A stretch of 64,000 nt of DNA from Planctomycetota bacterium (GTDB lineage Bacteria; Planctomycetota; Planctomycetia; Planctomycetales; Planctomycetaceae), in the NCBI GenBank assembly GCA_022600195.1, contig JAHZKX010000010.1, positions 62,001 through 126,000 on the forward strand. The letters are read 5' to 3'. The translations under genes and the position numbers were made by a program. The notes beneath the pieces are model-generated. The model worked only from the letters and a program-made list of their open reading frames with translations, was not told where the DNA came from and made no database searches. Position 1 is the stretch's first letter; every line of letters begins with the position of its first letter. Below, piece by piece: positions 1 to 64,000 of the stretch.

Positions 1-854
1 TCTTGTTTGACAGGAATCTTGGCAAAATAACTTGGTTTCGTGGCAAATTGCTTGATACTTTCTTCGAGAGAAGTCCCTTCAATTGCTTTCAATGTAAACT
101 CGAGGCGTCCTTCATGCTTTGTAGAGTCGGTGGTCCAACCAATAACCATTTTTTGCGATTCCGCAAATAATCGTTCCAGTTCATCCATCTGGTGCGTAAA
201 AGCCAGTTTTCTCAATTCAAAAGCATTTTCAGTTTCATCACGCTTTTTCTTGACGGCAGCCAGTAATTGTTTACGAGTACTCGTCATCGATTTTTTACGG
301 GCATCAACACCTTCTTTTTCATTAGTAATCAATGCACTGAAATCGTATTTTTTCTTTAAAAGATCTTGAACTCTTTTGAGAGGATCTTCTATCTCTTCTA
401 CTTCAGTGAGCTTTTCAGAAATGACGACATACTTAAATTTCTTTAAGTATTTCATAAATCCCTGAAACAGGTTACCTAACTTGTAGGGACCATTTCTTTG
501 TTTTTTTGATGAAATCTCGAAGACTTCCAACGCCTCTCGGAAAACTCCGAGATCAGTAACGGGAAGTATTAATCGATAACGTTCCTCCTGGTTCTCTCCG
601 AGCAAGATGTCGATTCTCAATGGACGTTGTTGATCAATTCCTTCAAGGAACGTGGGAAGCAATTCATCTAATTTATCCCACCCTGTTTTGTCTCCCGCAA
701 GATCCAAAACAAGAAATTTCAGATCTGCAATCATGCCCTCGGCATTGATCTGAACGAGCGAGATATTAGGGGCAGTAGAATCCTCGGCAATGGCTGTTTT
801 GGAGAGAGAGATTCCAAGCAATAAGATCAAAGCAAAATGAGCAATACGGCTCAT
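1..854 (-). CDS. Exported protein of unknown function, 3' end outside window
   Basis: An open frame runs from an ATG at 852-854 to the left edge without a stop, giving 284 codons. A GGAGG ribosome site lies about 8 bases before the ATG. The N-terminus (MSRIAHFALILLLGISLSKT, then AIAED) is a typical signal peptide, so the product is probably exported. The rest is mixed helix and strand, with a Lys/Glu-rich part (roughly residues 150-240) likely to be helical. I do not recognise a family; proteins of this style are common among planctomycete secreted proteins. The C-terminus is missing, so domain content cannot be settled. Confidence 0.75.
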   Translation of the reverse strand, partial: MSRIAHFALILLLGISLSKTAIAEDSTAPNISLVQINAEGMIADLKFLVLDLAGDKTGWDKLDELLPTFLEGIDQQRPLRIDILLGENQEERYRLILPVTDLGVFREALEVFEISSKKQRNGPYKLGNLFQGFMKYLKKFKYVVISEKLTEVEEIEDPLKRVQDLLKKKYDFSALITNEKEGVDARKKSMTSTRKQLLAAVKKKRDETENAFELRKLAFTHQMDELERLFAESQKMVIGWTTDSTKHEGRLEFTLKAIEGTSLEESIKQFATKPSYFAKIPVKQ

Positions 855-1220
855 ACATTTCCTCCATGATGTATTTCAAGGGATCAGTGGTGATCTAAGA
901 ATGACAATTTTGTGGTGTGTAATTAACTTTCAAATTAAACTGACTACCAATTTTGAAAACCACATCTTTCGAATGTTAGTTTATAATAAAAGTGATGAAT
1001 AGGGAACTATGGTTGAAGAAATAGCTAAACTCCAAAATCATTGAAATTTGAGTCAAGGATATTTAGCCGAAACTATAGTGCTACACGAGAGGTGTACATG
1101 TGGTGTGGTGTTTTGAGTTCTGATTCAAACTCGGACTAGATAAAAAATCGGCGGGACGTAACGCAAATAATTAATCAGGTTTCACTAGAAATAAAAAAAT
1201 CAGAAACAGAAGCCGTATCA
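855..1220. other. Intergenic stretch, 366 bases
   Basis: This AT-rich gap separates two minus-strand genes. It should hold the promoter of the truncated exported-protein gene and the 3' end of the zinc-ribbon gene's transcript. I see no convincing terminator hairpin, RNA gene or small coding frame in it. Confidence 0.5.
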
Positions 1221-3710
1221 TTACAGGTTTTTGGATTGTTCCTGTGGTGTCGATACGCCTGTCTGCTGATTCTCCAAAGACTCAATTCCACTAATCAAAC
1301 CCAGTAATCCCGAGATTCTTTCTGTAGGAGTATAGGCATTACTATCCAGTTCTTTCTTGATCGGCGAAATGGTTCCATGCTGTGCAGAGACTGCGCCAAC
1401 CGTATTCAGCATATCTTCACGCAAAACGGGATCTTTGATAGCCTTGATAAACTGGATGGCCTGATTGTATTCAGATTGACTCAGTAGATAGGAGAGTAGT
1501 TTGAGGGAGAGTTGCCCTTTCCATGGTTTCTTGATTTCTGATTGATTAATTTCGTGTGCTGCCTGCTCTGGTTTACCGTTTTTAATCAGAGAGGTTGCCT
1601 GCTGAATCAGGTTGTCCTCTTGAGATAATGCGGGAACGTTTTCGTTCACCGTTTCTTTGATCTTACTGATTAACTCATTATTCTTCTGACCCACAGATTG
1701 TATGATGACTGCAGGCAGGCTGGACTTCAAAAGTGGATCATTCAAATTATCATTGACAGACTTCTGAGATTGCAAAGCAATATTCCAGGCGTCGATTTCT
1801 AAGTTGGATCGAGAAGCTTCTGAAAGGAGTTTGACCAAGAGAACTAATCTTTTTTCAGCGGAAGACTTTAAGTTACGGAGTTGTTTTCGGTAGTTTTTGA
1901 CTCCCATTTTGACCCGATCGCTACTACTAAGATTGAGGGCCTCTTTGATGTCATTTTGAAAATTAAAATTCGCTGTTTCATTAATTTTATTCTGAACAGC
2001 AGCCATGCTGGGGGCGATAGCACGAATTGATTGCACAGCATTATTCAGGGACTTTGTAGCTTCAGCTTTTAATCCCAATTCAGACTCGGTACAGGCAATT
2101 TGAACATAAGCATGGGCCAACATTTCCAAGGGAAGTGCAACAGGTAGAGTCAATCTATTCACCGACTTGATATCTCCCAATGTGATGGGAGCAGGGATCG
2201 CTGTATTTGTCAAAAATGAAGTTGCTTTGTTCAAGTAAGTGCGGGCGGCTTCAGGTTGTTTCAACGAGATCAGCTTTCTGGCACAGCTTGCATATACATA
2301 TGAGTTTCCAGTAGCTGATAGCTTCTTTTCTATAGGTTGAATTAAAGTGATTTCAGGTTTCTTTTTAGCTTTTACAGCATGCTCTATTTGTGAGAGCGCC
2401 CATTGTGTGATTGCTTCAGTACGGACTTTGGGTTCAGGAGCTAATGCTGCCCAGTTTAAGGCTTCTTGAGGATAATCTCGCGCGATCAATATCAATGTCA
2501 CCGCTACCCATTGGGGTGAATCCCAATGTTGGTGCAGATCTATCAGTGAATCAAAATTATATTGATTTGATTCATGAGCAATTTGGAGATAAGCTGACAA
2601 TTGTGCCAGATTGCTTTTTGCCTGATATTTTTTAACCAAATCTACAGCCTGTTGTTCTTTGCCGGCAGCAATCCAGAATGCCGCTAATCGGGCTACCAGA
2701 TCCAGAGAGTCCCTGCCTCCATACTCAGGGATCTGCTTCGAGAGTTGCTCCGTCTCTTCGAGGGTCTTCTTTAAATCGGATCCCTTTTTTTCTCGTAATT
2801 GAATCCAGCCAATTTCGACAAGAGGAAACATTTTATAAAAAGGAAGCAGTGGTCGAACTTTATCAATCCGCCCAATTTGTTCTTGAGCTTGATTAATTTT
2901 ACCTGAGATTGCATAGGCCTCTGCGGCTAATCGGCGACTAAATGGTTTGCTGCGGTTTTCCCGGGATCGGGAAAGTTTCACAATTGATTCCAGTGCTTCC
3001 TGTTGAACCAATGCGGGAGATAAAGGATCTTCTTTTGTTTTGCTGCTTGCCTGTTGGTTATTATTCTTCGAATTGACTTGGGTGTTATTTTTTTCGGGTC
3101 GGAATGATTTCTGAGATGCTTGATTAATTATTGGATTATCAAATGGTTTGCTTAGTTCTGATGAGTCCTCGACACCAGTGAAGTACCAATAGGCACCGCC
3201 CAGGGAAACAGATACTAGCACAACAACTGCAATCAGCGGCAATTTCGAGTTTTTATTATCTTCAGTTTTAGATTCCTCTTTTGGTTTTCGCTCCTGGGAA
3301 GTGGAATCAGGAACCAGAAACACAGGAGCCAGACATTCTGGATTCCGACATTTCACTTCGTTTCCAACTACCTTAGGAGAAGCAAAACCAGGTGTGTCAC
3401 ACATGGGACACACGACACGAAACATCTTTCCTTTCGCAGGCTTCCGTGACAGGGGAATCACTTTTTTGGTCTGTTGCTGACGTTCCAGATCAAAAGGATC
3501 GTCATCAGAGATCGTTTCACGTTTAGATCGTTTGGTTATAGGTTTTTTTTGATCAGTTTCTACCTGAGATGGTTGTTTTGTACCACTCGATTTACCTGCT
3601 GGGGATGTGGGGGATGAAGAGGCAGTCATAGATGCACCACAGAAAGGGCATTCTGATGCATCTTCATCCAGAACTGATGCTCCACAAGATGGGCAAGTTG
3701 GAAGATCCAT
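1221..3710 (-). CDS. Membrane protein with two N-terminal zinc ribbons and a long helical-repeat region
   Basis: The 829-residue protein starts with a zinc-ribbon motif (CPSCGAS at about 6, CPFCGAS at about 21). A second Cys-rich element follows near residues 100-130 (CPMCD, then CRNPEC). A polar Lys-rich linker leads to one membrane segment near 157-177 (LPLIAVVVLVSVSLGGAYWY). The remaining 600 or so residues are helical with many Ala/Gln/Leu positions, suggesting TPR-like repeats. The zinc ribbons would be cytoplasmic and the repeats outside. This layout is familiar from planctomycete membrane proteins, but I know no function for it. It stands alone on the minus strand, flanked by gaps of over 300 bases. 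Confidence 0.8.
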   Translation of the reverse strand: MDLPTCPSCGASVLDEDASECPFCGASMTASSSPTSPAGKSSGTKQPSQVETDQKKPITKRSKRETISDDDPFDLERQQQTKKVIPLSRKPAKGKMFRVVCPMCDTPGFASPKVVGNEVKCRNPECLAPVFLVPDSTSQERKPKEESKTEDNKNSKLPLIAVVVLVSVSLGGAYWYFTGVEDSSELSKPFDNPIINQASQKSFRPEKNNTQVNSKNNNQQASSKTKEDPLSPALVQQEALESIVKLSRSRENRSKPFSRRLAAEAYAISGKINQAQEQIGRIDKVRPLLPFYKMFPLVEIGWIQLREKKGSDLKKTLEETEQLSKQIPEYGGRDSLDLVARLAAFWIAAGKEQQAVDLVKKYQAKSNLAQLSAYLQIAHESNQYNFDSLIDLHQHWDSPQWVAVTLILIARDYPQEALNWAALAPEPKVRTEAITQWALSQIEHAVKAKKKPEITLIQPIEKKLSATGNSYVYASCARKLISLKQPEAARTYLNKATSFLTNTAIPAPITLGDIKSVNRLTLPVALPLEMLAHAYVQIACTESELGLKAEATKSLNNAVQSIRAIAPSMAAVQNKINETANFNFQNDIKEALNLSSSDRVKMGVKNYRKQLRNLKSSAEKRLVLLVKLLSEASRSNLEIDAWNIALQSQKSVNDNLNDPLLKSSLPAVIIQSVGQKNNELISKIKETVNENVPALSQEDNLIQQATSLIKNGKPEQAAHEINQSEIKKPWKGQLSLKLLSYLLSQSEYNQAIQFIKAIKDPVLREDMLNTVGAVSAQHGTISPIKKELDSNAYTPTERISGLLGLISGIESLENQQTGVSTPQEQSKNL

Positions 3711-4044
3711 ATTCTATCGTCCGATAAGTTACAAGTGCCAGAGGGATTAAGTGTGTGACTCAGTGCAATCAAAAAAGAATGAGTTGTTGCAACTGTAATT
3801 GTATGGTTATACGCAGAAATGTAATAATGATTAACGAATTTGAAATTATACAGCTAAGACTATTGTATACGATAGATAACCTTTCATTCAAGGATTATCT
3901 ATGATAGTAATTGACATCATTTGGTCATTGGAAATAACCATTATGTCAAAAGAGAGAATAGCGCACTTAGATTAATGATATTTTATCATGAACTCTCAAG
4001 TCGCACACAGTCTGAATTCAGATGTCTGAGGAGAAGAAATACTG
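3711..4044. other. Divergent intergenic region with two inverted repeats
   Basis: This 334-base gap lies between two divergently read genes, so it should contain promoters in both directions. Two palindromic elements stand out. At 3872-3902, ATAGATAACCTT pairs with AAGGATTATCTAT with one bulged base. At 3911-3949, TTGACAT pairs with ATGTCAA and encloses a TGGT/ACCA pair. The TTGACA at 3911-3916 also fits a sigma-70 -35 box, though the matching -10 box is weak. Confidence 0.45.
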
Positions 4045-4551
4045 ATGGAACAACAGATCAACGAGATTCTTGTTCAACTTGAAGCAGCTTTACGGGGAAA
4101 AAAAACAGTTGTCCCTGTGCTGGCCCAGATTCTGGGGTTATTAGAGGGGAGAGCAATTGGGTTATGGTGTTGTGGAAATAACATTTTGCGCCAGGTCGGT
4201 TTTCATGCTGTTAAGGAAATGGATGTAGAGATACGAAAACAATTTGCAGAATTTACTCGGGAAGTACCATTGGAAAATACCGGATTGGGAATTGTAAAGG
4301 CGATTGTAGAAAAAATCCCAGCGACAGGAACTCTGCATGGTGAGAAATCTGGCCTTGAGGGATCGTCTGAGTGGCTTCGAAAATTTGAGGCGCAACAGTC
4401 ATATGCGGTACCAATCTTCGAAGGAAATCAAGTGGTCGGAGTATTAGCAATTTCCACAAGATGCATTCATCAGGTCGGAGATCCTGAGTGGGAAACTTTG
4501 ACAAAAATTGCAGCAGGAATAGGCAAGAAAAAAATATTGGGGATGTTTTAG
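4045..4551 (+). CDS. GAF-like domain protein
   Basis: This short 168-residue protein looks like one stand-alone GAF-type sensor domain. A helical N-terminus (residues 1-30) is followed by strand-rich segments (RAIGLWCCGNN) and the typical GAF ending, where a strand such as SYAVPIFEGNQVVGVLAIS (about 117-135) precedes a final helix. No effector domain is attached. The start is supported by a GAGGAGAAG ribosome site just upstream of the ATG. The promoter gap before it carries two palindromes. The bound ligand and partner cannot be predicted. Confidence 0.7.
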   Translation: MEQQINEILVQLEAALRGKKTVVPVLAQILGLLEGRAIGLWCCGNNILRQVGFHAVKEMDVEIRKQFAEFTREVPLENTGLGIVKAIVEKIPATGTLHGEKSGLEGSSEWLRKFEAQQSYAVPIFEGNQVVGVLAISTRCIHQVGDPEWETLTKIAAGIGKKKILGMF

Positions 4552-4739
4552 CCAGCTGAATTGATTATGATTTATCCATTGAAAAAGAGCGAGATTACGA
4601 AGGATTTATTTGGCGGATTTTTTTGCAAATAATGTGAGGGGCACTGTGAGTTCAGATAATGAATCTGCTTTCTGCACTAATCTGAAATAAAGCGATGTTT
4701 TTTAGTTTTTAGAGATGATATTCTTCAGGTCTAAGTAAG

Positions 4740-5735
4740 ATGAGTCGTTCGAATCCATTACACTGGTCTTTTCCAATTGGAACCTGGTTTCTGACTCAGG
4801 TTCGTGTAAGTATTTTTCTACCAGTTTTGTTTTTGGTTTTCTGGGCTCACTATTCTCTAGAGCTGGGAGTTTCTTTATTCGCCATTCTTTTTTTAAGTGT
4901 TTTTCTGCATGAGATGGGACATGTTGTCGCCTGTCGTATGAGCGGAGGTGAAGCAGATCAGATCGTGTTATGGCCATTGGGAGGGCTTGTTCCCTGTTCG
5001 CCAGGTCGTTCAATTTCTGCCCGGATAATGACAATTTCAGGTGGTCCTGCTGTTAACCTGCTAATTTGTGCGATTACACTTCCAGCAGTCATCTGGTCGG
5101 AGCACCTTTCCGCATCTTTGAATCCCTTTAAATTGCCAGTTGTCGATTTAAGTAGTCATTTCGGTCAGGCGATCCTTTTGCTGATATTCAGCATTAATTG
5201 GCTACTCTTATTGATTAATTTAATTCCCGTTCTTCCCCTCGACGGGGGAAAAATTTTACAAATCATTCTGTCGCGTCGTTTTGATGAAACGATCGTACAT
5301 ATGATTTTAATTAACGTCGGTTTTTGGCTGGGCGGTTTGGGAATGGTAATCGGTCTATGTAGTTCCAGTGTATGGGTTGTGTTTTTCAGCGCGTTGCTCT
5401 TAATGTTGAATTTATTGGAGTTCACGACCGCTTCCAGGGAGGACTCATTAGATGATTCCGTATTTGGTTATGATTTCTCTCAGGGGTATACCAGTCTTGA
5501 GCGTTCCAGTGGGAATTTTACTGAGAAAAAAGCTGGTTTTTTCCAACAATGGCGGGAAAAAAGAAAAGTTCAAAAGCAACTTCGTGAGCGGGAAAAAAGC
5601 CGTGATGCCGAAAAACAACTTGATTTATTACTTCATAAAGTTCACGAATTTGGATTGGAATCTCTGACATCAAAAGAACGGCAGCAGCTGAATCAGGTCA
5701 GTGCCAGATATCGAAAGACCGATTCTGATACTTGA
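4740..5735 (+). CDS. Site-2-type M50 intramembrane metalloprotease
   Basis: This is a multi-pass membrane zinc protease of the M50 family. HEMGH at residues 57-61 supplies two zinc-binding His residues and the catalytic Glu. NLIPVLPLDGGK (near 159-171) carries the third zinc ligand, Asp168. About six hydrophobic segments cover residues 15-225. The soluble tail (about 230-331) is charged and helical and ends in a motif around LTSKERQQLNQVSARYRK. That motif closely resembles the tail of the rhomboid protease at 14558-15409. Such enzymes cut membrane-bound regulators; the substrate is unknown. No CBS or PDZ domain is present. Confidence 0.88.
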   Translation: MSRSNPLHWSFPIGTWFLTQVRVSIFLPVLFLVFWAHYSLELGVSLFAILFLSVFLHEMGHVVACRMSGGEADQIVLWPLGGLVPCSPGRSISARIMTISGGPAVNLLICAITLPAVIWSEHLSASLNPFKLPVVDLSSHFGQAILLLIFSINWLLLLINLIPVLPLDGGKILQIILSRRFDETIVHMILINVGFWLGGLGMVIGLCSSSVWVVFFSALLLMLNLLEFTTASREDSLDDSVFGYDFSQGYTSLERSSGNFTEKKAGFFQQWREKRKVQKQLREREKSRDAEKQLDLLLHKVHEFGLESLTSKERQQLNQVSARYRKTDSDT

Positions 5736-6286
5736 AGGCACCCCATCTTTTCAAGTTCTCTACCTCAGTTTGTGAATTTCCTGACGATAGTGGCAAATTC
5801 AAAAACGATTGATCAAAATCTTCATGTTTCGGATTAATATTTTGCCAATCTGCCTGTAAATTCCCTTTAATTTTACTGACCGGTAAAATCCCACATTTGG
5901 CAGCCACTTTTGTCTCTTTGAATCTTGACTAATAGTGAACGATTTCTGTGACCAGTACGAATTTGATCGCGAAGCGACGAGATGCTTTATAGTGCCTTAA
6001 GTGTATTTGTTTAAAAAGGATAGAGTGTGTGATGCCTGTTGTTAGATACTCTTTGTAGCCCAAAAAAAAAGAAATTTCGATGAGATCGAGGTGATTTCTT
6101 ACGATGTTCACTTCTACTGAGAAATTCTTATCCAGTTAGCAAATACCCGCCTTGGACAAGGAAAATTCCTGATTTTCACTCTGAATGAACCAATCTGGAC
6201 AGGGAGGGATATTCGAAGTTGCGGCTCTGTATCTACGGACTAACTTTTTAATGGAAAAATTCCTTTAGAAAGTAGAGAGTAGGGCC
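5736..6286. other. Intergenic stretch, 551 bases
   Basis: This gap lies between the M50 protease and the HD-GYP gene, both on the plus strand. Two minus-strand frames (69 and 60 codons, both with GTG starts) occur here, but neither has a ribosome site or recognisable protein features. I see no clear terminator, RNA gene or repeat. A promoter for the HD-GYP gene is expected but not identified. Confidence 0.4.
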
Positions 6287-7945
6287 ATGGCTATAGGGAC
6301 AACTGATTCACTGAAGAAATTGTCAAATTTCAGCAAATGTGGTGGTGAGTGGGATCGGAATTTGCAAAAAGAGGCAAAAATCGATCGTGCTATCAGACAG
6401 ATGAAGCGAATATCAGAATTGACAGGACTTTCAATGTTCTGTTTTGATTCAATTAATGGGATTGTTTTAGATAGAACAAATTCGCAATCTCTCCCTTTTT
6501 TGCCCTCAGATGTACTGGATGAAATCGAAAAAGCAAATGGTTTAACTCTCATTGAAAGTGCGAATGGGATCATTCATTTTATTTTCCCTCTAGTGGACGA
6601 GAAGAATCAAAAAATATCGATCGCTGGTTTTGTCTTTTCCAAAGAGAAGCAAAAACTAACAGAAATTGTACTGGCAGCAGTGGAAAGAGAGTGGGCCTCG
6701 GATGAATTGGATTCCTGGCTTGAAAAACAGAGAATTCTGGATATTAAGTCGTTACATGCTCTGTTGAGCCTTGCTATTCTTCATTTTGAAGAAGAACAAC
6801 AACTTGAACAACTAAATGATGAAGTCGATAACCTCTCAGAGTGTCTGGATGAGACCTTCGAAGAAATCAGTCTGTTGCATGAAGTTGCTCAACATTTAAA
6901 GATCTCTGAGAGTCCTGAACAACTGGGAAAACTTTGTCTGGATCGAATTGAAACACTGATTGAGGCAGATACCAATATTATCTGGTTTGAAGACCAAAAA
7001 AATATCTCTCAGTTTATGTCTCACAGTCAATCCGGTTTTGATGAGTTAACTCTGGCCCGACTGGTTGCTCAGTTTGATAACTATAACTTCAATCAGCCTC
7101 TGGTGATCAATCAAGTAGAGAGTTCGCTACTATCCCTGGAATTTCCTGATCTTCATAATCTGGTGCTTGTTCCTATCTCTGACGGAACCAAATCATACGG
7201 CTGGATTCTCAGCTGTAATTTGTTGAAAAGCGAAGAATACGGGACAGTTCAGGCAAGTCTCTTAAATTCCATCGCATCATTTTTAGGTACTCATCTGAGA
7301 AATATTGACCTGTATGCTCAACAGGAAGAATTGATGTTGAGTTTTGTAAAGTCCTTTATATCAACACTTGATGCGAAGGATCCCTACACCAGGGGCCATA
7401 GTGAGCGGGTGGCATTGATTGCGCAACAACTGGCAAAACAGTTAGGATATTCCGGAGAGTTTCTTCAGGAAATCTATCTATCAGGACTGCTGCATGATAT
7501 TGGTAAAATTGGTGTGGATGATGGAATTCTGCGGAAAGAAGGCAAACTGACTGATGCAGAATATTTGCAAGTTCAAAATCATCCCATGATTGGTTACAAA
7601 ATCCTGTCTGGAATTAAAAAACTGAAAAATATCTTACCGGGAATTCGAAACCATCATGAGCAAATTGATGGGCGGGGTTATCCAGATCAATTAAAAGGAG
7701 CAGATATCCCATTGATGGCACGCATTATTGCTGTTGCTGACGCCTATGATGCAATGGGCAGTGATCGCCCTTATCGAAATGGTATGCCTCTGGAAAAACT
7801 GGAAATTATTTTCCGTGAGGGTAAAGGATTTCAATGGGACTCTGATGTGATTGATGCCTATTTCGAGATTCGTGAAGAAATTACTCAGCTCTCACAAAAA
7901 TATAATGAGAACTCGGAAACACTGGTCGGTTCTTGCGTGAACTGA
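6287..7945 (+). CDS. HD-GYP domain phosphodiesterase with GAF-like sensor
   Basis: The 552-residue protein ends in an HD-GYP domain (about 350-530), the family that hydrolyses cyclic di-GMP. The HD pair is in HDIGKIGVDD (His403-Asp404), and the signature is HHEQIDGRGYP, where GRGYP carries the GYP of the name. HSERVA upstream is also typical. A GAF-like region (about 205-345) precedes it, connected through a helical, Glu-rich segment (about 165-200). The N-terminal 160 residues form another possible sensor domain. No membrane segment is seen, so it should be cytoplasmic. It may set cyclic di-GMP levels in response to a small ligand. Confidence 0.88.
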   Translation: MAIGTTDSLKKLSNFSKCGGEWDRNLQKEAKIDRAIRQMKRISELTGLSMFCFDSINGIVLDRTNSQSLPFLPSDVLDEIEKANGLTLIESANGIIHFIFPLVDEKNQKISIAGFVFSKEKQKLTEIVLAAVEREWASDELDSWLEKQRILDIKSLHALLSLAILHFEEEQQLEQLNDEVDNLSECLDETFEEISLLHEVAQHLKISESPEQLGKLCLDRIETLIEADTNIIWFEDQKNISQFMSHSQSGFDELTLARLVAQFDNYNFNQPLVINQVESSLLSLEFPDLHNLVLVPISDGTKSYGWILSCNLLKSEEYGTVQASLLNSIASFLGTHLRNIDLYAQQEELMLSFVKSFISTLDAKDPYTRGHSERVALIAQQLAKQLGYSGEFLQEIYLSGLLHDIGKIGVDDGILRKEGKLTDAEYLQVQNHPMIGYKILSGIKKLKNILPGIRNHHEQIDGRGYPDQLKGADIPLMARIIAVADAYDAMGSDRPYRNGMPLEKLEIIFREGKGFQWDSDVIDAYFEIREEITQLSQKYNENSETLVGSCVN

Positions 7946-8006
7946 TAAACTAAACTCCCAGAATTTACTTCTTTGAGTAATCTGATCCATAATGATCTGG
8001 GAGGAG

Positions 8007-8639
8007 ATGTTGAAGGTCTTGACAAAACAATTACAATTCTGGTTGATGTTTTTGCCACTGGCTATTTTTGGTGTTTTGAGTTGTAATTCTGATGATTCGG
8101 AATTCAAAACCGACCCCCCTGTCCCGGAAGCTGCATCACTGTCTGTGGAACCTTCTCAGTCAGAGAAAGTGGAGACACAAACCTCTAAATTCAAAGAATT
8201 TGATGGGATTCGGTTTAAGGTACCCTCGAGTTGGGAACAGGTTGCATTATCCCCTGCGCAACAAGGTTTTGTTACCGCCAGTTTCAAAATTCCCCGGGCG
8301 GGTAATGACGTCAAGTTGACCCTTTCTTCTGTTGGTGGTGGTGTTGATGCAAATCTGAAAAGGTGGATTGGGCAGTTTCAATTACCTCCTGGAGAAACGC
8401 CTCAACAGAAATCAATTCGAGTAGATAAGATCGATGCGATCTGGTTGGATTTAAGGGGCACATTTGATGCCGGGCCGGCTCTCAATTCTGAAGCAGAATC
8501 CGGAATGAGAATGATTGGCGTAGCGATTCCTCGTAATCCACGTGATTTTTATCTCAAATTGACAGGGCCGCGCGAGCAGCTGTTAAACGCGGAAGAGGAA
8601 TTTAGAAATTTTGTAAAATCCGCTCAATTTGTACCGTAA
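8007..8639 (+). CDS. Putative lipoprotein of unknown function
   Basis: The protein has a lipoprotein-type N-terminus: a Lys-containing start, a hydrophobic stretch (FWLMFLPLAIFGVLS) and then Cys. A frame extending to 7992 would add MIWEE, whose acids are unfavourable in a signal peptide. The GGGAGGAG site sits at 8000-8006, so translation starts at the ATG at 8007 or the TTG at 8010. The mature part has a Pro/Ser/Glu linker and a compact domain (about 60-210, FDGIRFKVPSSWEQ onward) of mostly strands. It converges on the ketoacyl synthase gene with 6 bases between stops. Function unknown. Confidence 0.75.
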   Translation: MLKVLTKQLQFWLMFLPLAIFGVLSCNSDDSEFKTDPPVPEAASLSVEPSQSEKVETQTSKFKEFDGIRFKVPSSWEQVALSPAQQGFVTASFKIPRAGNDVKLTLSSVGGGVDANLKRWIGQFQLPPGETPQQKSIRVDKIDAIWLDLRGTFDAGPALNSEAESGMRMIGVAIPRNPRDFYLKLTGPREQLLNAEEEFRNFVKSAQFVP

Positions 8640-8645
8640 TCAGTG

Positions 8646-9932
8646 TCAGCTTGAAGGATCCCATTTTCTGATCAGTCCCGCGACCAGATGTCCTCCAAAG
8701 CCAAATGACAGTTTCATTGCCTTTTTGATTTCTTTCGGCTCAGCTTTGAGCGGTGTATAATTCAAATTACACTCCGGATCAGGATTTTCCAGATTCACTG
8801 TTGGTGGAACCAGATTATCACGCATGGCAAGCAATGTGAAAGCCAGTTCGACACTTCCTGCAGCACCCAGTAGATGTCCCATCCCTCCTTTTAAACTTGA
8901 GCAACTGACTGAATGGGATACAGCCCCCATCGCATTTTTGATGGCTCGTGTTTCATACAGATCATTAATCTGAGTTCCAGTGCCGTGCATATTTATATAG
9001 TCGATTTCTGAGGGGGAAATGCGAGCGCGGTCCAAGATTCCGGTAATCAATTTCGCAAGACTTTTTGCAGAGACATCAAATTGCATTAAATGCGTGGAGT
9101 CAGAACCCAGACCACCAGTGAGCCATTCTGCATAAGGAACCGAATTTCTATTTATGGCATGCTCTAATGATTCTAATACCAGGATTCCGGCCCCTTCACC
9201 AACGACAAATCCATTTCTTCTCCGATCATAAGGTCTGCAGGCTTCATGGGAAGACTGAAAGTCTGTTGCCAGGACTCCCATGCGTTGGAATGATCCTAAG
9301 ACGGCAGGTAACAGAGAAGCATCTGCCCCTCCTGCAAAAACGGTATCACAAACTCCATCTCGAATTAAATCTGCTGCCCGCATGATGCTTGAAAACCCTG
9401 TAGCACAAGCCGAAACAGGAGCTAATGCAGCCCCTCGTAAATCGTAATGTTTCGCCACAGATTGACTGGCAGCGTTAGGGAAGCATTGCAGCCAGAAATC
9501 AGAGGGGACTTGTTTTTGATCTTCCAGACTCATGTGTGGCAGCTCAGCCATTTGTGCGAAACTGGCCATACCTCCTTTACTGGAACCAATCACACATCCT
9601 GTCGATTCTCTGGAAATCTGATTCAAATCCAAATCAGCATCCTGGATTGCTTCTTCTGTTGCTTTTAAAGCTAATGTAATTGATGGTTCTGTCTGAAATG
9701 GGATCTGGTTCAACGGTGAGGTTGATGAGAGTTGTTGATCTGGAATCACTCCGCCTGCGACCGGACGGTTTAATTGATTTGACAAATCATCAAGCAGACA
9801 AGTGGTAGATTTGCCAGACACTAGATTCTGCCAGGATTGCTCTCGACCTACTGCATAAGGCGTGATTAATCCAATGCCCGTAATGACGACCCTGCGGGAA
9901 GAACGCTCAGATACCGATAACTTTGGTCGCAT
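8646..9932 (-). CDS. Beta-ketoacyl-ACP synthase (FabF/KAS II-like)
   Basis: This thiolase-fold condensing enzyme should extend acyl chains on acyl carrier protein. The active-site Cys is in VSACATGFSS, the first catalytic His in NMHGTGTQIND, and the second in LKGGMGHLLGAAG, which also contains the conserved Lys. The 428-residue length fits the FabF family. No acp, fabD or fabG gene is adjacent, so it may be a specialised paralogue (for example for a secondary lipid or polyketide) rather than the housekeeping FabF. The N-terminus before RRVVITGIG is slightly long, so the true start could be a few codons inside. Confidence 0.85.
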   Translation of the reverse strand: MRPKLSVSERSSRRVVITGIGLITPYAVGREQSWQNLVSGKSTTCLLDDLSNQLNRPVAGGVIPDQQLSSTSPLNQIPFQTEPSITLALKATEEAIQDADLDLNQISRESTGCVIGSSKGGMASFAQMAELPHMSLEDQKQVPSDFWLQCFPNAASQSVAKHYDLRGAALAPVSACATGFSSIMRAADLIRDGVCDTVFAGGADASLLPAVLGSFQRMGVLATDFQSSHEACRPYDRRRNGFVVGEGAGILVLESLEHAINRNSVPYAEWLTGGLGSDSTHLMQFDVSAKSLAKLITGILDRARISPSEIDYINMHGTGTQINDLYETRAIKNAMGAVSHSVSCSSLKGGMGHLLGAAGSVELAFTLLAMRDNLVPPTVNLENPDPECNLNYTPLKAEPKEIKKAMKLSFGFGGHLVAGLIRKWDPSS

Positions 9933-9973
9933 TAGAACTAAAAGATCGTAGAGGAAAAGAGATTCAGGTTCGA

Positions 9974-10192
9974 TCAGGAACGATAGCTCGTTCGACAGAT
10001 GGCATACAAAGCGGCTCCGATTAAGACAGCGACAAGAAGGTACTCAAAGATGGATGTCTGCGACTGCTGTACCAAACCACTCTTTCGCTCTTCTTGTGCA
10101 AGAACTGTAGTTGCCGATAGCAGAAAAAAACCGGAAATAGATAACAAACCAGATAAACGCTGCAGTATGCTATTAGATCTCTTCATAATCAT
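9974..10192 (-). CDS. Small membrane protein
   Basis: A 72-residue frame with a clear signal peptide (LLSISGFFLLSATTVLAQ), a short polar segment and one membrane segment (YLLVAVLIGAALYAIC), ending in CRTSYRS. This layout recurs in small planctomycete membrane proteins, but I know no function. It ends 41 bases before the ketoacyl synthase start and is on the same strand. A second in-frame ATG two codons in (10186) is an alternative start; neither has a strong ribosome site. Confidence 0.55.
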   Translation of the reverse strand: MIMKRSNSILQRLSGLLSISGFFLLSATTVLAQEERKSGLVQQSQTSIFEYLLVAVLIGAALYAICRTSYRS

Positions 10193-10391
10193 TTATTCTA
10201 TAATCCAATTCGAAATTCAAACGATACCTGCCAGAGAATTGTATCAGCAAACTCGCCAAACTGCATCATGAAAAGTAGATTACCGGCAGAATCCCGAGGG
10301 AAAAATACAAGAAGTGCTCAGTTTCTGTATATGCTCCTTCTGGCAGTCTTGGTACTTGTGAGGATTCGGTCGAAACGATCGAGCAGAGAAT

Positions 10392-10907
10392 TCAGGACTG
10401 GATGATCGTTTCTACAGGTTGTCGCATTTCATAAAAGTCCCGCTGGTGAAGAAAAACCGTTTGCCAACTTTGGGATCGGGGTCTCATTTTTTGACGGTAT
10501 TCATCAATTTTTACCAGATAGAACGCATATAGGTTTCCTTTATAGGCGTAGAGCTTCTCCAGATTATTTGAAATGGAATCAGCCGGAAGCTGATAGGCAA
10601 AGACTAAACCAGAAATGAAGCCCTCTCCAAACAGTTCCTGCCATTGTTGGAGTCCCTGAATATCTTCAACCGTAGCCCAGTTTTCCCAGCGGCGTTTATT
10701 TCTTTGATCCGGAAAAATTTCCGTTCTCCCTTTGACATCAATCAGCAGGTTGGGACCTTGTTTCGCATATACAATAAAGTCCAATGATTTGATCGATGAA
10801 TTTTGCGCTAACGCTCTTCGTTTTTCATCTACCGCCACATAGGGGGTTCTTGAAGTGCGCAGGTAGCTCTCAAAAGCGGCATCGTAATGGTTTCTGCGAA
10901 GGACCAT
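10392..10907 (-). CDS. HYExAFE family protein, nuclease-like fold
   Basis: The N-terminus contains NHYDAAFESYLR, the motif that names the HYExAFE family of planctomycetes. Asp of LDFIVY and the pair in LLIDVKGRTE follow. With the Glu of AFE, these form the E, D, (D/E)xK order of the PD-(D/E)XK nuclease fold. Nuclease activity is an inference. I chose the ATG at 10907 (171 residues) because a TTG start at 10925 has no ribosome site, whereas GGGGAG precedes the ATG, and the family motif normally lies close to the N-terminus. The gene stands alone. Confidence 0.75.
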   Translation of the reverse strand: MVLRRNHYDAAFESYLRTSRTPYVAVDEKRRALAQNSSIKSLDFIVYAKQGPNLLIDVKGRTEIFPDQRNKRRWENWATVEDIQGLQQWQELFGEGFISGLVFAYQLPADSISNNLEKLYAYKGNLYAFYLVKIDEYRQKMRPRSQSWQTVFLHQRDFYEMRQPVETIIQS

Positions 10908-11003
10908 AGCCAGCAATCTCCCCAAATCTACTAACCAAAACTAGCGAACTGATCATTTGATGATGTTATCGAAATGTGCTGTATAAGTCTATAGTTATGG
11001 GCT

Positions 11004-11024
11004 GATTTGGCTTTTAGCCAAATC
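11004..11024 (-). terminator. Hairpin downstream of hisS
   Basis: GATTTGGC and GCCAAATC form a perfect 8-base stem with a 5-base loop, 14 bases beyond the hisS stop codon. There is no T-run on the minus strand, so it may be an RNA-stabilising hairpin rather than a classical terminator. Confidence 0.4.
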
Positions 11025-11037
11025 GATTTTGGGCAGG

Positions 11038-12375
11038 CTAACTTTTCTGTTCAGCCACCAGAAGGTGAGAAACGAACTCGAATAAATCTGATTCTTTCAC
11101 CGCTGTTTGAGTTCCGGTCTGCAATTCTTTGACTTGCCATTCCTGGTTCTTAAAATCGTCAACTCCCGCAACAATGACGATTTTGAATCCATGACGGTTG
11201 GCATATTTGAACTGTTTTTTGATTGCTTTGGTGTCAGGATAAACTTCAACGTTTAAACCATTCAGTCGCAGATTACGTGATAGTCTGAGATATTCGGGAG
11301 TATAAAGTTCATCCATCTGGGTAACCAGAATCGAGGCAGGAGTCGAAACTTCATTTAACATATTCAGTTCCTGCATCGCTGCCAAGAGGCGATCGAGACC
11401 CAGGCTTGCTCCGACGCCCGGCAGTGATTGAGTTGTGAACAGTTCGGCCAGATTATCGTAGCGACCTCCTGAGCACACGCTTCCAATGTTTGGCAACTCA
11501 TTCAAAAAAGTTTCAAAAATGGTACCAGTGTAATAATCGAGGCCTCGTGCGATTGAGGGATCCAGTACAATACGTTCGCTGGGAATGCCGGCTTTTTCTC
11601 CAGATTGGAATAATTCCCTCAGGTATTTTATACCAAGTTCTCCACAGGAATTTCCGGATAGTTGCTGCTCAAGTTCATTTAGAATTTCTTCAGATGATCC
11701 CTTGGCGGTCGTCACTGAAATGACTTTTTCTGCCTGTGCTTGAGTGAGACTACCCTGCTCTTTCATTTCATGTATGACTGCCTCGGGAGTACTTTTTGGA
11801 AGCTTGTCGAGTGCTCTTAAGACCTCTGCTGATTGATTGAGCAGCCCCAGTGTTTCCAGGAGTCCATTGAGAATCATGCGATTGTTGATATGGATTTTGA
11901 ACTCTGTAAATCCAATTTGGACCATTAAATCATGGATGACAAAAAGTGTCTCAATGTCGGCTGAATTGGAAGTGGTGCCTATGGTGTCGAAATCACATTG
12001 AACAAATTCGCGGTATCGCCCTTTTTGAGGTCGCTCGCCGCGCCAGACTGTACCGACATGATAGCGTTTAAACGGGATTCCCAGCTCATTAATATTCTGT
12101 GCAGCAAATCGGGCAAAGGGAACTGTCAGGTCGAATCGCATGGCAACATCGCGTCCTCCCTGTTCAAATCGAAACATTTGCTTGTCTGATTCTGTTCCCC
12201 CTTTTCCAGTGAGAATCTCGGTGTATTCCAGGGCGGGAGTATCGATTGGGCTGAAACCATAACTACGATACACTGACTTAGCTGTTTCTATCAGTTGTTC
12301 CCGGGGAATCATGGCTGCTGGAAGATAGTCCCGAAACCCCTTGAGTGTACGCGGGGTAATTAATGTTTTTTTCAC
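11038..12375 (-). CDS. hisS: Histidyl-tRNA synthetase
   Basis: This class II aminoacyl-tRNA synthetase charges tRNA-His in the cytoplasm. Family landmarks are GFRDYLP near the start, motif 2 around RYHVGTVWRGERPQKGRYREF, and the histidine-specific segments GLDYYTGTIFE and GSVCSGGRYDNL. Motif 3 is GVGASLGLDRLLA. An anticodon-binding domain covers about 345-445. The length (445) is normal. The start is a GTG at 12375 without a clear ribosome site. A hairpin follows the stop codon. Confidence 0.96.
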   Translation of the reverse strand: MKKTLITPRTLKGFRDYLPAAMIPREQLIETAKSVYRSYGFSPIDTPALEYTEILTGKGGTESDKQMFRFEQGGRDVAMRFDLTVPFARFAAQNINELGIPFKRYHVGTVWRGERPQKGRYREFVQCDFDTIGTTSNSADIETLFVIHDLMVQIGFTEFKIHINNRMILNGLLETLGLLNQSAEVLRALDKLPKSTPEAVIHEMKEQGSLTQAQAEKVISVTTAKGSSEEILNELEQQLSGNSCGELGIKYLRELFQSGEKAGIPSERIVLDPSIARGLDYYTGTIFETFLNELPNIGSVCSGGRYDNLAELFTTQSLPGVGASLGLDRLLAAMQELNMLNEVSTPASILVTQMDELYTPEYLRLSRNLRLNGLNVEVYPDTKAIKKQFKYANRHGFKIVIVAGVDDFKNQEWQVKELQTGTQTAVKESDLFEFVSHLLVAEQKS

Positions 12376-12475
12376 AGTTTTCTACCGACTTTGATCATTA
12401 GGGATCTCATTGCGATCGTATGTATGAGAGCTGGGAGTATGATTTAACGAAACAACAAAATCATCAACATGGATG

Positions 12476-12922
12476 CTAGACATGGACGACAGGAAGTTTT
12501 TGAGTATGCGTACCTGTTTGAGATTTTTTTCTTTTCTTTTTAACTGGAGGCAGAACAGCATGGGCATATTCCCAAATTTGTTCTGGAGTTTCGAATAAAC
12601 GATCGTAAGTACCATCGTTATCGTATTCACAATCATCGGTTGTGTACGAACGACAAATCTTAGGACGGTCTTCATAATTACCGCATCGAAAGTCTGGCAG
12701 AAGGTATTTGCAATCTCCAAATACCATTAAAAACCATGTGTCTTCTTCGACAAAAATCGAACAATGGCCATGCATAACGTACCAGCGCATGTGATCAAAA
12801 TCTTCCCAGTCTTCGGGAGTTTCAATTGGCAAAGCAAAGTAGCGACAACAACGCGCTGTACAATAGCTGCATAAAACTTCCCCGGCTTTAAGTTCAGATC
12901 GTTTTACTGTGACCGCTGACAT
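12476..12922 (-). CDS. YkgJ-type cysteine-cluster protein
   Basis: The 148-residue protein has the Cys pattern of the YkgJ/UPF0153 family: CSYCTARCCRYF (about 19-30), then GDCKYLLPDFRCGNYEDRP and CRSYTTDDCEYD. These Cys residues are thought to bind a metal or Fe-S cluster; no reaction is established. The C-terminal 35 residues are basic and probably disordered. An AAGGGAAA ribosome site precedes the ATG. It lies 100 bases upstream of hisS on the same strand, so the two may be co-transcribed. Confidence 0.85.
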   Translation of the reverse strand: MSAVTVKRSELKAGEVLCSYCTARCCRYFALPIETPEDWEDFDHMRWYVMHGHCSIFVEEDTWFLMVFGDCKYLLPDFRCGNYEDRPKICRSYTTDDCEYDNDGTYDRLFETPEQIWEYAHAVLPPVKKKRKKSQTGTHTQKLPVVHV

Positions 12923-13582
12923 TGTCGTTTCCCTTGAAGAGTTGGTAGTAATGATGACAAAGTTTCATGTCCCTGAGATCAATCAAAATTCGACACGCGT
13001 CTGATCAGGCAAACTAAGAAGATTCGAAGCATGCTCCAAAGCTCGATTCTCTAAGACACAGTGAAGAATCAGGGTATTTTATATGTCATCTTACTGAAAA
13101 ATGCACGGAATCCGGGGATAGAAAGTTCGGGTTTTCAGGGAGAAACGAGACTGTTTTCTGGTCTCGTACTGATGAGCCTCTGTTTCTGAGATCGATTCGA
13201 GCCTTTATATGATTCACATTTGTCGGTTTTAGCGATTATCCAGTCAGGATCAGGTCGATAATTGCGGTTTCTGCTTGACCCTGATTTACCGAGGGACTTA
13301 TCATTAAGCTATCTACCTGCTTGACTTTCTTAACGATTCATTGGCTCGTGACCTTATCTGGTTCGGGATACGCGAGAATAATTGATACCACAGGATTTAT
13401 TTTCGTTTTCACACTCATTGGATGACGATGTAATGGACAAGATGGTAAGAGTAATTCAAGCTCCTTGCCATTTTGAAAGTCAATTCTAAAAAACTCGTAG
13501 AATATACCGATATAAAGTAGTCATAATTCGAAATAGAATAACGAGTGAATGTGCTCGTTCGATTTCATCAAGGTTAAAAAAG
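12923..13582. other. 660-base divergent intergenic region with two hairpins
   Basis: This is the longest non-coding stretch in the window and lies between divergent genes. It has two strong stems. ACGAGAC at 13145-13151 pairs with GTCTCGT at 13161-13167. ATCAGGTC at 13249-13256 pairs with GACCCTGAT at 13277-13285 with one bulge. Neither is followed by a T-run. They could belong to a small RNA or an untranslated leader. No tRNA, SRP RNA, tmRNA or RNase P signature was recognised. Confidence 0.4.
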
Positions 13583-14461
13583 ATGCATAAATCTGGAGTT
13601 GTCCTGGTTTGGATTGTCGCTCTCACAGCTGTAGGGGCTGTCATGTTAACATCAAAGATGCTTGATGTTCGTGGTAGCTGGCTGAAAGTCGTTGAAAAAA
13701 ACAAGGCACAAATTGAGAAGAATGATGCGGAACTTGAATCCAAAGAGGCTGAAAATAAAGAACTTCGCAGCCAGCTGACACGGCTGATGCTGGGTTGGAA
13801 TCGTTACTGGGATGCAAAAGTTACAGTAACCAATCAGCAAACGGGTGAAATTCAAATTGATATTGGTGGAAATCAGGGTCTGGGTAGTGCTCAGGAAGGC
13901 GATGAGCAAGTGGCACAGGCTGTGATTTTTGCATTTCAACCAGATCCAAACAATCCTGGCAAAGTCAGTTATGTAGGTGCATTTCGAGTCAACGCACTGG
14001 AAGCGAACGGTGCGTTATTGATCTCCGTTACCCCTCCCCAACCAGGGGAAGTTGCGACTTGGAAAAATGGTACCTGGCGTTTAAGAGCACTGGTACCATC
14101 CCAGTTCATCTCTGCTTTGAGGGCTCTACGTGACGATCTTGTGGAGCGCAATCAGCAAATTAAGAGAAAGCAGGACCGGATTCAGGATTTGAATCGATTA
14201 ATGGCTTCTGCAAAGCAACGACTGGATGCAAGAGTGAATGAGCTGATCGGTTCTGATAAGGCGCCTCAGGATGAGATCCTGCCTGTCGAGTTGAGAAAAG
14301 GATTAGTAGCGGGCCTGGAAGAAGAAGAGCAAATACGAAATCAGGAGTTTCAAGTAACGGACCGATTGCGACGTGATCTGTTAAACGTCTACGAGAAACA
14401 ACGGGCACTGATTGATGAAGTCAGCAATCTGACTAAAAAATTGCCGAAAGAAAAAAAATAG
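13583..14461 (+). CDS. Membrane-anchored coiled-coil protein
   Basis: An N-terminal membrane anchor (VVLVWIVALTAVGAVMLTS, about residues 6-24) is followed by a coiled coil (about 35-70, rich in Lys/Glu heptads). A compact strand-rich middle domain (about 75-180) and a second coiled coil (about 183-292) come next. Most of the chain is probably periplasmic. I do not recognise a named family. The rhomboid protease gene begins 96 bases downstream on the same strand, so a link to membrane protein turnover is possible but unproven. Confidence 0.75.
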   Translation: MHKSGVVLVWIVALTAVGAVMLTSKMLDVRGSWLKVVEKNKAQIEKNDAELESKEAENKELRSQLTRLMLGWNRYWDAKVTVTNQQTGEIQIDIGGNQGLGSAQEGDEQVAQAVIFAFQPDPNNPGKVSYVGAFRVNALEANGALLISVTPPQPGEVATWKNGTWRLRALVPSQFISALRALRDDLVERNQQIKRKQDRIQDLNRLMASAKQRLDARVNELIGSDKAPQDEILPVELRKGLVAGLEEEEQIRNQEFQVTDRLRRDLLNVYEKQRALIDEVSNLTKKLPKEKK

Positions 14462-14557
14462 TCGTTCAGTGTTTTCTGATAAATGAATCATGGATGGTAG
14501 ACCCTGGCTCTCAGGACGTTCGTAGTTACGAAATAAAAAGCAAGGATAGGTTGGGCG

Positions 14558-15409
14558 ATGGGGATTGAGAGCCGGGATTACCTGCGGCATGAAAGTGGCG
14601 GAGGAAACTACAATTCTTTCAAAACGACTTCCGGTGGCTGGGCCATCAAATATTTGATCATTGCAAACATTATTGTGTTTGTACTTCAAAATACCTCGCC
14701 TTCTATTCTGAATGCTTTCGCGTTACAGCGCGATGCCGTCTTTCCTTCATTCCAAATCTGGCGGTTTGTGACTTATGGTTTCTGCCATTCAACGGCCTCT
14801 TTGGGGCACATCTTCTTCAATATGTTTGTGCTCTGGATGTTTGGTCGTTCTGTTGAACCGATTCTGGGCTCGCGGGAGTTTTTAGTATTTTATCTGATGG
14901 GCATTGTGATTAGTGGAATCTGTCATATTGCTATCAGCGGTGCTCCTGTGATTGGTGCTTCTGGTGGTGTTATGGCTGTGGTGTTCTTGACAGCCATGTA
15001 CTTTCCACGCATGACCGTGCTTTTGATGTTTATCTTACCGATCGAGCTGCGCTGGCTGGCAGTGCTATATGCTCTTGTAGATGTGTTTGGTGTCATAAAT
15101 CCCGGTGGTGATAATGTTGCGCATGTAGCACATCTGGGAGGTGCCGCGTTTGGTGTAGCCTATAAGTACTTTGGCTGGAATTTGACTGCGGGTTTCAATG
15201 GCAAATGGAATTCATTCAAATTACAAAGCAAAGCCAGAAAGAAAAATCTGCGTGTCTATTCGGAACCCGATTCGAAACTCTCAAAGGCAGGACTGGACGA
15301 AAAAGTAGATGCAATTCTGGAAAAAATCAGTCGCGAAGGTGAAGCAAGTTTGACCGATCAGGAGCGAGCATTACTCAAAGAGGCTAGCACTAAATACAAA
15401 AAACGGTAA
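14558..15409 (+). CDS. Rhomboid family intramembrane serine protease
   Basis: Six or so membrane segments cover residues 30-205. The catalytic Ser is Ser135 in GASGGV and the catalytic His is His192 in HVAHLGGAAFG. HIFFNMFVLWMFG is the conserved oxyanion/second-helix region. These enzymes cut transmembrane segments. The cytoplasmic tail (about 215-283) ends in a helical motif around ASLTDQERALLKEASTKYKK, closely matching the tail of the M50 protease at 4740-5735. I believe this tail corresponds to a small domain recorded in rhomboids (DUF6576), but I could not check this. Confidence 0.9.
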   Translation: MGIESRDYLRHESGGGNYNSFKTTSGGWAIKYLIIANIIVFVLQNTSPSILNAFALQRDAVFPSFQIWRFVTYGFCHSTASLGHIFFNMFVLWMFGRSVEPILGSREFLVFYLMGIVISGICHIAISGAPVIGASGGVMAVVFLTAMYFPRMTVLLMFILPIELRWLAVLYALVDVFGVINPGGDNVAHVAHLGGAAFGVAYKYFGWNLTAGFNGKWNSFKLQSKARKKNLRVYSEPDSKLSKAGLDEKVDAILEKISREGEASLTDQERALLKEASTKYKKR

Positions 15410-15487
15410 TCTAAGTGAGGAGACCATTTTCCCTTGTAAGGATTGAACGTACTTGACTGCAGAATTTAGTGGCTCCAGGAATCAAAT

Positions 15488-16099
15488 ATGACTCAATCAC
15501 GTTTTGAAGAGCTGATTCATCAAGCCCGATCGGGAGATCGCTCTGCAGAAAATGAATTATTGCAAAAGTGCCGGGCTTATATCTCTTTAATTGCACGCGC
15601 TCAAATTGAGGGCTGGATGCGCACTAAGTTCGACGCCTCTGATTTAGTCCAACAGACCTTATTGGAAGCGCATCAGGGAATCGATAACTTTAAGGGCGAG
15701 ACAGAAGCAGAATGGTTGGGTTGGTTACGAGGGATTTTAAACCATAATACTCTGGATTTTGCCCGGAAATATCAAGGTGCTGCCAAACGAAACGTAAGCA
15801 GAGAGTTTTCAATCGATCAAGCGGGAGGCGTTTCTGGGAATTCTGACCAGCGGCAATGGGAATTGAAAGACCAGACCGAGACTCCCAGTCGTATCTTGTT
15901 AAATCGAGAACAGGAAATTCTCATGGCAGAAGCAGTCGCGCAACTTCCTGCTGATTATCAGGAAGTCATTATGTTGCGAAATTTACAACGCCTTTCCTTT
16001 AAAGAAGTCGCTGAAAGAATGAATCGAAGTCCAGGTGCAGCGCAAATGCTCTGGCTGAGGTCTCTGAATCGATTACAAGAACTACTTGAAAGTGTTTAA
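15488..16099 (+). CDS. ECF-type RNA polymerase sigma factor, planctomycete subfamily
   Basis: The 203-residue protein has the region 2 (about 10-100, with KFDASDLVQQTLLEAHQ and WLRGILNHNTLDFARKY) and region 4 (about 140-200, with LPADYQEVIMLRNLQ and SFKEVAERMNRS) layout of extracytoplasmic-function sigma factors. The wording of region 2 fits the Planctomycetaceae-specific sigma-70 subfamily. A Ser/Thr kinase gene begins about 60 bases downstream, a pairing common in this phylum. No anti-sigma factor gene is seen, so control may run through the kinase. Confidence 0.9.
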   Translation: MTQSRFEELIHQARSGDRSAENELLQKCRAYISLIARAQIEGWMRTKFDASDLVQQTLLEAHQGIDNFKGETEAEWLGWLRGILNHNTLDFARKYQGAAKRNVSREFSIDQAGGVSGNSDQRQWELKDQTETPSRILLNREQEILMAEAVAQLPADYQEVIMLRNLQRLSFKEVAERMNRSPGAAQMLWLRSLNRLQELLESV

Positions 16100-16159
16100 G
16101 TAGTTTTACAAGCAGATACAAATGATCTGGTACAGGTACACGTTGAGAAAAAGAAAGTA

Positions 16160-17854
16160 TTGAGCCCAGTGTCAATTGAGGAAGACGATCAATCCAAGTT
16201 TGCAATTGAAGTGTTGAATAAATACTTAAATTACTTACAAGCCAATGATCAGGAAAGCTGCCATGATTTACAGATGGTCAATCCTGAATTAAAAAAAATA
16301 ATGACTTATCTGGATTCCCTCGAACGTTTAGCTCCAGAGAACGATCATTCTGGTCTGGTAGTGCATTCTCTGGGGCCGGAAGATCCAACACAAATATTAT
16401 CGAGTAGCAGTACTTCAGGATATCCACTCACTATTCAAAAGATTGATTTCGGGAATTATGAATTGCTGGAAGAAATCGGACGTGGGGGAATGGGTGTGGT
16501 TTACAAGGCACGACAGAAAGACCTCAACCGCATTGTCGCCTTGAAAACAATTTTAAGTAATCAATTTGCTTCTGAAGAAGAAGTACGAAGGTTTTATCTT
16601 GAAGCTCAGGCAGCAGGACGATTGCAGCATTCCAATATTGTTTCAATTCATGAAGTCGGACAGTATCTGGGGCAACATTATTTCACGATGGACTATATTT
16701 CGGGAAGTTCATTAGCGAATACAAAAAGACAGGCAACATCGGGGACAGCACCGGTTGATTTCTATCAGATTGCCTCTCTGATGCAAAAGGTCTCGCAAGC
16801 TGTTGATTACCTTCACTCCAGGGACATTATTCATCGAGATTTAAAACCGTCGAATATTTTAATTGATGAAAACGGGATAGCTTTTGTCACTGACTTTGGT
16901 CTCGCAAAAATATTTGATGTTCGACATACCAATCTGGAAGATGACGTACATACTCAAAGTGGAATGATTGTAGGAACTCCCGGTTATATGTCACCAGAGC
17001 AGGCAGCAGGACAGCTTGCTGATATTTCTGCACGCAGCGATATCTTCAGTCTGGGCACGATTCTTTATGAATTAATAACAGGGATTTCTCCGTTCAAACA
17101 GAACAGCCCGCTGGATTCTCTGGTTTATGTTATTGAAGGAGAACCTCCCCTTCCTCATACGCTCGATGCCAGCATTCCTTCTCAACTGGAGCTGATCTGT
17201 CTGAAGTGCCTGGAGAAAGATCCTGATTTACGTTACCAGACTGCAAGTGAACTGGCCGATGACCTGGAGCGATTTATTGCAGGAGAACCAGTTCAGGCAC
17301 AACCGGCGGGATACCGGCAGGAATTTCAACGCTGGTTTCGCAGGCAGCCCGCTTTAGCCTCTCGCTTATCAGCAATTTTTCTCTCGACGGGAATTATCCA
17401 GACGGTTTACTCAACGCAAGGGGTGGATCTAAATTATCACCTGAGGATCATGACCATTTTTTGCCTGTGGGCAATCTTGTCGCTGTTTTTTCAGTGGGGA
17501 TTAGATCACTTAAAAAATAAGGGAAAAGTGCGACTTTGCTGGTCAGCTGCTGATGTTTCACTTTTAACCGGGTTGCTGGTCTTAGCAGATTCTCCTATCG
17601 GAATCCTGTTGATAGGTTATCCGATGCTGATTGTTGCTTCCGGTCTGTTTTTTTATGTAAGACTCGTATTCTTCACGACCTTCCTTTCAATGCTTGCGTT
17701 TTCAATTCTGATCATACTTAGACCGGAGTTAGTGGTGTTGTGGCAATATCCCGTGATCTATGGAATGGTCCTGGCGATACTTGGAATGATTACAGCCTAT
17801 CAGATTTTTCGCGTCAGAGTGTTGAGCCGCTATTATGAACTTCGTCGCCCGTAG
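16160..17854 (+). CDS. Membrane Ser/Thr protein kinase
   Basis: A short N-terminal domain (about 1-90) precedes a eukaryote-like kinase domain (about 95-375). It shows the glycine loop IGRGGMGVVYKA, the VALK lysine, catalytic HRDLKPSNIL, DFGLAK and GTPGYMSPEQ. About five hydrophobic segments follow (about 410-550), an unusual C-terminal membrane module with no extracellular sensor domain. The start is a TTG; a GTG three codons on (16169) is an alternative. It follows the ECF sigma gene by 60 bases and probably belongs to the same regulatory pathway. It converges on the glycosyltransferase gene. Confidence 0.9.
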   Translation: MSPVSIEEDDQSKFAIEVLNKYLNYLQANDQESCHDLQMVNPELKKIMTYLDSLERLAPENDHSGLVVHSLGPEDPTQILSSSSTSGYPLTIQKIDFGNYELLEEIGRGGMGVVYKARQKDLNRIVALKTILSNQFASEEEVRRFYLEAQAAGRLQHSNIVSIHEVGQYLGQHYFTMDYISGSSLANTKRQATSGTAPVDFYQIASLMQKVSQAVDYLHSRDIIHRDLKPSNILIDENGIAFVTDFGLAKIFDVRHTNLEDDVHTQSGMIVGTPGYMSPEQAAGQLADISARSDIFSLGTILYELITGISPFKQNSPLDSLVYVIEGEPPLPHTLDASIPSQLELICLKCLEKDPDLRYQTASELADDLERFIAGEPVQAQPAGYRQEFQRWFRRQPALASRLSAIFLSTGIIQTVYSTQGVDLNYHLRIMTIFCLWAILSLFFQWGLDHLKNKGKVRLCWSAADVSLLTGLLVLADSPIGILLIGYPMLIVASGLFFYVRLVFFTTFLSMLAFSILIILRPELVVLWQYPVIYGMVLAILGMITAYQIFRVRVLSRYYELRRP

Positions 17855-17874
17855 AAATAACCAAAGCGAACTCG

Positions 17875-18975
17875 TTATGCTGCTTTCTCATTGCCCTGTG
17901 AAACATGATGAGAAATCTGGCGGGAAAGTGCTTGCCAGACTCGTCCGGTTTCAAGCTCTTCCATGCAGCATAAATTTTGAGGTCCGCGTTTCGGGCATCT
18001 TTTATTGTAACTGCCTGCACAAGCAACGTTGGTGGAAATAAGCTCATGCTGATCGCCAGGAGGCCCGGACCGAAGTGAACTGGTGCACGTAAAGATTCCT
18101 GTGACGGGAGTCCCGAGTCCCGCAGCAAGATGCATGGGACCCGAATCATTGGTCAGTAGAAAATCGGACTCGATCAGAATCGCTGATAATTGTTTGAGAG
18201 TTGTTTCGCCTGCGAGATTGAGAACACGACCCGTCGGTACAAATTTGTGTAATAAACTTTCGATATGATTGGTCAAAGGTCGTTCATCTGAGGTGCCAAC
18301 CAGAACGACATTACAGCGAAAGTGCCGGATTGCCTTGGCACCAACGGCAGCAAATTTTTCCGGAGGCCAACGTTTTGTGATCCATTGCGCACCAGCGTGA
18401 ATGGCGAGAGTGGGAGTGGGATAGTTCTGTCTATCGAGTATACTTTTTGCCCAGGATGTGTCCGCCTCACTGAGAATGACGTCAGTTTGTCTTTGAGTTT
18501 CGCCAAGTCCCAAAGCATCAGATACTCGCCAATATTTTAAATAAGCCGGAACCAGCCTTCCGGTGTCTGGGATAGTCAGATTATAAGCGAAATGTGAACC
18601 CTCACGCGCTGCCTCAATCCCGACGCGCCAGCGAGCTCCGGTGGCAGCCGTCATGATCCCCGTTCTTAGTAATCCCTGAAGGTCAAGAACCAGGTCAAAT
18701 TGACGTTGTTTCAGATCTTTTAAAAATTGCCACCAATAGCGGGCTGAGCTTCGACGACTGAAAGGAATAATTTCGTTTATGTTTGGATGCCCCTCGAGTA
18801 GATTCGCAAAACTGTCGCGAATGACCCAGGAAATGGTAGCATCCGGAAACCGTTCGTGAAGTACCGGCAGGATGGGAAGGGTCTGCACAACATCACCAAG
18901 CGCACTAGGCTTGATGATACAAATCCGTTTGGAATCAATCTGATTCAGTTGAGGTAGTGAATGCTGCGAACTCAT
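17875..18975 (-). CDS. Glycosyltransferase family 9 (heptosyltransferase-like)
   Basis: The protein resembles ADP-heptose:LPS heptosyltransferases, which build the lipopolysaccharide core. The N-terminal Rossmann half has IIKPSALGDVVQTLPILP, and the C-terminal half has LAIHAGAQWITKRWPPEKFA, LTNDSGPMHLAAGLGTPV and GIFTCTSSLRSGP. I chose the ATG at 18975 (residue 32 of a longer TTG frame), because the extra 31 residues are not family-like. Two Cys-rich stretches at the C-terminus (VACAGSYNKRC and LCCME) are unusual. No other LPS genes are adjacent. Confidence 0.85.
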   Translation of the reverse strand: MSSQHSLPQLNQIDSKRICIIKPSALGDVVQTLPILPVLHERFPDATISWVIRDSFANLLEGHPNINEIIPFSRRSSARYWWQFLKDLKQRQFDLVLDLQGLLRTGIMTAATGARWRVGIEAAREGSHFAYNLTIPDTGRLVPAYLKYWRVSDALGLGETQRQTDVILSEADTSWAKSILDRQNYPTPTLAIHAGAQWITKRWPPEKFAAVGAKAIRHFRCNVVLVGTSDERPLTNHIESLLHKFVPTGRVLNLAGETTLKQLSAILIESDFLLTNDSGPMHLAAGLGTPVTGIFTCTSSLRSGPPGDQHELISTNVACAGSYNKRCPKRGPQNLCCMEELETGRVWQALSRQISHHVSQGNEKAA

Positions 18976-19267
18976 CGTTTCAGTATTATCGCTGTCGAAT
19001 GGGGGATTATTTGAACAGGAGAAGCTAAGTGCCAGGGCATCATAATAGGAGAAGCTCAATTGGGGCAAGATCAGCTTTTTAAATGCACATTTTCAGAGCA
19101 AAAGTCCCAATTATTGAATATGATTAGATTAAAATGTCGCCAATATATTATGTTTTTTTGAGAAACTGCGAAACAAAACTCTTCCATGTGAGTTTGATTT
19201 TAAGTGAAGTAAACCTGAAGCAGGAATCGATTTCCTGTCCCATTTTTGAGCATGAGGAGTTGTCTTG

Positions 19268-19921
19268 ATGAAAGTTAGCCTGTTATTGGTATCAACGTTT
19301 GTTTTTGGGATTACTGTTTTCGCTGGTAATTCAGTCATACAGGCTGAGCAAGGGAAAAAAGGGGAACGACCCAATCGTGAGCAAATATTGAAAAAGTTTG
19401 ATAAAGATGGTGATGGAAAATTGAGTGAAGCAGAACGATCAGCAGCTCGAGAGGCACGCTCGAAAGGAAAAGGGTCTCAAGGACCTGGTAGAAAAGGCAA
19501 ATCTGGTAAAGGCTTTAACCGGGAAGAAATGCTCAAAAAATTTGATAAAAATGGCGATGGGAAATTAGACGAAACCGAACGTAAAGCAGCTTTTGCAGCG
19601 CGAGGAAAAGGGGGACAAAAAGGCCCTCGCATGAGTAAGGAAGAGATGATCAAAAAGTTTGATAAAGATGGCGACGGAAAGTTGAGTGAAACCGAGCGCG
19701 CGGCAGCTCGTAAGTCTTTGGGAGCACGCTCAGGGCGAAAGGGAATGAGTCGGGAGCAAATGCTTAAGAAATTTGACAAAGACGGCGACGGAAAACTAAG
19801 TGAAGTTGAACGTAAGGCAGCCAAAGCAGAAATGATGAAAAATCGAACCCAAAAAGGCGCTGGTAAAGGACCTAAAGGATCGGGTCAAAAAGGGAACAAA
19901 GGAAAAGATAAGAAAGAATGA
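19268..19921 (+). CDS. Exported EF-hand repeat protein
   Basis: The ATG at 19268 follows a GAGGAG site by 8 bases and begins a signal peptide (VSLLLVSTFVFGITVFAGNS). The mature protein is a ladder of four near-identical EF-hand loops of the form FDKDGDGKLSEAE, at roughly residues 43, 90, 127 and 166. Each is introduced by a REQILKKF-type helix and spaced by Lys/Gly-rich linkers. The D-x-D-x-D-G pattern predicts calcium binding. The chain is very basic outside the loops. The role is unknown; such proteins are abundant in planctomycetes. A strong terminator follows. Confidence 0.88.
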   Translation: MKVSLLLVSTFVFGITVFAGNSVIQAEQGKKGERPNREQILKKFDKDGDGKLSEAERSAAREARSKGKGSQGPGRKGKSGKGFNREEMLKKFDKNGDGKLDETERKAAFAARGKGGQKGPRMSKEEMIKKFDKDGDGKLSETERAAARKSLGARSGRKGMSREQMLKKFDKDGDGKLSEVERKAAKAEMMKNRTQKGAGKGPKGSGQKGNKGKDKKE

Positions 19922-19980
19922 GAGTGTAGCGGGCAACTAAGAACATTGCTTGGCTCTACAGGTCGGCCAGTGATGTGAAC

Positions 19981-20019
19981 AAAAAAAGCCGACTGAACGA
20001 TTCTCAGTCGGCTTTTTTT
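19981..20019. terminator. Bidirectional intrinsic terminator
   Basis: AGCCGACTGA and TCAGTCGGCT form a perfect 10-base stem around a 7-base loop, with an A-run before and a T-run after. It therefore works in both directions, ending the EF-hand gene and the convergent enoyl reductase gene. Confidence 0.93.
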
Positions 20020-20030
20020 ATTTCAGAAAA

Positions 20031-20828
20031 TCATGTCTGGTCTGAAATAATTTCTTTGTCGAAATAATTTGTACCCATTCCCGCATCAATTACAATTCCC
20101 TGAGAATTGATCCCGGATGAACGAGGGCTGATTAAAAACGCGGTCGCGTCAGCGACTTCTCTGGTCTGGACGGCCTCTTTTCTAAGAGTTGCTTTTTCCG
20201 CAAACAGGTAACTGTCGACATAACCGGGGATGCCTGCAGAGGCAGATGTTTTCAGCAAGCCGGGACAGACTGCATTAAAACGAACTTTTGAAAAGTTGGA
20301 AAATGATTTGGCAAGAAAGCAAATCGAAGAGTCCAATGCTGCTTTCACAGGACCCATATAGCCATAATTCTCAGCAGCCATTCGCGTTGTTGAGATGGAG
20401 ATTGTGACAACACTTCCCTGCTCCGGATCGATTATGTGACTGAATGCATTGGAGATCGCGATTAATGAAAAACAGGATATGTCCACTGCCTGTAAAAAAG
20501 CGGTGCGGGGAGTTTGATGAAAGGGAAGCCAGCCCGCTGAATAGTCAGCAAAGGCGATCGAATGAACCAGTCCATGAATCACATCGTACTTCTGACTGAT
20601 TTCCGATTGTAACTGATCAATTTCCGATTGATGTTCTACATCACAGATATAGATGGGCGACTGTTTCAATACTTTTGATAAGGATTCTTTACGCTCCGCA
20701 GATCGAACGACATATATCACTTCCGCGCCTGCTTCTTCCAGGACCTTGCCGGTCTGATAGGCGACACTTTTGCGGTTTGCAACCCCAAAAACCAGAATCC
20801 GTTTTCCAGCTAACTTCAAAAAATCCAT
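20031..20828 (-). CDS. fabI: Enoyl-[acyl-carrier-protein] reductase, FabI type
   Basis: This short-chain dehydrogenase-fold enzyme reduces enoyl-ACP in the last step of fatty acid elongation. The N-terminal nucleotide site is [17 protein letters not shown], close to the GVAN-RS-A pattern of FabI. The catalytic Tyr and Lys are in [12 protein letters not shown], and a tail with [14 protein letters not shown] closes the fold. The length of 265 fits the family. The ATG at 20828 follows GGAAAG; a TTG one codon earlier is less likely. The ketoacyl synthase at 8646 is not adjacent. Confidence 0.88.
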
Positions 20829-21023
20829 CAAACAGCTTTCCGAGATAGATTAAAATAAACAAAACCGGTGTTCCGACGGATCACTCTGACAAATTTTCAT
20901 TTTTTTCGCAATGTGGAATAGATTGTCACTCTCAGATAAGTGGTAATTCGCAATAATGAATAGTATCACGACGGTTCTTTTAAAACCCGTCAATTTCTCT
21001 ACTGCTCCCGGAAAGTTGTATCT

Positions 21024-22067
21024 ATGTTCCAGGCACGTGCTTCACTGAAATCGTTAGCTCTTCTCTGTCGATCATTAAGCACCATGCTGGAGTCCGGAGT
21101 CTCGATCACAAAATCATTCGAATTAGCAGCAAAAAAAATGGGAGATTATCGACTGCAGCAGACCCTTCGTGAGATCATTGTCGAGTTGAAATCGGGCAAC
21201 GATGTGACATCAGCCATGCGGAAACAGGGAACTTTTTTTCCTGAATTATTAGTGAATATGGTCAGTGTAGCTGAACAAAGCGGAGGTTTGCCTGAAGTAT
21301 TGAAAGCCTTGGCTGAACATTATGACCATTTGCTGAATATGCGGAAAAACTTTTTTCGACTTATAGCCTGGCCTGTGTTTCAGTTTGTTATAGCTATTCT
21401 GGTAATTGCCTTAATGATTCTCGTGCTGGGACTCATCGCCAGTGCCCAGGGAGGCCAGGCGATTGATGTATTGGGACTCGGATTGTCAGGTCCCAGTGGA
21501 GCCATGATCTGGCTGACGTGTACGTTCGGTTCCATAATTGTCCTGTTTGTGGCCTATCAGATATTGGATCGAATGTTCGGTGGTAAACGCTATTTTCACC
21601 GTATGTTTCTCAAAATCCCAGTTTTGGGTGGGTGCATGCGGTCGTTTGCCATGGCACGCTTTTCCTGGGCATTTGCACTCACTCAGCAAGCGGGAATGAA
21701 TATTCTGGATTCGCTCGATGCCAGCCTGAAAGCAACCGGAAATGGTGCATTCATTGCTGAAATTCCACGTGTGAATAGCGTAATTAATGATGGCGAACAC
21801 CTTACGAATGCATTAGCAGATACAGGCTTATTTACAGAGGAATACATCCATATGGTCGATGTGGGAGAGACTTCAGGAACCGTTCCTGAAACTCTGCAAC
21901 GATTGAGTCCGCGATTTCAGGAAGATGCACAGCGCAGTCTGGCGACTTTAGCTGCGGTCATGGGCTGGCTAATCTGGGCGCTCGTTGCCGCTTTTATCAT
22001 CTTCGTTGTTTTCCGGATCGCTTTTTGGTATCTGGGAATAATCAATGATGCCTTACAACAAGTCTGA
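21024..22067 (+). CDS. Type II secretion / type IV pilus inner membrane protein (PilC/GspF)
   Basis: Two T2SSF domains (about residues 8-130 and 205-335) are separated by three membrane segments: VFQFVIAILVIALMILVLGL, MIWLTCTFGSIIVLFVAYQI and the C-terminal LIWALVAAFIIFVVFRIAFW. Family motifs are LSTMLESGVSI and FSWAFALTQQAGMNILDSL. This is the platform protein of pilus and pseudopilus machines. No other secretion genes are adjacent. The DUF1559 prepilin at 50656 is a possible distant client, but this is speculation. Confidence 0.88.
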   Translation: MFQARASLKSLALLCRSLSTMLESGVSITKSFELAAKKMGDYRLQQTLREIIVELKSGNDVTSAMRKQGTFFPELLVNMVSVAEQSGGLPEVLKALAEHYDHLLNMRKNFFRLIAWPVFQFVIAILVIALMILVLGLIASAQGGQAIDVLGLGLSGPSGAMIWLTCTFGSIIVLFVAYQILDRMFGGKRYFHRMFLKIPVLGGCMRSFAMARFSWAFALTQQAGMNILDSLDASLKATGNGAFIAEIPRVNSVINDGEHLTNALADTGLFTEEYIHMVDVGETSGTVPETLQRLSPRFQEDAQRSLATLAAVMGWLIWALVAAFIIFVVFRIAFWYLGIINDALQQV

Positions 22068-22131
22068 AGGTCTGGGCACGGCATCATCAAGATTATTTTC
22101 TTTCCAAGTCTCTTCTTAAGAGTTAGTTGAA

Positions 22132-23250
22132 GTGTCTCACTTTCATTTTGAATTGATCCATACGGATTCAAAAACCGGCGCGCGTGCTGGACGCTGGCAT
22201 ACTCCGCACGGAATTGTAGACACACCGGCATTTATGCCTGTGGGTACTCTGGCTTCGGTGAAAGGTTTGCTGCCCGAACAACTGAAACAGGTGGGAACGC
22301 AGCAGGTTTTAGCCAATACCTATCATTTGGCACTGCGCCCTGGAGCAGAGATTGTACAGGAATTGGGAGGATTGCATGAATTTATGAATTGGGATGGTCC
22401 CATTCTCACAGACAGTGGTGGTTTTCAAGTCTTCAGTCTGGCAAAACTCACGAAAATGGATGATGAGCAGGTTGTTTTTCGCTCGCATATTGATGGTAGC
22501 TTATTTGAATTATCACCGGAAAAAGCGGTCAAAATCCAGGAACAGTTGGGCGCGGATTCCATTATGTGTCTGGATGAATGCCCGCCACATGATGTGCCAC
22601 CAGAAAAAATGCAGGATGCAGTAGATCGGACGACAAAATGGGCAGCACGATGTCGGGATGCCCAGAAGCGTGATGATCAGGCTCTGTTCGGGATTGTTCA
22701 AGGAGGCACAGATCAGAAAATGCGCGAACGTTCCGCTGAGGGGCTACTTCCCCTTGAGTTTCCAGGGTATGCGATTGGTGGCTTAAGTGTAGGTGAAAAG
22801 CCTGAGGATATGTATTCTACTCTAGATTTTACGACTCCCATGCTCCCGGTAGAGAAGCCCCGTTATTTGATGGGGGTTGGCCGCCCTTCCGACCTGATAG
22901 AGGCGATATTGAGGGGGGTAGATTTGTTTGACTGCGTAATGCCGACTAGAAATGGGAGAAATGGAATGGCATTTACCAGTGAGGGGCGGGTCAATTTACG
23001 TAATGCAAAACATGCCAGAGATCCCAAGCCGTTGGATCCAGAGTGTGATTCACCTGGATCAAGGGATTATAGTCGGGCCTATTTAAGGCATTTATTTATC
23101 TCCAGGGAGATGTTGGGCCCTATTTTAGTCTCCCTGCACAATATTGCTTTCTATCAAAAATTGTTGCGAGATTTGCGTCAGGCAATACTCAATGAACAAG
23201 TTGAGGAGTTTAGGGCGGTTCACCTTGCCCGCTGGAACGCATCTTTCTAA
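22132..23250 (+). CDS. tgt: Queuine tRNA-ribosyltransferase with degenerate zinc site
   Basis: Tgt swaps guanine 34 of certain tRNAs for a queuosine precursor. Landmarks are [56 protein letters not shown] and [13 protein letters not shown]. The C-terminal zinc site is altered: Cys305 is kept, but the next two Cys positions are Ser307 and Ser310 ([10 protein letters not shown] instead of ECDCYTCRNY). The fourth ligand, His336, is kept. The start is a GTG at 22132. yajC and secDF follow, the conserved bacterial order. Confidence 0.93.
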
Positions 23251-23432
23251 GATACAGCTTACTTAATTATTAGATAACTCCTGAAATTGTTTAGGTTTGG
23301 GCCGATTCAGACCAGACAATGATTCATCCATGCATGAAAATTAAATCTACGATTACGGGATAGTTGTATCCCTAAGTTCTTGATGAATATTGTTTTAGTG
23401 GAATTGCTCCATAGGCCTTGGAAGACATTTGA

Positions 23433-23783
23433 ATGAACATTTTACTCACAACATTATATTTTTTCGCTGAAGAAGCGCCCGTAAAAGAGGGCCCGGCTCC
23501 TTCTCCTATTTTTCAATTTCTACCACTGATTGCGATCGTCATTTTCTTTTATTTCATTATGTTCCGTCCTCAACAGAAAGAACGGAAACGTCGTGAGCAG
23601 GCCCTTGGTGAGTTGAAGAAAAATGATCGCGTTGTAAGTATCGGTGGGATTATCGGTACGATTGCCAGCATCTCAGAGAAAGAACAAGAAGTCACATTAA
23701 AAATTGATGAGAACACCCGGATGAAATTTCGCCGTAGCGCCATTCAGGGACTCTATCAGGAAGATTCGAAAGAAACGAAATAG
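23433..23783 (+). CDS. yajC: Preprotein translocase subunit YajC
   Basis: The 116-residue protein has one membrane segment (FQFLPLIAIVIFFYFIMF) followed directly by RPQQKERKRREQ, the YajC signature, and a small cytoplasmic domain with VSIGGIIGTIASI. It is an accessory of the SecDF complex and is placed between tgt and secDF as in many bacteria. Confidence 0.95.
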   Translation: MNILLTTLYFFAEEAPVKEGPAPSPIFQFLPLIAIVIFFYFIMFRPQQKERKRREQALGELKKNDRVVSIGGIIGTIASISEKEQEVTLKIDENTRMKFRRSAIQGLYQEDSKETK

Positions 23784-23899
23784 CTTAGCTGGTTTCGAAA
23801 AACTCTTAGAGAATAAGTATCTGGCACTGTGTTGTCAGTTTAAACCTTCATTGCCGATCAAATCGGCCTATATTATCAGATAGTTTTGGGACTAATTGA

Positions 23900-26878
23900 A
23901 TGACAGGGATTGATTTCCACTCAACAGCTCTTTTAGCTGAAGAAGTGACTGAAAAGGCGACATCACAAGTATCAGGGTGGTTTATCATAGCCATTCTTGT
24001 TGTCGTATTCGTTCTACCATTCATTTTGGGGGCACTGATAGCAAATGCTCTTAAGATGAAAGATTTTTCACGCAAAATCGGTCTGGTATTATTTACCGCC
24101 GTCATTGCCGCGACACCTTTCGTCTGGCAGATTGCCAGTGGTCACGACTGGCGTGATGCCATTCGGTTGGGAATCGACCTGGCAGGCGGGTCGAATATGG
24201 TCTTTGAGGTTGACGAAGGCAAGAGTGAAAAAGAGCTTTCCAACGAAGTGATGGATCAAATGGTGGGAGCCATTGGTCGTCGAATCAATCCTTCGGGAAC
24301 GGAAGAAGTAACCGTTCGTAAAGTAGGCCAAAACCGGATTGAAGTCATTGTTCCCGGCGCTGACAGTGATGATGTTCAAAGGATCAAATCTCTCATTACA
24401 CGGTTGGGAAGTCTGGAATTTGATATCGTAGCGAATCGGCGCGATCATGCGACTCTAGTTTCGCGTGCGTTGGAGGCTCCTGGTAAAGATATTCGGGATG
24501 GCGAGGGTCGAGTCATTGCCAGTTGGCGCGAAGTAAATAACGATGAGCCGTTTAGTCAGGATGACCAGATGGTTGTACGGCCTCTTACGCGTAAAGATGG
24601 TACTACCGGTGAAGAAGTTTTGGTGATCATTGAGCCAAATGAGGATCGCCGTGTGACAGGGAAATACCTGGTTCGTGCACGACAGTCAACAGACCAGAAT
24701 GGTACTCCGGCGGTCTCTTTTACATTTAATGCCCGTGGCGGTAATCTTTTTAGTCAGTTAACCTCGAAAAATCGTCCCAGTAAGGATGGATTTCATCGCC
24801 ATCTGGCCGTGTTACTTGATGGGAAAGTTCAATCTGCGCCTCGTCTCATTACAACCATTGGTGCCGAAGGACAAATTACCGGTCGGTTTACGCAGAAAGA
24901 GATTTCTGATCTGCTTAACGTGTTAAATGCAGGGGCATTAGAAGTCCCTTTGAAATCGGAACCCGTCTCTGAATTTTCAATCAGCCCTCTTTTAGGGAGT
25001 GATGTTCAGGAGAAGGGAAAGCAGGCAATTGTGATTGCTGCAATTGCCGTTATTTTCTTCATGCTGATTTACTATCGTTTTGCAGGTCTGGTAGCAAATA
25101 TCTGCTTAACTTTGAACTTGTTGCTGGTCATGGGGACGATGTCATTTATTAATGCCACCTTTACTCTGCCAGGTCTGGCGGGTCTGGTGTTAACGATCGG
25201 TATGGCCGTCGATGCCAACGTGCTTATTTTCGAACGAATTCGGGAAGAGAAAGCACGTGGTTCCAGTTTGAGGATGGCAATCAACAATGGTTTTGCGCGT
25301 GCCTTTACGACCATCATCGATGCGAATTTGACTACTCTGATTGTGGCAGTGGTTCTCTATATTATCGGAACGGATCAGGTTCGCGGTTTTGCAGTGACGT
25401 TATTCATCGGAATTGTGATGAGTATGTTTACCGCGTTATATGTCGGACGCATCGTTTTTGATATTTTTGAACGAAAACGCTGGATCAGTGATCTGAAGAT
25501 GATGAGTATCGTGGGGCATACCAGTATCGATTTCATCGGTAAGAAAATGGTTGCTGCGATGTTCTCAGTCGTATTAATTGTGATCGGAATGGGAGTTGTT
25601 ATTACGCGTGCGGAAGAAAATCTCGATATCGATTTTACCGGTGGCACGATGGTGACATTCGAATTTGAAGATAAACAGGATATCGATGCAATCCGCAGTC
25701 TATTGCAAGTTGAGTTTGGTAACAGTTTAACTCTGGAGCAGCTACAGCTTTCAAATGACCCTGGCTCTGAAGGACGTTATTTCCGTCTGCGTACCACGTT
25801 GAATGATGCGGATAAAGGTGAAGAAGACGTCAAAGCAACAGATTCAATCAGAGAAAAATTAAATAAGACATTTAAAGACAGCGCTCAAAAGTTGCGAAAA
25901 GTGACTATGAGTTTTGGAGAGATCAAGAAACTCGAAGGAAGTGAGAATTCTCCAGCAGGTGCCGAAGTGGAACTGACATTTAGTGGTGAGTTGAAACCAT
26001 CGACTGTCGATAACTACTTGAAAGAAGCCACTGCTTCAATCAAGAATGCCGATGAATCAGTTAAGTACGAGCGTATTCCGGAATTCCAGCTGAAGGGGAT
26101 TTCAGCCGACGGTAAAGATGAGGCAACTGAAGAAGCGACTCGCTTTAAGAAAATGAAAGCGCAAGTTGGACCTGATCTCCCGGTTGATGACCTGAAAACT
26201 GCATTAAATGTGATGCAGACTGTGATGGAGACAACAGCCATTCTGGATGAAGTCAATAGTTTTGATAGCTCTGTCGCCAGTGAAATGCAGGAATCTGCTT
26301 TGTTGGCTATGTTAATCAGTTTGGTCGCGATCGTGGCCTATGTCTGGTTTCGGTTCCAGAGAATTACCTTTGGCCTGGCAGCAGTTGCGGCCTTGGTGCA
26401 TGACGTGTTGGTAGTGCTGGGAATGGTCGCAATAGGGGCTTCTTTAAGTAGTACTCCCTTAGGGCCTCTATTAGGGCTAAACGATTTTAAAATCAATCTA
26501 CCCATGATCGCCGCATTCCTGACCATTGTTGGTTATTCGTTGAATGATACGATTGTGGTATTCGACCGTATTCGAGAAGTGCGTGGCAAGAACCCTGCTC
26601 TGACCAAAACAATGGTCAATGAGAGTTTGAATCAAACGCTCTCACGAACCTTGCTGACATCAATCACGACTTTGATTGTTGTTCTAATCCTTTATACGAT
26701 TGGTGGTGAAGGGATTCACGGTTTTGCGTACTGTCTTGTTCTAGGAGTGATTGTCGGTACTTACAGTTCGATCTTTATTGCCAGCCCAGTTTTACTCTGG
26801 CTGATGAATCGTCCCGGAAGTGCGACAGCACGTGCAACTCAGCAAAGTGAAAAACAAGCCCGTGTCAGTAGTAGTTAA
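23900..26878 (+). CDS. secDF: Protein translocase SecD-SecF fusion
   Basis: This 992-residue chain combines SecD (about 1-540) and SecF (about 545-992), the proton-driven helpers of Sec export. SecD shows IDLAGGSNMVFEV, a large periplasmic domain, and membrane segments from about 375 with TIGMAVDANVLIFERIREE. SecF shows DIDFTGGTMVTFEF and a second set of segments with TIVGYSLNDTIVVFDRIREV. A first membrane segment precedes the canonical SecD start. An extra periplasmic insert in the SecF half (about 640-785) is charged and longer than usual. A strong terminator follows. Confidence 0.96.
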   Translation: MTGIDFHSTALLAEEVTEKATSQVSGWFIIAILVVVFVLPFILGALIANALKMKDFSRKIGLVLFTAVIAATPFVWQIASGHDWRDAIRLGIDLAGGSNMVFEVDEGKSEKELSNEVMDQMVGAIGRRINPSGTEEVTVRKVGQNRIEVIVPGADSDDVQRIKSLITRLGSLEFDIVANRRDHATLVSRALEAPGKDIRDGEGRVIASWREVNNDEPFSQDDQMVVRPLTRKDGTTGEEVLVIIEPNEDRRVTGKYLVRARQSTDQNGTPAVSFTFNARGGNLFSQLTSKNRPSKDGFHRHLAVLLDGKVQSAPRLITTIGAEGQITGRFTQKEISDLLNVLNAGALEVPLKSEPVSEFSISPLLGSDVQEKGKQAIVIAAIAVIFFMLIYYRFAGLVANICLTLNLLLVMGTMSFINATFTLPGLAGLVLTIGMAVDANVLIFERIREEKARGSSLRMAINNGFARAFTTIIDANLTTLIVAVVLYIIGTDQVRGFAVTLFIGIVMSMFTALYVGRIVFDIFERKRWISDLKMMSIVGHTSIDFIGKKMVAAMFSVVLIVIGMGVVITRAEENLDIDFTGGTMVTFEFEDKQDIDAIRSLLQVEFGNSLTLEQLQLSNDPGSEGRYFRLRTTLNDADKGEEDVKATDSIREKLNKTFKDSAQKLRKVTMSFGEIKKLEGSENSPAGAEVELTFSGELKPSTVDNYLKEATASIKNADESVKYERIPEFQLKGISADGKDEATEEATRFKKMKAQVGPDLPVDDLKTALNVMQTVMETTAILDEVNSFDSSVASEMQESALLAMLISLVAIVAYVWFRFQRITFGLAAVAALVHDVLVVLGMVAIGASLSSTPLGPLLGLNDFKINLPMIAAFLTIVGYSLNDTIVVFDRIREVRGKNPALTKTMVNESLNQTLSRTLLTSITTLIVVLILYTIGGEGIHGFAYCLVLGVIVGTYSSIFIASPVLLWLMNRPGSATARATQQSEKQARVSSS

Positions 26879-26926
26879 CCTCGGTTGAGCACAAAAGACT
26901 GACGGATTCAAATAGAAACATCTTTC

Positions 26927-26960
26927 AGAGGACTGATCTAAAGATTGGTCCTCTTTTTTT
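26927..26960 (+). terminator. Intrinsic terminator of the tgt-yajC-secDF operon
   Basis: AGAGGACTGATC pairs with GATTGGTCCTCT over 12 positions (two wobble pairs) around a 4-base loop, followed directly by a run of seven T. Confidence 0.92.
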
Positions 26961-27045
26961 ATACTGTGTCTGAACCATCGAACAATATTTCTAGTCATTG
27001 GGGCGATGGAACAGATGCGATGATTTCATTGGAAGGGTTGCAACT

Positions 27046-28272
27046 TCAGCGAACTTTTCGGCCTTCAATGAAAACGGCTTCGACAGAACCAGGGAATGTG
27101 ATTCCTTCAAACGGAGACCAGCCACATTTGGTTTTCAGGTCTTCTCGCTTGATTGTGACTGGTTGATGCATGTTGAGTACGGTCAGACTGGCTGTATAGC
27201 CGGGTTCGATTTTACCGAACTTCTTGGGAGAGATATATGGGTTTACAAAATTACCAGGATTTTCAGAGCAAAAAAGAGCAGCCTGTTCGGGGGCAAAATT
27301 TTGGTCTAGAATTAACCATGTGACAAAAGCCCCATAGGTATCCAGATGCGGTTGTCCCGAAATTCCCTGCTCGTTTTCTTCCAGAGTATGGGGGGCATGA
27401 TCTGTGGCAAGGTAATCTAATGTGCCCTCACGTAGTGCATCCAGCATTGCCTGACGATCCGCGATGGTACGTAAAGGCGGGTTCATCTGCATTTTTCCAC
27501 GGTTTTGATCTGTCAGATCAGATTGATCAAAATAGAGATGGTGCGGCGTAACTTCGCAAGTAACCTGCAACCCACGGCTTCTTGCTTCTCGAATCAGTGG
27601 TAGCCCTTCCCCAACAGAATAATGACACAATTTCCCTTTGAGATCATATTTTTCGATCATCTGAAGGGCAAAACGTGTTGCAGAGATTTCACATTCTGCA
27701 GGTCTTTGATCTTCATGGTTTTTTGCATGGGCATGATGCTCAAGTAAAATTGGATCTTCACAGTGAAAGCTCACATCACAACCGCGATACAATGAGAGAG
27801 TTTCGTCAAGTTGCTCAAGGGTTTTGAAAAAAAGATCTCCTACGCTGGGGCCCATATAAGCTTTGTAGGGGACTGCAAATGAAAGTGGTCTGGTTCCCGG
27901 GCCAATACCTGCATACAGCGTAAAGTGAATCGCAGGATTTCTTTTTTTCAGATGTCGACTTTTTTCGTGGTAGCTTTCGTCCGTGATCGGCGGAATGGGG
28001 TTATTAGGCATGTCGGCAACATGCACCACACCACCATTCATTGCAGCGGCGCCGGCAGTACAAAAATCTTCTTTGTAAATTTGCGACTCGCCGACATCGT
28101 CTCGGGCGTGGATGTGGATATCACCCATGCCGGCAAAGATGAGGCAATCATCAGAAAAAGAAACATCTGCTTCACCCAGGTTTGAACCCACTTCAATAAT
28201 TCGATCGCCTTCGATTCGAATCTGGCTGTTCAATGTACCTGAAGAACTAACAAGACTTCCCTGTATGATCAT
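27046..28272 (-). CDS. pyrC: Dihydroorotase (amidohydrolase superfamily)
   Basis: This metal-dependent amidohydrolase is probably the dihydroorotase of pyrimidine synthesis. The first metal-binding motif is GDIHIHARDD, and VADMPNN follows. A likely carbamylated Lys is in YKAYMGPS. Later metal ligands lie in CEVTPHHL and ATDHAPHTLEE. The C-terminus returns to the small beta sandwich (ASLTVLNMHQPVTI). Length (408) fits the family. An allantoinase-like or hydantoinase-like activity cannot be excluded from sequence alone. No other pyr genes are adjacent. Confidence 0.85.
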   Translation of the reverse strand: MIIQGSLVSSSGTLNSQIRIEGDRIIEVGSNLGEADVSFSDDCLIFAGMGDIHIHARDDVGESQIYKEDFCTAGAAAMNGGVVHVADMPNNPIPPITDESYHEKSRHLKKRNPAIHFTLYAGIGPGTRPLSFAVPYKAYMGPSVGDLFFKTLEQLDETLSLYRGCDVSFHCEDPILLEHHAHAKNHEDQRPAECEISATRFALQMIEKYDLKGKLCHYSVGEGLPLIREARSRGLQVTCEVTPHHLYFDQSDLTDQNRGKMQMNPPLRTIADRQAMLDALREGTLDYLATDHAPHTLEENEQGISGQPHLDTYGAFVTWLILDQNFAPEQAALFCSENPGNFVNPYISPKKFGKIEPGYTASLTVLNMHQPVTIKREDLKTKCGWSPFEGITFPGSVEAVFIEGRKVR

Positions 28273-28333
28273 CGAATTGAAGTCATTCCGTTTCTACTGT
28301 CTTAATAGTGTGCTGAGCATCGTTCTAAAATGA

Positions 28334-28657
28334 TTACCAACCAACCGACATATTTGTTTCTATTGCCAGTTGAGCCTCATGTAGATCAGATCCGGTATCA
28401 CGCATATAAAGTCTGATTGCATGAACTTTGTCCCCGGAAGCACGGAAGAGACACTCACGTGCCATATCGCAGGGCTCTGTATGGCCTTCAATGCCAAGCA
28501 GACGCTTCGAAATCACCCACATATCACGAGGACGTCGCGTGACACGCAGGATTTCGTCTTCAGGATAATTTTCCTGAGCAGCATTTTCCGCTTCCTCTTG
28601 AGTAGTTGCCCAACCCACCATAATGTGTGCGTTTGTTTCAATCTCATAAAGAGCCAT
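28334..28657 (-). CDS. Small protein with an L7/L12-like C-terminal segment
   Basis: A 107-residue protein with an ATG after a GGAG site. The N-terminal half (LYEIETNAHIMVGWATTQ) looks like a small alpha/beta domain. The C-terminal stretch DKVHAIRLYMRDTGSDLHEA resembles the ribosomal L7/L12 C-terminal fold (AIK-x-R-x-TG-LKEA pattern). It could be co-transcribed with pyrC, 61 bases downstream on the same strand. Function unknown. Confidence 0.7.
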   Translation of the reverse strand: MALYEIETNAHIMVGWATTQEEAENAAQENYPEDEILRVTRRPRDMWVISKRLLGIEGHTEPCDMARECLFRASGDKVHAIRLYMRDTGSDLHEAQLAIETNMSVGW

Positions 28658-28920
28658 AATTCAACTCCAGTCTGAAGAATGGAAAAAGTAAGAATCTAAC
28701 GAACAATGAGGAATAATAGGACTCTTTCGAATTTGTCTTAGTAGGATATCAACTCAGATGTCAGAAATCGAACAATTCCCTGTGCCATATTATAGCCAAG
28801 CGGGATTCAGGGTGAGAGTGTCTTCTTGAAATTGTTTACAGAAAAAACGAAATCCAGAGAAGTGACTCGATTTTCGTTTGGTGCTCCTTGCCGATGCGTA
28901 AGGTCTGGCATTTTCACTAT

Positions 28921-28952
28921 TTAATCTGTATTCAGCTTAATCTGTATTCAGC
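28921..28952. repeat. Perfect 16-base tandem duplication across the tsaB stop
   Basis: Two adjacent identical copies of TTAATCTGTATTCAGC lie at 28921-28936 and 28937-28952. The second copy encodes the last codons and stop of tsaB on the minus strand, so the stop region has been duplicated. Confidence 0.95.
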
Positions 28953-29665
28953 TGCTGGCGAGCGTCCCATTTTTCTTCAGCCGAACTTTTCCGGAGATAA
29001 TAAGGGGTTAGATCCCAGATTTCAGTCAGGGAATGGTAATCGGCAGTTTGGTGTTTTTTCAGGAGATTAGCGGTTATTATCGAGACTTTTGCAGCATCTG
29101 GCTGGCGGAATTCTGGATCTAGTAGCCTGCATTTCGGCAGAGCAGCAGGCTCAATTAACTCAATTCCAGGCCCATTGATTGTGCTGCCGGTTTCAAGAGA
29201 ACGGCAAAATTCAGTGATTGCCCATATGCGGATTTCATCAGATTTTTGCCATTGATTCTCTGCAATTTTAACATATTTGCCAACAAACAAGTCTCCCCGC
29301 TGTGCATTGGAAATAACGTACGTTTCGCTGACTTCAGGTGGACAATTGAGGGCAATGGCTTCAAAAGTATCAATTCCCAGTACGGGGCATCCAGTGACAT
29401 ATCCGAATGTTTTGGCGAAAGTGGTGCCAATTCTCAAACCCGTAAAGCTGCCAGGTCCCCCGCTCACGCCGACTCCTGTAATTTGATACGGCGTCAATTT
29501 CAGTTGAAACAGTAGTTTTTTTACTTCCGACACCAGGGTTTGTGCATGTTTTCTTCCCTGCTGTTGCAGCTCGGTTTGCGCAATTTTCTGTTGAGCGTGA
29601 TAGATCGCGATTGATCCACAGCGTCCTGAAGTCTCAACACCTAGGTAAAACAGAGAGTTTTCCAC
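28937..29665 (-). CDS. tsaB: tRNA threonylcarbamoyladenosine synthesis protein TsaB
   Basis: TsaB is the ASKHA-fold scaffold partner of TsaD, which makes t6A37 in tRNAs reading ANN codons. Landmarks are LGVETSGRCGSIAI at the N-terminus and VGVSGGPGSFTGLRIGTTFA, followed by VLGIDTFEAIA. Length (242) is normal. The start codon is GTG. A 16-base duplication covers the stop codon without changing the protein. Confidence 0.92.
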   Translation of the reverse strand: MENSLFYLGVETSGRCGSIAIYHAQQKIAQTELQQQGRKHAQTLVSEVKKLLFQLKLTPYQITGVGVSGGPGSFTGLRIGTTFAKTFGYVTGCPVLGIDTFEAIALNCPPEVSETYVISNAQRGDLFVGKYVKIAENQWQKSDEIRIWAITEFCRSLETGSTINGPGIELIEPAALPKCRLLDPEFRQPDAAKVSIITANLLKKHQTADYHSLTEIWDLTPYYLRKSSAEEKWDARQQLNTD

Positions 29666-29891
29666 GCGGACTCAAATAAAAAACATCAAAGACAAGATAC
29701 AAATCGATTAAAACCCAGTAGAGTATGACAGACTGCGGTATTTGATCCAAGTCTTTCAACCGGATTTTCCAGGTGACTGTATGGCAAGCCGATATCAGCG
29801 CTTGAATATCTTATCCTTCAAAGGCCGATTTTTTTGGTTTTCCTAGTGGATAATCATTTTCTAACCTCATCCAGAATATTGCTATTGAAAC

Positions 29892-31781
29892 ATGTTTTTT
29901 CTTAAAAAATTTGGTGAGTTTCTGACGTCTTTCGATCTGAAAACGAGTAGCAAATGGTTTGTTTTGTCCTGCTTGATTGGAATTGTCGCTGGATTGGGGG
30001 CCATCGTGTTTGATGCTCTGACGCAGATTGTCCAACATCATTCACTCAGTTCAATCGCCGGTTTTGAGCATCCACAAACTGTGGGAGAACATTCCATATA
30101 TGAATCAGAAGAGAATAAATATGAATCAGAAGTGGAGAAAGTCAGTTTTTCACCCTGGTTGTTATTAGTGGTTATCACTTTGGGAGGCCTGGCATCCGGA
30201 CTGATTGTCTATAATTTTGCTCCTGAAGCAGAAGGCCACGGAACTGATGCCGCAATCGATGCATTCCACACAAAACGTGGGCTCATTAAGTTGAGAGTTC
30301 CCTTTGTGAAAACAATCGCTTCTGCCCTTACGCTGGGGACCGGAGGTTCCGCTGGGCGTGAGGGCCCTATTGCACAAATTGGTGCCGGTTTTGGTTCCTG
30401 GGTTGGGACGACGTTAAAACTTTCTGCACGTGATCGAAGGATTATGCTTGCGGCCGGCGTGGGAGCAGGTATTGGTGCTATATTTCGTGCTCCGCTTGCT
30501 GGAGCATTATTTGCAGCAGAGATTTTGTATAGCAATGCTGATTTCGAATCTGATGTGATTGTACCGGCTGCGATGTCTTCAATTATTTCTTATTCTGTTT
30601 ATTGCCTGTCTCTGCCTCAGAATTTGCGTTTCATGCCACTGTTCGGTAATGAATTACATCATACGGTAGATTCGCATGCAGAATTAATTCCCTATGCGAT
30701 TTTGTCTGTTGTCCTGAGTTTGTCCGCTATGTTTTATGTGAAGGTATTTTACGGTACGAATCGTTTGTTTAAAACACTGCCTGTTAAACCGATGTTCAAA
30801 CCAGCCATCGGTGCATTTTTGACAGGGTTAGTAGGAGTCGGGCTCTACTATCTTTTTCAAAAAGATATGCGAACTTTATCAGTCTTATCAACGGGTTACG
30901 GTTTTCTGCAAGATGCGTTAACATCAGCAGCCGATCTGGGGATTCCGCTTTTGCTGACGATCGCTTTTGTGAAAGTCTTCACAACTTCATTGACAATTGG
31001 TTCAGGAGGATCCGGAGGAGTATTTGGACCCTCAATGGTAATAGGCGGCAGTGTCGGTGCTGCAACAGGATTATTTTTGCAGCGACTGTGGCCTGGCCTG
31101 GTTACGCAACCAGAAGCGTACGGATTGGTTGGCATGGCAGGTTTTTTTGCCGGGGCTGCACACGCACCTATTTCAACCATCATTATGGTTTCGGAAATAA
31201 CAGGAAATTATTCGTTGCTCCTGCCCACCATGCTGGCATCAACGCTCTGTTTTGTACTTTGTCAAAGGGTTCATCTCTATCAGAAACAGTATCCAAGTCT
31301 ACTCGACTCGCCTGCACATCGTGGAGACTTCTTGATTGATGTACTGGAAGGCAGCCATGTTTCAGACGTATTTGATCCTGAAAGAAAGATTCAACTGATT
31401 CCGGAATCAAAATCATTGGATGAGATTGTGCATTCGCTTGCAGGAACTCAGCAGCATTATTTTCCAGTGGTTGATGATGCAGGAAAAATTGTCGGCATTT
31501 TTTCAGAAGACGACGTTCGAGCTTATTTGTATGATGAAACTCTCTGGAAGCTGGCTGTGGCGCGAGATATTATGCAGTCTGAATTCGTGAAAATCAGTCC
31601 GGGAGATGATTTGAATACTGTGATGCAACGATTTACTGCAATCAATGTCGAATCTTTACCAGTTGTCGATGAAAAGGATCCGGGAATTTTGCTGGGCATG
31701 CTGAATCGTAAGGAGACAATTGGGTATTATAATCAGCAGTTAATGAAATGTAAGCGGGTCGGTGAAGAGAGTGGTGAATGA
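29892..31781 (+). CDS. ClC family chloride channel/antiporter with CBS domains
   Basis: About eleven membrane helices (residues 20-470) carry the ClC ion-path motifs GSAGREGPIAQIGAG and GSGGSGGVFGPSMVIGG. The gating Glu (GREGP) is kept, which allows proton coupling. Two CBS domains (about 490-545 and 555-610) form the cytoplasmic tail and may bind nucleotides. Between the first two helices lies a short in-frame 21-base duplication (YESEENK, then YESEVEK). It is divergent from tsaB. Whether it is a channel or an H+/Cl- exchanger cannot be told. Confidence 0.92.
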   Translation: MFFLKKFGEFLTSFDLKTSSKWFVLSCLIGIVAGLGAIVFDALTQIVQHHSLSSIAGFEHPQTVGEHSIYESEENKYESEVEKVSFSPWLLLVVITLGGLASGLIVYNFAPEAEGHGTDAAIDAFHTKRGLIKLRVPFVKTIASALTLGTGGSAGREGPIAQIGAGFGSWVGTTLKLSARDRRIMLAAGVGAGIGAIFRAPLAGALFAAEILYSNADFESDVIVPAAMSSIISYSVYCLSLPQNLRFMPLFGNELHHTVDSHAELIPYAILSVVLSLSAMFYVKVFYGTNRLFKTLPVKPMFKPAIGAFLTGLVGVGLYYLFQKDMRTLSVLSTGYGFLQDALTSAADLGIPLLLTIAFVKVFTTSLTIGSGGSGGVFGPSMVIGGSVGAATGLFLQRLWPGLVTQPEAYGLVGMAGFFAGAAHAPISTIIMVSEITGNYSLLLPTMLASTLCFVLCQRVHLYQKQYPSLLDSPAHRGDFLIDVLEGSHVSDVFDPERKIQLIPESKSLDEIVHSLAGTQQHYFPVVDDAGKIVGIFSEDDVRAYLYDETLWKLAVARDIMQSEFVKISPGDDLNTVMQRFTAINVESLPVVDEKDPGILLGMLNRKETIGYYNQQLMKCKRVGEESGE

Positions 31782-31799
31782 TTTCGATTCAATAATCAG

Positions 31800-33770
31800 T
31801 CACTCTTCGTCACTGTTTCTCATTTCAAATAGAAACCGTGAAGGAAGTGTGGGCTGTTTTTTTCCCCACTTGGTTCGCGTGGTAGCACGACTCAATGTCA
31901 AATAGTCTTGTGCTCTTGTAATACCAACATAAGCGATACGTCTTTCTTCTGCAATTTCTGAATCCGTGCCTTCTACCGAACGTTTATGAGGCAAAAGTCC
32001 TTCTTCCATTCCGACTAAGTAAACACGTGGGAATTCCAGTCCTTTAGCACTATGCAAGGTCATTAGCTTGACGGCATCTTGTGCAAGTTGATCTTCTTTA
32101 TCATCCAAATTGTCTCGGTCCCCCAGTGCGATTTCCTCCAGGAAACCAATAGGCGTTGGCTCACTGGATCGCTGGCAGTATTCCTTGATGGATTCAATGA
32201 ATTGTTCCAGAATAACGATTCTGGCTTGTTGTTGTTCCGAAGTTTTATACTGTTTCTTGATCTCTGATTCATAATCAATCTCTTTAATTAAGTCTTGCAT
32301 GATTACAGCAAGATCACGAGGAGATTGATTGAGCCGTGTGCGATAACGCTTTAACAGATCATGAAATCTATCTAAGCCAGTACTGGCGCGAGCATTCAGT
32401 TTATTCAATTTTCCTACAGAGGCAACAGTGTCCCAGAATTGATTACCCTCTTTGACTGATTGATTAACTAATTTTTCAATAGTGCCGTTTCCAATGCCTC
32501 GCGTTGGTGTATTAATGATTCGCAGCATGGAAAGTTCATCATTAGGAAAAGCAAGTGTTTTCAGGTAAGCCAATAAATCACGAATCTCACGCCGATCAAA
32601 AAATGATTGGCTACCAATCAGTTGATAGCGAACATTAGTACGACGTAATTCTGTTTCAAAAACTCTGGGTTGTTCATTCGTGCGAAAGAGAATAGCAAAA
32701 TCACGTAAAGGGGTCTCCTGAGCTTCGTGCAGATATCGGATTTCCCCAACGATCTTTTCTGCTTCAGTTAGTTCGTCTGTGAAATCTAGAAAACGTACTG
32801 GTGGTCCCATTTTTTTGTGTGCGATTAGCTGTTTTTTGTGTCGATCACGATTGTGTGCTACCAGGCGATTGGCAATCTCAATGATTTTATCTGTACAGCG
32901 ATAATTATTTTCAAGTCGAACGACTTTTGCACCTGGGAACTGGTTCTGAAAACCAAGAATGTGACGCACTTCTGCCCCGCGCCATCCATAAATCGATTGA
33001 TCATCATCACCGACCACGCACAGGTTCTGATGCGGTTCTACCAGAGAGCGGATCAGGTTGAATTGTGAAAGGTTGGTGTCTTGATACTCGTCAATTTGGA
33101 CATACTCAAACTTGTTTTGGGTTTTTTTGAGTGCCTCGGGGAAATTTGAAAATAGCTCATTAGTCAGCATCAGTAAGTCATCGAAGTCCACTGCTCCGCT
33201 AGATCGCAATTTGGTCTGGTATTTTCGATATGCCATTGCCGCGAGAAAGTCAAAATCATTCTCGGTAAAATTTGTGGCCTCTTCTGGTGAGATACCTGCC
33301 ATTTTCCAGCCACTGATACGATTGAGCAGATCTCCCGGACGCAGGCTTTTATCATTCACTCGAATGTCACGTAGTGCAGAACGGGCCGCTGATTCCTGAT
33401 CTCCTCGATCATAAATTACAAATTTATTTGGATAACCCAGTAATGAAATTTCTTCTCTGAGAATTCGTACACACAAGGAATGAAATGTAGAGATGAATGG
33501 TTTCGCGGGAAGTTTTTTTTCCAGCAAGGATGTCATTCGCTCCTGCATCTCTCGCGAAGCCTTGTTGGTGAATGTGACAGATAAGATTTTGTCTGGCGCA
33601 ACACCATTGCGAATGAGTTCTATCATCCGATAGGTAATCACTCTGGTTTTGCCTGTACCTGCTCCGGCTAATACAAGAAGTGGCCCTGATAGAGTTGTGG
33701 CTGCCTCACGTTGCGCAGGATTGAGAGATGACAAATGGCTCGAATGATTCGGTCTAGTTGAAAGGGGCAT
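31800..33770 (-). CDS. UvrD/PcrA-type ATP-dependent DNA helicase
   Basis: This superfamily 1A 3'-5' helicase is 656 residues long. Motifs in order are LNPAQREA (Q motif), VLAGAGTGKTRVITYR (Walker A), SVTFTNKASREM, STFHSLCVRILR, QIDEYQDTN (Walker B) and GDDDQSIYGWRGA, then LENNYRC and LMTLHSAKGLEFPRVYLVG, ending in EERRIAYVGITRAQDYL. The role should be in repair or replication-fork clearance. It converges with the ClC gene with 18 bases between stops. The C-terminal region is shorter than in UvrD. Confidence 0.94.
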   Translation of the reverse strand: MPLSTRPNHSSHLSSLNPAQREAATTLSGPLLVLAGAGTGKTRVITYRMIELIRNGVAPDKILSVTFTNKASREMQERMTSLLEKKLPAKPFISTFHSLCVRILREEISLLGYPNKFVIYDRGDQESAARSALRDIRVNDKSLRPGDLLNRISGWKMAGISPEEATNFTENDFDFLAAMAYRKYQTKLRSSGAVDFDDLLMLTNELFSNFPEALKKTQNKFEYVQIDEYQDTNLSQFNLIRSLVEPHQNLCVVGDDDQSIYGWRGAEVRHILGFQNQFPGAKVVRLENNYRCTDKIIEIANRLVAHNRDRHKKQLIAHKKMGPPVRFLDFTDELTEAEKIVGEIRYLHEAQETPLRDFAILFRTNEQPRVFETELRRTNVRYQLIGSQSFFDRREIRDLLAYLKTLAFPNDELSMLRIINTPTRGIGNGTIEKLVNQSVKEGNQFWDTVASVGKLNKLNARASTGLDRFHDLLKRYRTRLNQSPRDLAVIMQDLIKEIDYESEIKKQYKTSEQQQARIVILEQFIESIKEYCQRSSEPTPIGFLEEIALGDRDNLDDKEDQLAQDAVKLMTLHSAKGLEFPRVYLVGMEEGLLPHKRSVEGTDSEIAEERRIAYVGITRAQDYLTLSRATTRTKWGKKQPTLPSRFLFEMRNSDEE

Positions 33771-33854
33771 GAACTTTATCAGTAATCAAAGATAAATAAT
33801 AGAAGTAGAAGTAGTCAATGTCATCGAGAGAATCTCAACAGCAGGTGAGTGGAA

Positions 33855-35060
33855 TCAGGGGTTGTCATCAGAATTCTTCCGATTATTTTTTGACGAGGGA
33901 TTTTTCTTTTTAAGGTGATCTGTTTTTGGTGGCGTCTTTAGAGGTGGTTTTTCTTGTGGTGAGGTCGAATCTGTGGATGATTTCAATTCTGGTGAAGTCT
34001 GGTCTGGTTGTAGCCGATAGGTGTCTTGTTTTTTGGTTGACTTTCCAGATTTTTGAGACTGCTTTTTGTGGTGCGATTTTTTCTTAGAATGTGTTTTTTT
34101 GCTTTTAGTCTGAGTTTTCTTATGCGTGGAGATAGTTTGAGGTGAAGCTGGTGACTTAATATTTTTCTCTGGTAATGCTTCTTTGTTTTGTTGCTTTGTG
34201 AGATAAACGTCCTTGAGTGGTTGAAGCATATCAGCCATCGTTTGCCAGCGATCTTGTGGATAGAGTTCCAACCCTCTCATGATCGTTTCTGCTAATTGAG
34301 TATTGACGTCAGGCAGGATGTTCTGAATGTCTTCAGGTGGAGTATTGATATGTTGCAAGACTGCATCCAACGTCTCTGCTGCATCCCAGGGTAATCTTTT
34401 TGTCAACATTTCATAACAAGTTACTGAATAAGAAAAGATATCGATTTTTTGACTGGTCTTTTGCCGTTTGATAAGTTCAGGAGCCATGTAGGCTGCCGTG
34501 CCCGTACGATTTCCGGGCTGCTGAAAGGGAGCTGTATTGGGAACCACCAGACCAAAATCAATCAATTTCAACTCATGCTCATTATTTACAATTATGTTGC
34601 GTGGGCAAATATCCCGGTGAATCCAATTTTCCTCATGGAAATATTGGATTGCTTCACCTAGTTGAATAATGTAACTCAGACAATTGGCTCGCATGTCCTT
34701 GTTTTGAGATTCTACCAAAAAACTGAGGCTATATCCTTCAACGAATTCCATAACCAGAAATTGTTCGTTTTCAGTTGTGATCCCGTGCTCAGTCGTTTTG
34801 ACAATATGGGGATGGTTTAAGTGAATTGCGATTTCACCTTCGGTTGGTTTATTGAGACCGATAAAACGAGATTCGAGATCTAATGTTTTCTGTTTGTGTA
34901 AAACTTTTAGTGCTACCATTTTTCCAGAGATGTAGTCATTCGCACGCCAGACTTTGGACATACTTCCCTGCCCTACACGTCCAATGAGTTCAAAACGTTC
35001 TTTGATATTAACGTGCGGCGTTTGGGATTCTTTTGAAAAGAAGCGTTTTAGAAAATTCAT
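33855..35060 (-). CDS. Ser/Thr protein kinase with lysine-rich tail
   Basis: The kinase domain (about 25-285) has a glycine loop IGRVGQGSMSKVWRA, VALKVL, the catalytic loop HRDICPRNIIVN, DFGLV and TAAYMAPEL. The catalytic-loop Lys of HRDLKP is replaced by Cys, while the Asp and Asn are kept. The last 115 or so residues are low-complexity and rich in Lys, Ser, Thr and Gln (for example SKKTHSKKKSHHKKQSQK), probably disordered. There is no membrane segment, so this is a cytoplasmic kinase. The tail may bind nucleic acid or partners; this is inference. Confidence 0.88.
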   Translation of the reverse strand: MNFLKRFFSKESQTPHVNIKERFELIGRVGQGSMSKVWRANDYISGKMVALKVLHKQKTLDLESRFIGLNKPTEGEIAIHLNHPHIVKTTEHGITTENEQFLVMEFVEGYSLSFLVESQNKDMRANCLSYIIQLGEAIQYFHEENWIHRDICPRNIIVNNEHELKLIDFGLVVPNTAPFQQPGNRTGTAAYMAPELIKRQKTSQKIDIFSYSVTCYEMLTKRLPWDAAETLDAVLQHINTPPEDIQNILPDVNTQLAETIMRGLELYPQDRWQTMADMLQPLKDVYLTKQQNKEALPEKNIKSPASPQTISTHKKTQTKSKKTHSKKKSHHKKQSQKSGKSTKKQDTYRLQPDQTSPELKSSTDSTSPQEKPPLKTPPKTDHLKKKNPSSKNNRKNSDDNP

Positions 35061-35271
35061 GCATTCACCAGACAGCAGAAAGTGAATTCAGGGCAAGTCG
35101 AACCCCAATCTTATAAGAAATTAACCAGCCCAACAAAGAATAGTATAATTGTCTTTATAGAGATACGCAAAGTGGTGCTACCAAACACGACTGAATCTGG
35201 AGCTGTCCTTTCACGCAAATGATTGCAGGTTTGGCAACAAATTTCAAAATATTGCGAGTTTTCAGTGAGAA

Positions 35272-36126
35272 TTAGACGCAATAGTCGATCAGGCGTGCTA
35301 GTTCAGATCGAAGTTTAGGACGGGAAATAATGCGGTCGACAAAACCATGTTCCAAAAGAAATTCACTGGTTTGAAAACCTTCTGGCAGCGGAACTTTGAC
35401 AGTTGCCTCAACAACGCGAGGTCCCGCGAAACCTACCAGTGCTTTCGGTTCAGCGATCACAATGTCGCCTAATGAGGCAAAACTGGCAGCAACGCCTCCC
35501 ATTGTCGGGTGGGTCAGCACGGAGATAAATAACCCTCCTTTTTCATGGTACCGGCCTAATGCTGCTGAGACTTTCCCCATTTGCATCAATGAGAAAATTC
35601 CTTCATGCATTCGTGCACCCCCACCAGAACCACTAATAATAATTAATGGGAGTTTTAACTCGGTGGCCTGTTCAATTGCACGAGTCAGTTTTTCTCCAAC
35701 CACGGACCCCATACTACCCATAATGAAGGAAGAATCAGTGATGCCAACAACCAGTGGACGGCCACGCATATACCCACGACCCACGAGACAAGCATCTGTC
35801 ATTCCTGTTTTCTTTTGTTCAGAAACCAGGCGGTCTTTATAGGTCTTGTTTTTGTCTGCAAATTCCAATGGATCACCTGCAGATAAATCTGGATACCATT
35901 CTTCAAAACTGTCGGGATCAAGCAGTTGTTGAATACGTGTTTGAGCGGAAATGTAGAAATGATGGTCGCATTCCGGACAAAGACCAAGCCCTTGCTCTAC
36001 CTGTTTTCTGAATACAGTGGCATTGCATTCATTACAGCGTAACCATAGCCCTTCGGGGACTCCTCGTTTTGGGCGGGAAGAATGGCTTAGCCATGAATCG
36101 ACATTAGACTTGGGAGTAGAACTCAT
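35272..36126 (-). CDS. accD: Acetyl-CoA carboxylase carboxyltransferase subunit beta
   Basis: AccD carries out the carboxyl transfer of fatty acid synthesis with AccA. The N-terminal zinc ribbon is [11 protein letters not shown] and [10 protein letters not shown]. The crotonase-type core has [41 protein letters not shown] and [10 protein letters not shown] set the start at the ATG at 36126 (residue 29 of a longer frame), because AGGAGG precedes it and it lies one base after the stop of the upstream gene. It is the last gene of a tight operon. Confidence 0.95.
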
Positions 36127-36127
36127 T

Positions 36128-36802
36128 TTACTTAGCCTCCTCGAACCGCCACTTTTCGTCATGGCACCCTTGATCTTGTTGAGAACTCTTCTTTTCAGAG
36201 TGATCGTCAAGAATTACGTGTTTAGCATCACCTTTTTTCGCTGGTGATTCAAGAATTTCAAACAATTCATTTTGACAAAATCGACCACTATGCTCAAAGC
36301 AGATTTTTTCCGTTTGATCGTTTCGTAATACATTAGCAATAATAGTTGCCAAAGGTTCAGAGGCAACAATCGCAAAACTTTGCTTCTTTTTCAAATACTT
36401 CTGTAGTGTTTTTTTGACACGTTTCACTGCTTCCGAAGCTAATTCTCCCTCAGGCGGACAAACGGTTTCTGGTGATTCGCTCCACTGTTTGAGGAGTTTC
36501 GGGTATTTTCGTCGAACTTCCTCGAATTCGAGTCCTTGCCAAAGTCCCTGGTTCAGATTTTTTAACCCCTCTTTTTCTTTGACAGGAATATTGAGGTTTT
36601 CTCCTAACTGTTCGGCTGTTGAGAGTGCTGGTTCTGAAGAGGATGTAATGATTGTTTCGATACCAGAATTTTCGATTTTCGTAACAAGATTTTTAACTTG
36701 TTCCTCACCTTCAGCATTCAATGGGAGGTCCAAAGTTCCTTGAATTCGTTCATCACGATCGAAGTCTGTACAACCAGGTCGAATAAGTACCACAGTTGGC
36801 AT
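36128..36802 (-). CDS. Histidine-phosphatase-fold protein lacking catalytic histidines
   Basis: The fold is that of the phosphoglycerate mutase/histidine phosphatase superfamily, as in [19 protein letters not shown] and [14 protein letters not shown]. The phosphate-accepting His is absent: LIRPGCTDF replaces the usual RHGxT (Pro9 in place of His). The second His of the SHGG motif is replaced as well (VASEP). The product is probably a non-catalytic relative, perhaps with a binding or regulatory job. It sits between rpe (15 bases) and accD (1 base), so it is probably translated together with them. Confidence 0.85.
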
Positions 36803-36817
36803 TGTATCAAGTCTCTT

Positions 36818-37522
36818 TTACGTAAAGGAAGCTGAATCGCTCCTGGCTTTTTGCGCCAGTTCGCGGACAGCTGTAGAATAATCGGTCTGATTGAAAATCG
36901 CACTGCCCACAACAAAATAGTTTGCGCCAGCACTTGCCGTTTCAGCTATTGTTTCCATTCCAATTCCTCCATCAACGGAAAGAATGGTATCATCGGAGAT
37001 CATGGCCTTGAGCTGTCTAATTTTTTGTAAACTGGATTTTATAAACGACTGACCTCCAAATCCAGGTTCAACACTCATCACTAAAACTAAGCCACAGTAT
37101 TCGAGATAAGGCTCGATCAAATTTAAAGAGGTCTCTGGGCTGATGGCTAAACCAGGCAATACACGAGATTGAGCAAGATGTTCCAGCAGATCTTTTGGGT
37201 TGGGAGCAGCTTCAATATGAATTGTAATCGAATCACATCCGGCATTGATATAATCCTCAATGTATTTTTCCGGATTGCTGATCATCAGATGGGCGTCAAA
37301 AAACATCTGAGTTAAAGGCCTGATGCGCTCAATTAAGAGAGCCCCGTATGAAAGATTCGGAACAAAATTTCCATCCATGACGTCCCAATGGAGTGCTGGG
37401 GCTTCAGCCATTTCCAATAATTCAATTTCCCTGTGAAGATTACCAAAGTCACACTTCAACATTGACGGGGAGATTACTGGAAACTGAGATTTGAATTTAT
37501 CTGACAGGTCAGGATTGATCAT
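36818..37522 (-). CDS. rpe: Ribulose-phosphate 3-epimerase
   Basis: This TIM-barrel enzyme interconverts ribulose 5-phosphate and xylulose 5-phosphate in the pentose phosphate pathway. Landmarks are ISPSMLKCDFGNL, HWDVMDGNFVPNLSYG (metal and catalytic Asp), FFDAHLMISNPE, MSVEPGFGGQSF and SVDGGIGMET. Length (234) is normal. It is the first gene of the rpe, phosphatase-like, accD operon. Confidence 0.96.
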   Translation of the reverse strand: MINPDLSDKFKSQFPVISPSMLKCDFGNLHREIELLEMAEAPALHWDVMDGNFVPNLSYGALLIERIRPLTQMFFDAHLMISNPEKYIEDYINAGCDSITIHIEAAPNPKDLLEHLAQSRVLPGLAISPETSLNLIEPYLEYCGLVLVMSVEPGFGGQSFIKSSLQKIRQLKAMISDDTILSVDGGIGMETIAETASAGANYFVVGSAIFNQTDYSTAVRELAQKARSDSASFT

Positions 37523-37708
37523 TGATTTAAAGAATTATATGCAATTCAAAGCAAAAAACATTTCTTTGAATCTTTGATGAGTTAACTTATTAGAATACGA
37601 TTTGGAGAAGTCATATTAGAAGCGGGATATTTTGACGACCTTATTGAGCAACGTCTAGTCGAAAATTATAATATATATTCATGTGTTTAGTTGTGGTGAG
37701 GTGGAAAA

Positions 37709-37737
37709 ACAGCCGAGATGCAATCCATCTCGGCTGT
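37709..37737 (-). terminator. Intrinsic terminator of gap
   Basis: ACAGCCGAGATG and CATCTCGGCTGT form a perfect 12-base stem around a 5-base loop. On the minus strand it is followed by TTTTT (AAAAA before the stem on the plus strand). It lies 50 bases beyond the gap stop codon. Confidence 0.92.
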
Positions 37738-37786
37738 AATGTTAATAATGTCTTGTACGAAAGGAGCAATTAAGCTCTTATTCAGG

Positions 37787-38809
37787 TTATAGTTGTGCTA
37801 ATCGAGCAATCATATCTGCTGTTCGACTTGAATAGCCATACTCATTGTCGTACCAGCTTAAGACTTTGACCATATTTCCACCGATTTGAGTTGTCCAAGT
37901 GGCATCAAAGATAGAACTGTGAGTATTTCCAATGATGTCACTGGAGACAATAGGATCGGTATTGTACTGAAGAATTCCTTTGAGCGGGCCATCCGCTGCA
38001 GCTTTCATTGCTGCATTCACATCTTCTGCAGAGGCATCTTTGCTTAAAGTAACCACTAAATCTGTAATACTACCAACGGGAACAGGAACCCGAAGACTTA
38101 GGCCAGTCAATTTCCCATTCAACTCCGGAAGGACAAGTCCGACTGCTTTCGCAGCGCCCGTTGTTGTTGGAATGATATTGATTCCGGCAGCACGTGCACG
38201 AAGTGGATCAGCATGAAGTTGGTCTGAAACTCTCTGATCATTCGTGTAAGCATGCACGGTCGTCATGAGCCCATGCTCAATTCCAAAGTTTTCATGAATG
38301 ACCTTTGCCATTGGTGCCAAACAGTTTGTTGTGCAGCTTGCATTGGAAACACATTTATGCTCGGCAGATAACTGATCATCATTGACGCCAAAAACAACTG
38401 TCAGGTCTGGTGCATCTTTAGCAGGAGCGGAGATGACGACTTTGCGTGCTCCCGCTGTCAGGTGGCTGTCATACCCTGGTTTGCCATCCGATTCTCGATT
38501 GGTAAAGAATCCAGTAGATTCAAGAGCAACTTCAACTCCCAGTTCTTTCCAAGGCAGCTCACGAGGGTCTCGCTCTGCACAGACTTGTACTTTTTTGCCG
38601 TTCACTATCAGTGTATTGCCTTCGGCATCGACTGTACCAGGAAAACGGCCTTGAACACTGTCATATTTTAAAAGCAATGCCAGTTTCTGAGGATCTCCCA
38701 AGTCATTAATTGCAACGACTTCAAATTCCTCTGGTCGAGCAGCAAGTGCTCTAAATGTAATTCTGCCAATTCGTCCAAAACCATTAATACCAACCTTTAC
38801 AGCAGCCAC
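37787..38809 (-). CDS. gap: Glyceraldehyde-3-phosphate dehydrogenase
   Basis: This glycolytic enzyme has the NAD fold at the N-terminus ([16 protein letters not shown]) and the active-site Cys in [12 protein letters not shown]. His and Arg motifs follow in TVHAYTNDQ and [23 protein letters not shown], and the ending is [12 protein letters not shown]. Length (340) is typical. The start is a GTG at 38809 preceded by AAGGAG. It has its own terminator and a promoter region with three phased GAATTC sites. Confidence 0.97.
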
Positions 38810-39323
38810 GTAACTAACTCCTTACTCTAAAACAAATTATGTTTATACTTTGAAGGTAACCGCTAAGTCTTATGAATTCCTTTCGAATTCAATGCGGATC
38901 CCAGCTGAATTCAAATCAAATTGGATTGTAATGAGCGAGGGACAACCACACAACCGACCGCTAAGTTCACCTTACAGTTCTTAATAATTGAATGTTCTTA
39001 AAAATATGATGGTTTGTTGTTTAGTAAAATAACTCTATATGAGAAAGGAGATTAGGAAAATAATAAAATGTGTCTGGAAATTTTGACGTCTAAAAAAATA
39101 CAGAGGATTCCCCTCCCTCACGGACCTGAGACTAATACATCCTAAAGGGGCTCCAGCAGAAATGACGATGGTGATTCTGGGGAGAAAGGTCCTGATTAGG
39201 GGGAATATATTAACAGATTACGCATAAAATGATGTTGATAAGATCCTGCTGAGAAGCAACTTAAATCCCTTCATAATGTCATTTAATATTATAATTACGT
39301 TCCCTTATCACCAGGACGGGCTG
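38810..39323. promoter_or_regulatory. Divergent gap/cheA control region
   Basis: About 514 bases separate gap (minus) from cheA (plus). Three GAATTC palindromes start at 38874, 38885 and 38907, spaced 11 and 22 bases, so they lie on one DNA face 65-100 bases before gap. Nearer cheA, three nested complementary pairs could fold the leader: 39107-39113 with 39200-39206, 39122-39127 with 39187-39192, and 39151-39156 with 39177-39182. No known riboswitch motif was recognised. Confidence 0.4.
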
Positions 39324-42005
39324 ATGGACGATATTCTGCAGGAGTTCTTAGCAGAAAGCTGGGAGAATTTAGGTCAACTAGACTCAGAAATTGTTGAGCT
39401 AGAGAAAGATCCACAAAATGCTGAGCTGATAGCCAGTATTTTTCGTACCATACATACCATCAAAGGGACTTGTGGATTTCTGGGGCTGACGAATCTGGGA
39501 GCCGTAGCTCATTCTGCAGAGAATGTATTGGGAAAAATGCGAGAGGGAATTCTGGATGTTTCCCCCGGAGCTATCTCACTTGTTCTAGAGGCAATCGATA
39601 AGATCAAAGAACTCTTGCAAGGTCTTGAAGCGACTGGTGAAGAACCCAAAACAGACCATTCCGCATTAACTTCCATGTTAGATGAACTGGCCGATTATGC
39701 TACAAAATCGGCAGCGGAAGCTTCTTTTGAAGAACCCGCTGGGTCAGCAGTTACTTCAACTGTTGAAGAATCAGCACCAGAGGATTCTTCAGACAGTCAG
39801 AAGTTGGAACAAACTGAAAGCAGCGACCAACCGCCCATAAATAATTCGAATGACCCCGTAACTCCTCCTGTCAGTTCCGAAACGGAATCAACAGGGCTTG
39901 CAACTCCTGCAGCAACAGAAGGCGATGCTGTTTCCAAATCATCAAAAGTGAGTGTTGCTGATTTATCGATTCGTGTGAATGTCAATGTAGTTGATAGCTT
40001 GATGAATCTGGTAGGTGAACTGGTTTTAACTAGAAATCAGTTATTGCAGCTAGCGCGAGGTGATGAAGAATCCAAATATGCGGCTCCAATCACGCTTTTA
40101 AATCGAGTGACTACAGACCTGCAGGAAGGAGTCATGAAAACACGCATGCAGCCGATAGGTAATGCATGGAACAAGTTGCCCCGACTAGTTCGCGACTTAT
40201 CTCAAGTCACAAATAAACATATCGAATTAGTCATGACAGGAGCAGAAACCGAGTTGGATCGAACGGTTTTGGATGCCATCAAAGATCCCCTGACCCACAT
40301 GGTAAGAAACTCGGCCGATCATGGAATCGAAACTCCGGAAATACGTAAGGCGAATGGGAAATCAGAATCGGGGACAGTCCATTTAAATGCTTATCATGAA
40401 GGTGGGCATGTCATTATTGAAATTCAGGACGATGGAGCAGGCATCAGCCGCGATAAAGTTCTGGCAAAAGCAATTGCTCAGGGTCTAATTAAAGAATCAG
40501 ATGCTTCTAGTGTGTCTGACAGTCATATCTATTCGATGATTTTTCATGCCGGGTTTTCAACTGCTGAAAAGGTGAGTTCGGTTTCCGGTCGTGGAGTCGG
40601 GATGGATGTTGTTCGAACTCAGATTGAGAAGATAGGTGGTACGGTTGATATCTCTTCCAAAATTGGTGAAGGGACCATGGTTCGTATCAAAATTCCGCTG
40701 ACTTTGGCGATTGTGTCTGCCTTAGTATTAGAGAGTGGTGGGCAGCCATTTGCGATTCCCCAATTAGGCGTTGTAGAATTGGTTCGATTGTCAGCAGAAG
40801 ATCGTGAGAAGATTGAAACCATTCATAATAAAGAAGTCTTCCGGCTACGAGACCGGCTACTGCCTTTGGTTCATTTGAACGAAGTGCTTGGACTCGAAGA
40901 ACAGCCCCCAGCTGACGATGACTTGGATGATACCAACATTGTTGTAGTCCAGGTGGGCGAAGACCAGTTTGGATTAATTGTATCCAGAATCTTTGACACC
41001 GAAGAAATAGTGGTCAAGCCCGTAGGACGTCTCTTGAAAAATATTGGGCTTTATCAAGGGACGACGATATTGGGAGATGGCAGCGTTGTAATGATTCTGG
41101 ATGTCGGTGGGATCTTCAATAAATGTGGTAATAGTGCAGCTCATTCTCAAACGACGACAGAAGAGGTGAATTCCGGCACTGATCGGGACACGATCAGCAT
41201 GCTGCTCTTCAATATCAAAGAAAATGAGACAATGGCTGTTCCGTTGTCTCTGGTTGCTCGTTTGGAAGAGTTTCCACAAGAGAATATCGAGAATAACAGT
41301 GGTCAAAAAGTCGTTCAATATCGTGAGGATTTGCTTCCTCTACTCTCTGTAGAAGGGGTTGAGTATGGAGCTGGCGAACCGATTGATCCACAGCCAGTGA
41401 TCGTATTTTCGGATAATAGCCGATCAATGGGGCTCATGGTCAATGAAATTAAAGACATCATTGATGAGCAACTTGTGATTCGTATGCAGTCTGATCGCCC
41501 CGGCGTCTTGGGAACAGCAATCATCGGCAAAAATGCAATCGATGTTATTGATACGCAGTACTATGTCACACGCTCGACACCGAACTGGTTTGAGAGTGTG
41601 GAAGATAAAAAAACGTTTCGAGTCTTAGTGGTCGATGGCTCAATGTTCTTTCGCCAGTTAGTGGCAACTGCTCTAGAAACGGAAGGCTATTCAGTAGTGA
41701 CCTGTGATAGCTGTGTCAGTGCCATAGAACTTTTGGAGAGAGACTCACAGTTCCATGCGGTTATCACTGATATTGATTTGCCAATGATGAGTGGCTTTGA
41801 GTTTTGTGAATGGGTTAAAGGACGAGAAACAACTAAAGATATTAACGTCATCGCTTTAACGTCTTCAAATAGCTCTGCCAACCAATCAAGAGCAACTGAA
41901 GTTGGTTTTGAACAGTTCCTGATCAAATTTAATTCTCATGAACTTGTTTCCTGTCTGAATAGTTGCTTTGCCAGAATGGAATTTGATGCAGGAGTGAATG
42001 CATGA
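39324..42005 (+). CDS. cheA: Chemotaxis histidine kinase CheA with extra CheW-like and receiver domains
   Basis: CheA phosphorylates CheY and CheB on cue from receptors. The N-terminal Hpt domain has its phospho-His at about residue 44 ([14 protein letters not shown]). An acidic linker (about 130-210) is followed by dimerisation and ATPase domains ([26 protein letters not shown]). A CheW-like domain (about 460-600) and a second CheW-like domain (about 625-755) follow, then a receiver domain (about 770-893, phospho-site in [10 protein letters not shown]). In the receiver one acidic-pocket Asp is Gly (VVDGS). I chose the ATG at 39324, a standard CheA start ([12 protein letters not shown]); a frame from 39276 is possible. 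Confidence 0.94.
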
Positions 42006-42478
42006 GTACAGCACAAACACAGGTTGATTCAAGTAATGGCATGGAATCACAACTAGATTATTCAAGTCAATACGTTTCGTTTAGGGTTGATGGCCAGTTA
42101 CTTGGCGTGCCGGTAAATATGGTCCAGGAAGTACTCACCGAACAAGTGATATCTCCGACACCTCTCTCACGCGATGAGATTAAAGGTTTGTTAAATCTTC
42201 GAGGGCAGATTGTAACTGCAGTCAGCCTCAGGAAACGCTTAGGACTGCCTGATCTAGAAGATGGCAATTCAATGAATGTCGTCACCCGTATGGGGGAAGA
42301 GTCATTCAGCTTACTGGTAGACGAAGTAGGTGATGTAATCAATGTTTCAGGTCGCTCAATGGAACCGGTTCCAAGAACACTGGATCCACATTGGAGGTCT
42401 GTCACGATAGGTGTTTTTCAATTGGAAGAAGGCTTGTTTGTCATTCTAGATGTTGAAACGATTTTGAATTTTGAATGA
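42002..42478 (+). CDS. cheW: Chemotaxis coupling protein CheW
   Basis: CheW bridges receptors and CheA. The single CheW domain (about 25-155) has [38 protein letters not shown] and [11 protein letters not shown]. The start overlaps the cheA stop by 4 bases (ATGA), so translation is coupled. The N-terminal 22 residues are polar and probably disordered. Confidence 0.94.
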
Positions 42479-42524
42479 GTCGTTTTCTGATATTTATTTT
42501 GACTGGTAATTAAGGGCCATATTT

Positions 42525-45059
42525 GTGGATTTAAATGTTACTGCACTTCGAGAGTCGTTTGAATTGGTCGCTCCCCGTGCTGACCAGCTGGCAGAACGAT
42601 TTTATGAAAAATTATTCGAAGATTATCCAGATTTGCTGCGATATTTTACGGCTACCAATTTTTCAGAGCAACGTGGCAAGTTAATTCAGGCACTTGTGCT
42701 CGTTTTGAAATCGCTGGAGACTCCTGATGCTTTAACCAAAGTATTACATCAGTTAGGAAAACAACATGGGGACATGGGGGTCCAGGATGATGATTATCCC
42801 CCAGTAGCTAATACATTAATCAGTGTATTGGCCGAGTATGCAGAAGAAGCATGGAATGAAGAACTGGAAGAGTGTTGGCGTCAGGCACTCGAAGCTGTTG
42901 CGACAACCATGATTGAAGGTGCTAAAGACTCAAGTCGCGCAAAACAGCTTCAATCGGCGGCTGTATCTGGCTCACAGGGAGCCGACTTTGAAGAAGGGGA
43001 TTCTGTTCAAGAAATGCCTCATTCCTCAGAGAGTAAAAAACAACTACAAACCGAACTACCATCAAGGTCTGAAGAGCAGATCAAAAAAACCAAGGAGAAT
43101 AGTGATATGTCGATTGATTCAGTACAGAATACAGAACAGAGCGCGGCTACTGAACAGTCGCAGAACCTTGAGCAGTTTTATGGGATGGCGGAATACAGTC
43201 CTCAAGCCACCATGTATTTGAATACAGAGGGAACAGTAACCTATCTCAACCGCAAGGGCCAGGAGCTATTTGCCGATCTGAGTAGTGTCTTAGGAATTGA
43301 GCCAAAGCAGCTTGTTGGTGGACCAGTTTCTCAATTGTTCAACAAAATTCCTGACCTGCATACTGCTCTGGAATCATTACTAGGCGAGAAAACCATTGCT
43401 GCGCATTTGGGTGATCGCGATATTGAAATTAACTTAACTCCAGCCAAATCCTCAGATGGTACATCTTCTGGTACTATCGTAGCCTGGAACGATATTACAG
43501 CGAAAAAAGCAATTGAAAAAGACGTATCGCGAATCCAGAGTATGATGGAGAACATTCCCGTCAACGTCATGCTGGCAAATACTGACTTAGAGATTACCGA
43601 TGTTAATCCAGCATCTGTAAAAAAGTTGAAAACTCTGGAGCAGTTTTTGCCTGTTAAAGTGGAAAATCTCATCGGACAAAATATCGATATCTTTCATAAG
43701 AATCCGGCTTATCAACGCGGGATGCTGAGTGATCCATCTAATCTACCAGCGCGAGCGACGATTGAAGTCGGTCCAGAAAAATTGGATTTACTGGTCAGTC
43801 CTGTCACCGACTCGGATGGTAAATACATCGGTCCCATGGTGACCTGGGAAGTGATTACGGAAAAACTGAGACTTGAAAACGAAATGGCTCGTGTTCAAAA
43901 CATGATGGACAGTATTCCAATCAATGTACTGTTGGCAAATCGAGATCATGAATTGGTATACATGAACCCGGCTTCATTTAAGCAATTAAAAGCAATCGAG
44001 CACTTATTACCTAAGCCAGTCGAACAACTGGTAGGCCAGAGCATTGACATCTTTCACAAAGAACCGGAGATGCAGCGGCGTCTTTTATCAGATCCTTCGA
44101 ATTTGCCGCATCGTGCTAAGATCAAGGTGGGTGAAGAAACTCTTGATCTTCTGGCAACCGCAATTATGGACAAAGACAATAACTATATTGGTCCCATGAT
44201 TTCCTGGTCGGTCGTCACAGCACAGGTTCAATTGGCAGACGATTTTGAATCAGAAATTCAAGGTATTGTGAGTGTGGTTACTTCTTCGGCTACGGAAATG
44301 CAGGCTAGCTCAAAGAGTCTTTCTGATATGGCTGATAATACCGCACGCCAGTCTCAAGTAGTAGCGGCGGCAAGTGAAGAAGCAACACGTAATGTCGAAA
44401 CGGTCTCTTCAGCCGCCGAAGAATTAAGTGCATCGATTAGTGAAATTTCCCGTCATGTACAGGATCAATCTCACATGACATCACAGGCAGTGAATGAAGC
44501 AGAGAGTACAAACGCAACAATCAAAGAGCTCGGAATTGCCAGTACCGAGATTGGTCAGGTTGTCAAAGTGATTACTTCTATCGCACAACAGACGAACTTG
44601 CTGGCTTTAAATGCAACAATTGAAGCTGCACGTGCTGGCGAAGCTGGAAAAGGTTTTGCCGTTGTCGCTAATGAAGTGAAGGAACTTGCCCGGCAGACTG
44701 CTCGAGCAACAGAAGAGATTAGTGAAAAGATCAATGCCATTCAAGGGTCAACTGGTGTTGCTGTAACAGCAATCGGTTCGATCGGTGAGAGTATTGGCAA
44801 GATCAACGAGATTTCAACCACAATTGCCAGTGCTGTTGAAGAACAGACAGCGGCAACCAATGAGATCTCACGAAATGTTGCAGAAGCCGCTCGCGGAACC
44901 GCTGAAGTTACCAATAACATTTCGGGTGTTTCTCAAGCAGCTACCGATAGTGGTACAGCATCAAACGACATGCTGGCAGCCGCGCAAGGTTTGACTCAAG
45001 AGTCCGTAAAGCTGGACGAAGCAGCCACTTCATTCCTGGAACGAATGAGAGCAATGTAA
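42525..45059 (+). CDS. Soluble globin-PAS chemoreceptor (methyl-accepting chemotaxis protein)
   Basis: No membrane segment is present, so this is a cytoplasmic receptor. Residues 1-135 form a globin of flavohaemoglobin type with Tyr27 (B10), Phe41 (CD1), Gln49 (E7) and proximal His81 (F8, in [10 protein letters not shown]). A polar linker leads to three PAS-like segments (about 225-325, 335-440, 450-560); the last two are near-copies. The signalling domain (about 570-844) has the hairpin tip [20 protein letters not shown] and [20 protein letters not shown]. It ends in FLERMRAM with no CheR-docking pentapeptide. The start is a GTG after AAGGG. It should sense O2, NO or redox. Confidence 0.9.
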
Positions 45060-45364
45060 GGATTAAGTTCCATCTCGTGAAAATCAGAAATAACCGTCGG
45101 TGTGATCGTATGTTTATTCATGGGTTGTTCTGACGGTTTTTTTCTTCATGAAGTAGGATGAATTTGAGGCATAAGTCTCAAAAGTATTAAAAAAGAAGGA
45201 AAATACAGTTTGTTCTGCATGCCTTCTGAAACGTGTTCTAGACTTCATCTGGTAGTTTGATCAACCGATGATGTAGTGAATTGAAGCGTAGGTGCTACGT
45301 CCAATTCTTGAATTACTGGCTATTCACTAAGAGATAATTTTTACAAACTGGGAGACCGGTGGAA
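45060..45364. other. Gap between the two chemotaxis blocks
   Basis: This stretch holds a probable terminator for cheA-cheW-receptor at 45092-45143. The rest, up to cheY, must contain the cheY promoter or leader; I could not identify specific boxes. Confidence 0.5.
45092..45143 (+). terminator. Probable terminator after the chemoreceptor
   Basis: AACCGTC (45092-45098) pairs with GACGGTT (45132-45138) and a run of T follows to 45143. The 33-base loop is long for an intrinsic terminator, so confidence is moderate. Confidence 0.6.
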
Positions 45365-45733
45365 ATGAAAACGATATTACTTGTTGATGATTCCCGGGCA
45401 GTTCGACTTGTTGGACGCCGCATGATGGGGACTCTTGGATTGAACGTTCTGGAAGCAGAAGATGGCAAGCAGGCTTTGGAAGTTGCGAGAGCGAATCCTG
45501 AGTTGGATGCAGTATTGCTGGACTGGAATATGCCGATCATGGATGGCATGGAGTTCTTAACTGCATTAAGGAATGAAGAAAGGGATAAACAACCGATTGT
45601 TGTGATGTGTACAACGGAAAATGACATGCCCCAAATCGTACAGGCCATGCAGGCAGGTGCGAATGAGTATATTATGAAACCGTTTACCGAAGATATTGTC
45701 CGCGACAAACTGGAAGAAACAGGTGTTTTGTGA
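45365..45733 (+). CDS. cheY: Chemotaxis response regulator CheY
   Basis: A single receiver domain of 122 residues. The acidic pocket is LLVDDS, the phospho-Asp is in LLDWNMPIMDGMEF, the Thr is in VVMCTTE and the conserved Lys in YIMKPFT. It would bind the flagellar switch when phosphorylated by CheA. GTG (45359) is an alternative start two codons upstream. Its stop overlaps the cheB start. Confidence 0.9.
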   Translation: MKTILLVDDSRAVRLVGRRMMGTLGLNVLEAEDGKQALEVARANPELDAVLLDWNMPIMDGMEFLTALRNEERDKQPIVVMCTTENDMPQIVQAMQAGANEYIMKPFTEDIVRDKLEETGVL

Positions 45734-46776
45734 GTCAGTCGATCATAAAAGTTCTTCTGGTCGATGACTCAGCTGTAATTCGGGGACTAATGACTCAGGC
45801 CATCAATTTGGATTCTAAAGTTGAAGTCGTCGGTTCTGCCATGCATGGTCAGACGGCACTCACCTGGCTAAAAAAAAATCAGGCTGATGTGATCGTTCTT
45901 GATGTAGAAATGCCTGTCATGGATGGGATAAGCTGCTTAAAGCAGCTTAAACAGGATTACCCTGCGATTCCTGTCATTATGGCAAGTGCCCTGACTCTTG
46001 CGGGAGCAGAGGTGACTTTGAAGGCTCTCGATCTGGGAGCTGCAGGTTGTATCCCCAAGCCTGTTGCTACAAATGCAGCAGACGCGATCGCGCAGGTTGC
46101 TCAAGGTTTAATTCCGTTGATCAAGGCATTGGCAGGACAACAGAACGGGCTTCAGTTGAAAGAGGCATGTGGTCTAACAAAAACACTAAAGTCACCTACT
46201 AAGACTCCCATGGTATTGGTGATTGGGGCGAGTACGGGGGGGCCCAATGCACTGAAAGCGGTGTTGTCTGCTATTCCAGCGAAATTTACTTTACCAATTT
46301 TAATAGCACAGCACATGCCACCTCTGTTTACAAAAACATTAGCTGAGCATATTGAACGTGAAACGAAACGTCCCACAGCAGAAGCCTTTGATGGCGTTTT
46401 AATAGAACGAAACCATATATATATCGCCCCGGGCGATTTTCACATGACAATAGATAAACGGGATGACCGAATGGTGATCCGCCTGAATCAAGACGCCCCA
46501 GAGCATTTTTGCCGTCCTTCTGTCAATCCTCTGTATGCTTCCGCAGCAAAGTGGTATGGCAGTTCCGTTTTGGCAGTCATGCTGACAGGAATGGGCGATG
46601 ATGGAATTGAGGGAGCGCAACAAATTAGTGACCGAAAAGGTTACATCATAGCACAGGATGAGCAGAGTAGTGTTGTTTGGGGAATGCCTGGTGCGATTGT
46701 TAATGCATGGCTTGCCAATCAAGTTTTACCCCTCAGGAATATTGCTCCTGAATTAATTCGGCTTTGTTCTTTATAG
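45730..46776 (+). CDS. cheB: Chemotaxis methylesterase CheB
   Basis: CheB removes receptor methyl groups to reset sensitivity. The N-terminal receiver domain (about 5-125) has VLLVDDSAVIRGLM and VLDVEMPVMDGISCL. The esterase domain (about 155-345) has the catalytic Ser in GASTGGPNAL, His in AQHMPPLFT and Asp in MLTGMGDDGIEGA. The GTG start overlaps the cheY stop by 4 bases. Confidence 0.95.
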   Translation: MSQSIIKVLLVDDSAVIRGLMTQAINLDSKVEVVGSAMHGQTALTWLKKNQADVIVLDVEMPVMDGISCLKQLKQDYPAIPVIMASALTLAGAEVTLKALDLGAAGCIPKPVATNAADAIAQVAQGLIPLIKALAGQQNGLQLKEACGLTKTLKSPTKTPMVLVIGASTGGPNALKAVLSAIPAKFTLPILIAQHMPPLFTKTLAEHIERETKRPTAEAFDGVLIERNHIYIAPGDFHMTIDKRDDRMVIRLNQDAPEHFCRPSVNPLYASAAKWYGSSVLAVMLTGMGDDGIEGAQQISDRKGYIIAQDEQSSVVWGMPGAIVNAWLANQVLPLRNIAPELIRLCSL

Positions 46777-46790
46777 AAAGTGGTGATCTC

Positions 46791-47636
46791 GTGTCTCCAG
46801 AAGATTATACATATATTACAAAATATTTATTAGATACGACCGGACTTTCTCTCGGTGAAAATAAAGAGTATCTACTGGAAGCCCGTCTGATTCCTATTGC
46901 TCAATCGCGTGGCATGAATGGAATTGAGGATCTTGTTTTGAGTTTAAGATCTCAGTTAGATCAAAGCCTGAAAACAGAAGTCATGGAAGCGATGACAACA
47001 AATGAATCATCATTTTTCCGTGACAAACGTCCTTTTGAGGAATTTAAAACATCGATACTGCCAGATCTCATCGCTGAGCGAAAAATCTCAAAAAAATTGA
47101 GAATCTGGTGTGCTGCTTGCTCTAATGGTCAGGAACCCTACAGCATTGTTATGTCCTTACGCGAGAATTTTCCGGAATTGATTGACTGGAATATTCAGAT
47201 CGTGGGTACTGACTTATGCACAAAAGCATTGCATCGGGCTGAAGCAGGAGTTTATTCACAGTTTGAAGTTCAACGTGGTTTACCAGTTCAGCTCTTGATG
47301 AAGTATTTTGAACAATGTGAACAGGGTTGGAAAATAAAGTCAGACTTCGATGTGGGCATACAGTGGAAACATCTGAATCTATTGGAAGATTTCAAGCATT
47401 TGGGAATGTTCGATATCGTTTTTTGTAGAAATGTGTTGATTTATTTTGAACCGGATTTGAAGAAGAATATTCTGGATCGAATCAGGAATCAAATGAATTC
47501 TTCAGGAGTTCTGTTACTGGGGGCTGCAGAAACAGTTTTAGGAATTTCAGATCATTATTCCAAACTGCCTGAGTGTCAGTCAGCCATTTATCGTGTGTCT
47601 GGTCAGAAAACACAAGAAACACAAGAAGTCACTTAA
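46791..47636 (+). CDS. cheR: Chemotaxis receptor methyltransferase CheR
   Basis: CheR adds methyl groups from S-adenosylmethionine to receptor Glu residues. The N-terminal helical domain has TTNESSFFRDKRPFEEF. The methyltransferase domain has RIWCAACSNGQEPYSI, QIVGTDLCTKAL and FDIVFCRNVLIYFE. I prefer the GTG at 46791, 14 bases after the cheB stop with a GGTGAT site, to a TTG at 46764 inside cheB. It closes the second chemotaxis block. A long inverted repeat lies just downstream. Confidence 0.93.
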   Translation: MSPEDYTYITKYLLDTTGLSLGENKEYLLEARLIPIAQSRGMNGIEDLVLSLRSQLDQSLKTEVMEAMTTNESSFFRDKRPFEEFKTSILPDLIAERKISKKLRIWCAACSNGQEPYSIVMSLRENFPELIDWNIQIVGTDLCTKALHRAEAGVYSQFEVQRGLPVQLLMKYFEQCEQGWKIKSDFDVGIQWKHLNLLEDFKHLGMFDIVFCRNVLIYFEPDLKKNILDRIRNQMNSSGVLLLGAAETVLGISDHYSKLPECQSAIYRVSGQKTQETQEVT

Positions 47637-47652
47637 TCCCTTTACTGGATAA

Positions 47653-47716
47653 CTGATCCCGTCAATCGTGTCATCTTGAAGATACAGTCAGATTATTCTT
47701 TCATAAACGGGATCAG
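47653..47716. repeat. Perfect 10-base inverted repeat after cheR
   Basis: CTGATCCCGT at 47653-47662 and ACGGGATCAG at 47707-47716 are exact complements, 44 bases apart. An inner ATCT/AGAT hairpin lies between them. There is no T-run, so it may be an RNA 3' structure or a protein-binding site rather than a classic terminator. Confidence 0.6.
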
Positions 47717-47859
47717 CATAATGGGATTTGGGTGTTAAAAAGCACTTTCCTTATTTGAACATATGTGATATTAGTTCCGCTCGTTAATGCTATTGAAGAC
47801 TGTTGAAATTATTCAAATCGATGAGTTTCTTTTGAATTCGCACAGGGAAGTGCAAGGTA

Positions 47860-49164
47860 ATGCGTCTTGCAATATTTGAAGATAAGTCTGCTCTACAATT
47901 CGCACCGATTTCATTAATGAGGCCTGTGTTTGAATTATTGTGTGGTCAATATACTTGCCGAGAACGGTTGTTAAACTCCCTTTCCTGTGAAGAGTGGGGT
48001 GTGTTAATTCGCCCTGTTCTTTCTGAAATATATTCAGAACAATTCCCAGATGCTCGCATTAATGATGCGATCTGGCTAAATGAAGGCCAGACTCTGCTGA
48101 TTAATGGGCGGTGGCTCCCCTCAAACAAAGCGATCTCTCAGCTTGCTGAAGTTTCATCTGATACGGTAGGAATCATCGGAAACTCTGTCGCTTATTTACT
48201 CTTGGAGCCTGAAGAGTCCACTTTGCTGACGACTGATGCCTGGGATAACGCGATTAATAAAATTGCCGAGACCAGGCGGGCCGTTCATGTAGAAGGAGTA
48301 GAACTTCAACATCCCTGGGATCTCGTAAATCAAAATCGGCATCAATTACTAGCTGACTTTTCCTTATGTCAGAATTCGATTGAATCGACCAGTGATGCAG
48401 CGAATTTAACCATTGTAGGTGCACCTGATCTAGTACAACTCTCGACTTCCGCCGAGATTGATCCTTTTGTTGTTCTGGATACCAGAAATGGCCCGATTGT
48501 TATCGAGGACAATGCCAAAATTCAGGCTTTTACCCGGATTGAAGGACCTGCTTATATAGGGAGGGGAACGCAGTTGTTTCGAGCGAATATCAGGTCCGGG
48601 ACTTCAGTCGGTCCACATTGCAGGCTTGGTGGTGAAATTGAAGAATCCATCGTGCATGGATATGTTAATAAATATCATGAAGGATTTTTAGGGCATTCCT
48701 ATATTTGTCCTTGGGTTAATTTGGGGGCTCAAACCAATAACAGTGATCTCAAAAATGATTACTCTGATGTCAAAGTCCCACTATCGGGAGTTCCCATAGA
48801 GACGCATCTGGTAAAAGTTGGTTGTTATATAGGCGATCATACAAAGACCGGTTTGAACAGCCTGTTTAATACTGGTACCTCTGTCGGTGTGATGTGCATG
48901 GTTCTTCCAACCGGGGAACTACTGCCTAAGCATATCCCCTCATTTTCACGGTTCTGGTTAGGACGTATCGAAAATCAAGTTGACATTTCGGAACTCTTCC
49001 AATTGGCTGAAGTCACGATGAAACGCAGAGGTCTTAAGCTGACTGCCGCTCAACGCAAGCTTCTGATTGCGCTGGCAGATGAAACTGCTGAGGAACGCGA
49101 ACAGGCAATCTGCTGGTGGGAACAGAAATGTCAGGCACGCCCTGCTCCACATACAACGCCTTAA
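47860..49164 (+). CDS. Alternative GlmU-like sugar nucleotidyltransferase/acetyltransferase
   Basis: The protein matches the alternative GlmU pattern. The N-terminal half starts with LAIFEDKSALQFAPISLMRP instead of the usual nucleotide-binding loop and keeps the FELLCGQYTCRERL segment. From about 200 a left-handed beta helix begins, with hexapeptide-like turns such as IVIEDNAKIQAFTRI, PAYIGRGTQLFRAN and HSYICPWVNLGAQT. It is likely to make UDP-sugars or acylate them for cell-envelope synthesis. The substrate is not certain. The C-terminal 60 residues are helical. Confidence 0.82.
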   Translation: MRLAIFEDKSALQFAPISLMRPVFELLCGQYTCRERLLNSLSCEEWGVLIRPVLSEIYSEQFPDARINDAIWLNEGQTLLINGRWLPSNKAISQLAEVSSDTVGIIGNSVAYLLLEPEESTLLTTDAWDNAINKIAETRRAVHVEGVELQHPWDLVNQNRHQLLADFSLCQNSIESTSDAANLTIVGAPDLVQLSTSAEIDPFVVLDTRNGPIVIEDNAKIQAFTRIEGPAYIGRGTQLFRANIRSGTSVGPHCRLGGEIEESIVHGYVNKYHEGFLGHSYICPWVNLGAQTNNSDLKNDYSDVKVPLSGVPIETHLVKVGCYIGDHTKTGLNSLFNTGTSVGVMCMVLPTGELLPKHIPSFSRFWLGRIENQVDISELFQLAEVTMKRRGLKLTAAQRKLLIALADETAEEREQAICWWEQKCQARPAPHTTP

Positions 49165-49649
49165 AGCGTTTACTGCATTTTGCAGGCATGATTTCTTTGT
49201 AAATGTGCTTGGATTCTGGAGAACATTTTCGTTCATTCAGAGCGAACTCTGCCCAGTCTGGAATTGTCCTGTACATAGAGCAGAGTGAAGAAACGAGGAA
49301 GGTTGTAGGATCTTTAGAAGAAAACGATGAGATTTATCCCTTTCGTAAGATTTATCATCTTGATGTAAGAATGTCGCAAAATGACGACAGTCTTTGCACT
49401 ACCAAAATGTTTTTGTGAAAATTACCAAAGGTGTTTTGCATCATAGTTGCGGGTCTGGTAAGCGTTTACGGTTCCTTTCTTCTTATGACAATTATTTCGG
49501 TGAGTTTGGTACAGTCATTGCGATTCTTTTTGTCATTATGTTTTTCGAGTATGAAAAGCGACAGCCTGCTCAGAAACATCGAGTTTGCGGCTGTGAATTA
49601 GAATTACAAACCTAAAAGTGTTGAATTGAGAAAGTAGGAGAAGAGGGTC
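49165..49649. other. Intergenic stretch, 485 bases
   Basis: Two plus-strand frames here (71 and 73 codons) have no ribosome site and no family features. I see no terminator, RNA gene or repeat. A promoter for the following small gene is expected but not identified. Confidence 0.4.
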
Positions 49650-49877
49650 ATGTCTGATCAGATCATGGAAGAATTGTGGAATGGAATATCACCAGCGACA
49701 AATGGCGCCGAAGTCGTCAATGCTGTCGTAGATCGGTTAGTAGAGTTAAATATCGATTTACAGGAAGTTTCCCTCGCAGAGATGAAGACTCTAATGGCTT
49801 GTGCTTACCGGCACAAAGCAAAGGATGAATTACCAAAACGGAACCGGTGCGTTTCAGATTGTGTGATCGCCTCTTAA
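49650..49877 (+). CDS. Small helical protein of unknown function
   Basis: A 75-residue frame with a strong ribosome site (GGAGAAGAGG) before its ATG. It is probably helical (MEELWNGISPATNGAEVVNA) and ends in a Cys-containing tail (NRCVSDCVIAS). There is no signal peptide. I do not recognise a family. It lies 130 bases before the L12-like membrane protein gene. Confidence 0.6.
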   Translation: MSDQIMEELWNGISPATNGAEVVNAVVDRLVELNIDLQEVSLAEMKTLMACAYRHKAKDELPKRNRCVSDCVIAS

Positions 49878-50006
49878 CAGTTCAAATTAGTGTAATAATC
49901 GAACGAATTGTGAGAACGAATCAAACAATGTTCTTGAATTATTTAAGCCTTTGGTGGTAGAACTGATGAGCTTCACATTTCTTTTCCCACTCCAGAAAGA
50001 GCTAAG

Positions 50007-50279
50007 ATGGACGATTCAAATCATGATCTGCCTCATGGGGACCGAGCCGGGGATCACTCTGAAATTGTTGAGCAGATAGTGGAATCACTCAAGCAAGGCA
50101 AAAAAATACAGGCCATCAAAGATTACAGAGAGTCCACAGGGGCAGGCTTGAAAGAATCGAAAGAGGCCATTGAAGCACTCATCCAGAAGTATGATATTCA
50201 AATGAAGTCCGGTTGTGCTACAATGCTTTTAATGGCGATCTCCACGATAGCACTGACTTTCATCGTCTGGTTGAGATGA
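50007..50279 (+). CDS. L7/L12-like small protein with a C-terminal membrane anchor
   Basis: The middle (about 24-62) has the L7/L12 C-terminal pattern KKIQAIKDYRESTGAGLKES. The last 20 residues are one membrane segment (TMLLMAISTIALTFIVWL). The chain is therefore a cytoplasmic helical domain tethered by its tail. It is not the ribosomal protein, which lacks such an anchor. A second L12-like protein lies at 28334-28657. Function unknown. Confidence 0.7.
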   Translation: MDDSNHDLPHGDRAGDHSEIVEQIVESLKQGKKIQAIKDYRESTGAGLKESKEAIEALIQKYDIQMKSGCATMLLMAISTIALTFIVWLR

Positions 50280-50655
50280 ATTAATCCACCATCACAGAGG
50301 CTCTTGGCTCTGCTTCGCTACTGTTCGGTCTAATGGGCAGTGAATTTCCCTGATTGAAAGCGTCACTCATTCTTTGGTAGTTCTCATGATGATTGTACTA
50401 AGGCGGGGTTGATACGGAGTGTTTATTTTATAAATCTAATAAACAATGCGAATAACTTTCTTGAGGTGCTAATTTATAGTTATATAATCAATGAGTGAAG
50501 TTGATTTGGATCTGTAAGCCCTGATTTCAGGGACCAGTTTACTTCAGCAATTAAATGCGGGGTCTTTGTATGTGATATGCTTTTCATGTAGTAAAGATTT
50601 GTTATTTGATCTGTGAAAATTTCTTTTTTTCAAATTTTCTATATTGGGGATCGTC
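50280..50655. other. Intergenic stretch, 376 bases, with inverted repeat
   Basis: This AT-rich stretch has TGTTTATT at 50420-50427 and AATAAACA at 50438-50445, a perfect 8-base inverted repeat with a 10-base spacer. It could be a regulator site or hairpin upstream of the DUF1559 gene. Confidence 0.4.
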
Positions 50656-51636
50656 ATGTTTTCAAATCAAAAAAGACGTCCGGGTTTTACGTTAATCGAG
50701 TTACTGGTTGTCATTGCTATTATTGCAATCTTAATTGCTCTTTTACTTCCTGCTGTCCAGCAGGCTCGCGAGGCGGCACGCCGTGCCACTTGCAAGAATA
50801 AGCTCAAGCAAGTTTCCTTAGCGTTACATAACTACCATGAAACGCATCGTGTGTTCCCTCCAGGGGCCATCAATTATGGCTGGTGCACTCTTAACCCGGT
50901 TGATGCACCTGGTCGAACTACACATAATAAAAATGGGCTTTCCTTATTGCTTCCCTTCCTGGATCAGGCTCCCCTTTATAATAAAATTAACCAGGAAACT
51001 GCCAACGGTCCTCAGAATGGAGGTTTTTGTTGTAGTTACCCAGGAGCTGGTGTTCCTCTGGCAGGGAACCCCGCAGATAACGCAGATGAAATGACGATTC
51101 TTCTCGATATCTTTCTCTGTCCTTCTGATTCTGGAACAACGCATCTGGGAACCGGTGCACCCTACGGAACTGCAGTAGCACCAGGTCCAGCCAAAACCAA
51201 TTATGAACTCAGCGCGGATCAAACTATTAGTTGCAACTTATGGGCAAGCCAGTCTACCACCTCTCGAAAAATATTTGGCGAAAATAGCCGTGCGAAAATT
51301 AGTGACATTAAAGATGGGAGTTCTAATACCATCATGGTTTGTGAAACGACGCGTACGGTCGCTAATGGCGAACCACCCGCCTGGGGCATGCGAGGCTGGG
51401 TCACAACCGGCGGAGACGTGGACCCAGGAATTAATGTCTGGGATATTCCTACTGGGGCGACTAGTCCAGATTTTGGAAACCTAAATAGCTGGGGACAAGT
51501 TGGGAGCATGCATGTTGGCGGAGCTCACTTTGGGATAGCGGATGGAGCCGTCCGGTTCATCTCAGAAAATACAGATCTGACATTACTCAGGCGGTTGGGA
51601 ACAATGTCAGATGGTTTCGTTGCTCCATTACCTTAA
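50656..51636 (+). CDS. DUF1559 prepilin-like protein
   Basis: The N-terminus is a type IV prepilin signal: RRPGFTLIELLVVIAIIAIL, with cleavage after Gly and Glu at position 5 of the mature chain. The rest follows the planctomycete DUF1559 family, including QQAREAARRATCKNKLKQ, NYHETHRVFPPG, FLCPSD and the closing HVGGAHFGIADGAVRFISE. The product is a secreted pilin-like protein of unknown role, common in many copies in this phylum. I chose the ATG at 50656 over a TTG four codons upstream. A GGGGAT site precedes it. The lipoprotein gene follows. Confidence 0.93.
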   Translation: MFSNQKRRPGFTLIELLVVIAIIAILIALLLPAVQQAREAARRATCKNKLKQVSLALHNYHETHRVFPPGAINYGWCTLNPVDAPGRTTHNKNGLSLLLPFLDQAPLYNKINQETANGPQNGGFCCSYPGAGVPLAGNPADNADEMTILLDIFLCPSDSGTTHLGTGAPYGTAVAPGPAKTNYELSADQTISCNLWASQSTTSRKIFGENSRAKISDIKDGSSNTIMVCETTRTVANGEPPAWGMRGWVTTGGDVDPGINVWDIPTGATSPDFGNLNSWGQVGSMHVGGAHFGIADGAVRFISENTDLTLLRRLGTMSDGFVAPLP

Positions 51637-51682
51637 ATCCTCCTTTTTTCATTGAGTTTGCAACACAAGAATGAGGTGATTT

Positions 51683-52147
51683 ATGAGTTTTCATATAGAC
51701 AGGCATGTTTCGCCTGTTGTATTGGTAGTTGTTCTCTCCTTATGCACGGGGTGTGGATCAAAAGATCCAGGACCTGAGTTGACTTCAGTGACAGGGGTTA
51801 TACTTCTGAATGAGAAGCCGTTAGATAATGCAGAACTCATTTTCATTCCTGTAGAATCTACACCAGGAGTCGGTGGACGAGCCCGAACCAAAGAAGGGGG
51901 TAAATTCAATATGATTTACAGTCGTGGGGGGGAGGGACTACCTGAAGGTAATTACAGAGTCGCTGTCAGCTATCGATTGATGCCAGATGGCTCTCCTGTA
52001 CCTGAAGGTGATACAACTCCCCCGATCGAATCTCCAGCGAGCGAAACGCTACCCCTGAAATATTGTGATTATGATAAATCAGAATTAAAAGCGACCGTTT
52101 CTCCTGGAAAGCCAATTACGCTTAAACTCACCACCACAAAAAAGTAA
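51683..52147 (+). CDS. Small lipoprotein paired with the DUF1559 gene
   Basis: A lipoprotein signal (VVLVVVLSLCTGCGSKD) is followed by a compact strand-rich domain (about 35-154, VTGVILLNEKPLDNAELIFI) resembling carboxypeptidase regulatory-like folds. GAGGTGAT precedes the ATG. This lipoprotein type is a frequent neighbour of DUF1559 proteins in planctomycetes, suggesting they act together at the cell surface. The precise function is not known. Confidence 0.85.
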   Translation: MSFHIDRHVSPVVLVVVLSLCTGCGSKDPGPELTSVTGVILLNEKPLDNAELIFIPVESTPGVGGRARTKEGGKFNMIYSRGGEGLPEGNYRVAVSYRLMPDGSPVPEGDTTPPIESPASETLPLKYCDYDKSELKATVSPGKPITLKLTTTKK

Positions 52148-52558
52148 ATTACATTAAAAGCAAGAGAAAATGGTCGGCAGTATCATTCGCTTGCGAAGTC
52201 AGGCAACCTGATTCTAGTCATAGAGCCCCTTTGGGGGATCTGAGGAAACGGTTCTATTTATGCTGGACGCTGGAGTAATTGCTTTTTAGTATTATCTATT
52301 TCAAATCATACTTGTGATTCGAAAAGTGATGTTCGTTCTGTTAAATTGGATGCATTGGTCTTTTATGGGTTGGCCCGCCCCATTCAGGATCAGTTCCAAA
52401 AAACTTTCCTATTGAAATCATCCTTTCTTCACAATGAGCAAATATTTTGTCATCATAGTATGTAGATCCGTTTTGCTGTATTTGTGATATTGCTAATCTG
52501 AAAAATACAAATCGGATTTCACGATCTCCCCGAATTACCCTCCTCGAAAGGTTTATTC
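52148..52558. other. Intergenic stretch, 411 bases
   Basis: This gap ends the DUF1559/lipoprotein pair and should carry the promoter of the 52.5-60.3 kb operon. A weak stem (TCAGG/CCTGA) lies near 52198-52212. No T-run terminator, RNA gene or known riboswitch (including a molybdenum cofactor type) was recognised. Confidence 0.4.
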
Positions 52559-53839
52559 ATGCGACGGTTCATAACCCCTTTGACTGTCGTTGGTGTTCTG
52601 CTGACATCAACTCTGATTTGGGCGTGTTCGGTTCCCGTGTTCCGGTATGCTCTGGAGCGTTGGCCTGCCGACAAATACAGTGTAGTGATTTATTACCGCG
52701 GTAAATTGAATCAGGAACATCAGAAGATTGTTGCACAATTTGATAAAGAAGGAACAATCGGTCAGCAATCTGCGAATGTAGAATTACGACTGATTGATTT
52801 GGATTCAAAACCAGCTCCGAAATCGGAAGATCTTGAACTTTGGAAAATTCAAAAAACGGAAACGCTTCCCTTAATGGTCGTGCGAACCCCTCTACCAGCA
52901 CCCGTTCCGTCTGGATTCTGGTCGGGAGAATTGAGTGAAGAAAACGTCGCAAAGATGATCGATTCCCCTTTGCGTAAGAACATTGCCAAGCAGTTGATCA
53001 ATGGGCAAACCGCCGTTTGGGTTTTTCTGGAAAGTGGTAATCCTGAAAAAGATAAATCGGCATTTGCACTTTTATCTAAAGAGCTCAAGCGAATGGAGAA
53101 AACTCTTAAACTGCCAGAAATAGAAGAGGCGGACATTGAGCAGGGACTGGTAAGTGTATCTCCTGACAGTTTGAAACTAAAATTCAGTCTTGAAAAATGT
53201 TCCCGTGAGGATTCTGCAGAAGCCGGGTTCACGAGTATGTTACTTGCAACAGAAAATGACTTAAAGGAATTTACTGCTGAGCCGATGGCTTTTCCCGTCT
53301 TTGGGCGTGGGCGTGTATTATATGCGTTAATAGGTAAAGGAATTAATAGCGACACAATTGAGCAGGCTTGCAGAGATTTGACCGGTCCCTGCACTTGTCA
53401 GGTAAAAGATCAAAATCCAGGGACTGATTTATTGATGGCTGTCAATTGGGAAAAACTAGTGACGCCGACGACGCAGGATGAGAAAGAACTCCCGCCTCTG
53501 ACAGGATTGACAGGTTATTCAAAAGAATCCAAAGGAAAATCGGGAGATCTCAAAATGTCTGAAATCCTGAAAAAATCTCTAGCTCAAAATGGTTCTGATT
53601 CTAAGAAAACCGGTTCGAATTCCAGTGAGGATGTAACAGCGCCTGAAGTTGCTACGACCTCAACAACGAGCGATAAAGCGACCCCGTCGTTGTCGTCAGG
53701 GATGGTAGAGAGCCCCAATCAATCTGATTCCTCTGAAATGACACAAGGCAGTTCATTGTTTCGAAATATGATGATTATGGCTGCAATGATGCTTGTGGTT
53801 GTTTTGGGGGCAAGCTATTTCCTGATGGCTCGGAAATAA
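52559..53839 (+). CDS. CSVPVF-type membrane-anchored exported protein with CxC motif
   Basis: An N-terminal hydrophobic signal leads to WACSVPVFRYALERW, a planctomycete-specific start with a possible lipid-attachment or metal Cys. Two strand-helix domains (about 40-155 and 160-290) follow, each a little like a thioredoxin-type fold. TGPCTCQVKDQ (about 278-288) carries a CxC pair. A Ser/Thr-rich stretch (about 310-400) precedes a C-terminal membrane segment (MMIMAAMMLVVVLGASYFLM). It is the first gene of the operon with the FtsX permease 66 bases on. I infer a periplasmic partner of the transporter, possibly handling metal or redox chemistry. Confidence 0.75.
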   Translation: MRRFITPLTVVGVLLTSTLIWACSVPVFRYALERWPADKYSVVIYYRGKLNQEHQKIVAQFDKEGTIGQQSANVELRLIDLDSKPAPKSEDLELWKIQKTETLPLMVVRTPLPAPVPSGFWSGELSEENVAKMIDSPLRKNIAKQLINGQTAVWVFLESGNPEKDKSAFALLSKELKRMEKTLKLPEIEEADIEQGLVSVSPDSLKLKFSLEKCSREDSAEAGFTSMLLATENDLKEFTAEPMAFPVFGRGRVLYALIGKGINSDTIEQACRDLTGPCTCQVKDQNPGTDLLMAVNWEKLVTPTTQDEKELPPLTGLTGYSKESKGKSGDLKMSEILKKSLAQNGSDSKKTGSNSSEDVTAPEVATTSTTSDKATPSLSSGMVESPNQSDSSEMTQGSSLFRNMMIMAAMMLVVVLGASYFLMARK

Positions 53840-53905
53840 ATCGTTTTTCGTTCGACCAACCGTAATACTTCTCCTCCCGAGTTTAGTTTAAGAAGAGTCC
53901 AGACT

Positions 53906-55186
53906 ATGTCTTTATTCCGTTTGATTCTGCAGGAAATGCAGCATCGCAAGATTAACTTTTTGCTGGGATTGGTCTCAGTCGTGATTGCAGTAGCATGCCT
54001 GGTTGCCGCTTTAACACTGCTTCAGGCAGATGAGATACAGACGGCATTCATTCTGGAAAAGAAGGCAGACGAAGTAAAAGAAGCAGGTGATCAACTCGAA
54101 GATGCCATGCGTAAAATTACCAAGGGACTTGGGTTTAACATTCTGATTCTTCCTTCAAACCAGGACTTGAATGAGTTTCATCTCACCGGAATCGTTTCGG
54201 GCACGATGCCCGAAGAAAACGTTAAAATATTGGCAGAATCCAAGATTGTCACAGTCAATCATTTATTGCCAATGGTTGCCAAGAAAATTACCTGGCCTGA
54301 AAAAAAGTGTGAAGTGATTTTAACGGGGACGCGCGGAGAAGTCCCTTTGCGACATCGTGCATTGAAAAAACCCCTTCAGCAACAGGTTCCCAAAGGGACC
54401 ATGGTAATGGGTTATCAAATTCAGCAAAAACTTGGTTTAAATGTGAATGACAAAGTTAAGCTGATGGGCAAAGATTTCAAAATCACCCAGTGTTATCCAG
54501 AGCGAGGTACTGCAGATGACAGCACAGTCTGGATCAATCTTGAAGAAGCGCAGGAATTGCTGAAGATGCAAAATCTGGTGAATGCGATTCTGGCGTTAGA
54601 ATGTAATTGTGCAGCCAAAGACCGTGTGGCGCAGATACGTGAAGAAATTGGTAAAATACTTCCAGGAACCCAGATCATTGAAAGAGGCCCCCCTGCTCTT
54701 GCTCGAGCAGAAGCTCGAAATCAAGCTCATGCAAGTGCCGTCGCATCGCTGGAACAGGAAAAGGCGAATCGGTTACAGATGATCAAACGCCATGCAGATT
54801 TTGCAGCTGTGTTGGTTCCCTTGGTTGTGCTTGGATGCGGGGCCTGGATCGGATTCCTGTCACTCGAAAACGTTAGACGCCGCGCACCTGAGATTGGAGT
54901 GCTGCGTGCAATTGGTTTACGGTCTACTCAGGTATTCGGGATTTTTATCATCAAAGCATTCCTGATTGGCGTGATTGGTGCATTGATTGGATACTTTCTG
55001 GGATATGGGATCGGTATTACCTGGGGCAGTTTGCCTGCATCAGTGAATCCGCAAGAAGCCTTGTTTTCAGGACGATGGTTACTGTTAAGTTTGATATTCG
55101 CACCCGTGTTAGCAAGTTTATCCAGTTGGATACCAGCCTTATTGGCAGCAAGACAGGATCCTGCCACAATTCTGCAAGAAGGGTAG
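53906..55186 (+). CDS. FtsX/MacB-type ABC transporter permease
   Basis: One membrane segment at the start (INFLLGLVSVVIAVACLVAA), a large periplasmic domain (about 40-285) and three C-terminal segments (from about 295) form the MacB/FtsX layout. GVLRAIGLRSTQVF is the usual coupling-region motif. The periplasmic domain carries ALECNCAAKDR, a CxC motif that parallels the one in the preceding protein. The ATPase gene follows after 10 bases. Such systems move lipids or lipoproteins or act mechanically; the cargo is unknown. Confidence 0.88.
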   Translation: MSLFRLILQEMQHRKINFLLGLVSVVIAVACLVAALTLLQADEIQTAFILEKKADEVKEAGDQLEDAMRKITKGLGFNILILPSNQDLNEFHLTGIVSGTMPEENVKILAESKIVTVNHLLPMVAKKITWPEKKCEVILTGTRGEVPLRHRALKKPLQQQVPKGTMVMGYQIQQKLGLNVNDKVKLMGKDFKITQCYPERGTADDSTVWINLEEAQELLKMQNLVNAILALECNCAAKDRVAQIREEIGKILPGTQIIERGPPALARAEARNQAHASAVASLEQEKANRLQMIKRHADFAAVLVPLVVLGCGAWIGFLSLENVRRRAPEIGVLRAIGLRSTQVFGIFIIKAFLIGVIGALIGYFLGYGIGITWGSLPASVNPQEALFSGRWLLLSLIFAPVLASLSSWIPALLAARQDPATILQEG

Positions 55187-55196
55187 TCAGAAGAAT

Positions 55197-55886
55197 ATGT
55201 TATTGGAATTAGTCGAATTATCTAAGTCCTTCAAATCCGGATCAAAACGAGTTCAGGCTGTCGATGGGATCAGTCTGACTGTTGATGCGGGTGAATTTCT
55301 CGCCATCAAAGGTCCGAGTGGCTGTGGTAAATCAACCTTGCTTTTAATGGTGGGGGGACTGTTGAGCCCCGATTCAGGAGAGGTATTAATCGAAGGCACT
55401 AATCCTTACAAACTTTCCAATGATCAAAGAGCTCGATACCGTTCGACTCACATGGGTTTTGTATTTCAACAATTCCATTTGATTCCCTATTTAAATGTAC
55501 TGGATAATGTACTGACGCCTGCCTTAGCAACGAATTTATCTCAAGCTAAAGAACGTGCAAAGGAGTTGATTGAGCAATTTGGTTTAGAGCATCGTCTGCA
55601 TCACACACCCGCAGAACTGAGCACTGGTGAAAAACAGCGTGTGGCATTGGCCAGAGCCCTCTTTCATCAACCCAAAATTCTTTTGGCTGACGAACCCACG
55701 GGCAATCTGGATTCCGAAAACTCCGAAATTGTTTTGAAGGCATTGAGTGAGTTTACCAAAGAGGGAGGATGTGTGCTGATGGTTACGCATGATGATCAGG
55801 CTGTTAAGTCTGCAGAGCGCGTGTTGGGAATCAACGCAGGTCGCTTAATACCAGAATCGGAAACGGAAGTATTACTGAATTCTTAA
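55197..55886 (+). CDS. ABC transporter ATP-binding protein (LolD/MacB type)
   Basis: The 229-residue ATPase has Walker A GPSGCGKSTLL, the Q-loop VFQQFHLIPYLNV, a variant signature LSTGEKQRVALARA and Walker B ILLADEPTGNLD, then the switch His in MVTHDD. It is typical of the MacB/LolD ATPase family and is the partner of the permease 10 bases upstream. Confidence 0.93.
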   Translation: MLLELVELSKSFKSGSKRVQAVDGISLTVDAGEFLAIKGPSGCGKSTLLLMVGGLLSPDSGEVLIEGTNPYKLSNDQRARYRSTHMGFVFQQFHLIPYLNVLDNVLTPALATNLSQAKERAKELIEQFGLEHRLHHTPAELSTGEKQRVALARALFHQPKILLADEPTGNLDSENSEIVLKALSEFTKEGGCVLMVTHDDQAVKSAERVLGINAGRLIPESETEVLLNS

Positions 55887-55919
55887 AGGCCAGTTGTCTG
55901 TATCAATTGGGAACATGTA

Positions 55920-57509
55920 ATGAAACAGCATTGTCGTCATCAATGGAAGAAGACAACCACGGAGACATGTCCGGAAGGAAAACTCAACAGTGGGTTGGCG
56001 CTTGTAGGAAGCTCGCTGCTGTTTCTGGTGATCATGGTGGGGTTACTCGTTTATTCTCCCTCGAAAGATTCCTCTGAGACCGCGAGTCAAGATGATGCCT
56101 CTCTTCTGATGTATTGTGCTGCAGGTATTAAACCACCGGTAGCGGCTTCAGCTGCGCAGTTTGCAGAAGAGGTGTTTGGTGTTCCAGTCCACTTGCAGTA
56201 TGGTGGTTCCGGTACCCTGTTGAGTAATTTACAGGTGGCGAAACAGGGGGACCTCTATCTGGCTGCAGATACCAGTTATATAGAGATTGCTCGCGAGAAG
56301 AACCTCGTTAAAGAAGCGATCCCAGTAGCTCAGATGCGGCCGGTGATTATGGTGAAGAAAGGGAACCCCAAAAAGATTCAGTCGATTGATGATTTGACAA
56401 AAGAAGGTGTCAGCTTTTCATTAGCCAATCCAGATGCCGCATCGATTGGGAAACTGGCTAAAAAAGAGTTGCAAAATGCAAAAAAGTGGGACGCTATATC
56501 CAAGTCCGCCCGAGTCTTTAAACCGACTGTTTCAGAGGTTGCCAATGATATTCTCCTGGGGGCGGTGGATGCCGGCATTGTCTGGGATGCAACTGTGAAT
56601 CAGCATTCTGATCAGGCAGAAATGATAGAAGTTCCTGAATTCGCTAAATCTGTAAAAAATGTGACAGTCGGGATTTTAAAATCATCCCAAAAGCCGCAGC
56701 AGGCATTGATGTTTGCCCGCTATCTGCAAGCTCCTGGAAAAGGGGGGAAACATTTTTCCGGTATGGGCTATCAGACTGTCAAAGGAGACATATGGGACCC
56801 TCACCCACAAGTTCTGTTATTCAGTGGTGGTGTGAATCGGCTGGCCATTCAGGACACTCTGAAAGCGTTCGAAAAACGCGAAGGAATTTCAGTCAATGTT
56901 GTGTATAACGGATGCGGGATTCTGGTGGGTCAAATCAATAGTGGACAAAAGCCGGATGCTTATTTTGCTTGCGATAAATCCTATATGGTGGAAGTGCAAC
57001 CTAAGTTTGCCCTGCCTTTAACTGTTGCAGAAACCGATATGATTATCATCGTCGAGAAAGGCAATCCTAAAAAAATAAAATCGGTCTACGATCTGGTTGG
57101 TGAGAATATCAAAATTGGAATCGCTCATCACGAACAAAGTGCGCTGGGGGCATTGACAAAAAAGTTATTGAGCCCACTCGTATCGGGAGATAAAAATCTT
57201 TATGACGCAATTCAGCCGAACGTGAAAACAAATACTCCGACCGCTGATATGCTGGTAAATCAACTACGAACAGGTTCATTGGATGCAGCGATAGTCTACC
57301 GGGCCAATATTTCAAAGGTTGCCGATAAACTTGATGTGATTGAAATCAAAGAGGGACGACCTCTGGCAGAGCAGCCAATTGCGATCTTGAAGTCCACTAA
57401 ATATCCCAATCTCATGCAGCGTTTGGTTGACCAGTTGACTTCAGATTCTTCTCGGGTGATTTTTGAGTCTAAAGGATTTCGTTGGCGCATGACTCCGGAG
57501 TCGCTATGA
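55920..57509 (+). CDS. Membrane-anchored substrate-binding protein with two ModA-like domains
   Basis: The 529-residue chain has an N-terminal membrane segment (about 27-47, ALVGSSLLFLVIMVGLLVYS) and two consecutive molybdate-type binding domains. The first (about 60-290) has LMYCAAGIKPPV, YGGSGTLLSNL and VDAGIVWDATV. The second (about 295-525) has LLFSGGVNRLAI, YNGCGILVGQI and LDAAIVYRANI. A usual ModA has one such domain of about 230-250 residues. The expected ligand is molybdate or tungstate. Its stop codon overlaps the ModB start. Confidence 0.88.
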   Translation: MKQHCRHQWKKTTTETCPEGKLNSGLALVGSSLLFLVIMVGLLVYSPSKDSSETASQDDASLLMYCAAGIKPPVAASAAQFAEEVFGVPVHLQYGGSGTLLSNLQVAKQGDLYLAADTSYIEIAREKNLVKEAIPVAQMRPVIMVKKGNPKKIQSIDDLTKEGVSFSLANPDAASIGKLAKKELQNAKKWDAISKSARVFKPTVSEVANDILLGAVDAGIVWDATVNQHSDQAEMIEVPEFAKSVKNVTVGILKSSQKPQQALMFARYLQAPGKGGKHFSGMGYQTVKGDIWDPHPQVLLFSGGVNRLAIQDTLKAFEKREGISVNVVYNGCGILVGQINSGQKPDAYFACDKSYMVEVQPKFALPLTVAETDMIIIVEKGNPKKIKSVYDLVGENIKIGIAHHEQSALGALTKKLLSPLVSGDKNLYDAIQPNVKTNTPTADMLVNQLRTGSLDAAIVYRANISKVADKLDVIEIKEGRPLAEQPIAILKSTKYPNLMQRLVDQLTSDSSRVIFESKGFRWRMTPESL

Positions 57510-58447
57510 CTGAGCAGAAGGCTGAGGAGCCATTAAACTCATTAAAATCACGATCTGATCTCCCCTTCTATACAATTTTTATAGCCATCAGTACCATTTA
57601 TGTTTTACTGATCGTAGCAATGCTTTCGGCAGAGACAACGTACACGACTCCCGACCATATCTGGGCAGCGTTTGCGAAGCCGGAAATTCGCTATGCGATC
57701 TGGCTCAGCCTGGTCTCGTGTGCGATCACAACAGTTCTTTCTCTCTGGGTTTCTGTACCAATTGGATACCTGATGTCCAGGCACAATTTCTGGGGGAAAG
57801 TATTCATTGATGCGATTTTAGATATTCCGATCGTCTTACCACCGCTGGTAATTGGATTGTGTCTGTTGATTTTATTTCAGGTGGAATTACCTCAGATTGA
57901 ATGGCTCAATGAAATGGTTGCGTCGGAATCCGGGGCAAACGTTAGTAAAGAGATTGCGGTGGCGAAAACACAATCCATTGATGATCTGATTCGAAAAGTG
58001 ACAAAGTTGATTTTTGGAAAACCAATCGGAGTAACCTATGAAATTCCGAGCGTGATTTTGGCACAATTTATGGTGGCGTGTGCGTTTGCCGTCCGAACGA
58101 TGCGCGTCACGTTCGATCAGATAGGGCCGCGCTACGAGCAGGTTGCGATGACTCTGGGTTGCAATCGAGGTCAGGCGTTCTGGCGTGTGGTATTTCCACA
58201 GGCATATCGGGGATTGTTGGCAGCAGGAACGCTCGCATGGGCTCGTGCGCTGGGAGAATTCGGACCCATTCTGATTTTTTCCGGCGCCACACGCATGAAA
58301 ACGGAAGTCCTGCCGACAACGGTGTTTTTGGAGTTAACTGTTGGTAATATCGAAGGTGCAGTTGCAGCTTCATTAATAATGGTTGTTTCCGCCTTGTTCG
58401 TGTTAGTGATTGCTCGGATGTTTGGTTTGACCCGCGCAGTAATTTAA
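57506..58447 (+). CDS. modB: Molybdate/tungstate-type ABC permease with central insert
   Basis: The 313-residue permease has about six membrane segments and the EAA-loop region TLGCNRGQAFWRVVFPQAYRGL. Between membrane segments (about 128-180) a hydrophilic insert of about 50 residues occurs (WLNEMVASESGANVSKE onward), not present in usual ModB. I chose the ATG at 57506: it overlaps the upstream stop (ATGA) and has a GGAG site. A TTG at 57482 is less likely. The permease fits ModB better than sulfate CysT because of the ModA-like partner, but tungstate or sulfate cannot be excluded. Confidence 0.85.
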   Translation: MTEQKAEEPLNSLKSRSDLPFYTIFIAISTIYVLLIVAMLSAETTYTTPDHIWAAFAKPEIRYAIWLSLVSCAITTVLSLWVSVPIGYLMSRHNFWGKVFIDAILDIPIVLPPLVIGLCLLILFQVELPQIEWLNEMVASESGANVSKEIAVAKTQSIDDLIRKVTKLIFGKPIGVTYEIPSVILAQFMVACAFAVRTMRVTFDQIGPRYEQVAMTLGCNRGQAFWRVVFPQAYRGLLAAGTLAWARALGEFGPILIFSGATRMKTEVLPTTVFLELTVGNIEGAVAASLIMVVSALFVLVIARMFGLTRAVI

Positions 58448-58510
58448 AATCTTGTTTGGAAAAGTAACGATAGGCGGTGGGAATAATTTTACCGTCTGAT
58501 TAGATGTGTC

Positions 58511-59245
58511 ATGATATCAGTAAATAAACTCTGTGTTAAAGTTGGCGATTTCGAGCTGAAAGATATCAGTTTTGAAGTACCTGAGGGGCATTATGCCGTT
58601 CTGATGGGCAAAACGGGTAGTGGGAAAACTACCATTCTTGAAACCATTTGTGGCTTGAAAAAAGTGCTTTCCGGAACAATCTGTCTCCATGGGAAACTCG
58701 CCACACATACAAGACCAGCGGAACGTGAAATTGGATACGTGCCTCAGGATGGTGTACTGTTTCATACGATGACGGTGAGAGATAATCTGTCGTTTGCATT
58801 AGAGTTAAGAAAGTGGAGTAAACAAAAAATCGATGAGCGTGTGGAAGAGTTGGCAACTCTGTTAGGGATAACAGGATTGTTGAACCGAACACCCTTTGGT
58901 TTGAGTGGAGGAGAAACACAAAGAATATCTCTGGGACGCGCATTAGCGGCAAAGCCAGCCATATTATGTCTGGATGAACCCTTAAGTGCTTTAGATGAAG
59001 ACACACGAGGTGAAATGTGTACTTTGCTGAGTGATGTGCAACGCTTAACGGGTGTTACGACATTGCATATTACTCATAACATTTCAGAGTCAGATCGTTT
59101 GGGGGATATCAAATTTCTCATAGAAGGAGGAGTACTTAAAAGCCTGACTTCGAAAGTTAGGGAAAAGAGATCCGATCTCACCGGAAAAGTGAGTCAGGAG
59201 ACAAGCTCCCCGTCTGATAGTTCTACGCAGGTGAAAGTCGATTAG
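58511..59245 (+). CDS. modC: Molybdate/tungstate-type ABC ATPase, short form
   Basis: The ATPase has Walker A LMGKTGSGKTTILE, the Q-loop YVPQDGVLFHTMTV, signature LSGGETQRISLGRA and Walker B LCLDEPLSALD, then the switch His in LHITHN. At 244 residues it stops soon after the core; the C-terminal molybdate-binding (Mop/TOBE) domain of standard ModC is missing. It follows ModB by 63 bases and is followed by the MoaD-like gene after one base. Confidence 0.88.
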   Translation: MISVNKLCVKVGDFELKDISFEVPEGHYAVLMGKTGSGKTTILETICGLKKVLSGTICLHGKLATHTRPAEREIGYVPQDGVLFHTMTVRDNLSFALELRKWSKQKIDERVEELATLLGITGLLNRTPFGLSGGETQRISLGRALAAKPAILCLDEPLSALDEDTRGEMCTLLSDVQRLTGVTTLHITHNISESDRLGDIKFLIEGGVLKSLTSKVREKRSDLTGKVSQETSSPSDSSTQVKVD

Positions 59246-59246
59246 T

Positions 59247-59525
59247 ATGAAGATTATCGTAGAGTTTACGGCACAGGTGAAAAAAGCTGCTGGCGTGAGC
59301 AAAGAAGAATTTGAGGTAAGTGAGGGAACTAGTTTACAGGAACTTTTGAAAGAAGTAGCCGAACAGCACGGCCCCTCTCTCAAACCGATTCTTTTTCCGG
59401 ATTCCGATGAACTACATCCCTCAATCTTACTATTTGTCTCCAGTAAACAGGTGATGTGGGATGAGCCTTTGACGTTAGAATCGCATCACGTCGTGACGAT
59501 TCTCTCACCCATTTCAGGGGGTTAA
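59247..59525 (+). CDS. MoaD/ThiS-like sulfur carrier protein
   Basis: This 92-residue beta-grasp protein ends in ILSPISGG, the di-Gly tail that receives an adenylate and then sulfur in MoaD and ThiS. It starts one base after the ModC stop, so it is translated together with it. The next gene encodes a ThiF/MoeB enzyme, the expected activating partner. The likely job is delivering sulfur to a molybdopterin or related cofactor. No MoaE, MoaA or MoaC gene is in view. Confidence 0.85.
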   Translation: MKIIVEFTAQVKKAAGVSKEEFEVSEGTSLQELLKEVAEQHGPSLKPILFPDSDELHPSILLFVSSKQVMWDEPLTLESHHVVTILSPISGG

Positions 59526-59584
59526 GTCTTCCGATTGAAAACATTATTTTAACACTTTGAAATGTGAGAGATACAGGAGTCATG

Positions 59585-60343
59585 ATGTCTGGTTTCGTTC
59601 CCCTGACAGATGAAGAACGAGCTGTTTACGAATGGCAGATCTGGGTTCCCGAGTTTGGTGAAGCGGGACAGGAAAAATTAAAAAATGCCTCTGTCCTGGT
59701 TTCACGATGTGGCGGATTGGGTAGTGTGGTCGCTTATGAATTAGCGGCTGCCGGCATCGGGAAGCTTGTGATAGCACATGCGGGAAATGTCAAACCCAGT
59801 GATTTAAACCGGCAATTGTTGATGACACATGACTGGTTGGGTAAACCTCGAGTGGAATCAGCAGAACGCCGCCTTAAAGAACTGAATCCCCGTTTGGAAA
59901 TTGTGGCGATTCCCGAAAATATTTGTGAAGAGAACGCCCAACCGATTGTGGAGCAAGTAGATTTAATCGTTGACTGTGCCCCGCTCTTCCCGGAGCGTTA
60001 TGCAATGAACCGGCAATCGGTCTTACAGAATAAGCCTTTAATCGAATGTGCGATGTACGATTTGGAAGCACAAGTGACAACATTGATTCCCGGTCAAACG
60101 GGATGCTTATCTTGTTTATTTCCAAACGATCCACCAGCCTGGAAGCGAGAGTTTCCTGTATTTGGCGCGGTTTCAGGTACCGTGGGATGTATGGCGGCAA
60201 TGGAAGCCATTAAGGTGCTTTCCGGTATAGGAGAGCCTTTAACGAATCAATTGTTGATGTTTGATCTGCGAGAAATGACATTTCATCGCAATACGATTCA
60301 GCGTCGTATGGGCTGCCCCGTCTGTGGGGAAAACAAGTGCTAA
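59585..60343 (+). CDS. ThiF/MoeB-type E1-like adenylyltransferase
   Basis: The 252-residue enzyme has the adenylate-binding pattern CGGLGSVVAYELAAAGIG, LNRQLL in place of the usual VNRQ segment, and VDLIVDCAPLFPERYAMN. Two CxxC pairs (TGCLSCLF and CPVCGENKC) probably hold zinc. It would activate the C-terminal Gly of the MoaD-like protein encoded 59 bases upstream. I chose the second ATG of the ATGATG pair (59585), because AGGAG lies at the best distance before it; a GTG at 59564 is possible. It is the last gene of the operon. Confidence 0.88.
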   Translation: MSGFVPLTDEERAVYEWQIWVPEFGEAGQEKLKNASVLVSRCGGLGSVVAYELAAAGIGKLVIAHAGNVKPSDLNRQLLMTHDWLGKPRVESAERRLKELNPRLEIVAIPENICEENAQPIVEQVDLIVDCAPLFPERYAMNRQSVLQNKPLIECAMYDLEAQVTTLIPGQTGCLSCLFPNDPPAWKREFPVFGAVSGTVGCMAAMEAIKVLSGIGEPLTNQLLMFDLREMTFHRNTIQRRMGCPVCGENKC

Positions 60344-60384
60344 TAAAATTCGTTTTAAAGAGTTCACGATCTCGGGGGAATCTT

Positions 60385-61812
60385 ATGAGAGATTGCATGC
60401 AGCAAATTGTACTCATCACTGCGATTGTTTCAGGGTATTTCATAGGTACTGCGAATCCAGTTCTGTCTGCCGAAGTAGAAAATCAATCTGAGTGGCGCGC
60501 AGCGGCGATCTCGGTTGTGATCACACCGGAAAAGTCGATGTGGATGTCAGGATATGCCGCGCGCAACAAACCATCGGAAGGCAAAGTGCATGATCTCTAT
60601 GCAAAAGTATTAATCATTGAAGATGTGAGAGGACAAAAAGTAGTCATTGTCACCACAGATTTAATTGGGATTACGCCCGCATTAAGAGATCCCATAGCAG
60701 CTCGTTTAGAATCTGAGTTTAAAATTCCTTCAACCGCATTATTAATGAATGCCTCGCATACTCATTGTGGACCAGAGCTAAGAGAAGAGAAAGCATCCCG
60801 TCGTGGGCTTGGGGGAGATCGTGGAGCTGAGGCGCGTGAATATACTCAAAAACTGAGTAAGAAGATTGTGGGAGCGATCGGCCAGACCCTGAGCAAACTG
60901 GAACCAGTTCAACTTAAATATTCCTATGGTCGGGCAGGTTTCTCAATGAACCGACGTTTGCCAACAGCCAAAGGCGTGAGCAATAGTCCCCATCCGCAAG
61001 GACCCGTTGATCAACGGGTGCCGGTCTTGAGTGTCAATCGTCCTGATGGTTCTATTGTTGCAGCTCTGTTTGGGTATGCATGCCATAACACAACTCTCAG
61101 TTTTTATCAATTTTGTGGTGACTATGCCGGATTTGCTCAGGAATATCTGGAAACGGATCATCCAGGCATGATTGCCTTATTTATGATGGGGTGTGGAGGA
61201 GATCAAAACCCGTATCCGCGGAGAACATTGGATCTTGCCAAACAGCATGGACGTGCACTTTCAAATGCTGTGGAAGTGGCGTTGTCAGTTCGGCAGCCGC
61301 GTTTGATTCATGGTCCTCTTGGCGTGGCCATGGATGATGTGGAACTGGAGTTCACAACTCCTCCCTCTCTTGAAGAATTGCTCAAAAAACAGAAACAAGG
61401 GAATAAATACGAAAAAAGCCATGCAACACGTCTGTTGGCACAAGTTGAAGAACGAGGCGGCATTCAAACACGCTATGCATTCCCATTACAAGTCATTCAA
61501 TTTGGAAATGATTTAACATTAACCGCAATTTGTGGTGAAACCGTCGTCGATTATTCTCTTCGACTTCAAACAGAACTGAAGATCAACTCTGGAACAGAAG
61601 GGAAGGGAGAACCCATTATCTGGGTGGCCGGCTATTCGAATCATGTTTTTGGTTACTTGCCGAGTCTTCGCGTATTGAAAGAGGGTGGATATGAAGGAGG
61701 GGGTGCGATGACATATACTTCTTATCCAGGACCTTTTACTGATTCAGTAGAAAAACGTGTCATTTCCAAAATCAAGGAATTGACAAAGCAGGCCCGGAAA
61801 GCATCCCAATAG
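60385..61812 (+). CDS. Exported neutral/alkaline ceramidase-like protein
   Basis: A signal peptide (LITAIVSGYFIGTANPVLSA) precedes a domain of the neutral/alkaline ceramidase N-terminal family, with VVITPEKSMWMSGYAARNKP, NASHTHCGPEL and FMMGCGGDQNPYPR. The His residues of SHTHCGP are in the usual metal-binding position. The C-terminal ceramidase domain is absent or very short. This subfamily is frequent in planctomycetes as secreted hydrolases of unknown substrate. The ATG at 60385 follows GGGGGAA; a GTG at 60337 would overlap the ThiF gene. Confidence 0.85.
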   Translation: MRDCMQQIVLITAIVSGYFIGTANPVLSAEVENQSEWRAAAISVVITPEKSMWMSGYAARNKPSEGKVHDLYAKVLIIEDVRGQKVVIVTTDLIGITPALRDPIAARLESEFKIPSTALLMNASHTHCGPELREEKASRRGLGGDRGAEAREYTQKLSKKIVGAIGQTLSKLEPVQLKYSYGRAGFSMNRRLPTAKGVSNSPHPQGPVDQRVPVLSVNRPDGSIVAALFGYACHNTTLSFYQFCGDYAGFAQEYLETDHPGMIALFMMGCGGDQNPYPRRTLDLAKQHGRALSNAVEVALSVRQPRLIHGPLGVAMDDVELEFTTPPSLEELLKKQKQGNKYEKSHATRLLAQVEERGGIQTRYAFPLQVIQFGNDLTLTAICGETVVDYSLRLQTELKINSGTEGKGEPIIWVAGYSNHVFGYLPSLRVLKEGGYEGGGAMTYTSYPGPFTDSVEKRVISKIKELTKQARKASQ

Positions 61813-61973
61813 ATCCATAATGATATTGGAATTTGATGCTGGTTTTTATCAAAAATGGCGGATTTTTATATTTCGCATTCTCTTTACTAAAATTCATATC
61901 TACAATAGATTTTTGATTATGTAAGAGATTTAGATCGAAAAATTCTGTTCGTTCTCGCTTGGAGTAAATTGTC

Positions 61974-64000
61974 ATGTTATGTAACTCTACAAAACAATTC
62001 ATACTTGTCCTGGTTGCTGCTATTTCATTGATAGTACTAACTTCTAGCGCAAAAGCACAAACAGAGAAGGAAGTGACCGAGTCAAGACTCAAGGGGATCG
62101 AGTTTCTGAAATCTCAACAGAAGGATGATGGGAGTTGGGAATATGAAGGGCATCCTGTCGGAATTACTGCACTTTGTACTCTTGCACTTTTGGAAAATGG
62201 CGTACCCGTCAATGATCCTCTTATACAAAAAGGCAGAATGTTTGTTCTGAAAGAGTCAGAGAAACTCAAATCAACTTATGATATTGCGTTGGGTACCTTA
62301 TTGCTTTCCCGTATCGGTCACCGGGAAGACAAGGCGATGGTTCGAAAATATGCAGCGCGACTGATAGCCGGCCAGACGACCACAGGAGGCTGGAGCTACT
62401 CGTGTCCATTGGCGTCACCTAGCCTGCTTAGTAATCCAAGAGCACGTCCCAAACTGGGGACTTCTCCAGGTGACAATAGTTGTACACAGTTCGCTGTGTT
62501 GGGGCTGTGGACTGCCTCTCGATATAATATCGATATCCAGAAATCGATGATCGGGGTTGCCAGGCGATTTGTTGAGACTCAAAATGAGGATGGTGGATGG
62601 TCCTATGCACTTCCTACTGAGGAGAAGGAAGAAGCTTCTAGAAATTCAATGACATTGGCAGGACTCTTTTGTCTGACTGTTGCCCGCGCGACAAAAATTA
62701 GAGCAATGCAAGAGCAAGAAGAGGAACTTGAAAAAGAGTCAGGAGCCCGCACAGGGTCACAAAAAGAAGGAGAGACTTTGGTCTCGGATCCCATCTTTTC
62801 CAAAGGCTTGGAAATGGCCGGGAAGTATGCAGCTGGAATCAGTGCCTCTTCCGCGCGATACTTTCTATGGTCAACCGAGCGAGTCGGCGTGCTGTTAGGA
62901 TTAGAAAAACTAGGGACAACGGATTGGTTTTCAAAAGGCGCGAATGTTCTTATTAAAACTCAAAAAGAGGATGGGAGCTGGGAAAACTCGCGCGGAAAAC
63001 TGGCAGATACTGCTTTTGCAATACTTTTCCTACGGAAAGCAAATTTGGGAAGTGATATTTCACGTATGTTGAATGGAGAACCGGAAAAGAAATTCCAGGT
63101 CTACACTCAGGAGAAAAAACCAGAATTTATTACACTTTCTGCAGCGATCTCTGCTGCGAAATCGGGTGACCTCATTCGAGTGAACGGTGATGGTCCTTTT
63201 CGCGTTCCGCATATTGAAATTGGCAAAGACTTGAGTATCGAAGCGGGATTTGGCTACGCCCCGGTTTTTGTTTATTCTCGCGGTCGCAATAAATTAGGGC
63301 TCCGCGCACGTCCCGAGCGTGATGCGAATGTGCGTCACATTCTACGCGTCTCCAAAGGGACGCTGGCATTGGAAGGAATTGCATTTGAGTTTGATCCACC
63401 TGAAGTTGGTAAAACAGTCCCCTGGGCGGCTGTGGTCGTAAATGGTGGTAATCTGCGTATGCTGAACTGTTCCGTTTCAGAACAAAACAATAAGGGGATG
63501 GCCAGTATTCAAATTTTGAAACCTACTAATTCCTCCTTTACAAACTGTTTTTTTGTCGGAGGACGAGCAGCTTTTGAAATCGAAGGGACGGGAAAGCAGA
63601 CGATAACTATAGATGATTCCGTATTATTCTCAAAGAAAATATTTTCAGTACTGAGAAGTTCTGAGAAATCTACCGGTGGCAGTATAAATCTGGATTTGAA
63701 TCGCTGTACGCTACAGGCGGTTGCTGCGTTTGATTTCGAGCGATTTGTAAAAGACATTCATGTGAAAAGTGAGTTCAGTGCATATAAAATTGATAACCTG
63801 GGATTGTCGATGTTATCAGTAAAGTCATCCAAAGAGAATCGTTCTTTTTCAGGTGAAGGTAATGTTTTTGATGTGAAAAAATGGTTGGGAATGAGTGGTA
63901 AAGCAGATCCAGGTGTCACTGATGCGAAAACCTGGGACCACTTTTGGGGCAATAAGCAGGGGGCATCGTTACAGGAGACGATTGCCTTTACATTACGCCG
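61974..64000 (+). CDS. Exported toroid plus beta-helix protein, 3' end outside window
   Basis: An open frame of 675 codons starts at the ATG at 61974 (GGAG upstream) and reaches the right edge. A signal peptide (QFILVLVAAISLIVLTSSAKA) is followed by a squalene-cyclase/prenyltransferase-like alpha/alpha toroid (about 35-370), with repeated SQQKDDGSWEYEG, TQNEDGGWSYA and TQKEDGSWEN motifs. From about residue 387 the sequence changes to short strands (LSAAISAAKSGDLIRVNGDG), typical of a right-handed beta helix. A cyclase-type DxDD acid motif was not seen, so triterpene cyclase activity is unlikely. The substrate is unknown. Confidence 0.82.
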   Translation, partial: MLCNSTKQFILVLVAAISLIVLTSSAKAQTEKEVTESRLKGIEFLKSQQKDDGSWEYEGHPVGITALCTLALLENGVPVNDPLIQKGRMFVLKESEKLKSTYDIALGTLLLSRIGHREDKAMVRKYAARLIAGQTTTGGWSYSCPLASPSLLSNPRARPKLGTSPGDNSCTQFAVLGLWTASRYNIDIQKSMIGVARRFVETQNEDGGWSYALPTEEKEEASRNSMTLAGLFCLTVARATKIRAMQEQEEELEKESGARTGSQKEGETLVSDPIFSKGLEMAGKYAAGISASSARYFLWSTERVGVLLGLEKLGTTDWFSKGANVLIKTQKEDGSWENSRGKLADTAFAILFLRKANLGSDISRMLNGEPEKKFQVYTQEKKPEFITLSAAISAAKSGDLIRVNGDGPFRVPHIEIGKDLSIEAGFGYAPVFVYSRGRNKLGLRARPERDANVRHILRVSKGTLALEGIAFEFDPPEVGKTVPWAAVVVNGGNLRMLNCSVSEQNNKGMASIQILKPTNSSFTNCFFVGGRAAFEIEGTGKQTITIDDSVLFSKKIFSVLRSSEKSTGGSINLDLNRCTLQAVAAFDFERFVKDIHVKSEFSAYKIDNLGLSMLSVKSSKENRSFSGEGNVFDVKKWLGMSGKADPGVTDAKTWDHFWGNKQGASLQETIAFTLR

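Follow-up and report, generated by a model that had tools for sequence, protein, structure and literature searches.

A planctomycete gene cluster joining an FtsX-type transporter, a ModABC-like transporter and a sulfur-carrier pair: a candidate extracytoplasmic maturation system

By analysing a stretch of 64,000 nucleotides of planctomycete DNA (the window), we found that eight neighbouring genes, named A to H, join an FtsX-type transporter and an exported cysteine protein to a ModABC-like transporter and a sulfur-carrier pair. The linkage of these two halves as one system is well supported, and the co-occurrence, frequent linkage and conserved cysteines reported below were all computed. Whether A-H make up, with a family of exported propeller proteins encoded elsewhere, a single system dedicated to maturing a thiolate-bound metal/sulfur site outside the cytoplasm is, in our judgement, an even call, and its metal and chemistry are inferred. 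Such a system is apparently undescribed so far: we met no description of it in the open-licence PMC literature, which is not proof of absence elsewhere. If the proposal is true, a dedicated maturation machinery can be assigned to the exported propeller proteins of planctomycetes, a large family so far unexplained, and a metal-sulfur cofactor not yet described would be indicated outside the cytoplasm.

Gene order and linkage of the two halves

The sequence-only reading had described eight co-directional, tightly packed genes, and all eight open reading frames are indeed present on the + strand, followed by a ninth (I) that overlaps the end of H:

A, 52559-53839, + strand: exported "CSVPVF" protein of 426 aa, no Pfam/NCBIfam match
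B, 53906-55186, + strand: FtsX/MacB-type permease (PF02687, 65.9 bits)
C, 55197-55886, + strand: LolD-like ABC ATPase (PF00005, ABC_tran)
D, 55920-57509, + strand: double ModA-like binding protein of 529 aa (SBP_bac_11, two stretches)
E, 57482-58447, + strand: ModB-like permease (PF00528, BPD_transp_1)
F, 58511-59245, + strand: short ModC/WtpC-like ATPase of 244 aa (ABC_tran)
G, 59247-59525, + strand: MoaD/ThiS-like sulfur-carrier protein (PF02597, ThiS, 28.4 bits)
H, 59564-60343, + strand: divergent E1, ThiF/MoeB-like (PF00899, ThiF, 195.5 bits)
I, 60337-61812, + strand: neutral-ceramidase-like exported protein (PF04734, 55.7 bits)

From the ORF coordinates, the gaps between A and H are, in order, 66, 10, 33, -28, 63, 1 and 38 bp. 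Read from the sequence, the start of E is more likely ATG 57506, which gives a 4-bp overlap with D, and ATG 59582 is an alternative possible start of H. A consensus scan of positions 51600-62300 returned 18 terminator-like sites on both strands, compared to 10.2 (s.d. 3.8) in shuffles. The eight sites on the + strand all fall within ORFs A, D, E, H or I, and none lies in any intergenic gap of the scanned region; in Rfam, nothing reaches its gathering score in 48-64 kb. A survey of the eight-gene order in relatives, which the earlier reading had called for, showed A-H in unchanged order in every genome of the genus (5/5: G000, which is the present genome, G038, G127, G236 and G281; membership follows the labels in the searches). 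Gene I comes after H in all five, and its place in the system is uncertain. The neighbours of the operon and of the propeller genes described below (LRR, sulfatase, lipase and others) were considered as a functional clue and gave none.

Then, we followed A and the two-domain D across planctomycetes; together with the carrier pair, they occur in the same genomes across the phylum and often sit close to each other. First, among 245 genomes, A was found in 32 (15 families), two-domain D in 31 (11 families) and both in 25, which together with the frequent linkage bears out the earlier proposal that the FtsX/CSVPVF and ModABC/sulfur-carrier halves belong together. Second, in a 61-genome family set, two-domain D is present in 26/26 A genomes and A in 26 of the 28 two-domain-D genomes. 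Third, a divergent or weak A adjoins D in five of the six two-domain-D genomes that were scored as A-negative among the 245. Isolated cases also occur: G213 has D and a propeller with no A seen, G087 matches the propeller but neither A nor D, and in the complete genomes G018 and G042 A is distant from D.

Linkage was counted in 58 genomes with a D stretch, these stretches being picked around known matches and many of them stopping at contig ends. The sequence-only reading would have been undermined by halves lying apart in most relatives. This is not so for A, which shares the stretch with D in 34/58 (the weak A of G134, 88 bits whole, being below the line of this count); FtsX or LolD does so in about half (30/58), and about a third (19/58, a count that keeps two separate G060 loci apart) have all of A, FtsX/LolD, ModB/C and a carrier gene in one stretch. 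Apart from the differing annotations of the two halves, nothing points to a chance juxtaposition of two unrelated operons in the present genome, and the conserved linkage in relatives makes it exceedingly improbable. Joint inheritance in one lineage, with a purely historical co-occurrence and no functional coupling, would be compatible with surveys that all lie within one phylum and with Fisher p-values that ignore phylogeny. However, A spans 15 and the propeller family 19 families of the 245 genomes, with presence and absence inside single families such as f1, the linkage recurs in varied gene orders, and the tungsten enzyme AOR, patchy too, shows no association. We therefore consider a mere clade marker quite improbable.

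Conserved cysteines and altered sites in the encoded proteins

Protein A carries an N-terminal signal helix and a C-terminal membrane helix, and matches no model of Pfam or NCBIfam at E 0.001. Among 75 aligned sequences, Cys23, Cys278 and Cys280 are invariant; the first lies just past the signal helix and the other two form a CxC motif. Ala precedes the N-terminal Cys in at least 90% of these sequences, and W, Q, E or D frequently occupies position -2, which makes a lipobox doubtful, so that we did not retain A as a lipoprotein. The structure model (pLDDT 81.9) predicts a thioredoxin-like fold, probably with two such domains, and its Foldseek matches belong to the thioredoxin family, with PDI-family fragments at the top.

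A second CxC motif was located in B by homologue alignment:

54602..54610, + strand: codons of Cys233 and Cys235 of B, with the codon between them

It belongs to an LECxC motif that sits between membrane segments. Like LolCDE/MacB-type transporters, B and C pair an FtsX permease with a LolD-like ATPase; unlike them, the CxC is kept in 35/36 B homologues and is absent from E. coli LolC and from cut LolE. Moreover, both proteins score below the NCBIfam equivalog cut-offs of the LolCDE lipoprotein transporter (C, 221.1 bits for LolD with a cut-off of 307.75; B, 35.1 bits for lolCE with a cut-off of 362.45).

The predicted thioredoxin-like fold of A with its PDI-family matches, and the CxC motifs shared by A, B and the propeller proteins, would also suit a thiol-disulfide relay, in which a PDI-like A (oxidoreductase or isomerase) and a redox-linked transporter B would fold or reduce the Cys-bearing propellers, with the ModABC and carrier genes there for another reason. 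However, the A sequence of the window has no CxxC, the thioredoxin/PDI active site, and a relay leaves the Cys pair of D, the G/H pair and the co-inheritance unexplained. We regard it as possible, with the odds clearly against it.

The Cys pair of D lies in its second domain, as placed by alignment to ModA:

56913..56972, + strand: span from Cys332 to Cys351 in domain 2 of D

D starts with a hydrophobic segment, and its two domains align mutually and with E. coli ModA; Cys332 takes the position of ModA Ser39 and Cys351 that of Ala58. Each Cys is found in 49/50 sequences, the exception being L163. Of 407 database homologues, the best 120 also show a recognisable pair: 118 fit the pattern and two have CE for CD. 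The Ser12 and Ser39 hydroxyls of ModA are listed as molybdate contacts in an excerpt of PMC8895017. In domain 2, Ser12 is replaced by V/M/I and Ser39 by C in 41/41 rows (41 of 50 sequences compared, with L163, which has G and not C, among those omitted). In domain 1 (35 of 50 sequences compared), the Ser39 equivalent is kept (S in 34, T in 1) and the Ser12 position is G in 25, S in 9 and N in 1. D hence does not carry Ser12 and Ser39 in both binding domains, and its domain 2 represents a molybdate-binding fold turned into a putative Cys-lined site. In summary, D/E/F resemble ModABC/WtpABC transporters in fold, subunit set and the Ser39 equivalent of D domain 1, and differ from them by two binding domains in one chain, a domain 2 without Ser12 and Ser39, and a short ATPase. 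E reaches 187 bits for Mo_ABC_porter (cut-off 210.3), and F, which shows no further C-terminal Pfam domain, 156.4 bits for TIGR02142 (modC; cut-off 285.05). Loci L070-L095 hold ModA-like matches only, and the long ORFs of L129 and L157, which look like ModC-MoaD fusions, turned out to be out-of-frame extensions upstream of MoaD.

The carrier G ends in SPISGG, and a GG C-terminus is found in 18/20 of its homologues; its score for TIGR01682 (moaD) is 21.6 bits, under the cut-off of 66.15. H likewise scores 153.8 bits for TIGR02355 (moeB), under the cut-off of 376.55. Throughout the H family, MoeB R14, D62, N70, K86 and D130 are replaced by W, H, D, R and P, respectively, in 31/31 members, and the same replacements occur in the best 120 of 7210 database relatives. 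Other planctomycetes (L192-L195) and other phyla (L096, L100, L104 and L109) each provided four ThiF-domain proteins in which the K and D are kept, and the equivalents of MoeB Lys86 and Asp130 have assigned functions according to passages of PMC13139853. Judged from these replacements, the nucleotide site of H is rebuilt in every member examined. Since H lost residues that take part in adenylation by MoeB/ThiF, the G/H step may not be sulfur activation. Separate from the operon, the present genome contains a moaD-moaE-moaA locus; it also encodes a second ThiF-domain protein besides H. A second full-length ThiF match (160-190 bits) is found in, for example, G017, G028, G036, G040, G046 and G050 as well, and is thus not exclusive to D genomes; the D genomes G010, G014 and G020 have one only.

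Outside planctomycetes, relatives of H are found in records named Kiritimatiellae/Kiritimatiellia, and a record named Omnitrophica contains one relative of D domain 2, so that parts of the machinery may exceed one phylum.

The sequence-only reading had pointed to the known pairing of molybdate or tungstate uptake with sulfur-carrier genes in cofactor synthesis and had asked for a Mo/W enzyme gene beside the locus; we found none beside the operon. The tungsten enzyme AOR (PF01314) has no match in the present genome and is uncorrelated with the module (17/28 D genomes vs 17/33 others, p = 0.32), and MoaE and PF00384 each occur in 60/61 genomes, with or without it. With the MoeB residues lost from H and both serines from D domain 2, a molybdate or tungstate supply for a pterin enzyme is not supported, and we rejected the supply of Mo/W-pterin enzymes as a sole role. 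These data also count against the plain form of the earlier idea, a molybdate/tungstate transporter that comes with an attached FtsX exporter and an extra MoaD/MoeB pair serving metal-pterin enzymes. In its favour, the whole D protein reaches 107.1 bits for TIGR01256 (modA; cut-off 62.5), with its best stretch in domain 1, and D is the only D match in a genome that has PF00384 matches and MoaE; moreover, an excerpt of PMC6365974 describes the MoaD-like aorD/aorE, which lie beside a tungsten AOR, as putative maturation factors. On balance, we hold this plain supply role to be unlikely.

Exported propeller proteins as candidate clients

A candidate ninth component of the proposed maturation system is a family of exported PQQ-type double-propeller proteins with a conserved Cys quartet (38, 38, 37 and 32 of 39 sequences), which also have a CxC motif. 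This family agrees with the earlier suggestion that a cofactor-bearing product is matured or exported, with the qualification that the candidate product, the Cys4 propeller, is encoded outside the window (ortholog of the present genome at G000:C83, L181 6605-10561). By search, at least 42/245 planctomycete genomes in 19 families carry the family, among them 30 of the 31 two-domain-D genomes; the last one, G229, has a propeller gene with the Cys motif within its D stretch, which brings the two-domain-D genomes to 31/31. The search counts are lower bounds since at most 6 candidates were scored per genome. In the family set, a propeller is found at E<1e-60 in 27/28 D genomes, and the match is no better than 3e-10 in the 33 genomes without D, keeping in mind that all 61 genomes have matches at E<=0.001 and that the 1e-60 line was chosen after the list was seen. 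The present genome encodes at least 8 propeller-family proteins. A propeller gene lies in the D stretches of 22/58 genomes and is absent from those of the five Gimesia-genus loci.

PQQ-type repeats are present in the candidate clients, a fold which alone says nothing of function. Structure and sequence matches to BamB, YxaL, Rv3035 and tetrathionate hydrolase show fold only and were discarded as functional assignments. The propeller also has a SAM-methyltransferase-like domain, which the scheme proposed below does not explain.

A proposed route and its known counterparts

In the maturation system that we propose, D/E/F would bind and import an oxyanion, in line with the Ser39 equivalent of D domain 1, and the Cys-lined domain 2 could accommodate a soft metal or a thio-metal species, or else a thiol ligand. 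Sulfur for a metal-sulfur or thio-oxyanion species would come from G, on which H, the unusual E1-like protein, would act. B/C, through the CxC, and the membrane-anchored A, through its N-terminal Cys and CxC, would then hand this species on by exchange between thiolates, and the propeller proteins, the presumed clients, would receive it at their Cys quartet. A more specific version is tentative and, to us, appreciably less probable than the general proposal: that Cys4 propeller metalloenzymes, as a new class, receive a new extracytoplasmic cofactor (e.g. a thio-oxyanion or a heterometal-sulfide of Mo/W and a soft metal such as copper) which the system both builds and delivers, with a modified E1 reaction of the carrier pair and D handling both the oxyanion and its thiolate-bound partner.

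The proposed system would work in the way that NosDFY and NosL mature the copper-sulfide site in nitrous oxide reductase, a resemblance offered as an analogy only and not as membership of that family. NosZ is a beta-propeller. According to an excerpt of PMC6530538, NosDFY likely supplies sulfide for CuZ, and NosL has a membrane-anchor Cys and a CXM motif. Thus, both systems would share an ABC transporter, proposed for sulfide in the Nos case, a membrane-anchored thiol protein (a metal chaperone there), and an exported enzyme with a metal-sulfide site. In contrast to NosDFY-NosL, the permease here is of FtsX type, the client would be a propeller of PQQ type that bears a Cys quartet, and there are in addition a ModABC-like importer, a ubiquitin-like carrier and an E1.

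Tungsten islands offer a second comparison. In passages of PMC6365974 and PMC13197769, aorABCDE of Aromatoleum and moeA1-mobB-tupBCA of Methylorubrum likewise join an oxyanion transporter or MoaD-like factors to a metal pathway. Unlike these islands, the present locus has no Mo/W enzyme gene, its binding protein is doubled with a Cys-lined second domain, its E1 lacks the MoeB catalytic residues, and FtsX-LolD, a protein of predicted thioredoxin fold and candidate propeller clients are added.

The putative operon and its flanks

Within a 6.58-Mb genome (G000), the window spans contig C33 from 62001 to 126000. All eight ORFs of the sequence-only reading were found as it stated them, with spacings from -28 to 66 bp. 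The labels of B to H are each backed by Pfam and NCBIfam matches, while protein A has no match in either and finds its closest named database records in Gimesia species.

50644-52147: gene whose N-terminus is prepilin-like, and one for a small exported protein without Pfam match; both upstream of A
52559..60343, + strand: A, CSVPVF protein; B, FtsX; C, LolD-like ATPase; D, double ModA; E, ModB; F, short ModC; G, MoaD-like; H, ThiF/MoeB-like
60337-61812: I, Ceramidase_alk, overlapping H by 7 bp

The order A-H, whose conservation was to be surveyed, is kept in the five genus genomes examined (G000, G038, G127, G236 and G281). In three genus mates H is followed by homologues of I (74-83% identity), and in the fourth a homologue occupies that place. 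The upstream position of the 50644-52147 pair is also conserved in the genus.

Joint distribution with a propeller family

The additional gene most often found nearby encodes a protein of about 1300 aa that combines PQQ-type propeller repeats with a SAM-methyltransferase-like domain. Its own-genome ortholog lies away from A-H, on contig C83. Four cysteines are conserved in this family (38/39, 38/39, 37/39 and 32/39 members).

L181-L188 (contigs C83, C81, C55, C15, C66, C20, C33, C70): propeller proteins of G000 matching the family model, 959-1448 aa; RxxC...CxC found by pattern in six of the eight stretches

One of these genes shares the window's contig (C33:138537, about 12 kb beyond the window end). 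ORFs judged by eye to resemble the neutral-ceramidase-like I directly precede propeller paralogs at L184:4740-6134 and L187:7576-8973. The SAM-methyltransferase-like domain sits in proteins with a signal-like start (L181, residues ~494-589; L060 propeller, residues 55-169).

By computation, A-H and the propeller form one co-inherited system. Of 61 genomes of the family, 28 have two-domain D and 26 of these also have A, which is found in no other; in G049 and G054, which have D and no A match, D lies at a contig end. Strong propeller matches (E<1e-60) were found in 27 of the 28 D genomes (exception G026, 5.7e-19), and none better than 3e-10 in the 33 others. Across 245 planctomycete genomes, A was found in 32, full two-domain D in 31 and both in 25. 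Seven genomes with A lack two-domain D. Five of them have ModA-like matches, either single or split and adjacent; D was not matched at 1e-20 in G090 or G133, and G090 carries a weak single ModA-like ORF in its A stretch. Six two-domain-D genomes were scored A-negative: a divergent A, starting CRYT[IV]RD and retaining CxC, adjoins D in G089, G149, G241 and G251, G134 has a weak A (88 bits), and the stretch fetched from G213 showed none. A propeller profile built on the conserved-Cys region matched 42 genomes, including 30 of the 31 with two-domain D; the remaining one, G229, encodes a propeller with the Cys motif within its D stretch. G087 has a propeller match and neither A nor D. The strongest argument that A-H and the propellers work together is this near-exclusive co-distribution. 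Fisher tests gave p values of 2e-22 to 6e-33 (phylum) and 3e-15 and 2e-16 (family) but treat genomes as independent, an assumption that does not hold here; it is safer to argue from the number of families in the phylum set that have A (15) or propellers (19).

A stretch around D was fetched for 58 genomes; it also holds A in 34, FtsX or LolD in 30, MoaD in 32 and ThiF in 31, and A, FtsX/LolD, ModB/C and carrier together in 19. Gene orders vary: A adjoins D without FtsX in L060 and is divergent from D-H in L053, and LolD adjoins D in L126 and L141, whose stretches hold neither A nor FtsX. Linkage, though common, is not a necessity, since A lies far from D in G018 and G042, both of them complete genomes.

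Several deep planctomycete families have another form of A in place of the CSVPVF one: in L145 and L152-L155 it is divergent, with the N-terminal motif C-R-Y-T-[IV]-R-D (C-P-Y-S in L152), and in L144 it is a weakly scoring form. Adjacent separate ModA-like ORF pairs, like a split double ModA, occur in L164 (G273), L162 (G171) and L180 (G095).

Proposed working and nearest known systems

MoaE and PF00384 are each present in 60 of the 61 family genomes, with or without the module. The patchy tungsten enzyme gene AOR occurs in 17/28 D genomes vs 17/33 others (p = 0.32), and G000 has none. G/H looks like an additional carrier pair, because G000 has a separate moaD-moaE-moaA locus (contig C9) and a second ThiF match on C77 (243 bits, stronger than H), and at least two ThiF matches were found in 25 of the 28 D genomes; some genomes lacking D have a second match as well.

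A, B, D and the propeller have conserved cysteines and are all predicted to be exported or outward-facing; G and H lack signal-like starts, and the binding protein D is doubled. We suggest that D/E/F would bring in an oxyanion, that G/H may carry out sulfur chemistry, and that B/C and A could hand over by thiolate to the Cys quartet of the propellers. With less confidence than for the rest of this scheme, the metal may be Mo or W, possibly plus a soft second metal. The main rival is a disulfide relay, since A is PDI-like and the cysteines could be redox pairs; such a relay leaves D domain 2 and G/H unaccounted for. For the handover scheme, the nearest working analogy is NosDFY/NosL and the CuZ site (PMC6530538).

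We found no description of the A-H plus propeller set in open-licence literature. Among described systems, its neighbours are a tungsten AOR operon that includes MoaD-like factors (PMC6365974) and the moeA1-mobB-tupBCA cluster (PMC13197769). We class the system among extracytoplasmic cofactor-maturation systems, as a form of its own; a cofactor not seen before would make it a new kind.
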